NCBI RefSeq assembly: GCF_035474595.1 | Contig: NZ_DATIND010000103.1 | Location: 1-37,579 of the forward strand | Source of the DNA: Longimicrobium sp. | GTDB lineage: Bacteria > Gemmatimonadota > Gemmatimonadetes > Longimicrobiales > Longimicrobiaceae | Length of the DNA: 37,579 nucleotides | Reading direction: 5' to 3' | Shown here: in pieces, positions 1 to 37,579 of the stretch | Numbering within the stretch: position 1 is the first letter of the stretch | Layout of the letters: each line of letters begins with the position of its first letter | Notes under the pieces: generated by a model | Told to the model about the DNA's origin: nothing | The model's database searches: none | The model's input: only the letters and a program-made list of their open reading frames with translations | Program-made: the position numbers and the translations under genes

Positions 1-89
1 TGAGTTCGCTCCTGTCCTGGCGGGGATAGGGGTTGTCATCGAACTCTACTGCCACAGGCACCTTTCTGTACAGTTTAAATCCCACCAAG

Positions 90-233
90 CGTTGAAGTCG
101 CAGCAACAACTACGGGAAGCCTCGCAAACTGCGCGAGGCTGTTCGGCTCGGCAGCCGGTTCCGCTCTGGAGGACGCCTCCCTTTCATCCATCGTGGTCGC
201 GCGAAGCGCGGGTGTTCGACTCAGGATGACGTC
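90..233 (-). repeat. Composite intergenic repeat (R1 plus R3), inverted copy
   Basis: The first 312 bases hold no convincing gene. Positions 90-139 are an R1 element: a degenerate first hairpin (about 90-102), the core GCAACAAC (103-110) and a second hairpin with arms GCCTCGC/GCGAGGC (119-139). Positions 171-233 are an R3 element ending in GGATGACGTC. The same R3-R1 arrangement recurs in opposite orientation at 25185-25330 and 32871-33024, so this is a dispersed module and not local drift. Confidence 0.7.
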
Positions 234-312
234 TCTCTGTGCGTTTGTAATGCTCGGGTGATTGCCAGATCCGGTATGAATCGCGCTTCATCACACAGCG
301 AGCTGCTCTGGG

Positions 313-1284
313 TCACGCCAGCCGCCACGTCTCCAGCGCGCCGTCGTGGTCGCGGCGGACGCGGGCGTGGCGCGCCAGGTAGGCCAGGTGCGCGCGGGCC
401 TCGCGGACGGCGTGCAGCAGGTTGTCGGGCGGCAGGTCGCCGAAGACGCCGCGGGCCACGCCGAACGCGGTGCGCGGGCCGCCGGCCAGCAGCGCCAGGA
501 TCTGCGCGTTGCGTTCGTCGTGGTGCGCCGCGATCGCGTCGATGCGCGCGGCCAGGTCCTCGAACGGCTCGCCGTGCGAGGGGAGGACGAGGTCGACCGG
601 GAGCTCGCGCAGGGCGCGGAGCGAGGCCAGGTAGTCCGACAGCGGCTCGCTGGCGTACAGGTCCGCCCCGATGTTGGGGGAGATGCGCGGGAGGACGTGG
701 TCGCCGGTGATCAGGATCCGCCGCGCGGGGTGATAGACGGTGACGTGCCCCGGCGAGTGCCCCGGCGTGTGGATCCACTCCCATCCCCCGCCGCCGGGGA
801 GCGGCCCGCGCTCGCCGGTGAGCACGATGTCCGGGTGGAAGCGCGCGTAGAAGGAGTGGATGAGGTCGCTCGCCCGCAGGAATCCGGGGATCACCGCGGC
901 GGGGACGCCGATCTCCGCGAAGACGTCCGCTACGTGCGCGCGGTCCTCGGGCCAGCGGTCCACGAAGCGGCGCGCGAGCGTCTCCTCGTCCTCGTGGATG
1001 GCCACGCGCGCGCCGCTCCACTCGCGCACGGGGCCCGCGAGCCCGTAGTGGTCCGGGTGCGCGTGCGTGAGGACGACATACGCCAGCGACTCGGGCGTCA
1101 CGCCGACCTCCGCCGCCGCGGCGCGGAGGGCGCCGCGGGCGGGCGGGGTGTCGATCCCCGTGTCCACCAGGGTGTGGCCCTCGTCGCCCTCGATCACCCA
1201 CGCGGCCACCTCGCCGGGGGGGAACGGGAGGGGAACGGAAACGCGGTGGACGCCGGGGGCGACCTGCAGGGTGGCCGTCACCCG
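313..1284 (-). CDS. MBL-fold metallo-hydrolase
   Basis: A 323-residue metallo-beta-lactamase-fold hydrolase, probably a two-metal thioesterase or glyoxalase II-like enzyme. The signature THAHPDH at residues 72-78 supplies His73, His75, Asp77 and His78. Further metal ligands are seen in HTPGHSPGH, GDH and PSHGEPF, in the usual order. A C-terminal helical extension of about 80 residues, as in LACTB2-like proteins, follows the fold. The GTG start at 1284 is preferred: it lies one base after the fadJ-like stop and has GGAAGG about 8 bases upstream. A longer reading from 1323 would overlap fadJ. The tight spacing implies co-transcription with the FadJ homologue, so hydrolysis of an acyl-CoA or other thioester is a reasonable guess, but the substrate cannot be read from sequence. 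Confidence 0.88.
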   Translation of the reverse strand, partial: RVTATLQVAPGVHRVSVPLPFPPGEVAAWVIEGDEGHTLVDTGIDTPPARGALRAAAAEVGVTPESLAYVVLTHAHPDHYGLAGPVREWSGARVAIHEDEETLARRFVDRWPEDRAHVADVFAEIGVPAAVIPGFLRASDLIHSFYARFHPDIVLTGERGPLPGGGGWEWIHTPGHSPGHVTVYHPARRILITGDHVLPRISPNIGADLYASEPLSDYLASLRALRELPVDLVLPSHGEPFEDLAARIDAIAAHHDERNAQILALLAGGPRTAFGVARGVFGDLPPDNLLHAVREARAHLAYLARHARVRRDHDGALETWRLA

Positions 1285-1285
1285 G

Positions 1286-3457
1286 TCAGCCTTCCGGGAA
1301 GAACTTCTTCCCTCCCTCGGCATGGTCCACCAGCATCTTCGCCGGGGCGAAGCGCGGGCCGTGCTTCGCCTCGAGCGCGCGCAGGCGCTGGACGACGTCC
1401 GCCGCGCCGACGGTGTCCACGTACCAGAAGGGGCCGCCGCGGAAGGGCGGGAAGCCGATCCCCATCACCGCGCCGACATCTCCATCCCGGGCGGAGTGGA
1501 GGACGCCTTCCTCCAGCGTGCGCACGGCCTCGTTCACCATCATCAATCCCAGCCGTTCCTGGATCTCCCGGCGCTCCATCTTCTTCGCGGCCGGCGCGCC
1601 GATCAGCGCGTACACGGCCTCGTCCACCTCGGTCTTCTTCCCGTCTTCCCCGTACTTGAAGAAGCCCTTCCCGTTCTTCCGCCCCAGCCGCCCGTCCGCC
1701 GTCATCTTCTCGATCACCGCGCTGGGCTTCATGCGGTCGGCGAAGGCCTCGGCCATGATCTTCCCGGCCTTCTGCGCCACGTCCAGCCCCACCTCGTCGT
1801 ACAGGGTGATGGGGCCCACGGGGTATCCCCAACCCGTCATCGCTCCGTCGATGTCCTCGATGCGTACGCCCTCGTCCAGCAGGAGCGCGGCCTCGGCCAT
1901 GTAGGGGCTGAGAATGCGGTTGGCGAAGAAGCCTGGGCTGTCGTTCACCACGATCGGCGTCTTCCCGATCTTCTTCCCGTACGCGTGGCTGGTCGCCGTC
2001 ACCCACGGCGCGGTCCCCGGGTGGGTGATGATCTCCAGCAGCGGCATCTTGTCCACGGGGGAGAAGAAGTGCAGCCCGATGACGTGCTCCGGGTGCGACG
2101 ACGCCTCCGCCAGCTTCGCGATGGGGATGGTGGACGTGTTGGAGCCGAGCACCGTGTCCGGGCCGATGTGCTGCTCGATCTCCCTGATGACGCTGTGCTT
2201 CAGCGAGATCTCCTCGAACACCGCCTCGACCACCACGTCGGCGGTGTGGAAGCCGGTGTACTCCGCCGTGGCTTCGACACGGTCGGTGATGGCGGTGACC
2301 TGGTAGGGCTTCAGCCGCTTGCGCTTGGCGCGCTTCACCAGCGTGTCGCGCGCGGTCTTCAATCCCTTCGCCGCGGCCTCGGGCTTCACGTCCTTCAGCC
2401 GCACCTCGATCCCGCTCTCCGCGCTGACCGCGGCGATTCCCGCGCCCATGAACCCGGCGCCGACGACCGCGATGTGGCCGATGTCCCTGGGCTTCGTTCC
2501 CTCCGGCACCGGCGGGTCGTTCTTGGCCGCGGTGGAGGTGAAGAAGAGGTGCACCAGCGCGCGCGCCTCGGGGGTGACGGCGAGCTCGCCGAAGGCCTTC
2601 GCCTCCAGCTCCAGCGCGGCGTCCACCGGCTTGTCCAGCCCGCGGTCGATGACCTCCAGCAGCTTGAGCGGCGCGGGGTAGAGGCCGTGCGTCTTGCTCA
2701 TCACCCCCTGCCGCGCCTTGCGCAGGATGAAGCCGCGCAGGCCGGGAAGGTTCTCGGCCATCTTCGGCGACCCGCGGCGGCGCGCGCCCTTCGGCTTCAG
2801 CTTGCCCGAGGCCAGGTCCTTCGCGGCGCGCTTCGCCTCGCGCAGGAGGATGGGGGCGGGGACGACCTCGTCCACCACGCCCTGCGACCTGGCGCGGCGG
2901 CCGTCGAGCTGCTTGCCGGTGAGCATCAGGTCCAGCGCGCCGGCCAGCCCGATGAGGCGCGGGAGGCGCGCGGTGCCGCCCGCGCCGGGGATGATCCCCA
3001 GGTTCACCTCGGGGAGGCCGAGCTTGGTCTTGGACGAGTCGGTGGCGATGCGGTAGGTGCAGGCGAGCGCCGTCTCCAGCCCGCCGCCCAGCGCCGCGCC
3101 GTCGATGGCGGCCACGGTGGGGATGACGAGACGTTCGAGCCGGTTCAGCAGCTTCTGGCCCTCGCGGCTGGCGGTCTCGCCGTCGGCGGGGGATTGGAAG
3201 TCCTTGAACTGGTCGATGTCGGCGCCGGCGATCCACGTCCCCTTCTTCTCGGAGATGATGATCGCCGCGCGCACGCCCTCGCCGCCGCGCTCCAGCCGGT
3301 CCAGGATGGCGTGCATCGCCTCGACCAGGTCGGCGGAGATGACGTTCACCGGCTTTCCGGGCTGGTTGAGGCGGATGATCGCGATGCCATCTTCCACGTC
3401 CATGCGGACGGGCGACGGCGCGGCCACGATCGGCTCCTCGGTCAGCGTGCTTGCCAT
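1286..3457 (-). CDS. fadJ: 3-hydroxyacyl-CoA dehydrogenase / enoyl-CoA hydratase (FadJ/FadB type)
   Basis: A 723-residue multifunctional beta-oxidation protein. The N-terminal crotonase domain carries the oxyanion segment GGGLETALAC and the segment LPEVNLGIIPGAGG; the likely catalytic glutamates are Glu128 and Glu150. The C-terminal half is an NAD-dependent dehydrogenase with the Rossmann motif VGAGFMGAGIA, then SNTSTIPI, HFFSPVDKMPLLEII and NDSPGFFANRIL, all typical of 3-hydroxyacyl-CoA dehydrogenases. Length matches FadJ/FadB. It hydrates enoyl-CoA and oxidises the 3-hydroxyacyl-CoA in the cytoplasm. ATG at 3457 has AGGAGA about 7 bases upstream. The MBL hydrolase follows directly, and no thiolase partner (fadI/fadA) is in the window. 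FadJ versus FadB cannot be settled from sequence alone. Confidence 0.93.
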   Translation of the reverse strand: MASTLTEEPIVAAPSPVRMDVEDGIAIIRLNQPGKPVNVISADLVEAMHAILDRLERGGEGVRAAIIISEKKGTWIAGADIDQFKDFQSPADGETASREGQKLLNRLERLVIPTVAAIDGAALGGGLETALACTYRIATDSSKTKLGLPEVNLGIIPGAGGTARLPRLIGLAGALDLMLTGKQLDGRRARSQGVVDEVVPAPILLREAKRAAKDLASGKLKPKGARRRGSPKMAENLPGLRGFILRKARQGVMSKTHGLYPAPLKLLEVIDRGLDKPVDAALELEAKAFGELAVTPEARALVHLFFTSTAAKNDPPVPEGTKPRDIGHIAVVGAGFMGAGIAAVSAESGIEVRLKDVKPEAAAKGLKTARDTLVKRAKRKRLKPYQVTAITDRVEATAEYTGFHTADVVVEAVFEEISLKHSVIREIEQHIGPDTVLGSNTSTIPIAKLAEASSHPEHVIGLHFFSPVDKMPLLEIITHPGTAPWVTATSHAYGKKIGKTPIVVNDSPGFFANRILSPYMAEAALLLDEGVRIEDIDGAMTGWGYPVGPITLYDEVGLDVAQKAGKIMAEAFADRMKPSAVIEKMTADGRLGRKNGKGFFKYGEDGKKTEVDEAVYALIGAPAAKKMERREIQERLGLMMVNEAVRTLEEGVLHSARDGDVGAVMGIGFPPFRGGPFWYVDTVGAADVVQRLRALEAKHGPRFAPAKMLVDHAEGGKKFFPEG

Positions 3458-3753
3458 CCGGATCTCCTGAAGATGTTGGTGTTGCTGAACTCAAGACTCG
3501 CCCTGCCAGCTCCTTCGCTGCCCCGGCAGCCCTCACCCGGCTCGCTCAGGCTCGCCACCCTCTCCCGGCAGCAGGAGAGGGTTGGGTGCGGGGATGCATC
3601 GGTGCGCCTCCGATGCTCTTCGCTGCCCGGCTGGCCCCTCTCGGATCCCCGGCTCATCGCTCAGATGCCGGATGGCAGTCCCGGAGGGACTTTGTGCGGT
3701 TGTTGACCGGGAATTCCATTCCCGGTCATCCCGGGTCCCTGGCTCATCTCGGC
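3458..3753. other. Intergenic region with hairpins, no gene seen
   Basis: No credible coding sequence is visible between the two minus-strand genes. The region contains an inverted repeat of the CCCTCTCC...GGAGAGGG type near 3540-3570 and one R1 element at 3677-3727. Confidence 0.5.
3677..3727 (-). repeat. R1 intergenic element with enlarged hairpin
   Basis: The hairpin AGTCCCGGAGGGACT (3677-3691) is followed by GTTGTTG and a 10-bp palindrome, GACCGGGAAT/ATTCCCGGTC with loop TCC (3705-3727). The layout is the same as in other R1 copies, but the arms read GGGAAT/ATTCCC instead of GCGAAT/ATTCGC, so both sides changed together. Confidence 0.7.
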
Positions 3754-4542
3754 TCACCCCGCCGTCATCCCGCCGTCGACCGCGAGGATCTGGCCGGTGA
3801 CGTAGGCGGCGGCGGGGGAGAGGAGGAAGACGGCGACGCCCATCAGCTCGCCCTCGCTTCCCACGCGGCCCAGCGGGATCTGGCTGGCGATGGCCTTCTC
3901 CGCGTGCTGCAGCACCACCTTCGTCATCTTCGTGGGGAAGAAGCCGGGGGAGATGGCGTTCACGCGGATGCCGTACCGCGCCCACTTCACCGCCAGGTCG
4001 CGCGTCATGGCCACCAGCGCGCCCTTGCTGGCGCTGTAGCCCACGGCGTCCAGCACCTCCGGCGGCGAGCCGCGCAGCCCCGCGATGGAGGCCACGTTCA
4101 GGATGGCCCCCGGCGCGCCGCGCGCGATCAGCCGCCGCCCCACCTCGCGCGAGCAGAGGAAGGCGCCGGTGGCGTTCACCTCCATCACCTTGCGCCACGC
4201 CTCCAGCGGCATCTCGGCCGCGGGGGCGCCCCACGAGGTGCCGCTGTTGTTCACCAGCAGGTCCACGGGGCCCAGCTCGTTCCCGGCCGCGTCGACGCCC
4301 GCGCGCACGTCGTCCTCGCTGGCGACGTCCATGCGCAGCGCCAGGGTGCGCGCGCCGTACGCGTCGCGCAGCCCGCGCGACACCTCCTCGCACGCCTCCA
4401 GGTTGCGCGACGCGAGGGCGACGGACGCGCCCGCCTGCGCCAGCCCCGCGGCGATCTCGGCGCCCAGCCCGCGCCCGCCGCCGGTGACCAGGGCCACGCG
4501 CCCGGTGAGGTCGAACAGCTCGCGCAGGACGGGTGCGGGCAC
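3754..4542 (-). CDS. SDR family NAD(P)-dependent oxidoreductase
   Basis: A classical short-chain dehydrogenase/reductase of 262 residues. It has the cofactor-binding GGGRGLG near residues 21-27, the NNSG motif near 98-101, and a catalytic set of Ser152, Tyr169 and Lys173 in NVASIAG...GYSASKG. The C-terminal segment GQILAVDGGMTAG is typical of the gluconate 5-dehydrogenase / 3-oxoacyl-ACP reductase branch. The chosen GTG start at 4542 has CGGAG about 9 bases upstream and precedes the usual LFDLTGRVALVTGG opening. A longer reading to 4827 adds about 95 low-complexity Arg/Pro residues and was rejected. Substrate is unknown; beta-keto-acyl, polyol and steroid alcohols are all possible. It sits downstream of no obvious partner and is divergent from the zinc-ribbon gene at 4911. 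Confidence 0.88.
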   Translation of the reverse strand: MPAPVLRELFDLTGRVALVTGGGRGLGAEIAAGLAQAGASVALASRNLEACEEVSRGLRDAYGARTLALRMDVASEDDVRAGVDAAGNELGPVDLLVNNSGTSWGAPAAEMPLEAWRKVMEVNATGAFLCSREVGRRLIARGAPGAILNVASIAGLRGSPPEVLDAVGYSASKGALVAMTRDLAVKWARYGIRVNAISPGFFPTKMTKVVLQHAEKAIASQIPLGRVGSEGELMGVAVFLLSPAAAYVTGQILAVDGGMTAG

Positions 4543-4910
4543 GCGCTTCGGCTCCGGTCGCGGGTCGTTCGGGGCGCCGTTCCGAGGCGCGGGGAGACGG
4601 AATGTAACCCGGCGGATTTCCCTTGCAAATACTGGAAAAGCTGAGCGTCGCTCAGTCTCCCGGTCCGGACCGGTGCGGCCTGGGCGGGGGACCGCCTCCG
4701 TGCCACGGCTGTCGGGGCCGCCGGCCGCGATTGTGGCCGGAACGCCCCGCTTGGCGGGGCAACCGCGCCCCAGGCCGGCCCGCCCGTTCCGGCGCCGCCG
4801 TCGCGAACTCCGCGTCGTTGCTGGCATTCGTGCGACGGCGCGGTGTAGCAGACGGTGGCACCGGGATTGCCGCCTTCCAGGCTCGACCCTCCCACGGCCG
4901 AGGTGGATTC
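4543..4910. other. Divergent intergenic region
   Basis: This 368-base spacer separates the leftward SDR from the rightward zinc-ribbon gene. A possible minus-strand promoter (TTGCAA, about 15 bases, TTACAT) lies near 4600-4626. No gene is convincing; the open frames here are Arg/Pro/Gly-rich shadows. Confidence 0.3.
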
Positions 4911-5882
4911 ATGGCTCCCCCCGATCCCCACGTGATCTGGCGCCGTCCGGGCCAGGCCCAGCCGCAGCAGCAGGAAGAGCAGCAGCAACCCGGGTCGCCG
5001 CCGCGCTCACCGTTCGTCATCTGGGACAGGTCGCGGCGCTCCGGCGGCGCGGCGGCCGGCACCCGGGTGCCGCCGCGATCGATGCTGGTGGAGGTGGAGT
5101 GCCACAACTGCGGGCGCCCGATGCGGGGCATCTACTGCAGCAACTGCGGCCACAAGCCGGATGAGCCGGCCACGATCGGCACCCTGCTCTACGAGCAGCT
5201 GATCGAGGAGCGGCTGAACGACGGCTTCGCCTATCTCAAGGCGCTCTGGTTCATCGTCGTCTGTCCCCGCCACTTCTTCAACGGCGTGCTGATCCAGCGG
5301 ACGCTGCTTCCCAACGACCGCTGGCTCCTGGGCGGCGCGTGGAAGCGCGTGTCGCACAAGGTACAGGACGTGGCGGATCCGGTGCGGTTCGTGGCGATCT
5401 CGTTCGGCATCCTGCTCCTGCTGAAGGTGACCGGCGTGATCCACGAGGAGCCGGGAGCCACGGAGTCGGTGCCCGAGTGGGCGCAGACGCTGATCCACTC
5501 GGACATGATCATGCACGAGGTGGAGATCCTGCTCATGCTCATCGGCGTGGCGATCTACTCCTACGCGCTGTCGATCATCCTGGGCGAGCGGATCTCCACC
5601 AGCGACATCACCCGCTTCTTCCTGTACCTCAGCGGGATCGTGGCGTTGGTCGGCGGGATCCTTCCCGAGATCGTGGACGACGAGGTGACGATGACGCTGA
5701 CCATCGTCGGCGTATGGGCGTACCTGCTGATCCTGACCTACGTGGTGCTGCCGCGGCTGTATTCCATCACGCGCAAGCGCCTGCTCGCCTCGCAGTTCGG
5801 AGCACTCCTGCTGCTGCTGGGGGCGGCCGCGTTCCTCGCGTTCGTCGCCGGCGTGCTGGAGGGCATCACCGGCGCGTCCTGA
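4911..5882 (+). CDS. Zinc-ribbon multi-pass membrane protein (DUF3667-like)
   Basis: A 323-residue protein with a Gln/Pro-rich N-terminus, a CxxC-x8-CxxC zinc ribbon (Cys64, Cys67, Cys76, Cys79; CHNCGRP...YCSNCG), an amphipathic stretch containing a DGFAYLKALWFIVVCPRHFF-type segment, and about five hydrophobic segments from residue 160 to the end. This order of zinc ribbon, conserved loop and membrane bundle resembles DUF3667 proteins; no biochemical role is established for them that I can name. ATG at 4911 has GAGGTGG about 5 bases upstream; the longer frame from 4623 has no ribosome-binding site. The next gene is a paralogue, so this is a tandem duplication. Codon use matches its neighbours. 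Confidence 0.82.
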   Translation: MAPPDPHVIWRRPGQAQPQQQEEQQQPGSPPRSPFVIWDRSRRSGGAAAGTRVPPRSMLVEVECHNCGRPMRGIYCSNCGHKPDEPATIGTLLYEQLIEERLNDGFAYLKALWFIVVCPRHFFNGVLIQRTLLPNDRWLLGGAWKRVSHKVQDVADPVRFVAISFGILLLLKVTGVIHEEPGATESVPEWAQTLIHSDMIMHEVEILLMLIGVAIYSYALSIILGERISTSDITRFFLYLSGIVALVGGILPEIVDDEVTMTLTIVGVWAYLLILTYVVLPRLYSITRKRLLASQFGALLLLLGAAAFLAFVAGVLEGITGAS

Positions 5883-5964
5883 CCGCGCGGCGGGCACGGA
5901 GCCGCGGCGGCCGGCACGGCTTCCTTTCCCCCGCGTTTCCGGCGCGCCCACCGGGAAGGCTTCG

Positions 5965-7017
5965 ATGAGCACCATCCCTCTCGACCCGGCGCCGGCCGAC
6001 CTCGCCGCACCGGCCGCCCACGCGGACGCGGCGGCGCCGGCCAAGCGCGTGCGGCGGCAGGGCGGGCACTGCGGCAACTGCGGCTTCGAGGACACGGGGC
6101 ACTACTGCAGCCGCTGCGGCGAGCCGCTGCACGGCACCACCGACACGGTGCTGCAGATCCTGTGGGCGGACCTGGTGGAGGGGCCGGTGCACAACGGGTT
6201 CGCGCTGGCCAAGACCACGTGGCTGATGCTGTGGCGGCCGCGGCGCTTCTTCGACGGAGTGCTGCGGCGCCAGCACGGGATGACGCACGTGCCGTTCTTC
6301 CTGGCGCCGGTCTGGCGGCGCGTGAGCCACAAGCCGCACGGCGTGCCCAACGCGGTGAAGTACTTCGTGCTCATCTACACCCTCACCGTCCTGGGCGCGT
6401 GGGCGGTGGGGGTGAACGTCTTCCCGCCCATCCCCATTCCCTTCCGCCCGGGCGCGGTGCTGCCGGGCGCGTTCGCCGAGCCCCTCTTCCTGGTTTTCGT
6501 GGTGTTCGCGGCGGCGATGTACTCGAAGGCGGTGTCGATGCTGCTGGGCGGGCGGATCGAGACGGAGCTGCTCACGCGCTTCATGCTGTACCTGAACGGC
6601 TTCGCGCTGATCCCGTTCGTGGGGATGGCGATGACCGGAACGCGGCACCCGTGGGGGTTCCTCGCCTCTCTGGCGTTCTGGCTGTACGCGCTGTTCGCGC
6701 TGCCGCAGCTGTCGCTGCCGCGCATCTTCGGCGTCTCGCGCACGCGGCTGGGGTTCGCGCAGGCGGGCGCGGCCGTGGCCAACGTGCTGCTGTTCGTGGT
6801 GATGATCTTCTGCGCGGGCATTGCCCTGGATCTGCTGGCGCCGAACTGGAACCAGCGCGCGGCGGCCACCTCCGCCACGCCGCGCGTCTTCGATCCTGCC
6901 GAGTCGGGACTCTCGGCGGTGCGGCGGGCAGCGGCCAGCAACGTGTTCCCGATGGACACCGTCGCCACGATCCTGCAGCTCCCCGCGCCGAACGCGCCAC
7001 CGCCGAAAGGCGAATGA
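5965..7017 (+). CDS. Zinc-ribbon multi-pass membrane protein, tandem paralogue
   Basis: A 350-residue paralogue of the preceding gene, 82 bases downstream on the same strand. Cys36, Cys39, Cys48 and Cys51 form the zinc ribbon (CGNCGF...YCSRCG). The shared segments after it are NGFALAKTTWLMLWRPRRFF, RRVSHKPHG (compare KRVSHKVQD in the neighbour) and RFMLYLNG (compare RFFLYLSG). Five or so membrane spans follow, then a Pro/Ala-rich tail. ATG at 5965 has GGAAGG five bases upstream. The final codons and the stop (7015-7017) lie inside the first palindrome of an R1 repeat, so the repeat either supplied the current C-terminus or abuts it exactly. Function unknown; the pair probably acts together in the inner membrane. 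Confidence 0.82.
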   Translation: MSTIPLDPAPADLAAPAAHADAAAPAKRVRRQGGHCGNCGFEDTGHYCSRCGEPLHGTTDTVLQILWADLVEGPVHNGFALAKTTWLMLWRPRRFFDGVLRRQHGMTHVPFFLAPVWRRVSHKPHGVPNAVKYFVLIYTLTVLGAWAVGVNVFPPIPIPFRPGAVLPGAFAEPLFLVFVVFAAAMYSKAVSMLLGGRIETELLTRFMLYLNGFALIPFVGMAMTGTRHPWGFLASLAFWLYALFALPQLSLPRIFGVSRTRLGFAQAGAAVANVLLFVVMIFCAGIALDLLAPNWNQRAAATSATPRVFDPAESGLSAVRRAAASNVFPMDTVATILQLPAPNAPPPKGE

Positions 7018-7209
7018 ATTCGCAGCAACAACAGCACAAAGTCCCTGCGGGACTGCTGGAAAGCATCCGAGCGAAAGGCTGAAATCTGTGCCGCCGCCGG
7101 TTTCTCCAGGTGCGCTTCGGCGGCACGAGCGCCCGCTTGCCTCAACAAGGGTGGGGCGCGAGTCCGCGAAGGCGGACTTTGGGCCGTTGTTGCCGCGAAT
7201 TCCATTCGC
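7010..7209. repeat. Inverted pair of R1 elements
   Basis: One R1 copy reads rightward at 7010-7054 (hairpin GCGAAT-GA-ATTCGC, core AGCAACAAC, hairpin AGTCCC/GGGACT). A second reads leftward at 7161-7209 (AGTCCGC/GCGGACT, GTTGTTG, GCGAAT-TCC-ATTCGC). The two copies face each other about 106 bases apart. The rest of the 7018-7340 spacer shows no gene. Confidence 0.75.
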
Positions 7210-7340
7210 CTTTCCGTCCGGCTTCATTCCACATCCACCCCCCACCCCGGCCACATCGCTTGCGCCGGGGCCGTGCGCGTGGGGAGATTCAGCGCCGTCC
7301 GCCCATCGCCATCTTCCCGATCCCCATCCGCCGGCCCGAC

Positions 7341-8489
7341 ATGGATCCCCGCTCCACCCCCGCGATCGAGGCGCTGCGCGATACGGCGCGCGCCATCGTC
7401 GACGAGACGCTGATCCCCGCCGAGCCCGAGGTCCTGCGCACCGGCACCATCCCCGGCGAGGGGATGCGGCGGCTGAGGGAGGCGGGGATGTTCGGCATCA
7501 CCATCCCCAAAGAGTTCGGAGGGATGGGGATGCACACGTTCGCGCAGGTGGTGGTGCACGAGGAGCTTGCACGCGCGCACCACGGGTTCCTGGGCGGGCT
7601 GACGCTGTCCAACGGGATCGGCATCTCCGCGCTGCTCGCGGCGGGAAGCGACGAGCTGAAGCGGCGCTACGTCCCCGCGGTCGCGAGCGGCGAGGTGACG
7701 ACGGCGTTCGCGCTCACCGAGCCGGAGGCGGGCTCGGACGCGGGGCGCATCCGCACGCGCGCCGTGCGCCACGGCGACGAGTGGGTGATCGACGGGACCA
7801 AGCACTACATCACCAACGGCCCCGGAGCCGAGCTGGTGACGGTGATCGCCGTGACCGACCCGGAGAAGGGAACGCGCGGCGGGGTGACGGCGTTCCTCGT
7901 CGACCGGCGGGAGATGGAGGGCGTGGTGGTGGAGGAGGTGCAGCGGACGATGGGGACGCCGCCGTACTCGCAGGCGCGGCTGCGCTTCGATTCGGTGCGC
8001 GTCCCCGCGAGCCACATGCTGGGACGGGAGGGAGAGGGCTTCCGGCTGGCGATGGGCGCGCTCGATCACGGCCGCATCGTGGTGGCCGCGGGGGCGCTGG
8101 GGCCGATGTCGCGCCTGATCGCGGCGATGGTGGAGCGCGCGAAGGGGCGCGAGCAGTTCGGCGGCCCCATCTCCCAGTTCCAGGGCGTGCAGTGGATGAT
8201 CGCCGACAGCGAGACCGACCGCTACGCCGCGCGGCAGATGACCTACGACGCCGCGTGGCGGATGGACCAGGGCGAGCGGGTGACGCGCGAGGCGTCGATG
8301 GCCAAGCTCTTCGCGACCGAGGCGGTGGGGCGCGTGGCCGACCGCGCGGTGCAGCTCTTCGGCGGGCAGGGGGTGATGGAGACGGGCCCCGTGCAGCACC
8401 TCTTCCGCGACGTCCGCGTCATGCGCATCTACGAGGGGACCAGCGAGATCCAGCGGCTGGTGATCGCGCGGGAGGCGCTGAAGGGGTAG
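7341..8489 (+). CDS. Acyl-CoA dehydrogenase
   Basis: A 382-residue FAD-dependent acyl-CoA dehydrogenase that introduces the alpha,beta double bond of acyl-CoA. The family signatures are in order: FALTEPEAGSDAG (substrate/FAD loop), WVIDGTKHYITNG, REQFGGPISQFQGVQWMIAD, QLFGGQGVMETGPVQHLFRD, and RVMRIYEGTSEIQRLVIARE, whose YEGTSEI contains the usual catalytic glutamate position of the short/medium-chain enzymes. ATG at 7341 fits the family start, although no clear Shine-Dalgarno sequence precedes it. It could supply enoyl-CoA to the FadJ homologue encoded at 1286-3457, but the genes are not an operon. Chain-length specificity, or a role in branched-chain amino acid breakdown, cannot be told from sequence. 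Confidence 0.92.
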   Translation: MDPRSTPAIEALRDTARAIVDETLIPAEPEVLRTGTIPGEGMRRLREAGMFGITIPKEFGGMGMHTFAQVVVHEELARAHHGFLGGLTLSNGIGISALLAAGSDELKRRYVPAVASGEVTTAFALTEPEAGSDAGRIRTRAVRHGDEWVIDGTKHYITNGPGAELVTVIAVTDPEKGTRGGVTAFLVDRREMEGVVVEEVQRTMGTPPYSQARLRFDSVRVPASHMLGREGEGFRLAMGALDHGRIVVAAGALGPMSRLIAAMVERAKGREQFGGPISQFQGVQWMIADSETDRYAARQMTYDAAWRMDQGERVTREASMAKLFATEAVGRVADRAVQLFGGQGVMETGPVQHLFRDVRVMRIYEGTSEIQRLVIAREALKG

Positions 8490-8516
8490 GCGGGCTCGCG
8501 GGAAGGGCCGGGAAAG

Positions 8517-8564
8517 GCGAATGAATTCGCGGCAACAACGGCCCGAAGTCCGCCTTCGCGGACT
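8517..8564 (+). repeat. R1 intergenic element
   Basis: A complete copy: palindrome GCGAAT-GA-ATTCGC (8517-8530), core GGCAACAAC (8531-8539), and hairpin AGTCCGC-CTTC-GCGGACT (8547-8564). It lies between the acyl-CoA dehydrogenase stop and the RiPP-like precursor and may also act as the dehydrogenase terminator. Confidence 0.75.
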
Positions 8565-8624
8565 CGTCGTCCGGCACTGAGGCGGCGAGCCCGCTTTAGC
8601 GTGAGGTGGACTGCGGGGCAAGGG

Positions 8625-8654
8625 TTGCGTTACGGTTGACGACTGTTTTAGAAT
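8625..8654 (+). promoter_or_regulatory. Candidate promoter of the first precursor peptide
   Basis: TTGCGT (8625-8630), 18 bases, TAGAAT (8649-8654), in a locally AT-richer patch 36 bases before the peptide start. A second TTGACG at 8636 is too close to the -10 to be its partner. Confidence 0.4.
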
Positions 8655-8689
8655 CGGGGGATCCCATCCACACACCCCGAGGAGCTCCC

Positions 8690-8863
8690 ATGAAGAAGCT
8701 GAAGCTGGACCTGGACACGCTGGCGCTGGATTCGTTCGACACGGCGGACGGGAAGGGCACCATTCAGGGCCACTTCGTGCCCACGAACCCGTGGTGCGCC
8801 GGGAACACGTACAAGACGTACTGCCCCGACACCCTCTGCACCTGCCCGCCTCCGATCTACTGA
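8690..8863 (+). CDS. RiPP precursor-like peptide (pinensin-type leader)
   Basis: A 57-residue peptide. The leader is MKKLKLDLDTLALDSFDTAD followed by a GKGTIQGH junction, and the C-terminal core is rich in Cys, Pro, Tyr and Thr (four Cys at residues 36, 45, 50 and 52). A KLxLxLxxLxxxSFxT leader, a G(T)-type junction and a Cys/Ser/Thr core is the pattern I know from pinensin-like class I lanthipeptide precursors. ATG at 8690 has the strong GAGGAG about six bases upstream; the longer frame from 8606 has none. A 14-bp hairpin follows the stop, so it is a single-gene transcript. No lanthipeptide dehydratase, cyclase or exporter is in the window, so modification would have to be in trans. Family assignment is from motif only. 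Confidence 0.75.
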   Translation: MKKLKLDLDTLALDSFDTADGKGTIQGHFVPTNPWCAGNTYKTYCPDTLCTCPPPIY

Positions 8864-8886
8864 GCGGTCGCCGGCACCGGCAGCAA

Positions 8887-8920
8887 AACCGCGGACGCGC
8901 TGCGAGGCGCGTCCGCGGTT
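8887..8920 (+). terminator. Strong hairpin terminator after the precursor peptide
   Basis: A perfect 14-bp stem (8887-8900 with 8907-8920, arms AACCGCGGACGCGC / GCGCGTCCGCGGTT) and a six-base loop. It has no long T tract, only scattered Ts after it. It sits between the convergent peptide and transglycosylase genes and could serve both. Confidence 0.75.
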
Positions 8921-8940
8921 CGTCGTTTCGTCGCCGAACC

Positions 8941-9684
8941 CTACATCCCCGCCGGCAGCCTCGCTGGGGCGAGCTCGTCGACCTTCGGCCGCGTGGGATT
9001 CGGCGTGGTGGTGTCCGGCGGGGCGGTGTTGACGGGGGAGGCGCCGGGGCCGCCCAGGACCTTGCGCGCGTAGCCGTTGGCGGGGTCGCCGCCGGCGGCG
9101 CGGATGCGGGCGACGGTGCCGATGCCGCGGTTGTACGCGTGCAGCGCCGTCCGCACGTCGCCGCCGTAGAAGCGCAGCAGGGTGCGGAAGTAGCGGAAGC
9201 CCAGCCGCAGGTTCACGTCGCGCTCGTACAGCCGGTCGCGGGTGATGCCGGGCTGCAGCTCGCGCGCGGTCGGCAGCATCATCTGCGTGAGGCCGATGGC
9301 GCCGACGGGGCTCAGCGCGCGCGGGTTGAACGCGCTCTCCACGCGCACCAGGCGGAAGGCCAGGTCGGTGTCCACGCGCTCGGCGCGGGCGGCGCGCTCG
9401 ATCGCGTCCGCCAGCTCGCGCTCGATGCCGTAGCGGCGCGCGTACTGGTCGACGACGCGCTCCCGCGCCTCGGCCGCGCGCGCTTCGGCCACGGCACGCG
9501 CCACCGCCCGCGCGGCGCGCTCAAGCCCGTGGCGCGTGGGCGGAAACGCGAGCAGCAGCACCATCGCCGCGATCCCCATCCACCCGCGCCGGTCCAGACG
9601 CAGCGCGGGCCGCTTCGCCGCGCGGCGCTTGGCAGCGGGACGGGGTCGGCGGGCGGGGGGGCGGCGCGTTCGGGTGCGGGCCAA
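8941..9684 (-). CDS. Membrane-anchored lytic transglycosylase (SLT domain)
   Basis: A peptidoglycan-cleaving lytic transglycosylase of about 247 residues. After an Arg/Ala-rich cytoplasmic start comes a hydrophobic anchor (MGIAAMVLLLAF), then a helical linker and the SLT goose-lysozyme-like domain. The motifs are RVESAFNPRALSPVGAIGL with catalytic Glu near residue 116, TQMMLPTA, NLRLGFRYFRTLL and HAYNRG, all in the usual order. A Pro/Thr-rich tail ends the protein. TTG at 9684 has GGAG about 10 bases upstream and lies just downstream of a good promoter at 9726-9756. ATG at 9579 is an alternative start. An open frame reaching 9888 would run through the promoter and the degraded peptide gene and is rejected. 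It is convergent with the first precursor peptide. Confidence 0.85.
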   Translation of the reverse strand: MARTRTRRPPARRPRPAAKRRAAKRPALRLDRRGWMGIAAMVLLLAFPPTRHGLERAARAVARAVAEARAAEARERVVDQYARRYGIERELADAIERAARAERVDTDLAFRLVRVESAFNPRALSPVGAIGLTQMMLPTARELQPGITRDRLYERDVNLRLGFRYFRTLLRFYGGDVRTALHAYNRGIGTVARIRAAGGDPANGYARKVLGGPGASPVNTAPPDTTTPNPTRPKVDELAPARLPAGM

Positions 9685-9725
9685 CTGCGCGGATCTCCGG
9701 ATAACGGATGATGGGGAGGATGCGG

Positions 9726-9756
9726 CAAATCTAATCAGGCCGCCGGTATTGGTCAC
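9726..9756 (-). promoter_or_regulatory. Promoter of the lytic transglycosylase gene
   Basis: On the minus strand GTGACC (9751-9756) is followed by about 17 bases and TAGATTTG (9726-9733). The -10 matches the Bacteroidota-type TAnnTTTG. The 11-base stretch around it is identical to the candidate promoter of the riboswitch gene (24108-24138), with the same spacing. Confidence 0.6.
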
Positions 9757-9943
9757 CGGTCTTTCGACGGCCAGGCTGGATGAAAAGAAAGTTCTGAATA
9801 CATGGACAGATGTGGCACGTCGAGGGGGCACGCATGGTCCCGGTAGCTCTGGTTCGCCTCGACGGTGCCGCGCAACTCGAGTTCGCACGTGGTGGCCAGG
9901 CCCTCGACACGCAGCCGTCCACGTCCAGCGTAAGGTTCAGCAC
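9753..9943 (-). pseudogene. Frameshifted RiPP precursor-like peptide
   Basis: Reading from GTG at 9943 gives LNLTLDVD, then the frame is lost. The next frame continues as RLRVEGLATTCELELRGTVE, then ANQSYRDHACP..., to a TGA at 9753. Adding one C near 9917-9920 restores LTLDVDRLRVEGLATT, which matches the leaders of the intact peptides at 8690 and 10341. The RGTVEANQSY segment matches the GTIQGH and RGTVRGYDTY junctions. The repaired product would be 63 residues, against 62 for the neighbouring copy. There is no good ribosome-binding site directly before the GTG. The upstream frame is also G/C-rich at third positions, so a longer decayed gene is possible. A sequencing error could also explain the shift. 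Confidence 0.6.
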
Positions 9944-10152
9944 GGATGCCAGCGGTAGCGGTACAGCTCCGCCCACCTCCCGTACCATGCGCCGTCCGCG
10001 CTCGTCGTCGCGCTCGTTGTCGCCGACCACCGTGACGCGACGACGGGCGCCGGAACCACGCTCCAGCGCCCGTTTCCGGGAGGACGGACGATGCGTCAGC
10101 AGCAGGGGGAGCCTGTTAGAACTGCTTCCGACGCCCCGAACCCCCTGTCCAT

Positions 10153-10341
10153 TCAGCAGGAACCGGGCGGCTCGGAAATCGGTGCAGGGTAGCAGAACCT
10201 GAACGGTTCGGAGTAACTGACTGGACCGCAGATGTACGTGTCATAGCCACGCACCGTTCCCCGGGCCGCATCGACGGACGGCTGGACCTCGAACTGCTCG
10301 ATGCGTAGAGCTTCGATTTTCAGCGTGAGCTTCCTTGCCAT
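10153..10341 (-). CDS. RiPP precursor-like peptide (second intact copy)
   Basis: A 62-residue peptide with the leader MARKLTLKIEALRIEQFEVQ, a junction ARGTVRGYDTY, and a C-terminal core with three Cys (in YICGP, FRFCYP and the terminal SC) plus Ser and Pro. The leader follows the same KLxLxLxxLxxxxF pattern as the peptide at 8690, and the RGTVRG junction parallels GTIQGH. ATG at 10341 has AGGAGA seven bases upstream, and a candidate promoter lies at 10390-10417. The core is unlike that of the other copy, as expected for RiPP families in which leaders are conserved and cores diverge. No modifying enzyme adjoins it. The nearest protease is the CPBP protein at 11226. Confidence 0.75.
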   Translation of the reverse strand: MARKLTLKIEALRIEQFEVQPSVDAARGTVRGYDTYICGPVSYSEPFRFCYPAPISEPPGSC

Positions 10342-10389
10342 GTTCCGTCTCCTGGTCTAGGGGTGGGGGAGCTACGGATACCTCTTCGC

Positions 10390-10417
10390 AAGATAGCCGT
10401 TCTTTCCGGCCGCACAA
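10390..10417 (-). promoter_or_regulatory. Candidate promoter of the second precursor peptide
   Basis: On the minus strand TTGTGC (10412-10417), 16 bases, TATCTT followed by GC (-10 at 10390-10395). It lies 49 bases before the peptide start codon. The same TATCTTGC occurs just before the barrel-protein gene at 13219. Confidence 0.5.
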
Positions 10418-10448
10418 TTGAGAAGAACGAACAGCGGTGCTATCCTGC

Positions 10449-10649
10449 TCAGCCCAGACGTTCGAGGGAGGCCTGGAGGGCGGTGGCGAGGGCGGCGTCG
10501 CCGCTGATGAGCGAGGTCCAGGCGAGCTCGATGCCCTTGCGCTTGCCCTTGGGGACGAGGCGCAGGCCGTCGGGGGTGATGGTGAGGGTGTAGACGGCGC
10601 CCTCCACCTCCAGCTCGCGCTTCAGCTCGCCTTCCAGCTTCGTCGTCAT
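10449..10649 (-). CDS. Small protein of unknown function
   Basis: A 66-residue acidic/basic mixed protein starting MTTKLEGELKREL and continuing with a beta-strand-like stretch, VEGAVYTLTITPDGLRLVPKG, then IELAWTSLISGDAALATALQ. No cysteines, signal or membrane segment. I do not recognise the family. The ATG at 10649 has GGAG about 10 bases upstream. A GTG at 10658 that overlaps the stop of the BON lipoprotein gene is an alternative start. Overlap or near-overlap with that gene suggests one transcript and perhaps coupled translation. Confidence 0.65.
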   Translation of the reverse strand: MTTKLEGELKRELEVEGAVYTLTITPDGLRLVPKGKRKGIELAWTSLISGDAALATALQASLERLG

Positions 10650-10654
10650 GGACG

Positions 10655-11086
10655 TCACTCCGCGGTGGTTCCGGCGATGGCCGGGGCGGCGCGCGGGGCC
10701 AGGCAGCGCACGTCGCGAGGGCCGGGCTCCAGCACCAGCTGGTCGATGACGAGCCGGACGCCGCGGACGAGGCCGGCGTTGCGCTCGGCGCACTGCAGCG
10801 CGCCGAAGCCGGCCACGCCGCCGAAGAGCGTGACCTCGCCGCTCTGCACGGACACGCGCACGCGGCCGGCGCCGATGGACGGCTCGGCCGAGAGGCGCGA
10901 CTCCACCTCGCGCAGGATGCGCGCGTCCTCGGTGGCGCGCGCGGCGATCTGCGCCGGCGTGTCCACCGGCTTCCTGGCGAAGAAGCTGCACGACGCGGCC
11001 GCGCCCGCCATCGCCACTGCGGCAACGGCGCGCGCTCCCGATCTCCGCACGCGAGAACCACGCGATCTCCGAACCGTCATCCCCAT
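10655..11086 (-). CDS. BON-domain lipoprotein
   Basis: A lipoprotein precursor of about 143 residues with a twin-Arg/Arg-rich start, a hydrophobic signal and lipobox AAASC (Cys33). The mature part contains one BON domain: DARILREVESRLSAEP...VRVSVQSGEVTLFGGV...VRLVIDQLVLE. BON domains bind membranes or partner lipids and are common in OsmY-type envelope stress proteins. Start at ATG 11086 keeps the signal peptide short; ATG 11080 is equally possible. The open frame to 11227 has an unlikely N-terminus. A small gene follows directly. Two extra Cys in the C-terminal part (LQCAERN and VRCLAP) may form a disulfide in the periplasm. Confidence 0.78.
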   Translation of the reverse strand: MGMTVRRSRGSRVRRSGARAVAAVAMAGAAASCSFFARKPVDTPAQIAARATEDARILREVESRLSAEPSIGAGRVRVSVQSGEVTLFGGVAGFGALQCAERNAGLVRGVRLVIDQLVLEPGPRDVRCLAPRAAPAIAGTTAE

Positions 11087-11225
11087 CCAGTTGCGAAACT
11101 TTCCGCCACCCTTCGGCGTTTCATTGATCCGGAAGCGTGTCCGGCACGCCCGGAATTCGCAATCGTCAGGCCACGTCCCCTCCCGCGCGGCTGCCGAACC
11201 TCTTCGCCGCGCGTAGTTTGGAGCC

Positions 11226-11957
11226 ATGCCGCGCTATTTCGAGCTGACCCGCAAGCACACGTACTCGCTGCTCTTCGCCATTCCCGTGCTGGTGGCGTAC
11301 GAGGCCGGCGCGGCGATGATCAACCACGGCACCAGCGGCCTGCGCAACGGCGCCGACGTGCTGCTGCGCACCGTGCTGGCGGCGGGCGGCATCCACAGCA
11401 CAGTGGCGTTCACCGCCATCCTGGCGCTCGGCGCGGTCGTGCTGATCGTGAAGGAGCGGCGGAAGGAAGCCGTGCCCATCCGCGGCGCCGTGTTCGCGGG
11501 GATGGCGATGGAGAGCGTGCTGTACGCCCTCGTCTTCGGCACCGTGGTCGGCACGCTGACCGCGTGGGTGCTGGGGGGATGGCGCCTGGCCGCGGACCCG
11601 GCGGGCGGGCCGCTCGCCCGCGTCCCCTTCGGCGAGGGGGTGGTGCTGTCCCTGGGCGCGGGGTTCTACGAGGAGCTGCTCTTCCGGGTGATCCTGGTGG
11701 GCGGACTTCTCGCGGTCTTCAAGCAGTCGGGCCTGGGGAACACGTCGCGGAAGATCTACGCGGCCATCCTGGCGGCGCTGCTCTTCTCCGCCTTCCACTA
11801 CATCGGCCCGTACGCGTACCCGCTGGAGCTGGGCTCGTTCACCTTCCGCTTCCTGAGCGGGCTGGCGCTGAACGCGCTGTTCATTACCCGCGGCTTCGGC
11901 ATCGCCGTGTGGACGCACGCGCTGTACGACATCTACGTGATGCTGCTGCAGCGGTGA
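11226..11957 (+). CDS. CPBP family intramembrane metalloprotease
   Basis: A 243-residue polytopic membrane protein with the CPBP (CAAX protease/Abi) signature. Motif 1 is YEELLFR (Glu149, Glu150, Arg154), motif 2 is FSAFH (His191), and the last conserved His is in WTHALYD (His231). These are the catalytic and metal-binding positions of the family. Members process prenylated proteins in eukaryotes; in bacteria several are linked to bacteriocin maturation or self-immunity. The gene lies about 0.9 kb from the precursor-peptide genes, so a role with them is conceivable but unproven. A TAGTTTG box ends only five bases before the ATG at 11226, so the transcript could be leaderless or nearly so. Confidence 0.9.
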   Translation: MPRYFELTRKHTYSLLFAIPVLVAYEAGAAMINHGTSGLRNGADVLLRTVLAAGGIHSTVAFTAILALGAVVLIVKERRKEAVPIRGAVFAGMAMESVLYALVFGTVVGTLTAWVLGGWRLAADPAGGPLARVPFGEGVVLSLGAGFYEELLFRVILVGGLLAVFKQSGLGNTSRKIYAAILAALLFSAFHYIGPYAYPLELGSFTFRFLSGLALNALFITRGFGIAVWTHALYDIYVMLLQR

Positions 11958-12099
11958 GGAGGAGGGGAACGGCAACCAAGCGCTTGTCCGGCTTGCGGAT
12001 GCGATCCGCCGCATCTAGCGTGTGAAACGATCCGTGCCGGGGCGGGTAGATTGCTCCACTCGCCCCCGCGGAAACCCACCTGACCGAGGAAACCCGTCC

Positions 12100-12675
12100 A
12101 TGCGTTCGCAGTCCGTGCTCGTCCGCGCGGTTCCGCTCCTGGCCGCCGCCATTGCCGCGGCGTGCAGCGGCGACGGCGGCACGAATCCGTCGCGCCTGAC
12201 GCCGCAGGAGGTGCAGGGCGTCTACAACGTCTGCTCGCTGCGTTTCCAGCCCAGCAACGGCGCGCTTCCCGTGGCGGACCTGCTGGCCACCGTCATCAAC
12301 CCCGCGCCGCCCGCGCCCAAGTCCGCGCCCTCGCTCACGCTGAGCGGGCAGGACGCCACCTACCAGCTGCTGTACACGCGCCGCAGCGACAGCTTCACGC
12401 AGGACCTGCGCGGCGGCGTGAGCTTCGGCGGGAGCGCGGTGTTCGCCAACCTGCCGGACGAGGGGACCAGCGAGGTGCGCCGCGAGCTCCTTCTTCCCGG
12501 CCAGCTCCAGCTGAGCTTCACCGAGGCCCCGCGCCGGCTGTCGACCACGGGCGGCGTGGCGTACAGCGTGCGCCGCTCGGACTACGCGCACGCCGCGGGG
12601 ATCAGCGAGGAGGGGCTGCAGGACCGGATCAGCGGGTCGATCAGCGGCACCTTCGCCGCGGGCGCCTGCCCGTGA
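12100..12675 (+). CDS. Hypothetical lipoprotein
   Basis: A 191-residue lipoprotein precursor: a signal with lipobox IAAACS, then SGDGGTNPSRLTPQEVQGVYNV, typical of the short linker after the lipid anchor. The mature domain looks beta-rich (SLTLSGQDATYQLLYTRR, LPGQLQLSFTE) with two Cys, one near YNVCSLRF and one at the C-terminus (GACP), that could pair. I do not recognise the family. ATG at 12100 has GAGGAAA about nine bases upstream, and TAGATTGC at 12047-12054 resembles the -10 boxes elsewhere in this window. Its stop overlaps the next start by four bases. Confidence 0.75.
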   Translation: MRSQSVLVRAVPLLAAAIAAACSGDGGTNPSRLTPQEVQGVYNVCSLRFQPSNGALPVADLLATVINPAPPAPKSAPSLTLSGQDATYQLLYTRRSDSFTQDLRGGVSFGGSAVFANLPDEGTSEVRRELLLPGQLQLSFTEAPRRLSTTGGVAYSVRRSDYAHAAGISEEGLQDRISGSISGTFAAGACP

Positions 12676-13115
12676 GCCCGCGCGCGAGGGCCCGCACCGG
12701 ACGGATCGCCGCCGCGGCGCTGGCCCTGGCGGCGTGCGGCTCTCCCAGGCCCGAGGCGCCCGTCGAGGCCGCGAAGCCCGCGGCGCCCGCCGCCCCCGCG
12801 GTGGAGGGCGAGGCGCTCGCGCTTCCTTCCGGGCGGCGCGTGGTGGTGCTCGCGTCCGGGCCCACCCGCGACAGCCGCGGGACGAGCGCGCTGATGGTGC
12901 GCTACGCGACCGAGCTCAGCGTGGACGACACGGTGCCGCTGGCGCGCGAGGCCGCCGAGGTGTTCCAGACCTACCGCGGGCGGGCCGAGGGCGCGGGGCT
13001 CCGCGCCGTGGTGGCCAGCGCCTTCGAGATGCCCAGGGGAGGGAGCGCCCAGCAGGCACGGGGGTACAACTTCAGCTGGACGCGCGGCGGCGACGGGTTC
13101 TGGCACCGGCACTAG
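12672..13115 (+). CDS. Small lipoprotein overlapping the preceding gene
   Basis: A 147-residue lipoprotein precursor that starts with GTG in the four-base overlap GTGA with the preceding stop, a classic sign of coupled translation. The signal ends in lipobox ALAACGS. An Ala/Pro-rich linker follows, then a beta/alpha domain (RRVVVLASGPTRDSRGTSAL, MVRYATELSVDD, AEVFQTYRGRAEG, GYNFSWTRGGDGFW). No family is recognised. Together with the 12100 gene it forms a two-gene envelope lipoprotein operon ended by the hairpin at 13153-13183. Confidence 0.75.
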   Translation: MSPRARARTGRIAAAALALAACGSPRPEAPVEAAKPAAPAAPAVEGEALALPSGRRVVVLASGPTRDSRGTSALMVRYATELSVDDTVPLAREAAEVFQTYRGRAEGAGLRAVVASAFEMPRGGSAQQARGYNFSWTRGGDGFWHRH

Positions 13116-13152
13116 CCGCGCCGCGCGGCAGATCGACGGCCAGCAGAGCACC

Positions 13153-13183
13153 AACCGGGTCCGGGCACGCCGCGGACCCGGTT
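13153..13183 (+). terminator. Hairpin terminator after the lipoprotein pair
   Basis: Perfect 11-bp arms AACCGGGTCCG (13153-13163) and CGGACCCGGTT (13173-13183) with a nine-base loop. It has no T tract. It lies between the lipoprotein operon and the barrel-protein gene. Confidence 0.65.
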
Positions 13184-13218
13184 CCGTTCCGGGGATGGGA
13201 GCCGATATCTTGCCCTTC

Positions 13219-15303
13219 ATGAGAGCACGATTCGCATTCGCGGCCGCCGCGCTGGCGGCCTTCGCCGCACGGCCGCTGCCCGCGCAGGACACGGCCGCCG
13301 TGGCGCCGCCGCAGCCGGGGAGCGGCGCGTGGAACACCGCGCGCGCGCTGGAGCTGGTGGGGCGCGCGCAGACCCGCCGCACGCAGTCGCTCAGCGACAC
13401 GGGGATGGTGGACTACCAGGCCGACGCGCGCGGCTACATCTACTTCTACCTGGACCGGCGCGACATCGACGAGCGCACGCTGGTGAAGACCGACCAGGTG
13501 GCGCTGCAGGTGTTCTGGAAGGCGCCCAACCAGACGAAGCAGATCATCGTGGGCCTGCGCGACCGCAAGTCGCTGCCCACCAACATCCACTACCACCTGG
13601 ACCACCTGGCCGTGGTGCAGGACAACTTCGGCGACCGCATCCGCATCGGCGACGGCGACGAGGTGAGCGACGTGCTGCACCCCGCCGCGCCCGGCGCCGA
13701 GCGCTTCTACGACTACCGCCTGTCGGACTCGCTCTCCATCCGCGTTCCCGGCTCGGGCGACCCGGTGCGCGTCTACCGCGTGGACGTGCGGCCCAAGGAC
13801 TCGTCGCAGCACGCGCTGGTGGGCGCCGTGTACGTGGACCAGCGCGGCGGCGACATCGTGCGGATGGAGTTCACCTTCACCCGCAGCAGCTACGTGGACC
13901 GGGAGCTGGACTACATCAACATCTCCCTGGAAAACGGGCTGTGGAAGGGGCGCTTCTGGCTTCCCAACCGGCAGCAGGTGGAGATCCGGCGGCAGCTGCC
14001 GGAGCTGGGCTTTCCCGCGGGCGGGGTGATCCGCGGGACCATGACGGTGACCGGCTACCGCTTCAACCAGAACCTGCCGGACTGGCGCTTCGGCGGCCCG
14101 CGCGTGGTCTCCGTGGCCCCGTCGCAGGCGCGCAGCTTCGCCTTCGAGAAGCCGATCGACGCGGAGATGCACGAGCAGGGGATCGGCCCCGAGCGCGAGC
14201 TGGGCGAGGTGCGCCGCGAGGCCGCCGAGCTCATCCGCGAGCACGCGCTGAGCGGGCTGCCCACGACGCGCTTCGACATCCCCGCGGCGTCCACCGTCGC
14301 GCGCTACAACCGCGCGGAGGGGCTGGCCGTGGGCTTCGGCGTGCGCTCCGCCCCGCGCGAGCAGGTGGCCACGGAGCTGTACGGCGGCTGGGCGTTCGGG
14401 CCCATGCACCCGCTCGCCCGCGCCGACGCGACGCTGACGAAGCCGCGATTCCGCCTGGGCGGCTCGGCGTTCCTGAACCAGCCGCGCGACGTGGGCGTCG
14501 GCCCGGTGATCAGCGGGGCGATGAACACGCTGTCGTCGGCGCTGGCCGGGCGCGACTACTCGGACCTGTTCTACGCCAGCGGCGGAAGCCTCCAGCTGCA
14601 GCGGCGGGTCCTGGCCGGGTGGACGGGGACGTTCACCGGGCGGGTGGAGGACCAGCGCAGCGCGCGGCTGGAGACCTCCGTCAGCGCGGGCGGCGACTTC
14701 CGCCCCGTCTTCCCGATCGACGAGGGGATGATGTACGGTGGCGCCGTGGCGGTGACGCACGCGTCGCCTTCGGGCAAGGCGCTGGGGTGGACGATGACGC
14801 TGGGCGCGGACGGCGGGCACCTGGCCAGCGGCGGGGGATTCGACTTCGTGCGCCCCCGCATCGATCTCGGCGTCACGCGGCGATGGAGCCCGAACTCCGC
14901 GCGGCTGGACGTGGAGCTGAGCGCCGGCGCCGCCGCGGGGACGCTGCCGCGGCAGGCGCTGTACCTGATCGGCGGGCGGGGGACGGTGCCCGGCTACGCC
15001 TTCCGCGCGTACGGCGGCGACCGCTTCGCCACGCTGCGCATCACCGCCGCCGCAGACCTGTGGTCGCCGTGGATCCGCGGGCGGCTGCTGGGCGCCGCCG
15101 GCTGGGCGGACGCCGGGGGACCGGGCGGCGCCGCGCTCACCGCGTGGGGCGCGCAGCCGCTGGACCGGCCCATCTTCAGCGCGGGCGCCGGCGTCGGCAT
15201 CTTCTACGACATCCTGCGCGTGGATGTCGCCCGCGGCCTGAGCAGCGGCGGCCACTGGGAGCTGATCATCGAGGCGAACCCGAGCTTCTGGGATTTTCTG
15301 TAG
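13219..15303 (+). CDS. Omp85-like outer-membrane beta-barrel protein
   Basis: A 694-residue exported protein. A signal peptide ends near PLPAQDT. A roughly 350-residue N-terminal periplasmic part follows, with strands such as VDYQADARGYIYFYLDRRD and WKGRFWLPNRQQVEIRR. The C-terminal half is an amphipathic barrel. The late segment LYLIGGRGTVPGYAFRAYGG, then DRFATLRITAAADL, resembles the GGRxxxRGY region of Omp85/BamA and DUF5686-type proteins. The final residues are FWDFL, close to but not the usual terminal aromatic signal. ATG at 13219 opens the signal peptide, and TATCTTGC ends seven bases before it. A start at 13195 is less likely. It probably inserts or exports other envelope proteins, or acts as a porin; substrate unknown. 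Confidence 0.7.
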   Translation: MRARFAFAAAALAAFAARPLPAQDTAAVAPPQPGSGAWNTARALELVGRAQTRRTQSLSDTGMVDYQADARGYIYFYLDRRDIDERTLVKTDQVALQVFWKAPNQTKQIIVGLRDRKSLPTNIHYHLDHLAVVQDNFGDRIRIGDGDEVSDVLHPAAPGAERFYDYRLSDSLSIRVPGSGDPVRVYRVDVRPKDSSQHALVGAVYVDQRGGDIVRMEFTFTRSSYVDRELDYINISLENGLWKGRFWLPNRQQVEIRRQLPELGFPAGGVIRGTMTVTGYRFNQNLPDWRFGGPRVVSVAPSQARSFAFEKPIDAEMHEQGIGPERELGEVRREAAELIREHALSGLPTTRFDIPAASTVARYNRAEGLAVGFGVRSAPREQVATELYGGWAFGPMHPLARADATLTKPRFRLGGSAFLNQPRDVGVGPVISGAMNTLSSALAGRDYSDLFYASGGSLQLQRRVLAGWTGTFTGRVEDQRSARLETSVSAGGDFRPVFPIDEGMMYGGAVAVTHASPSGKALGWTMTLGADGGHLASGGGFDFVRPRIDLGVTRRWSPNSARLDVELSAGAAAGTLPRQALYLIGGRGTVPGYAFRAYGGDRFATLRITAAADLWSPWIRGRLLGAAGWADAGGPGGAALTAWGAQPLDRPIFSAGAGVGIFYDILRVDVARGLSSGGHWELIIEANPSFWDFL

Positions 15304-15317
15304 AAGCGAGGAGCCAA

Positions 15318-15340
15318 GTGCTGAGTGCTGAGTGCTGAGT
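15318..15340. repeat. Short tandem heptamer GTGCTGA
   Basis: Three head-to-tail copies of GTGCTGA just after the barrel-protein stop, followed by GTCACG. It is one of several 7-9 bp tandem arrays in the window that sit at gene borders. Confidence 0.8.
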
Positions 15341-15369
15341 CACGCAACGATCGGCGGAACCCCGCACAG

Positions 15370-15598
15370 GACGTCATCCTGAGGGAGCGTCGCACCGCAA
15401 CCTGCGGCCACGCTGAACGCGAACGCGACCGAAGGATCCATAGCCGCGGCCGCACGTCCGTTCGCCTTTCGCGCTGATGCCGGGCTGCGCAGATCGGCGC
15501 GATCCCGCAGCGCACGTGCGGCGACTGGTTATAGATCCTTCGGCCTGCCGTCATTCGTGTGGACGCAACGACGGTGTGGCCGGCCTCAGGATGACGTC
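15370..15598. repeat. Inverted pair of R2 elements
   Basis: A forward R2 copy starts GACGTCATCCTGAG at 15370 and runs to the GCACGTCCG region near 15460. An inverted copy runs from GCGCACGTGCG (about 15510) to GGCCTCAGGATGACGTC (ends near 15597). The two halves are imperfect inverted repeats of about 90 bases each around a 40-50 base spacer. The 15304-15823 spacer holds only repeats. Confidence 0.7.
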
Positions 15599-15639
15599 TC
15601 TGTGCACTTCACTGGAGTGCGCCACGAGGGTGCCGCGCG

Positions 15640-15699
15640 AGTCCGCGAAGGCGCCCGCGAAGGCGGACTTTGTGCTGTTGTTGCCGCGAATTCATTCGC
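15640..15699 (-). repeat. R1 element with internally duplicated loop
   Basis: The AGTCCGC/GCGGACT hairpin (15640-15669) carries an expanded loop in which GCGAAGGC is partly duplicated. GTTGTTG and the palindrome GCGAAT-TC-ATTCGC (15686-15699) follow. Confidence 0.75.
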
Positions 15700-15823
15700 C
15701 TTCCGAGAAAGCAAGCCTGCGCCGGGGGAGATGCTCCTCCCGGCGCATTCTGCTTTCTTGCGCGGGGATGTAGTTTGTGCGGCGGGGATGCGGGACGAAG
15801 GGACTCCGTCCGGGGAGGGGGCG

Positions 15824-16450
15824 ATGCTGGAGAGCACCGTGGGCGAAGCGCTGGTGCCTTGGGAGAGCTTCTACGTGATCACGGGCGCGGCGGCCTCGGC
15901 GCTGACCGGGCTGCAGTTCGTGGTGGTGACGCTGATCAGCGACGGCAATCCGCGGACGGCGGAGGACGGGCCCAACGTCACCTCCGACTCGATCACCGCC
16001 TTCGGCACGCCCACCGTGGTGCACTTCGCGGCCGCGCTCCTCTTCTCCGCGCTGATCGCCGCGCCGTGGCGGTCGCTGGGCCCGCTGCGCACCACGCTGC
16101 TGCTGGCCGGGGGCGGCGGCTTCGTGTACGCCGCCATCACCCTGCTCCGCGCGCGGCGCCAAGCGGCGTACCGGCCGGTGCTGGAGGACTGGATCTGGCA
16201 CGTAGTCCTCCCGCTCGTCGCGTACGGCGGCGCCATCGCCTGCGCGGCGCTGCTGGAGCGCGACATCGGCGACGCGCTGTTCATCGTGGGCGGAGTGACG
16301 CTTCTCCTGCTGTTCATCGGCATCCACAACGCGTGGGACACGGTGGCCTACCTCGCCGCCCAGCGCGTGGAGCGGCACCGGGGCGCGCAGCCCGCGGACG
16401 TGCGTCCGACCCCCGCCGCCGTGAACAAGTCCCGCCGCCGGCGCCGCTGA
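15824..16450 (+). CDS. Multi-pass membrane protein of unknown function
   Basis: A 208-residue integral membrane protein with about five hydrophobic helices: SFYVITGAAASALTGLQFVV, VVHFAAALLFSALIA, TTLLLAGGGGFVYAAI, WHVVLPLVAYGGAIACAALL and ALFIVGGVTLLLLFIGIHNA. The short N-terminus (MLESTVGEALVPWE) and the Arg/Lys-rich tail (VNKSRRRRR) suggest a cytoplasmic C-terminus. I do not recognise a named family. ATG at 15824 has GGAGGGG about four bases upstream; the longer frame from 15557 runs through R2/R1 repeats and is rejected. TAGTTTGT near 15770 is a candidate -10 box. Confidence 0.75.
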   Translation: MLESTVGEALVPWESFYVITGAAASALTGLQFVVVTLISDGNPRTAEDGPNVTSDSITAFGTPTVVHFAAALLFSALIAAPWRSLGPLRTTLLLAGGGGFVYAAITLLRARRQAAYRPVLEDWIWHVVLPLVAYGGAIACAALLERDIGDALFIVGGVTLLLLFIGIHNAWDTVAYLAAQRVERHRGAQPADVRPTPAAVNKSRRRRR

Positions 16451-16474
16451 CGGTCACTGACGGATCGGGACGAT

Positions 16475-16510
16475 GACGGCGCCGGGTAGATGTCTCGCCC
16501 CGGCGCCGTC
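16475..16510 (+). terminator. Hairpin terminator
   Basis: Perfect 12-bp arms GACGGCGCCGGG (16475-16486) and CCCGGCGCCGTC (16499-16510) with a 12-base loop, shortly after the membrane-protein stop. Confidence 0.65.
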
Positions 16511-16543
16511 CTGCGTCCGCCCGCGGTGGATGGTATCTTCGGG

Positions 16544-16581
16544 CGCACTTTCGCACTTTCGCACTCTCGCACTCTCGCACC
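16544..16581 (+). repeat. Octamer tandem array abutting the luxC-like start
   Basis: Two CGCACTTT units, two CGCACTCT units and a partial CGCACC run without a gap into the GTG start at 16582. The array occupies the place of a ribosome-binding site, and no purine-rich Shine-Dalgarno sequence is present. TATCTTCG at about 16534 is a candidate -10. Confidence 0.8.
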
Positions 16582-17976
16582 GTGGTCATCGACGCCTTCC
16601 ACCTCCCCGGCCTCCCGCACGTCCCCACGACCACCTGGTCGTACGGGCGGGGGAAGGGCGCATTCGAGATCCGCGTGCCGCGGCTTACGCCCGCGCTGCT
16701 GCGCCAGCAGGTGCGCGCGCTGGGCGAGGCGCGCGAGCGGGCGCTGGCCGGGCGGCCGGTGGCGGAGATCGTCGCCGTGATCGACCGGGTGGCCGCGCGG
16801 CTGCTGGACCCCGCGGACGAGCTGCGGCGGACGGCGGAGGGCGCGCTCCCGGCCATCACCCACTACTCGCCCGCGATGGTGGGCCGGGTGCTGGACCGGA
16901 TGGCGGCGGACTGGCGCGCGGCCCCGCTCCGCGAGCTGCTGCGCTCCGAGCTGGGCGATCCGCGCGTGCTGGACGGCTTCCGCCCGGCGCCGCGCGGCCA
17001 CGGCAGGCGGATGGCGATGGGGCCGCGCCTGGCCGCCCACGTCTTCAGCGGCAACGTGCCGGGCGTGGCGGTCACCTCCATCGTCCGCTCGCTGCTGGTG
17101 AAGGCGGCCACGCTGGGGAAGACGGCCGTCGGCGAGCCCCTTCTCCCCGCCCTCTTCGCCCGCGCCGTCGCGGAGGAGGACGCGGAGCTGGGCGCCTGCA
17201 TCGCCGTCACCTACTGGCACGGCGGCGACGAGGAGCTGGAGCGCGCCGCGCTGGAGCACGCCGACGCGGTGATCGTCTACGGCGGCCGCGACGCGGTGAC
17301 GGCCATCCGCGCGAAAGCGCCGGCCGAGGCGCGGTTCCTGGCGTACGGTCCCAGGCTCTCCTTCGGCATCGTCGCCCGGGGCCGGCTCACGGCGGAGCAC
17401 GCGGGGGACGTGGCGCGCGCGGCGGCGCTGGACGCATCGACGTTCGACCAGCAGGGATGCGTCTCTCCGCACGTCTTCTACGCGGAAGAAGGGGGAGATG
17501 TGAGCCCGCGGGCTTGGGCGGCGATGCTGGCGCGGGAGATGGAATCCGTCGAGCGCGACCTGCCGCGCGGCACCCTGTCGCCCAGCGAGGCATCGGCCAT
17601 CCGCCAGCTCCGCGGCCACGCCGAGTTCGCGGCCGGCCTCGATCTCCACGCGTCGGCCGAGGGGACGGCGTGGACGGTGGTCTACGATCCCGAGCCGGCG
17701 TTCGAGGCCTCGTGCCTGAACCGCGTCGTCCGCGTGAAGCCCGTCGCCGCGCTGGAGGAGATCCCCCCGCTCGTAGCCGCCTACGCGGAGGTGCTGCAAA
17801 CCGTCGGCGTCGCCGCGTCAGCCGAGGAGGCGGGGGATCTCGCCGCCGCGCTCGGGCGGCTGGGGGCGAGCCGGATCGCGCCGCTCGGGAAGATGGCGTG
17901 GCCGCCGCCCTGGTGGCATCACGACGGGCGCCCGCCGCTGCGCTCGCTCGTCCGCTGGTGCGACTGGGAGGAGTGA
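16582..17976 (+). CDS. luxC: LuxC-type acyl-CoA/acyl-protein reductase
   Basis: A 464-residue protein of the LuxC family, which reduces an activated fatty acyl group to the aldehyde with NADPH through a cysteine thioester. The segment FDQQGCVSPHVFY matches the conserved active-site region, and Cys293 is the likely nucleophile. HVFSGNVPGVAVTSIVRSLL resembles the cofactor-binding HxxxGNVP-type segment of the family. Start is GTG at 16582, directly after a tandem octamer array; an internal start cannot be excluded. A LuxE-type synthetase is encoded 3.5 kb downstream on the same strand, but there is no luxA, luxB or luxD in the window. Fatty aldehyde formation for lipids or signalling is more likely than light. 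Confidence 0.82.
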   Translation: MVIDAFHLPGLPHVPTTTWSYGRGKGAFEIRVPRLTPALLRQQVRALGEARERALAGRPVAEIVAVIDRVAARLLDPADELRRTAEGALPAITHYSPAMVGRVLDRMAADWRAAPLRELLRSELGDPRVLDGFRPAPRGHGRRMAMGPRLAAHVFSGNVPGVAVTSIVRSLLVKAATLGKTAVGEPLLPALFARAVAEEDAELGACIAVTYWHGGDEELERAALEHADAVIVYGGRDAVTAIRAKAPAEARFLAYGPRLSFGIVARGRLTAEHAGDVARAAALDASTFDQQGCVSPHVFYAEEGGDVSPRAWAAMLAREMESVERDLPRGTLSPSEASAIRQLRGHAEFAAGLDLHASAEGTAWTVVYDPEPAFEASCLNRVVRVKPVAALEEIPPLVAAYAEVLQTVGVAASAEEAGDLAAALGRLGASRIAPLGKMAWPPPWWHHDGRPPLRSLVRWCDWEE

Positions 17977-18006
17977 GGGCGGCGGTCGGCTCGAATCCGA
18001 GGCACC

Positions 18007-18061
18007 GCGCCCTCTCCGGCCGGCCGAGGCCGTCCACCTCTCCCGTACCGGGAGAGGTAGC
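18007..18061. repeat. Palindromic intergenic repeat (CCTCTCCCG type)
   Basis: GCCCTCTCCGG leads into a 9-bp palindrome, CCTCTCCCG-TAC-CGGGAGAGG (18037-18057), and GTAGC. A close copy lies at 28421-28479 and a shorter one at 28584-28605. Confidence 0.65.
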
Positions 18062-18204
18062 CCGAACGCATCACCGGGGGCTTCGAAGCGCCGGTGTCGC
18101 CAAGCCAACTGAGTCCCGTGGGAGAAGCAGTTTTCGCCCGCGAAATCCGTCCTCGACACACCCTCTGCATGCGCGTGTAACCCCTCAGCCGGAAACGATT
18201 TCCG

Positions 18205-18220
18205 TGGCACGGGCGTTGCT
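18205..18220 (+). promoter_or_regulatory. Sigma54 (RpoN) promoter
   Basis: TGGCACGGGCGTTGCT matches the -24/-12 consensus TGGCACG-N4-TTGCW at every fixed position, with the obligatory GG and GC ten bases apart. It lies 52 bases before the start at 18273. The palindrome CGGAAA-CGA-TTTCCG just upstream (about 18190-18204) is too close for a usual enhancer site but is noteworthy. Transcription would need an AAA+ activator not seen here. Confidence 0.65.
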
Positions 18221-18272
18221 CCCGGAATGGGTACCTGCACCCTGACGCGAACGCGAACCCGGCGGCCCTGCG

Positions 18273-18824
18273 ATGTCCCTTCATCTGTTCAGCACTCCCG
18301 TACAGTGCACCCACTGCGGCACCACGGTCGAGGACCCCACCGTGGAGCGGTGCCCCAACTGCCACGCGCTGCTCAAGGAGCGGCGCGCGCCGCGGCGCCT
18401 GGCCGGGGTGGAGCAGCGCTACGGCAGCTTCCGGATGCTGCTGGGGGTGATGCGCTTCCTGGGCATCATCGTGCTGCTGATCGGCGGGCTGGTCTTCTTC
18501 TCCGGGCTGGGCGACAGCCGCGCCAGCGCCTCGCAGAACACCGCGCTGCTGGTGGGAGCGATCGTCATCACCGTGGTCCTCTTCGCCGCGGCCGGGCTGT
18601 TCGAGCTGCTGATCGACGTGGAGGAGAACACCCGCTCGTCGTTCCGCCTGCAGCAGATGATCCTGGAGGAGATCGCCGAGGCCGGCGCCGCGTCGCGGCC
18701 CGTGGCCGACACCGTTTCGGACGCCACGCTCGTGGCCGCGCCGGCGCCGCCCCCCGCGGTGGCGGCACCCGCGCCCGCACCGGCCGCGGCGGCCGACGGC
18801 ACTCCGCGCCCGGCCGTGGCCTGA
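18273..18824 (+). CDS. Zinc-ribbon membrane protein
   Basis: A 183-residue protein with an N-terminal zinc ribbon (Cys12, Cys15, Cys27, Cys30; CTHC...CPNC), two transmembrane helices (LGIIVLLIGGLVFFSGLG and TALLVGAIVITVVLFAAAGLF), a short acidic/helical segment (LLIDVEENTRSSFRLQQMIL) and a low-complexity Ala/Pro tail. I do not recognise the family beyond the zinc ribbon. The ATG at 18273 has a weak ribosome-binding site. A near-perfect sigma54 promoter lies just upstream, so expression may be conditional. The DacB-type gene follows 37 bases later and may be co-transcribed. Confidence 0.75.
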   Translation: MSLHLFSTPVQCTHCGTTVEDPTVERCPNCHALLKERRAPRRLAGVEQRYGSFRMLLGVMRFLGIIVLLIGGLVFFSGLGDSRASASQNTALLVGAIVITVVLFAAAGLFELLIDVEENTRSSFRLQQMILEEIAEAGAASRPVADTVSDATLVAAPAPPPAVAAPAPAPAAAADGTPRPAVA

Positions 18825-18861
18825 CGCGCCCGCGCACCCGAACCGAACTGGAGACGTACCC

Positions 18862-20382
18862 ATGAAGTTCAGCAGTACCACCCTGGCGGCTTCCGCGCTC
18901 GTCCTCGCCGCGGCGGGGGGCGGGATGGCCGTCTACGGCACCCGCGCCACCGCCATCTCCGACGCCGCCCGCATGCGCGCCGCCGAGGCCGTGGCCGCCG
19001 AGGCGCCCGCGCCGGGGGGGATCCGCACCATCCCCGCGGCCGCGTCGACCGCCGCCGACGGGCCGCTGCAGGCGCAGGCGCAGGCCATCGTGGGCAACGG
19101 CGAGGGGTGGAGCCTCATGGCGTACTCCATCGACCGGCAGCAGACGCTGTTCGCCATCAACGCCGACCAGGTGCGCATCCCCGCGTCGAACAACAAGGTG
19201 TACAGCACCATCTGGGCGCTCACCATGCTGGGCCCCGGCCACCGCTTTCCCACCGACGTGCTGGTCACCGGCCCGGTGGAGGGCGGGGTGCTGAAGGGCG
19301 ACGTGGTGCTGCGCGGCTCGGGCGACCCGGCGTTCGGCTACCCGGAGTACGACCGCGACGTGATGAAGACGCCGCGGATCATGGCGCAGGCGCTGAAGGC
19401 GAAGGGGATCACCCGCATCGACGGCTCCATCGTGGGCGACGCGACCATCGACGACGGGAAGCACCACGGGCCCAGCTGGCCCAACGACACCGGCAACGGC
19501 GCCGCGCAGTACGCGCCCACGGTGAGCGGCCTTCCCTTCAGCCGCAACATGCTGTGGGTGCAGATCGAGGGCGGCGCCATCCGCACCACGCCGCAGCTCA
19601 CCGAGATCCCGGTGGTGTGGACCAGCCGCGGCGGGCGGGCCATGGCGGCGCGCAAGCCCGACAACGACACCATCATCGTGCGCGGCGCGGCGGGCGGGCG
19701 CGGCAACCGCTACGGCGTGGGCGCCAACGAGCCGGCGCTGCTGGCCCCGGCGGCGCTCCGGCAGGCGCTGCAGGAGGCGGGCGTCACCGTGTCCGGCCCC
19801 GTGCGGCTGGGGAAGACGCCCGAGAGCGCCAGGCTGGTGCACCGCCACTACTCCATCACCCTGGGCGAGATGATCCCCCAGGCCAACCGCCACTCCGACA
19901 ACTTCTTCGCCGAGCACTTCTGGAAGGCGGCGGTCGCGAAGTCCACCGGCGAGGGGAGCTACGCCAAGGGCGGCCCGGCGTCGGCCAACTTCTACCACCA
20001 GCACGCGGGCATTCCCTTCGGGCAGCTCTTCCAGGCCGACGGCTCGGGGCTCTCGGCCGACAACCGGACGAGCGCCTACGCCCTGGTCAGCGCGCTGAAC
20101 TGGGCCGACCAGCAGCGGTGGTCGAAGCTGTTCCACGAGTCGCTCCCCGTGGCCGGCCAGCCGGACGGCACGCTGAACCGCCTGTTCGTGGGCACGCCGG
20201 CCGCCGGGAACCTGCACGCCAAGACGGGCTACATCCGCGGCGTGCGCTCGCTCTCGGGGTACGTGAAGACGGCGGGCGGCGAGCGGGTGGTGTTCTCGAT
20301 GCTCTACAACGGCCGCAACACCTCGGGCGCGCGCGGCATCCAGCAGAACCTGGGCGTGCTCCTGGCCAGCTACACGCGGTAG
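18862..20382 (+). CDS. dacB: D-alanyl-D-alanine carboxypeptidase/endopeptidase (PBP4 type)
   Basis: A 506-residue S13-family penicillin-binding protein that trims or cleaves peptidoglycan cross-bridges in the periplasm. The signal/anchor is followed by the three active-site motifs: Ser109-Asn-Asn-Lys112 (SxxK), Ser345-Asp-Asn347 (SxN) and Lys454-Thr-Gly456 (KTG). A large insert between the first two motifs is typical of PBP4. The supporting segments DGSGLS and GSGDP are present. ATG at 18862 has GGAGA about eight bases upstream. It lies 37 bases after the zinc-ribbon gene, so the sigma54 promoter may also drive it. An 18-bp hairpin ends the unit. Confidence 0.92.
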   Translation: MKFSSTTLAASALVLAAAGGGMAVYGTRATAISDAARMRAAEAVAAEAPAPGGIRTIPAAASTAADGPLQAQAQAIVGNGEGWSLMAYSIDRQQTLFAINADQVRIPASNNKVYSTIWALTMLGPGHRFPTDVLVTGPVEGGVLKGDVVLRGSGDPAFGYPEYDRDVMKTPRIMAQALKAKGITRIDGSIVGDATIDDGKHHGPSWPNDTGNGAAQYAPTVSGLPFSRNMLWVQIEGGAIRTTPQLTEIPVVWTSRGGRAMAARKPDNDTIIVRGAAGGRGNRYGVGANEPALLAPAALRQALQEAGVTVSGPVRLGKTPESARLVHRHYSITLGEMIPQANRHSDNFFAEHFWKAAVAKSTGEGSYAKGGPASANFYHQHAGIPFGQLFQADGSGLSADNRTSAYALVSALNWADQQRWSKLFHESLPVAGQPDGTLNRLFVGTPAAGNLHAKTGYIRGVRSLSGYVKTAGGERVVFSMLYNGRNTSGARGIQQNLGVLLASYTR

Positions 20383-20416
20383 GCCGCGTCTCCCATCGGG
20401 TTGGGGAGATGACGAA

Positions 20417-20459
20417 AGATCGGGGGAGAAGACGGAAGGCTCGTCTTCTCCCCCGATCT
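20417..20459 (+). terminator. Long hairpin terminator after dacB
   Basis: A perfect 18-bp stem (20417-20434 with 20442-20459; arms AGATCGGGGGAGAAGACG / CGTCTTCTCCCCCGATCT) and a seven-base loop. Confidence 0.8.
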
Positions 20460-20566
20460 GTGATGCCCCGGAAGATGGAGATCTGTCGTCTCGCGCCGCG
20501 CCGGGGCGCCGCGTACGTTTGTCGCGCGGCTGGATGCCACCCACACGCGACGACGGAGCGGATGCG

Positions 20567-21091
20567 ATGAACGACGACCTGCGCTTTCCGGTCGGCCGGT
20601 ACGAGCTGATGGATTCCATCACCCGCCAGCAGCGCGACGAGTGGGTCGCGCAGGTGGCCGACGCGCCCGCGCGCCTCCGCGCCGCCGTCCAGGGGCTGGG
20701 CGAGGCGCAGCTCGACACGCCCTACCGCGACGGCGGGTGGACGGTGCGGCAGGTGGTGCACCACGTCCCCGACAGCCACATGAACGCGTACGTCCGGATG
20801 AAGCTGGCGCTGACGGAAGATTCGCCCGCCATCAAGACGTACGAGGAAGCCGAGTGGGCCAGGCTGCCGGACGCCGAGCTCCCCGCCGACGTTTCGCTGA
20901 CGCTGCTGGAGACGCTGCACCAGCGCTGGATCGCCGTCCTCCGCGGGCTGGACGAGACGCAGTGGAAGCGCACCTTCCGCCACCCCGAGTGGGGCGACGT
21001 GACGATCGAGAACGCGCTCGGCCTGTACGCCTGGCACGGCCGCCACCACGTGGCCCACATCACCAGCCTCCGCCAGCGCGAGGGCTGGTAG
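20567..21091 (+). CDS. DinB/YfiT family metal-dependent protein
   Basis: A 174-residue four-helix DinB-superfamily protein resembling YfiT/BstA thiol-S-transferases. The helical core contains WTVRQVVHHVPDSHMNAYVRMK and ends with LYAWHGRHHVAHI, whose His residues form the usual three-His metal site. The opening RFPVGRYE is also typical of YfiT. Relatives transfer bacillithiol or mycothiol to xenobiotics, but thiol use is not shown here. ATG at 20567 has GGAG about 10 bases upstream, and a TACGTTTG box lies at 20513-20520. It stands alone between a terminator and an R2 inverted pair. Confidence 0.85.
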   Translation: MNDDLRFPVGRYELMDSITRQQRDEWVAQVADAPARLRAAVQGLGEAQLDTPYRDGGWTVRQVVHHVPDSHMNAYVRMKLALTEDSPAIKTYEEAEWARLPDAELPADVSLTLLETLHQRWIAVLRGLDETQWKRTFRHPEWGDVTIENALGLYAWHGRHHVAHITSLRQREGW

Positions 21092-21156
21092 GGCGGTCGG
21101 AAGATGGCGAGGGCGGGAAGGAGGAGAGGATCACACCACGCCGCCCTCCCCTTGAT

Positions 21157-21385
21157 GACGTCATCCTGAGGCCGACCACACCGCAACTCACGTTCGCGCT
21201 GAGACTTGCAGGCCGAAGGATCGATCCATAGCCGGCCTCGCACGTCAGCGGGAAGTGAGGCACGGATACCGGCTTGGAGGATCGATCGTGCAGTCCGGAA
21301 GCGCACGTGCGACCTCGCGCGATCCTTCGGCCTGCAATCGCTCTTGCAGAGGCAAGGACGGTGTGGCCGGCCTCAGGATGACGTC
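21157..21385. repeat. Inverted pair of R2 elements
   Basis: A forward copy begins GACGTCATCCTGAGG at 21157 and includes TGCAGGCCGAAGGATC and a GCACGT segment. The mirrored copy ends GGCCTCAGGATGACGTC at 21385. The arms are about 90-95 bases with diverged centres, mirroring the pair at 15370-15598. No gene is seen in 21092-21454. Confidence 0.75.
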
Positions 21386-21454
21386 ATCTCCATGCGTCTG
21401 TTATGCACAGCTGATTTCAGATCTGGTACGAGGCCTGTCCGCACGGAGATCGAC

Positions 21455-22573
21455 TTGGCCACCACCGACGCGAGCGAGCTGAAGCAGCGCCTGCTGTCCG
21501 TTATCGCCCGGGGCGCGCACGCGCCGCTGGACGAGGCGGAGTTCGACGCGCTCGCCCTCGGCGTGTTCGCGCACCAGTACGCGTGCAACGCCCCGTACCG
21601 CGCCTTCTGCGACCGCCGCGGCGCCACGCCCGAGACGGTGCGCGGCTGGGCCGAGGTCCCCGCCGTCCCCACCGACGCGTTCAAGGCGACCGCGCTCGTC
21701 TGCGGCGACCCGTCCTCCGCCGCGGCGACCTTCCGCACCAGCGGCACCACGCAGGGAAGCGAGCGCCGCGGCACGCACATCGTCCCCGATCTCGCCCTGT
21801 ACGACGCGGCCCTGCGGGCGGGCTTCTCCGCGCACCTGCTGCCCGACGGCGCGCGTCCGCGCATCCTCTCGCTCGTCCCCTCCCCCGCCGATCTGCCGGA
21901 TTCGTCGCTCTCGCACATGATCGGCGAGGTGATGCGCGATTTCGCGGCGCCGGGGAGCGATGGGTTCGTCACCCCCGACGGCGGCATCGCGGGCGACCGC
22001 CTGCGCGACGCCCTCCGCGCCGCCGAGGCCGACGGCGCACCCGTCTGCATCCCCGGGACGGCGTTCGCGTTCGTGCACTGGCTCGACGCGCTCGCGGCCG
22101 CCGGCGATCAGTTCCATCTCCCCGAAGGCTCGCGGGTTATGGACACCGGCGGCTTCAAGGGCCGCTCGCGCGAGGTCACCCGCGAGGAGCTGTACGCCGC
22201 GATCGAGGACCGGCTCGGCATCGCCCCCGCGTGGTGCGTGAACGAGTACGGGATGACTGAGATGAGCTCGCAGTTCTACGACGGCGCCGCGGGAAGCGCC
22301 CTCGCGCCGTCCGGGCGCCTGCACGTCGGCCCGTCGTGGGTGCGCACGCAGGCGGCCGACCCCGAGACGCTGCGCCCGCTCCCGCACGGCGAGGTCGGCG
22401 TGCTGCGCCACTGGGACCTGGCAAACCTCAACTCGGTGATGGCGATCCAGACCGCGGACCTGGGCTTCACCACCCACGCCGGCTTCCGCGTCCTGGGCCG
22501 CGCGCGCGGTGCCGAGGCGCGCGGCTGCTCCATCGCCATGGACGAGCTCCTCTCCGCGATCCGCACGCGCTGA
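21455..22573 (+). CDS. luxE: LuxE-type acyl-protein synthetase
   Basis: A 372-residue ANL-like protein of the LuxE family, which activates a fatty acid as acyl-AMP and loads it onto a protein cysteine. FRTSGTTQGSERRG (residues 93-106) is the adenylate-forming P-loop. VCIPGTAFAFVHWLDAL, DTGGFKGRSREVTREELY and WCVNEYGMTEMSSQFYD follow in the order of LuxE proteins. TTG at 21455 is preferred because GGAG lies six bases upstream and the product matches the family length; the ATG at 21392 adds a short unlikely tail. The LuxC homologue is encoded at 16582 on the same strand. Together they could make fatty aldehyde; no luciferase genes are present. Confidence 0.82.
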   Translation: MATTDASELKQRLLSVIARGAHAPLDEAEFDALALGVFAHQYACNAPYRAFCDRRGATPETVRGWAEVPAVPTDAFKATALVCGDPSSAAATFRTSGTTQGSERRGTHIVPDLALYDAALRAGFSAHLLPDGARPRILSLVPSPADLPDSSLSHMIGEVMRDFAAPGSDGFVTPDGGIAGDRLRDALRAAEADGAPVCIPGTAFAFVHWLDALAAAGDQFHLPEGSRVMDTGGFKGRSREVTREELYAAIEDRLGIAPAWCVNEYGMTEMSSQFYDGAAGSALAPSGRLHVGPSWVRTQAADPETLRPLPHGEVGVLRHWDLANLNSVMAIQTADLGFTTHAGFRVLGRARGAEARGCSIAMDELLSAIRTR

Positions 22574-22610
22574 GATCCATCCCCCCCGGCGCGATCGAAA
22601 GTGCGATCCC

Positions 22611-22702
22611 GCGGCGCACGTGCGACCTCGCCTATGGATCCTTCGGCCTGCAACCAGTCGCGCCGGCGGAACGACGGTGTGGCCGGCCTCAGGGATGACG
22701 TC
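22611..22702 (-). repeat. Single R2 element
   Basis: One inverted copy: GCGCACGTGCGACCTCG, then GGATCCTTCGGCCTGCAA, then GTGTGGCCGGCCTCAGGGATGACGTC. Unlike the other two sites it has no mirrored partner. Confidence 0.7.
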
Positions 22703-22711
22703 TTTCTGTTT

Positions 22712-22796
22712 ACCTCTCCCAGGTTGTTTTGGGAGAGGTCGAAAAATGGAGAAGGGGCGAGACGGCTGTTTTGTCTCGCCCCTTCTCCATTTTTCG
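22712..22796. terminator. Two adjacent hairpins between convergent genes
   Basis: A 10-bp stem ACCTCTCCCA/TGGGAGAGGT (22712-22739) is followed at once by a perfect 24-bp stem (22740-22763 with 22773-22796) whose outer part is A/T-rich (CGAAAAATGG / CCATTTTTCG). The T run on each strand makes it a good bidirectional terminator for the luxE-like and GH26-like genes. Confidence 0.85.
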
Positions 22797-22854
22797 GGTG
22801 AGGGCCCCGCGAGGGCCGCCGCTCTCACCATCCCAGTCGTTCCGGGAGACCGCA

Positions 22855-23940
22855 TCACCCCGCGAACGAGGTGCGCACGTTGCGGTCGCCCATCACGGCG
22901 CGGAAGGCCTGCACGGAATTGGCGCTGCTCTCGATGCGCCAGTCCGCCTCCTTGCGGGTGTTGAACCAGATGGCGCCGATCACGCTGTGGTGGCGGCGCA
23001 TGGCCTGGAACGCCTGCTCGATCCACCGCCCCTTGTCGTACCCGCGTGCCTCCTGCGTGGCGAACTCGCCGATGATGATGGGCTTGCCCGGAAAGCGGCG
23101 CTCCAGGTCGCCCAGCATGTTGTCGGCGTCGGCGTCGTCGAACACCTGGTCGAAGCCCTGCCACGCGCCGCCCCACACGCTGGGCCCGTTGTACCCGTGC
23201 GGCCCCAGGTAGTCGACCACGTCGTTCCCGGGATAGTAGTTGCCGTACCAGTTCCAGTGCCCCGGCCCCGTGGCCGCGTTGGTCAGCGGGTTCCCCACGT
23301 TCGGCGCGAACACCCACTTCACGTTGCGCGCGCCCTGCCGGCGGAAGATCTCCACGATGCGGCGGAAGGCGGCGCGGTACGCGGCCGGCGCGGCGGCGTC
23401 GCCGTTGGCGGCGGGCTGCCAGGCGTAGCTCCAGCGCCCGTTCATCTCCCACCCCGGCTCGATCAGCACCGTCCCCGCGCCGGCCAGCCCGCGCGCCATC
23501 GCGGCGATCTGGCGGTCCGCGCGGCCGGCGGCGATCGCGGCCAGGATCCCCCGGCCGGGGGCGCCGCTCCACTTCAGGTCCAGCGCCAGGTAGGGCGTGG
23601 AGCCCGCGCCGGAGACCTGGCGCACCAGCTGCCCCGCCCACCCGCCGCGCGAGTAGTCGCCGTCCAGCGTCTGGAAGAGCTTCACGAAGGCCGGGCGCTT
23701 GCCGGTCAGGCGCCCGAAGGCGTCGATCCCCTGCTCCACGCGGCCGGTCCGCGTGGCGGACTCGCCCAGGTAGGCGCCCACGTAGAACGGGCGGTCGAAG
23801 CCGGGCGCGGCGTACGTCGCCTCGCCACCCGCGGGCACGGTGGCGGCGCGCGCGGGGTGCGGGAGCGCGAGAACGGCGGTGGCGAGGGGAAGCGCGAACG
23901 CGAGAACGCGTCCGCTCCCACGGGGGGCGGAGATCGTCAT
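22855..23940 (-). CDS. Secreted glycoside hydrolase, GH26-like
   Basis: A 361-residue exported TIM-barrel glycosidase. A signal peptide ends near HPARA. The barrel carries two carboxylates at the expected places: LIEPGWEMNGRW (Glu165, acid/base) and IIIGEFATQE (Glu292, nucleophile), as in GH26 beta-mannanase-type enzymes. YSRGGWAGQLV, KWVFAPNVGNP and YLGPHGYNG are further barrel segments. ATG at 23940 has GAGGTG about five bases upstream. The 5' leader is a cyclic-di-GMP-I riboswitch whose closing helix can include that GAGGTG. Secretion plus c-di-GMP control suggests it acts on the cell's own or biofilm polysaccharide; the sugar specificity is not evident. Convergent with luxE. Confidence 0.85.
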   Translation of the reverse strand: MTISAPRGSGRVLAFALPLATAVLALPHPARAATVPAGGEATYAAPGFDRPFYVGAYLGESATRTGRVEQGIDAFGRLTGKRPAFVKLFQTLDGDYSRGGWAGQLVRQVSGAGSTPYLALDLKWSGAPGRGILAAIAAGRADRQIAAMARGLAGAGTVLIEPGWEMNGRWSYAWQPAANGDAAAPAAYRAAFRRIVEIFRRQGARNVKWVFAPNVGNPLTNAATGPGHWNWYGNYYPGNDVVDYLGPHGYNGPSVWGGAWQGFDQVFDDADADNMLGDLERRFPGKPIIIGEFATQEARGYDKGRWIEQAFQAMRRHHSVIGAIWFNTRKEADWRIESSANSVQAFRAVMGDRNVRTSFAG

Positions 23941-23944
23941 GGAT

Positions 23945-24047
23945 CACCTCTTCGGCGGCTCGACCGGCGTGGACGGGCGGAATGCCCGTCTTTAGCCTCG
24001 GAACTTTGCGTCCCCGCCTTTCGGCGGGTTTGCCTTTGTCGGAGGTG
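23945..24047 (-). ncRNA. Cyclic-di-GMP-I riboswitch (GEMM-I)
   Basis: Minus-strand leader of the GH26-like gene. The diagnostic order is present: ACAAAGGCAAACC, hairpin CCGCC-GAAA-GGCGG (GNRA tetraloop), GGGACGCAAAG, then CCGAGGCTAA, a second hairpin GACGGGC/GCCCGTC, and a receptor-like GCCGGTCGAGCCGCCGA. Aligned to the Vibrio Vc2 aptamer, the ligand-recognition position 20 is G, as in c-di-GMP binders, and not A as in cGAMP-binding variants. The 5' flank CACCTC (24042-24047) is complementary to the Shine-Dalgarno GAGGTG (23945-23950), so ligand-stabilised P1 would hide the ribosome-binding site: an inferred translational OFF switch. Confidence 0.9.
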
Positions 24048-24107
24048 CGCCCGGCTATCCTGAAGAGGTCCGGGCACACGTCGCGGGAAGGATCCCGCGC
24101 AACGCAC

Positions 24108-24138
24108 CAAATCTAATCAACACAATAGGTTAGGTCAA
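24108..24138 (-). promoter_or_regulatory. Promoter of the riboswitch-glycosidase transcript
   Basis: On the minus strand TTGACC (24133-24138), about 17 bases, TAGATTTG (24108-24115), in a short AT-rich island. This would give a leader of roughly 160 bases that contains the whole riboswitch. The -10 is shared with the transglycosylase promoter. Confidence 0.6.
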
Positions 24139-24284
24139 TACTTCCCCGGATCTGCGACACCCGCCTGTAGCAGTCCATCTTCATGGAGACGCGAAGCGGA
24201 GTTAGCTTTCGCGCGTCCGAATTCCCTCGCGCGGCATTCCCGCCCGGCGATTCCGCAGTCCGGAAAGAAAGAGAGCCACCCACC

Positions 24285-25139
24285 ATGATCCGCCTTCGCA
24301 CCAGCCTCGCCGTCGCCGCCGCGCTCGCCATCGCCGCGCCCGCCGCGGCGCAGGCGCGCACGCCCCTGCAGATCCTGCACGCCGTGTCGGCCCGCGCGAA
24401 GGCGCGCTCCGCGGGGGTGCAGAATTACACGTTGACCCTGAAGACGATGGGGCAGAGCGTGGTGAGCTACGTCTCGCGCGACGAGTCGGGCGCCTTCCGC
24501 GCGCAGTCCGGCGGCGTGGGCCAGATGGGCAGCTCCGCGGCGGAGATGACCGGATGGGCCGACGAGCTGCTGCTCATGATGGAGACGCTTCCCGAGGGCG
24601 AGGAAGAGATGCCCGAGTCGATGGGCACGCTCACCTACGACGGCGTGTCGGGAACCTCGGGCGCGCCGTCGCACGTGGTGACGATGAGCTTTGCCCCCGA
24701 GGACGCGCCGGACGCGGGCAGGATGGTGCCGCGGCGGTTGAGCCTGCACTTCGACACCACCACCCTGCTGACGCGGCGCCTGGAGATCGAGACGGTTTCC
24801 GGCGGCGCCCCCGGCAGCATGGTGATGCAGTTCGGCGACTGGCGCCCGGTGAAGGGGATGCAGCTGCCGTATCGCCGCCACCTGGAGATCCGCGGGATCC
24901 GCGCCGAGGTGCTGGGGCCGGACAGCGCCACGGCCACGCAGACGATCGCGCAGGGCCGCGCCGTGCTGGCCGGCCTTTCCGGCGAGGAGCGCGAGAGCAT
25001 GCGGCAGATGCTGGAGGTGATGGAGGGGCTGGTGAAGCGCGACGAGATGATCCTGGACGAGATCGTCACCTCGGTGGCGGTGAACCAGGGCCCGCCCGCC
25101 GGCGTCACCCTCTCGCCCTTCGGCGGCAACGACAACTGA
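24285..25139 (+). CDS. Exported protein of unknown function
   Basis: A 284-residue protein with a clear signal peptide (MIRLRTSLAVAAALAIAAPAAAQA). The mature part is beta-rich in the middle (NYTLTLKTMGQSVVSYVSRD, TTTLLTRRLEIETV) with alternating helices; the C-terminal third is helical (EERESMRQMLEVMEGLVKRDE). The repeated pattern of strands that ends in a FGDWRPVKGMQLPY-type segment resembles LolA/outer-membrane lipoprotein-sorting-like folds, but I cannot assign it. ATG at 24285 starts the signal peptide; the longer frame from 24183 does not. It has a weak ribosome-binding site and lies divergently from the riboswitch gene. Confidence 0.72.
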   Translation: MIRLRTSLAVAAALAIAAPAAAQARTPLQILHAVSARAKARSAGVQNYTLTLKTMGQSVVSYVSRDESGAFRAQSGGVGQMGSSAAEMTGWADELLLMMETLPEGEEEMPESMGTLTYDGVSGTSGAPSHVVTMSFAPEDAPDAGRMVPRRLSLHFDTTTLLTRRLEIETVSGGAPGSMVMQFGDWRPVKGMQLPYRRHLEIRGIRAEVLGPDSATATQTIAQGRAVLAGLSGEERESMRQMLEVMEGLVKRDEMILDEIVTSVAVNQGPPAGVTLSPFGGNDN

Positions 25140-25184
25140 CGCCGGACCGGCCGATCACCCGTGCGTTCCCGACGCACGGAGAGA

Positions 25185-25440
25185 GACGTCATCCTGAGTC
25201 GAACACCGCGCTGCGCGCGACCACGGAGGATGAAAGGACAGTGGTCGTGAGCGCTGATGCCACAGAATGAGCGGATCAGCCTCGCGCAGTCTGCGAGGCT
25301 TCCCGTAGTTGTTGCTGCGACTTCAGTCGCCGGTGGGGGGCCAGGCCGCGAACTTTCTATTCAGGCCGGCCACACTGTCGTTCCCCTTCGCACGAACGGT
25401 TGCAGGCCGGAGGATCTGTGGGCGAGGCTCGCACGTGCGC
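25185..25440 (+). repeat. R3-R1-R2 composite repeat
   Basis: R3 begins GACGTCATCCTGAGTCG at 25185. R1 follows at 25279-25330 (GCCTCGC/GCGAGGC hairpin, GTTGTTG, GCGACT-TC-AGTCGC). An R2-like tail runs from TCAGGCCGGCCACAC (25361) to GCTCGCACGTGCG (25440). The 110 bases from 25270 to 25370 are nearly repeated at 32955-33060. Confidence 0.7.
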
Positions 25441-25498
25441 CGCGGATCCGTGGCCGGACACCTCGCCGGGAGTCGGGACGACGGAGAGAGGGCGATGA

Positions 25499-25537
25499 CG
25501 AGAGGGCGCCGGGGAGCGAATCCCCGGCGCCCTCTCG
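25499..25537. terminator. Bidirectional hairpin
   Basis: A perfect 17-bp stem (25499-25515 with 25521-25537) and a five-base loop GCGAA, lying between the convergent exported-protein and DUF3618 genes. Confidence 0.75.
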
Positions 25538-25559
25538 CGCGTCCGTCACCGCCGTCCGC

Positions 25560-27101
25560 TCACATCAGCGGGGGCTGCGACGGAAGGCCGCCCTGCCCCG
25601 TCCCCGGCTCCTCGCCGCGGAAGGGCCGCTGCTCCCCGGCGCGGGGCTCCAGGTCCACCTCCGCCTGGATGTCGCCGTCGCCCTGGGGCTGGGCGGTGCG
25701 CGGATACTCGGGGGCCTCGGTGTAGCCGGCGGCCTGCCCGCGCGACTCCAGCTCGACCTCCACCTCCATCGGCCCGGCGGACGGCTGCGTCCCCATCGCC
25801 GGCTGCGTGCGCGGCGGGGCGGACGGGCGATACGCCGGCCGCTCCTCCAGCTCCACCTCCACGTCCATCTCCTGCTCCCGCTCGCCGCGGTTGTGCAGGA
25901 TGCGCGCGACCAGCCCGCTGATGGCCACCGCCGCGCTCACCGCCACGGCGCCGGCCAGCGGGCTCATCTCCGGCGCGTGCAGCCCGCGGCGGGGACGGCT
26001 GTAGCCGCGCTCGGGCGCCGCCTCGAGATCGACCTCCACCTCCACCGGCCGGCCGTACGAGGGCGGGCGGCCGGTGTACTGGTAGTGGTGCTCGCGCTCG
26101 CGCTCCGCCTGCGACCGGGGCGGGGCCGGAGCCGGGCGGGGCCGCGACCGCGCCGTCTCGCGCCGCATGGCCGCCTGCGAGTCCACCACGCCGCTGGCGG
26201 TGTAGTGCCCGGAGTAGTCGTCCACCACGCTGGCGCCGCCGCGGGGCTCCAGGTCCACCTCCACCCGCATGTCCCCCTCGTCGCCGCCGCTGCCGCCCAG
26301 GTACTTCTTCGCCAGCCCGCCCACGATCCCCGCCACCCCCGCGGCGATGAGGCCGGCGATGGGCTTGCTGATCCCGCCGCCCTCCTCCTCCAGCCCCAGC
26401 GCCTCGAAGTCCTGGAAGTCGTCGCCCTCGTCGTTGAAGTTCCAGTCCTCGTCCCATTCGGCGTCCAGGTCCACCTCGCCGATGGACTCGGGCGCGTCCA
26501 GGTCCTCCGTGCCGAGCGCGTCCACGTCCCAGACCTCCTCGCCGTAGACGGCGGCGCGCAGGTCGCGGATCTCCTCCTCCTGCCGCGCCACCACCTGCAT
26601 CAGCTCGCGCGACCGGTCCTCCCACTCGCGTGAGCCGCCGCCGCGGCCGTTCCCGGCGCCGGTGGCGATGGGCTCAAGGCCAATTCCTTCCAGCAGCGCG
26701 CGGGGGATCTTCACGTGCTCGCGGTCCTCGTCCTCGTCGCGATTCTTCCCGCCGCCGGTGAGGAGACCCAGCACCAGCCCCGCGCCGAACACGCCGCCCG
26801 CGAAGGCCCACGGGCGCTCGCGCACGGGCGAGGTGAAGTCCAGCCTGTCGTTGATCTCTTCCTTCTTCCGGAGCAGCGCGCCCTCGATCTGGTCGATGGT
26901 CTGCGACATCCGCTCGCGGGTGCGCTCGATCTCGCCGCGCACCTGGTGCGGATCGTCGGGCGTGACCTGCGCGCCGATGGTGCCCAGCGGCGCGGCGTGC
27001 GTGTGCTCGGGAATCAGGTGCTCGGGATCGGTCTCGGGAACGCGGTTCATTCCCGGACCCCCCGGAAGCGTCCGGTCGTCGTCGTTGCGGTAGTCAGCCA
27101 T
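25560..27101 (-). CDS. DUF3618 protein with repeated VEVDLE motifs
   Basis: A 513-residue protein. Residues 54-78 (VRGEIERTRERMSQTIDQIE) are a DUF3618 segment. Three Gly/Ala-rich membrane or glycine-zipper helices follow near 99-117, 247-264 and 381-402. The soluble parts are very acidic (190-240) or Pro/Arg-rich. A short motif, (M/I)xVEV(D/E)LExR, recurs five times, near residues 278, 353, 412, 445 and 478, with a weaker form near 208 (IGEVDLDAEW). ATG at 27101 has AGGAGA seven bases upstream. The ferritin-like fusion gene ends 12 bases before it, so both form one operon. DUF3618 proteins often accompany stress/envelope genes; the role of the repeats is unknown. Confidence 0.8.
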   Translation of the reverse strand: MADYRNDDDRTLPGGPGMNRVPETDPEHLIPEHTHAAPLGTIGAQVTPDDPHQVRGEIERTRERMSQTIDQIEGALLRKKEEINDRLDFTSPVRERPWAFAGGVFGAGLVLGLLTGGGKNRDEDEDREHVKIPRALLEGIGLEPIATGAGNGRGGGSREWEDRSRELMQVVARQEEEIRDLRAAVYGEEVWDVDALGTEDLDAPESIGEVDLDAEWDEDWNFNDEGDDFQDFEALGLEEEGGGISKPIAGLIAAGVAGIVGGLAKKYLGGSGGDEGDMRVEVDLEPRGGASVVDDYSGHYTASGVVDSQAAMRRETARSRPRPAPAPPRSQAEREREHHYQYTGRPPSYGRPVEVEVDLEAAPERGYSRPRRGLHAPEMSPLAGAVAVSAAVAISGLVARILHNRGEREQEMDVEVELEERPAYRPSAPPRTQPAMGTQPSAGPMEVEVELESRGQAAGYTEAPEYPRTAQPQGDGDIQAEVDLEPRAGEQRPFRGEEPGTGQGGLPSQPPLM

Positions 27102-27113
27102 GTGCGGTTCTCC

Positions 27114-28067
27114 TTAGCGAAGCAGCCGGCCGATGACGAACCCCGCGACGCCGGCCAGCAGCAGCGTCTGGAGCGGCTTCTCGCGCACCCGTCCCTCGAA
27201 GCTCCCCGCCGCGCTCTGCACGCCGCCGCGGGCCGTGTCCACGTAACCGCGGGCGCCGGCCAGCGGCCCCTCCCCGGTGTCCAGCAGCCCGGCCACGCGG
27301 TTGCGCACCGCGTCCGCGCCCCGGCTGGCGCCGTCGCGCACCGACCCGGCCAGCCCGCTCACCCGGTCGGCCACGCTCCCCGCCGCGCCGCTCACCGTGT
27401 CGCCCACCGACGAGGCCGCGCCGCCCACCGTGCCCGCCACGCTCGACGCGGCGCCGCTTACCGCCCCGCCGACCGCCGCGGCGGCGCCGGAGACGGCGTC
27501 CTTGGCATGCTCCACCACGCCGCCATGCACGTTGGCGCGCTCGCGGGCGGCATTCATGGCGTGCACGTCCTCGACCTCGCCGGCGCCCACGCCCATGCGC
27601 TGCAGCACCCCGGCCACCCACGCGTAGTGCCGCTCCTCGTCCAGCGCGGCGCCGTCGATGGCGCGCTTCACGTCGGGGGGCCAGAGCATGGCCTTGCTGG
27701 CGTAGCCGTCGTACTTGGTGCGCACCTGCAGCTCGTTGGTGCGGAACGACATCAGCAGCCCCTTGTCGCCGGCCAGCCCGCCCAGGCTCTGCAGCGCGGT
27801 CTTGAAGGGCCCGGTGGCGTGCGGGTGGTTGGCCGGCGTGCCGCCCAACCGCGCCACCACCTCGTTCAGCTCGCGGATGTGGCGCTCGTGGTCGCGGCGG
27901 AAGCCGGCGATCTGGTCGGCGTGGTCGCGGTCCTCGAGCTTGGCGATGGCCACGTCGTACGCGGCCACGGCGTCGTGGTCCAGCTGGAGCAGGTCGTTCA
28001 GCCCGTCCAGCACTTCCTGGAGCGCCGGCGCGTGCGTCCCTCCCATGCCGGTCAGTTGCGTGTCCAC
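27114..28067 (-). CDS. Ferritin-like domain fused to Ala/Ser/Val repeats and membrane anchor
   Basis: A 317-residue protein in three parts. Residues 1-160 form a helical ferritin-like domain of the DUF2383 type (LDHDAVAAYDVAIAKLEDRD, HERHIRELNEVVARLGG, DEERHYAWVAGVLQRMG) with possible metal ligands Asp/His/Glu. Residues 165-280 are amphipathic LEA-like repeats built on SGAAGSV/VAGTVGGAASSVG. The end, REKPLQTLLLAGVAGFVIGRLLR, is a DUF883/ElaB-type C-terminal anchor. GTG at 28067 has the ideal AAGGAGGA about six bases upstream and gives the correct domain start; longer frames do not. It precedes the DUF3618 gene by 12 bases. The fusion suggests an inner-membrane-tethered stress protein. Confidence 0.85.
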   Translation of the reverse strand: MDTQLTGMGGTHAPALQEVLDGLNDLLQLDHDAVAAYDVAIAKLEDRDHADQIAGFRRDHERHIRELNEVVARLGGTPANHPHATGPFKTALQSLGGLAGDKGLLMSFRTNELQVRTKYDGYASKAMLWPPDVKRAIDGAALDEERHYAWVAGVLQRMGVGAGEVEDVHAMNAARERANVHGGVVEHAKDAVSGAAAAVGGAVSGAASSVAGTVGGAASSVGDTVSGAAGSVADRVSGLAGSVRDGASRGADAVRNRVAGLLDTGEGPLAGARGYVDTARGGVQSAAGSFEGRVREKPLQTLLLAGVAGFVIGRLLR

Positions 28068-28774
28068 CAGGTTCCTCCTTGTGCAGCAGGCGGTGTGTTG
28101 CCGTCTCCGTACTCCATCCGGCCGTCCTCCGCCGCGGCGCGCGCGTGTAGCCGCGCGGGGACGGGAGCCGACGCCGGGATGCACCAATCATTCCACGGCA
28201 CGCCTCGCGCACATGCGGGAGATTTGCGGGCGTCTGGGGGGAGAATCGCCCGGGGAAACGCGGGTGGAGGGACGATGGGGAGCGGCGTGGCACGGCTGTG
28301 GCAAGAGGGGGATGGAAACACGGATGCGGATGCGGCGCATGGAGTTGCGGGGGTGCCCCGGCGGAGAGGACGGCACCACCCGAAGTGCGGGATTGGCTTC
28401 GGCGCGACTCCGCGGCATCACGCCCTCTCCGGTCGGCTTAGGTTAGGCCGTCCACCTCTCCCGTACCGGGAGAGGTAGCTTGGCGAGGATGGCGCTCGAA
28501 CTTCGGCATCGTGCCCGCCCGGCCAGGCTTGCCGCCGCGTCCGTGCGAGTGAGGTTCGGAAGCGCGCGGATGCTGGACAGCCACCCTCTCCCGGAACGGG
28601 AGAGGTCGCGCCCTCCGGCGCGGGGTGAGGGCGTCGCGAGGCGTCGGACGCGCACCCGGCGAGACGCGCGAGAGTGGGAGAGTGCGACTGCAAGCGTGCG
28701 AAGGTGCGAGTGCGAGATATGCGACGGTGCGAAGGTGCGGAGTGACGGATGAACCCGGACGAGGGAGACCGACG
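28068..28774. other. Long intergenic region without a gene
   Basis: About 700 bases between divergent genes. It contains the CCTCTCCCG-type palindromes at 28421-28479 and 28584-28605, and a G-rich tract with irregular GTGCGA(A/G)G units at about 28660-28740. A GG-N10-GC sequence at about 28286 resembles a weak sigma54 site but has no nearby gene. No coding sequence is convincing. Confidence 0.5.
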
Positions 28775-29287
28775 ATGGCGATGAAGAGTCTGAGGCGCGC
28801 GAGCCTGCTGCTGGCGCTGCCGCTGCTGTCCGGGTGCGCCACGCTGGCGCAGCTCGGGATCCAGGCGCCGCAGTTCAGTGTGGACAACTCGCAGCAGCCG
28901 CAGCTGCGGCTGGTGGGGCCCGGCTTCGGGCATCCGCAGGGCGGAGCGGCGCTGCGGCTGTACGCGCGGGTGCGCAACCCCAACCCCATCGGGCTGACGC
29001 TGGCGCGGCTGGCGGGCGGGCTGCAGCTGGAGGGGCGCAGCGCCGCGCAGGTGGACTTCCCGCTGGGCGTTCCGCTGCAGGCCAACGGCGACGTGATGGT
29101 GCCGCTGGACATCACCGTGAACTTCAACGACATCCCCGGCCTGGCCGACGTGATCCTGCGCGCCGCCACCGGCCAGTCCATCCGCTACGCGCTGAACGGC
29201 ACCGTGGGCGTCGACGCCGGCGTCCTCGGCCAGCCCACTTTCGGGCCGATGAACCTGCTCTCGGGCAGCGCGCGGGTGACGCGGTAG
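28775..29287 (+). CDS. LEA14-like (WHy domain) lipoprotein
   Basis: A 170-residue lipoprotein precursor: a short signal with lipobox LLSGCAT, then a WHy/LEA-2 beta-sandwich. ALRLYARVRNPNPIGLTLARLAGGLQLEG is the conserved NPNP region, followed by FPLGVPLQANGDVMVPLDITV. Relatives bind or protect membranes under desiccation or other stress; the function here is not known. ATG at 28775 has GGGAG about nine bases upstream (an ATG six bases later is equivalent). The stop is followed by degenerate GGGGACA repeats, the same heptamer that, inverted, abuts the next gene. Confidence 0.85.
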   Translation: MAMKSLRRASLLLALPLLSGCATLAQLGIQAPQFSVDNSQQPQLRLVGPGFGHPQGGAALRLYARVRNPNPIGLTLARLAGGLQLEGRSAAQVDFPLGVPLQANGDVMVPLDITVNFNDIPGLADVILRAATGQSIRYALNGTVGVDAGVLGQPTFGPMNLLSGSARVTR

Positions 29288-29545
29288 GGGACAGGCGACA
29301 GGGGACAGGGACGGAAGATCGAGGCGGGGGCGCGGGGAAGAATCTCGCGAAGATGGATGCGGGGGAGGGATCGATGGCGTCCAGCCCGATGTCGATAGTT
29401 CGACGTTGTGGATGCGGCCGAAGAACACCAGCGGCGGCGCTCCCGAAGTCCGGGCGCCGCCGCATCCGTTTCGTCAGTCTTGGACCTCTCCGCCGCCCCG
29501 CCTATCCTGTACTCACCGGGGGAGAAGCCGCGCCGAAGGTCCGCC
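29288..29545. other. Intergenic spacer with inverted heptamers
   Basis: The stretch begins with three to four degenerate copies of GGGGACA (29287-29312) and leads into the perfect array of the complementary heptamer at 29546. Nothing else coding was recognised. Confidence 0.5.
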
Positions 29546-29657
29546 GTCCCCTGTCCCCTGTCCCCTGTCCCCTGTCCCCTGTCCCCTGTCCCCTGTCCCC
29601 TGTCCCCTGTCCCCTGTCCCCTGTCCCCTGTCCCCTGTCCCCTGTCCCCTGTCCCCT
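29546..29657 (+). repeat. Sixteen-copy heptamer array abutting the plsB-like start
   Basis: Exactly 16 perfect head-to-tail copies of GTCCCCT (112 bases), with no interruption, end at 29657; the ATG begins at 29658. The minus strand therefore has 16 runs of GGGG separated by three-base loops (ACA), an ideal G-quadruplex sequence. No purine-rich ribosome-binding site is possible inside it. Confidence 0.9.
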
Positions 29658-31118
29658 ATGATCACCCTGCCGCTGTGGCTCTTCGTCGTCATCGTCCTGC
29701 TGGCCGCGTGGGCGGCGCTGGACCGGCTGATGGTGCCCAGCGTGCGCTGGATCGTGCGGCAGCGGACGAACCGCGTGATCGAGGAGATCAACACCCGCCT
29801 CCCCATCGAGATCCCCCAGTTCAACCTCACCCGCCGGCAGGTGCTGATCGACCGGCTGATGTACGACCCGCGCGTGGTGCAGGCCGCCGACGCGTTCGCC
29901 CGCGAGCACGGCATGCCGCGCGAGGTGGCCATGGAGCGCGTGGAGCGCTACGCCCGCGAGATCGTGCCCGCCTTCAACGCGTACCTGTACTTCCGCATCG
30001 GCTACTGGGCGGCGCGCCGGTTCGCGCGGCTCCTGTACCGCGTGCGCCTGGGCTACAGCGACGAAGCCGGGCTCGCCGGGATCGCGAAGGGGAGCACGGT
30101 CGTCTTCGTGATGAACCACCGCAGCAACATGGACTACGTGCTGGTGGGCTACCTGGCCAGCAAGCGCGCGGCGCTCAGCTACGCGGTGGGCGAGTGGGCG
30201 CGCGTCTGGCCGCTGCAGGCGCTGATCCGCTCGATGGGCGCCTACTTCGTGCGCCGCAACAGCGGCGACGAGCTGTACCGCCGCGTGCTGGAGCGCTACG
30301 TGGGAATGGCGACCGCCGCCGGCGTGACCCAGGCCGTGTACCCCGAGGGCGGCCTGACGCGCGACGGCCGCCTCCGCCGGCCGAAGCTGGGGCTGCTGGA
30401 CTACATTCTCCGCGCCTTCGACCCCGCGGGCGAGCGCGACCTGGTGTTCATCCCCGTCGGCATCAACTACGACCGCACGCTGGAAGACCGGACGCTCCTG
30501 CTCGATCTGCAGCCCGAGCGCGCGAAGCCGCGGCCGATGGCGGCGGCGGCCAACGCGCTGCGCTTCGCCGGGCGCAACGTGATGCTGATGGCGCGCAGCC
30601 GCTGGCACCGCTTCGGCTACGCCTGCGCCAACTTCGGCACCCCCGTCTCCATGCGCGCGTACTGCGCCGGGCACGGCATCGACTTCCGTGCGATGGGGAA
30701 GGACGAGCGCCACGCCGCCGTCGAGGCGCTGGGCGCCGACCTGATGCGCGCGGTGGGCGACGTCGTTCCCGTGGTACCCGTCTCGCTCGTGGCCACGGTG
30801 TTCGTGCGCGACCCCGCCCGGCCGCTCAGCGAGCTGGAGCTGAAGGCACGCGTCGGCGACCTGATCGACGAGCTGGAGGCGGCCGGCGGGCGCGTCTACA
30901 TCCCCCGGAAGGACATGGACTACGCGGTGACGGTGGGGCTGCGCATGCTTACCCTGCGCCACCTGGTCCGCGAGGAAGACGGGCTGTTCTGCGCGGCCCC
31001 GTCCGAGCTGGCGGTGCTGGCATACTACGCCAACTCCATCGCCCACCTCCTCCCGCTCCGCCCCGTTTCCGTCGCGATGCCGGTGGGGATCGCCGAGCCC
31101 GTCGCGGCGCCGGCGTAG
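29658..31118 (+). CDS. plsB: PlsB-like glycerol-3-phosphate acyltransferase
   Basis: A 486-residue membrane acyltransferase. An N-terminal hydrophobic segment (LWLFVVIVLLAAWAAL) anchors it, and VMNHRSNMDYVLVG (residues 151-164) is the PlsB block I NHxxxxD motif. VWPLQALIRSMGAYFVRR, YPEGGLTRDGRLRRPK (block III) and LVFIPVGINYDRTLED (block IV) follow, as in GPAT/PlsB proteins, which acylate glycerol-3-phosphate at sn-1 using acyl-CoA or acyl-ACP. It is shorter than E. coli PlsB. The ATG at 29658 abuts the heptamer array; the alternative upstream ATG at 29406 would translate the array as PVPCPLS repeats. An internal start near 29730 is possible. Hairpin 31140-31190 follows. Confidence 0.82.
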   Translation: MITLPLWLFVVIVLLAAWAALDRLMVPSVRWIVRQRTNRVIEEINTRLPIEIPQFNLTRRQVLIDRLMYDPRVVQAADAFAREHGMPREVAMERVERYAREIVPAFNAYLYFRIGYWAARRFARLLYRVRLGYSDEAGLAGIAKGSTVVFVMNHRSNMDYVLVGYLASKRAALSYAVGEWARVWPLQALIRSMGAYFVRRNSGDELYRRVLERYVGMATAAGVTQAVYPEGGLTRDGRLRRPKLGLLDYILRAFDPAGERDLVFIPVGINYDRTLEDRTLLLDLQPERAKPRPMAAAANALRFAGRNVMLMARSRWHRFGYACANFGTPVSMRAYCAGHGIDFRAMGKDERHAAVEALGADLMRAVGDVVPVVPVSLVATVFVRDPARPLSELELKARVGDLIDELEAAGGRVYIPRKDMDYAVTVGLRMLTLRHLVREEDGLFCAAPSELAVLAYYANSIAHLLPLRPVSVAMPVGIAEPVAAPA

Positions 31119-31139
31119 GCGAAAGATCGTGGTTTCAAT

Positions 31140-31190
31140 GCGGAGAAGCGGAGCAGCGGAGGAGTTCTCTCCGCTGCTCCGCTTCTCCGC
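31140..31190 (+). terminator. Long hairpin with a sequence twin at 34836
   Basis: A perfect 22-bp stem (31140-31161 with 31169-31190) and a seven-base loop. Its arm GCGGAGAAGCGGAGCAGC recurs, with one base changed, in the hairpin at 34836-34897. Confidence 0.8.
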
Positions 31191-31299
31191 GTGCAACCCG
31201 CCGTTCCGATCTGCTACCCCGCACCCTTTGTCCTCTCCCGCGGCGGCGGTTACCATTCGGGGGAACGGATCTCCACGAAGCAGCGTCACAAAGGACCGC

Positions 31300-31572
31300 A
31301 TGACAGACCGCACCGAGCCCTGGGTGGTGGTGGCGGAGTTCGGCGCCGTGCTCGAGGCCGACTTCGCGGCCGCCACGCTGCAGGAAGCCGGGATCCCCGC
31401 GCGCGTCACCGGCGCGCACGTGGGAATCTTCGGCGCCGGGTACCAGGGCTACTCGATGTACGGGGTGAAGGTGATGGTTCCCTGGCACCGCGAGGCCGAC
31501 GCCCGCGGCGTGCTGGAGGGATTCGTCCCCGACGGCGGAGAGGAAGACGAGGACTTGGAGGAGCCCGCATGA
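31300..31572 (+). CDS. DUF2007 small protein
   Basis: A 90-residue cytoplasmic protein. WVVVAEFGAVLEADFAAATLQEAGIPARV is the DUF2007 (putative signal-transducing PII-like) fold start, with the GVKVMVPWHREADARGVLEGF segment that follows in this family. The C-terminus is acidic (EEDEDLEEPA). ATG at 31300 has AAGGA about five bases upstream. The stop overlaps the start of the sugar dehydrogenase gene (ATGA), so translation is coupled. Its function is not known; an accessory role for the dehydrogenase is only suggested by the overlap. Confidence 0.82.
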   Translation: MTDRTEPWVVVAEFGAVLEADFAAATLQEAGIPARVTGAHVGIFGAGYQGYSMYGVKVMVPWHREADARGVLEGFVPDGGEEDEDLEEPA

Positions 31573-32711
31573 GCGCACGCATCGCCGCCCTGCTCCTGAT
31601 CGCCGCCTGCGGACGCGGCGGGCCGTCGGACACGCAGCCGCCGCCCATCCCCGCCAACGGCATCCGCCTGGCCGAGGTGGCGTCGGGGCTCAGCTCGCCG
31701 GTCTACGCCACCTCGCCGCCGGGCGACGCGCGCCTCTTCGTCGTCGAGCAGACCGGGAAGATCCGCATCGTCCAGAACGGACAGCTCGTGTCCACGCCGT
31801 TCCTGGACGTCTCCGCGCTGATCACCAGCGGCGGCGAGCGCGGTCTGCTCTCCGTGGCGTTCCATCCCAACTACGCCCGGAACGGCTTCTTCTACGTCGA
31901 CTACACCGACCGCGACGGCGACACGCGCATCGTCCGCTACCACGTGAGCGCGGATGCGAACCGCGCCGACCCGGCGAGCGCGCAGCTCGTTCTCACCGTT
32001 GCCCAGCCGTTCGCCAACCACAACGGCGGGCTGGTGATGTTCGGCCCCGACGGCAAGCTGTACGTGGGGATGGGCGACGGCGGCAGCGGCGGCGACCCGC
32101 AGGGGAACGGGCAGAACCTGGCCGCGCTGCTCGGCAAGATCCTGCGGCTGGACGTGGACGGCGCGCAGCCGTACGCCATCCCCGCCGACAACCCGCTGGC
32201 CGGGCAGACGGGGAAGCGGGGGGAGATCTGGATCAGCGGCGTGCGCAACCCGTGGCGCTTCGCCTTCGACGCGCCGAGCGGGCTGCTGTACGTGGCCGAC
32301 GTGGGGCAGAACCAGTGGGAAGAGGTCGACGTGGTCCGCGCCAACCAGGGCGGGCTGAACTTCGGCTGGAACCTGATGGAGGCGATGCACTGCTACAACG
32401 CGTCGTCGTGCGTGCAGCAGGGGCTGACGCTGCCGGTGCTGGAGTACAGCCACGACGACGGATGCTCCATCACCGGCGGCTTCGTCTACCGCGGCAGCGC
32501 CATCCCCGCCGTGCAGGGGCACTACTTCTACGCGGACTACTGCAAGGGCTGGCTCCGCTCCTTCCGCTGGGACGGCGCGCAGGTGCTGGACCGCCGCGAG
32601 TGGGACGTGGGCGACGTCGGCAGCATCACCTCCTTCGGCCAGGACGCCGGCCACGAGCTGTACATCACCACCTCCGCCGGCCGCGTGCTGAAGCTGGCGC
32701 CCGCGCAGTAG
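31569..32711 (+). CDS. PQQ-dependent sugar dehydrogenase-like lipoprotein
   Basis: A 380-residue six-bladed beta-propeller of the soluble glucose/aldose dehydrogenase type (GSDH/YliI-like). The signal ends with lipobox IAACGR, so it is an envelope lipoprotein. Family signatures: GLSSPVYATSPPGDARLFVVEQTGKIRIV, RGLLSVAFHPNY, FANHNGGLVMFGPDGKLYVGMGDGG, ISGVRNPWRFAFD and YVADVGQNQWEEVDVV. The His in NHNGG is the usual catalytic base position. It would oxidise an aldose with PQQ in the periplasm; no PQQ synthesis genes are present here. Two Cys pairs in the C-terminal half (MHCYNASSCVQ, DDGCSITGG...DYCKG) may form disulfides. ATG overlaps the DUF2007 stop. Confidence 0.88.
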   Translation: MSARIAALLLIAACGRGGPSDTQPPPIPANGIRLAEVASGLSSPVYATSPPGDARLFVVEQTGKIRIVQNGQLVSTPFLDVSALITSGGERGLLSVAFHPNYARNGFFYVDYTDRDGDTRIVRYHVSADANRADPASAQLVLTVAQPFANHNGGLVMFGPDGKLYVGMGDGGSGGDPQGNGQNLAALLGKILRLDVDGAQPYAIPADNPLAGQTGKRGEIWISGVRNPWRFAFDAPSGLLYVADVGQNQWEEVDVVRANQGGLNFGWNLMEAMHCYNASSCVQQGLTLPVLEYSHDDGCSITGGFVYRGSAIPAVQGHYFYADYCKGWLRSFRWDGAQVLDRREWDVGDVGSITSFGQDAGHELYITTSAGRVLKLAPAQ

Positions 32712-33206
32712 CGTCAGGAGCGAGCCGTGGCCGAGCCCTCCCGGAGGAGCTCCGCGGGGTGTTGTGTGGCGCGAAAATGCGAGTGAACTCGCGGCTACAA
32801 CGGCACGCAGTCCGCCTTCGCGGCGCCTTCGCGGACTTCTCGGCGCGTCGTTTAGCGCAAGCGCAAAAGGGACGTTTTCCTGAGTCGAACACCGCACTAC
32901 GCGCGACCACGATGAACGAAAGGGAGGCGTCCTCTGGAGCCGGAACTGGTCGCCGAGCCGAACAGCCTCGCGCAGTTTGCGAGGCTTCCCGTAGTTGTTG
33001 CTGCGACGCTGCGACTTCAGTCGCCGGTGACCGGCTGCGCCCGGAACTTCCATTCAGGCCGGCGGCGAAGCCACGCCCCGCCGCGGCATGGCGATGACGA
33101 GCCCCCTCCCTTGCGGCTCGCCGTTTGCGGCCCTATCTCCCTCGCTCCCACACGCCCGAAAACCTGCCGCGCGGCTGATGCAATTGCGCGGCGACGCACT
33201 CCCAAG
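32712..33206. repeat. Repeat-rich intergenic region with two R1 copies and R3
   Basis: R1 at 32779-32837 has the arms GCGAGT/ACTCGC and a loop-duplicated second hairpin. R3 lies at 32871-32929. A second R1 at 32965-33024 has arms GCGACT/AGTCGC. The segment is flanked by no gene; the last 180 bases before 33207 show only weak open frames. Confidence 0.7.
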
Positions 33207-34304
33207 ATGCCCATGATGAACATACCTCGGCTCGCCCTTCCGCTCGCCCTGGCCGCTCTCGCCGCGTGCGCGCCCTCCGCGCAGGCGCCGGCGTCCACGC
33301 CCGCAGCGCTCCCGGCCGGGTCGGCGGCGTACGGGCAGGAGCCGCGCTGGGGGATGGTGATCCACGGCGGCGCGGGCACCATCACGCGCGAGCAGATGAC
33401 GCCCGAGCGCGAGGCGGCCTACCGCGCGGGGCTGGAGCGCGCGCTCCGCGCCGGATACGCGGTGCTGCAGCGCGGCGGCCGCTCGCTGGACGCGGTGCAG
33501 GCGGCCATCAACGTGATGGAGGACGACTCGCTCTTCAACGCCGGCAGGGGCGCGGTGCTGAACGCCGAGGGCCATCCCGAGATGGACGCGGCCATCATGG
33601 ACGGCTCCACGCTCGCGGCGGGCTCGGTCGCGGGCGTGCACCACGTGCGCAACCCCATCTCCCTGGCCCGTCTGGTGATGGAGAAGAGCCCGCACGTGAT
33701 GATGATCGGCGACGGCGCCGAGGTGTTCGGCCGCCAGCAGAACGTGCGGATGGAGGACGAGAGCTACTTCATCACCGCCCCGCGCCGCGCGTCGTGGGAG
33801 CGCCAGCGCGCGGCCGACAGCGTGCGGGCAGCGAGCGGGCGCGGGGCGATGGCGCCGGAGCCCGCGTACTCGGTGCCCGACGAGCGGAAGTTCGGCACGG
33901 TGGGCGCGGTGGCGCTGGACCAGGCGGGGAACCTGGCCGCGGGGACGTCCACCGGCGGAACGCAGATGAAGCGCTACGGCCGCGTGGGCGACGCACCCAT
34001 CATCGGCGCGGGGACGTACGCCAGCAACAGCTCGTGCGCCGTCTCGGCCACCGGCACCGGCGAGTACTTCATCCGCAACACCGTGGCCCGGTCGATCTGC
34101 GCGCTGGTGGAGTACGGGCACATGCCGCTGGCGCAGGCGGCCGACAGCGTGGTCATGCGCCAGCTGGTGCGCCAGAACGGCGACGGCGGGATCATCGCCA
34201 TGGACCGGCAGGGGAACTGGACGTGGCCGTTCAACACCAGCGGCATGTACCGCGGCCACATCGACGCCCGCGGCGCCATCCAGATCCAGATCTTCAAGCA
34301 GTAG
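33207..34304 (+). CDS. iaaA: Isoaspartyl peptidase / L-asparaginase (Ntn hydrolase)
   Basis: A 365-residue Thr-type N-terminal nucleophile hydrolase. After a signal with lipobox LAACAP (Cys21) comes the alpha subunit (RWGMVIHGGAGTI, NAGRGAVLNAEGHPEMDAAIMDG), then the autocleavage site KFGTVGAVALD with Thr231 as nucleophile, then GNLAAGTSTGGTQMKRYGRVGDAPIIGAGTYA and the C-terminal TSGMYRGHID. It hydrolyses beta-aspartyl dipeptides and asparagine. Here the protein carries a lipoprotein signal, so it acts outside the cytoplasm, which is less usual. ATG at 33207 lacks a clear ribosome-binding site; ATGs at 33213 and 33216 are alternatives. A good T-tailed terminator follows. Confidence 0.9.
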   Translation: MPMMNIPRLALPLALAALAACAPSAQAPASTPAALPAGSAAYGQEPRWGMVIHGGAGTITREQMTPEREAAYRAGLERALRAGYAVLQRGGRSLDAVQAAINVMEDDSLFNAGRGAVLNAEGHPEMDAAIMDGSTLAAGSVAGVHHVRNPISLARLVMEKSPHVMMIGDGAEVFGRQQNVRMEDESYFITAPRRASWERQRAADSVRAASGRGAMAPEPAYSVPDERKFGTVGAVALDQAGNLAAGTSTGGTQMKRYGRVGDAPIIGAGTYASNSSCAVSATGTGEYFIRNTVARSICALVEYGHMPLAQAADSVVMRQLVRQNGDGGIIAMDRQGNWTWPFNTSGMYRGHIDARGAIQIQIFKQ

Positions 34305-34312
34305 ATCCAACG

Positions 34313-34352
34313 AGCCTCGGCCGCCGCATCCTCGCTGGCGGCCGAGGCTTTT
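34313..34352 (+). terminator. Rho-independent terminator
   Basis: Perfect 13-bp arms AGCCTCGGCCGCC (34313-34325) and GGCGGCCGAGGCT (34337-34349), then TTT. This is the most classical terminator in the window. Confidence 0.85.
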
Positions 34353-34365
34353 CATCTACCGAAGG

Positions 34366-34407
34366 CGCAGTTCCGTACTCTCGTACTCCCCGTACTTTCG
34401 TACTTCG
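34366..34407 (+). repeat. CGTACTYY tandem array before the VOC gene
   Basis: Units CGTACTCT, CGTACTCC, CCGTACTTT and CGTACTT run directly into CGATG, and ATG starts at 34408. Like the arrays at 16544 and 29546 it abuts a start codon and takes the place of a ribosome-binding site. Confidence 0.75.
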
Positions 34408-34824
34408 ATGCGCGCCCGCGAAATCCTCGAAACCTGCCTCTACGCCGGGGACCTGGACGCGACGGAGAATTTCTACACGCGGGTGCTGGGGCTGGAGCGG
34501 ATCGCGCGGGTGGACGGGCGGCACGTGTTCTTCCGCTGTGGCGGGCGCGTCTTCCTGGTCTTCAACGCGGAGGCGACGGCGGGCGGCGGGGTGATTCCCG
34601 GCCACGGCGCGAGCGGCCCCGGCCACGCCTGCTTCGCCGCGACGGAGGCGGAGCTGGCCGGCTGGCGCGATCACCTGCGCGCGAGCGGCGTGGAGATCGA
34701 GCAGGAGAAGGAGTGGCCCGGCGGCGGGCGATCCATCTACTTCCGCGACCCGGCGGGGAACAGCGTGGAGATCGGCACGCCCCGAATCTGGGGGATTCAG
34801 GACGAGGAGACGTTCGGACGATAG
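34408..34824 (+). CDS. VOC family (glyoxalase-like) protein
   Basis: A 138-residue vicinal-oxygen-chelate fold protein. The beta-alpha-beta-beta-beta units show CLYAGDLDATENFYTRVLGLE at the start, HVFFRCGGRVFLVFN in the middle, and FRDPAGNSVEIGTP near the end, typical of glyoxalase/bleomycin-resistance proteins. Metal ligands would be expected at His residues of GPGHACF and at Glu in NSVEIG. The gene is single-domain, so a dimer is expected. Substrate not inferable. ATG at 34408 follows a tandem array and lacks a ribosome-binding site. Convergent with the DUF4112 gene, with a shared hairpin between them. Confidence 0.88.
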   Translation: MRAREILETCLYAGDLDATENFYTRVLGLERIARVDGRHVFFRCGGRVFLVFNAEATAGGGVIPGHGASGPGHACFAATEAELAGWRDHLRASGVEIEQEKEWPGGGRSIYFRDPAGNSVEIGTPRIWGIQDEETFGR

Positions 34825-34835
34825 GGAAAGAATCT

Positions 34836-34897
34836 CACGCGGAGAAGCGGAGCGGCAGAGGAGTCGAGTTCACTCTGCTGCTCCGCTTCTCCGCGTG
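34836..34897. terminator. Bidirectional hairpin, twin of 31140
   Basis: A 25-bp stem (34836-34860 with 34873-34897) with a single G:T-type mismatch and a 12-base loop, between convergent genes. The arm GCGGAGAAGCGGAGCGGC is nearly identical to that at 31140. Confidence 0.8.
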
Positions 34898-34911
34898 AAC
34901 CCCTGATTCTT

Positions 34912-35412
34912 CTACCGCCCCGTCCACGTTCCCGAGCTGAAGACGAGCTGCAGCACGTACCAGATCAGCGCCAGGATACCCGCGAACACCGCCGCCAGCA
35001 GCAGGAAGACGAGGAGGACGAAGAGCTTGCTGGACTTCCGCGCCGCGTCGGGCGAATCGATGGCGTGGTGGAGGAGGCGCATGTTGCGGTCGTTGGCCTT
35101 CCACCCCGCGTCGAACAGGTCGCCGATGAAGGGGATCGCACCCACCACCGTCTCGATCCCGATGTTCAGCAGCATCCGCAGGATCACGGAGAAACCCGCC
35201 CCCAGCCGCGCCGCCTCGAGCACGAAGTAGCACGACAGCAGCGCCCCGGCCGCGTCGCCGAAGCCGGGGACCAGCCCGATCACCGCGTCCAGCCCGAAGC
35301 GCGTGCCGGTTCCGGGGATGGGGATGGAGTTGTCCAGCAGGTGCGCCAGCGCGTCCAGCCGCCGCACCAGCTTCGCCCGCTTCTCGTCCACGGGTCCGAG
35401 GTCCGTCGCCAC
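34912..35412 (-). CDS. DUF4112 membrane protein
   Basis: A 166-residue protein with the DUF4112 signature: PIPGTGTRFGLDAVIGLVPGFGDAAGA, then LLNIGIETVVGAIPFIGDLFDAGWKAN with the paired GLxPGFGD/GAIPFIGD motifs. The C-terminal hydrophobic segment (LFVLLVFLLLAAVFAGILAL) anchors it in the inner membrane. GTG at 35412 has AAGGAGA about six bases upstream; the frame to 35553 adds a non-conserved Ala/Arg stretch. Divergent from the metallopeptidase gene, 124 bases apart. Function not known. Confidence 0.88.
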   Translation of the reverse strand: MATDLGPVDEKRAKLVRRLDALAHLLDNSIPIPGTGTRFGLDAVIGLVPGFGDAAGALLSCYFVLEAARLGAGFSVILRMLLNIGIETVVGAIPFIGDLFDAGWKANDRNMRLLHHAIDSPDAARKSSKLFVLLVFLLLAAVFAGILALIWYVLQLVFSSGTWTGR

Positions 35413-35536
35413 GCGCGTCTCCTTGGATCTGGGGGCCGCTTCCGCACACCCGCTACGCACAGCGCGCGCCGCGGCCGCTTGCATCGCGCGCGCGGCCGGG
35501 CGAAGTTGCGCCCCGAACCCCAACCCCCACGTGCGG

Positions 35537-37354
35537 ATGAGACTTCCGATCACCGCCGCGCTCGCCGCGGCCTGGCTGGCGCCCGCGGCGGCCGGCGCGC
35601 AGAAGCACCCCGCGTACTTCCAGCAGGGCGTGAGCTACCGCATCGAGGCGCGGCTGGACGAGCCGACGTCGGTGCTGCACGGCCGCGCGCGGCTGCACTA
35701 CACCAACCACGCGCCGGTCGCGCTCGACACGATCTACGTGCACCAGCACCTGAACGCCTTCCGCCCCAACAGCGCGTGGGCACGGCGGGAGATGCAGCTG
35801 GGCGTCGACCGGTTCCAGGCGCTGGGACCCGGCGACTACGCGTACGAGCGCTTCACCTCGGTCCAGATCGGCGGCCGGGCGATCCGTCCCGTCTACCCGC
35901 TGTCGCCGGACTCCACCGTCGCCGCCATCCCGCTTCCCACTCCCCTGGCGCCCGGCGCGTCGGTCGACGTGGACATGGACTGGGACGCGCGGCTCTCCAC
36001 GCTGCCGCGGCGGCAGGGGCGCGCGGGGCGGCACTACGACTTCGCGCAGTGGTATCCCCGCGTGGCCGTCTACGACCGCTGGGGGTGGGAGGCGCATCCG
36101 CTGCTCCCGCAGGGCGAGTTCTACGGCGAGTTCGCCTCGTACGACGTGACGCTGGACGTGGCCGCCGACCAGGTGATCGGCGCCACCGGCGTGAACGTGG
36201 TGGGCGACGCGGGCTACACGGTGACGGACTTCGAGCGGCGCTTCTACCGCCGCGGCGGCGCCTTCCCGCTGGGGCTGATCACCGGCAGCGAGCCGCCCGC
36301 CGGCCGCAAGTGGGTGCGCTTCCACGCCGAGGACGTGCATCACTTCGCCTGGTCGGCCGATCCGGCATACCGCCACGACATCGTCCAGCGCGCGGTGATC
36401 AGCGACTCGGACTCCACCGCGCGCGGGCTGCCGACCATCCATGTCCTCTACCTTCCCGCCGACACCGACTGGGCCAACAACCAGGCCGCGCACCGCACCT
36501 ACGACGCGCTCACCTGGCTGCAGCGCAAGCTCTCGCCGTACCCGTGGCCGCAGCTGACCAACCTGCACCGCATCGAGGGCGGCGGCACCGAGTTCCCCAT
36601 GATGACGATGAACGGCGGCGCGGGAGAGGGATTGATCGTGCACGAGACCACGCACCAGTGGCTGCACGGGATCCTGGCGAGCAACGAGTGGAAGGAGGGA
36701 TGGATGGACGAGGGGTTCACCTCGTTCATGACCAGCTGGTACATGGAGGAGAAGAACCGCGGCGTTCCCGGCGCCCCGGACCCGTGGGCGGGGACGATGC
36801 AGGCGCTGGAGCGCATCGAGCGCGCCGACTCCACGCAGCCCCTCGCGCTTCCCAGCGAGGCGTTCAGCGACCCGCGGATGTACAACCTGATGACGTACAC
36901 CAAGCCGTCGGCCGTCTTCCGCATGCTGCGCGAGCACCTGGGCACGCCGGTATTCGAGCGCGTGCTGCACGAGTACGCGCGGCGCTACCAGTTCAAGCAC
37001 GTGACCGGGGAAGACTTCCGGCAGGTGGCGCAGGAGGTGAGCGGGCAGGACCTGGGCTGGTTCTGGGACCAGTGGATCCGCCGCACCGACCGGCTGGACT
37101 ACTCCGTCGCGAACGCCGCCACGCGCCGGCTGGGCGATGGGAGATGGAGCACGACGGTGACGGTCCGCCGCGACGGCGCGGCCTGGATGCCCGTGGACGT
37201 GCAGGTGGGCGAGATGACGCACCGCCTCGCCTCGCGCGAGCGCAGCCAGACGGTGACGTTCACGACCGCCACGAAGCCCGCCTCCGTCGTCGTCGACCCG
37301 CGCTGGATCCTGATCGACTACAACCGCGCGAACAACACCTTCCCGCTGCCGTAG
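35537..37354 (+). CDS. M1-type zinc metallopeptidase, exported
   Basis: A 605-residue exported peptidase of the M1 (gluzincin) type. After a signal (LAAAWLAPAAAGAQ) comes an N-terminal beta domain, then the zinc site VHETTHQW (HExxH at His369-His373) with the downstream glutamate in EGWMDEGF (Glu392). GGTEFPMMTMNGG near residues 349-361 stands for the GAMEN/GGMEF exopeptidase segment of the family. It would cleave N-terminal residues of peptides in the periplasm. ATG at 35537 is preferred; a GTG two codons upstream and a frame to 35303 are alternatives. The ribosome-binding site is not clear. It ends the gene content of the window. Confidence 0.88.
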   Translation: MRLPITAALAAAWLAPAAAGAQKHPAYFQQGVSYRIEARLDEPTSVLHGRARLHYTNHAPVALDTIYVHQHLNAFRPNSAWARREMQLGVDRFQALGPGDYAYERFTSVQIGGRAIRPVYPLSPDSTVAAIPLPTPLAPGASVDVDMDWDARLSTLPRRQGRAGRHYDFAQWYPRVAVYDRWGWEAHPLLPQGEFYGEFASYDVTLDVAADQVIGATGVNVVGDAGYTVTDFERRFYRRGGAFPLGLITGSEPPAGRKWVRFHAEDVHHFAWSADPAYRHDIVQRAVISDSDSTARGLPTIHVLYLPADTDWANNQAAHRTYDALTWLQRKLSPYPWPQLTNLHRIEGGGTEFPMMTMNGGAGEGLIVHETTHQWLHGILASNEWKEGWMDEGFTSFMTSWYMEEKNRGVPGAPDPWAGTMQALERIERADSTQPLALPSEAFSDPRMYNLMTYTKPSAVFRMLREHLGTPVFERVLHEYARRYQFKHVTGEDFRQVAQEVSGQDLGWFWDQWIRRTDRLDYSVANAATRRLGDGRWSTTVTVRRDGAAWMPVDVQVGEMTHRLASRERSQTVTFTTATKPASVVVDPRWILIDYNRANNTFPLP

Positions 37355-37413
37355 GCGGGCGAGCCGGCCGCGACCCAGGGCGGGCGCCGGAGGGTGAGTC
37401 TGTGTGCGAAAAT

Positions 37414-37461
37414 GCGACTGAAGTCGCGGCTACAACGGCACGCAGTCCGCCTTCGCGGACT
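37414..37461 (+). repeat. R1 intergenic element
   Basis: GCGACT-GA-AGTCGC (37414-37427), core GGCTACAAC (37428-37436), and AGTCCGC-CTTC-GCGGACT (37444-37461). The preceding TGTGTGCGAAAA resembles the flank of the copy at 32779. The last 118 bases show no gene. Confidence 0.75.
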
Positions 37462-37579
37462 TCAGAGGCGATCGCGTGCGTGGACGCTGTGAGGCTGCAC
37501 AGTTGGCCGCAGCGCGAAGATCTACGACGTCGGATGCGCTACAGTCGGCTATTTCGCACGGGCCGGCGACAGATCCTTC

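Follow-up and report, generated by a model that had tools for sequence, protein, structure and literature searches.

In the 37,579-nucleotide stretch of DNA analyzed here (the window), from a soil bacterium of the Longimicrobium type (Longimicrobium sp.), a gene for a secreted glycoside hydrolase of family 26 (GH26) is preceded on the minus strand by an RNA element that is very probably a class-I c-di-GMP riboswitch working as a translational OFF switch, with an open state held by an upstream hairpin (P0), on an exported enzyme that probably trims matrix. An initial annotation of the locus had proposed a GEMM-I aptamer, a masked Shine-Dalgarno (SD) sequence and a GH26-like enzyme; the competing hairpin and the genus-wide regulon described below are additions to it. 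The order on the minus strand runs from the promoter (24138-24110) through P0 (24079-24045), the aptamer (24044-23950) and the SD (23950-23945) to the GH26 ATG at 23940:

24110..24138, minus strand: sigma-70-like promoter TTGACC-17-TAGATT (consensus match only: 9 of 12 matches, none in shuffles)
24045..24079, minus strand: upstream hairpin P0, GUGUGCCCGG / CCGGGCGCAC, 10 pairs (pairing and positional enrichment)
24042..24047, minus strand: anti-SD CACCUC, 5' strand of the P1 extension (complementarity and co-variation)
23950..24044, minus strand: class-I c-di-GMP riboswitch aptamer, with P1 core, P2 with GAAA loop and P3 receptor (covariance models and contact bases)
23945..23950, minus strand: SD GAGGUG, 3' strand of the P1 extension (complementarity and co-variation)
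22855..23940, minus strand: secreted GH26 glycoside hydrolase, 361 amino acids, Lic26A-like (Pfam and phmmer)

Aptamer and enzyme in the window

The full set of GEMM-I hallmarks is present on the minus strand: GGCAAACC, the GAAA loop, GGGACGCAAAG and the P3 receptor segment. The Rfam scan suggested in the initial annotation bore out the aptamer, as a single-family search of the genome matched the element to the full RF01051 model (1-87) at 71.2 bits (E = 1.3e-13), well above the curated cut-off of 35 bits. In what we take to be the Vc2 numbering, the contact bases form the canonical set of G20 (24034), A47 (24007) and C92 (23955). Judged by its sequence, the element is an ordinary c-di-GMP-I aptamer, standard for this known riboswitch class, and c-di-GMP is the expected ligand. 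One earlier detail was wrong: the aptamer does not end five bases before the SD. Its final bases abut or overlap the SD, and the SD in turn supplies the 3' strand of the P1 extension.

The GH26 assignment was also upheld. The Pfam GH26 model matches weakly (23.5 bits versus a cut-off of 20.2), and a phmmer search aligned Clostridium thermocellum Lic26A, a GH26 enzyme of solved structure, with residues 67-351 (E = 4.7e-37). Glu165 (PGWEMNG) and Glu292 (IIGEFAT) align with the glutamates of conserved Lic26A motifs and are probably catalytic, roles that we assume from general knowledge of the family. The N-terminus has, by eye, the form of a signal peptide. Elsewhere in the window, the plus strand carries a LuxC-like acyl-CoA reductase (16582-17973) and a LuxE-like acyl-protein synthetase (21206-22573) about 3 kb apart, with other genes between them, including one for an S13 peptidase.

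Coupling of the Shine-Dalgarno sequence to P1 and P0

The outer part of P1 pairs CACCUC (24047-24042) with its exact complement GAGGUG (23950-23945), the SD, which lies four bases upstream of the GH26 start codon. This complementarity, noted in the initial annotation, is above chance. When the partners of the P1 extension were permuted among 33 elements with the SD in P1 (19 non-redundant groups), own partners paired with a group mean of -8.0 kcal/mol versus -6.2 +/- 0.47 kcal/mol for permuted ones, a value equalled in none of 5000 permutations. The groups of class A, defined by an SD in P1 and carrying G20 throughout save for one A20 GH26 element, gave -8.3 versus -6.4 on their own (p = 0.0004). 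Given that the groups share ancestry, this evidence is strong but not independent. The outer pairs of class A vary from CACCUC/GAGGUG in the window to GGCACC/GGUGCC, CACCC/GGGUG, ACUC/GAGU and others, and the same layout precedes GH26 genes outside the genus, with CACCU/AGGUG at L151 and GGCUCC/GGAGCU at L152. Because both sides of the P1 extension change jointly across relatives, the proposed SD-masking OFF switch is supported by co-variation as well as by anatomy. Most likely, the riboswitch shuts off GH26 translation by folding the SD into P1, a direction that we infer from anatomy. In computed unliganded ensembles of the window element, which ignore tertiary contacts, the SD was about 0.36 unpaired, that is, partly free, and an ON state was not clearly predicted.

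The last three bases of P0 (CAC) double as the outer bases of P1, and transcription would be expected to start near 24103, upstream of both. Of 20 class A representatives, 18 have a stem of at least five Watson-Crick pairs ending just before or inside P1, versus 7.2 expected from shuffles, an enrichment that partly reflects descent, as the representatives are hand-chosen and paralogous; in the other classes there is no enrichment (8 of 28 versus 8.4 expected). For the window, with tertiary contacts and ligand omitted, the full-P0 fold is favored by about 9.5 kcal/mol over the extended-P1 fold, so that P1 would close only with ligand. These modeled energetics fit a default open state that is closed by ligand. 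Upstream regions of class A fold little better than shuffles (mean z only -1.0; class B, -0.9), and the case for P0 thus rests on position, not energy. P0 probably competes with P1 for CAC and keeps the unliganded mRNA open. We therefore propose the following sequence of events. Bound c-di-GMP would close P1 through CACCUC/GAGGUG and bury the SD, so that GH26 is not made; without ligand, the 10-pair P0 would hold CAC, leaving P1 open and the ribosome able to bind. The exported enzyme would then probably trim a self-made, beta-glucan-like matrix polysaccharide.

An aptamer for another nucleotide, either cGAMP or some other ligand bound by the c-di-GMP-I-GGC variant, might be suspected because RF03167 (c-di-GMP-I-GGC) ranked first by E-value in cmscan (65.2 bits, E = 2.2e-13; E = 9.1e-15 at the same 65.2 bits when searched singly in the genome), exceeding its cut-off of 59 bits, and because the same genome has cGAMP-type A20 aptamers elsewhere. 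However, the bit score favors RF01051 (71.2 versus 65.2), and the window element reads GCAAAG against GCGAAG in the RF03167 consensus, lacking the G at the A47 position. We take GGC to denote positions 20, 47 and 92, with the base at 47 presumably defining the family, as its name and consensus suggest; on the A47 base and the lower bit score we then reject membership in RF03167. With the canonical G20/A47/C92 set, the cmscan label is nominal. We likewise reject sensing of cGAMP, given the G at 24034, where GEMM-Ib elements have A20. In addition, the 13-14 readable GGDEF domains of the genome (G000) carry the usual, c-di-GMP-type Asp, with no Hypr Ser among them, and we consider a different ligand highly improbable. 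An ON switch, in which the P0 loop ACCUCUUC would mask the unliganded SD until ligand frees it, is scarcely better placed. That loop has an 8-base complementarity to GAAGAGGU, and ON-like GEMM-I elements occur elsewhere in the genus, where a distant SD is matched by the 5' side of P1 (p = 0.01 by permutation). Here, however, the SD sits within the ligand-stabilized P1, so that binding would mask the SD, not expose it. The best fold is also more stable than the loop-SD fold by about 9 kcal/mol, and the loop sequence is, by inspection, not kept in relatives. On these grounds we reject an ON switch through the P0 loop; an ON direction overall is very unlikely.

GEMM-I elements of the genus and the role of GH26

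Across 10 Longimicrobium (Gemmatimonadota) genomes we found 70 GEMM-I elements, all with A47; at position 20, 41 of them carry G, 28 carry A and one carries C. The A20 elements, with the cGAMP-type base, comprise L119, L123 and L117 (G000:C64, C25) and 25 more. The single C occurs at L088 (G007:C15), and we know of no characterized member with this base. At two loci, L122 (G000:C48) and L091 (G003:C120), tandem GEMM-I pairs precede the same secreted-protein gene. Class A elements control genes for GH26 (10), M23 peptidases (8) and PAS-GGDEF diguanylate cyclases (5); for the cyclases, an OFF switch would amount to simple negative feedback. A GEMM-I element precedes 10 GH26 genes of the genus and is absent before two others (L020 and L028), and the combination recurs beyond the genus, in two further genera of its family and in a second family of the order. 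Given these sister genes with the same layout, the window riboswitch is a good but ordinary example of its class.

The opposite layout appears in a class of short GEMM-I-like aptamers (L118, L081, L093, L100 and similar), which have a GCGA loop and altered J1/2 (GCACC) and J2/3 (UCCGCAAAG) and precede lipoprotein-like genes. In this class the 5' side of P1 contains an anti-SD to a distant SD, for example CUCCUUC with GAAGGAG (L118, L081, L093), and own-SD pairing beats that with permuted SDs (p = 0.01). Ligand closing P1 would free the distant SD, and these elements are accordingly predicted from sequence to be ON switches. In a third class, with A20, terminator-like hairpins were seen by eye downstream in several loci.

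Two GH26 paralogs lie beside polysaccharide synthesis genes: one (G000:C64) adjoins a GT2-PilZ cellulose-synthase-like gene and the other (G004:C127) adjoins Wzz, sugar-transferase and flippase genes. For the family, these riboswitch-bearing paralogs favor a role in the matrix. No recognizable polysaccharide cluster was found among the neighbors of the window gene, and biofilm exit through GH26 made when c-di-GMP falls is thus put forward as plausible only. The same lack of polysaccharide-synthesis neighbors would suit a functional OFF switch on an enzyme that serves nutrition, degrading beta-glucan from plants or fungi and not the matrix of the cell itself, and GH26 lichenases are commonly nutritional. 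Against this stand the paralogs with the same riboswitch beside synthesis genes, and we regard a nutritional role as a serious possibility, somewhat short of even. At L124 (6719-10679 of G000:C64) and at L151, GH26 is followed by the GT2-PilZ gene and both genes have a GEMM-I element of their own; the sensor of GH26 has A20 in G000 and G20 in the other genus (L151). A broader matrix-remodeling program of the Longimicrobiaceae, run through many GEMM-I RNAs with P0/P1 strand exchange setting the switch and with paralogous GH26 genes, each beside its own polysaccharide synthase, wired to different dinucleotides (G20 versus A20), is a speculative and rather unlikely extension, though no Hypr cGAMP synthase is visible.

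Relation to known systems

The closest solved relative of the window gene product is Lic26A (endoglucanase H, GH26) of C. thermocellum, for which we know of no riboswitch control. Our literature search found no paper that joins a c-di-GMP riboswitch, a glycoside hydrolase and translation. Class-I c-di-GMP riboswitches occur in 62 of the 121 sampled genomes of the phylum Gemmatimonadota, and the window element offers a compact, testable RNA switch from this little-studied phylum, one that would tie a biofilm signal to a matrix-type hydrolase. A single genus supplies natural OFF and predicted ON layouts, as well as G20 and A20 sensors, for comparison.

The nearest precedent is the Vc2 riboswitch of tfoY in Vibrio cholerae, where P1 governs a translational OFF switch (PMC9262584, PMC7371385); both share a GEMM-I aptamer, the proposed translational OFF direction and P1 as the switching element. 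Going by the title of Inuzuka 2018 (cited in PMC7371385), Vc2 masks a ribosome-binding site that is distant from the aptamer. Unlike Vc2, the SD itself forms a strand of P1 in the window element, and an upstream hairpin competes with P1. In Aeromonas hydrophila, chitinase genes have c-di-GMP GEMM-I riboswitches upstream (PMC6366702). These likewise precede a secreted glycoside hydrolase, but the enzyme family differs and no mechanism is described in that report. The GEMM-Ib (cGAMP) riboswitches of Geobacter share the same fold and have their counterpart in the A20 elements elsewhere in Longimicrobium, whereas the window element has G20.
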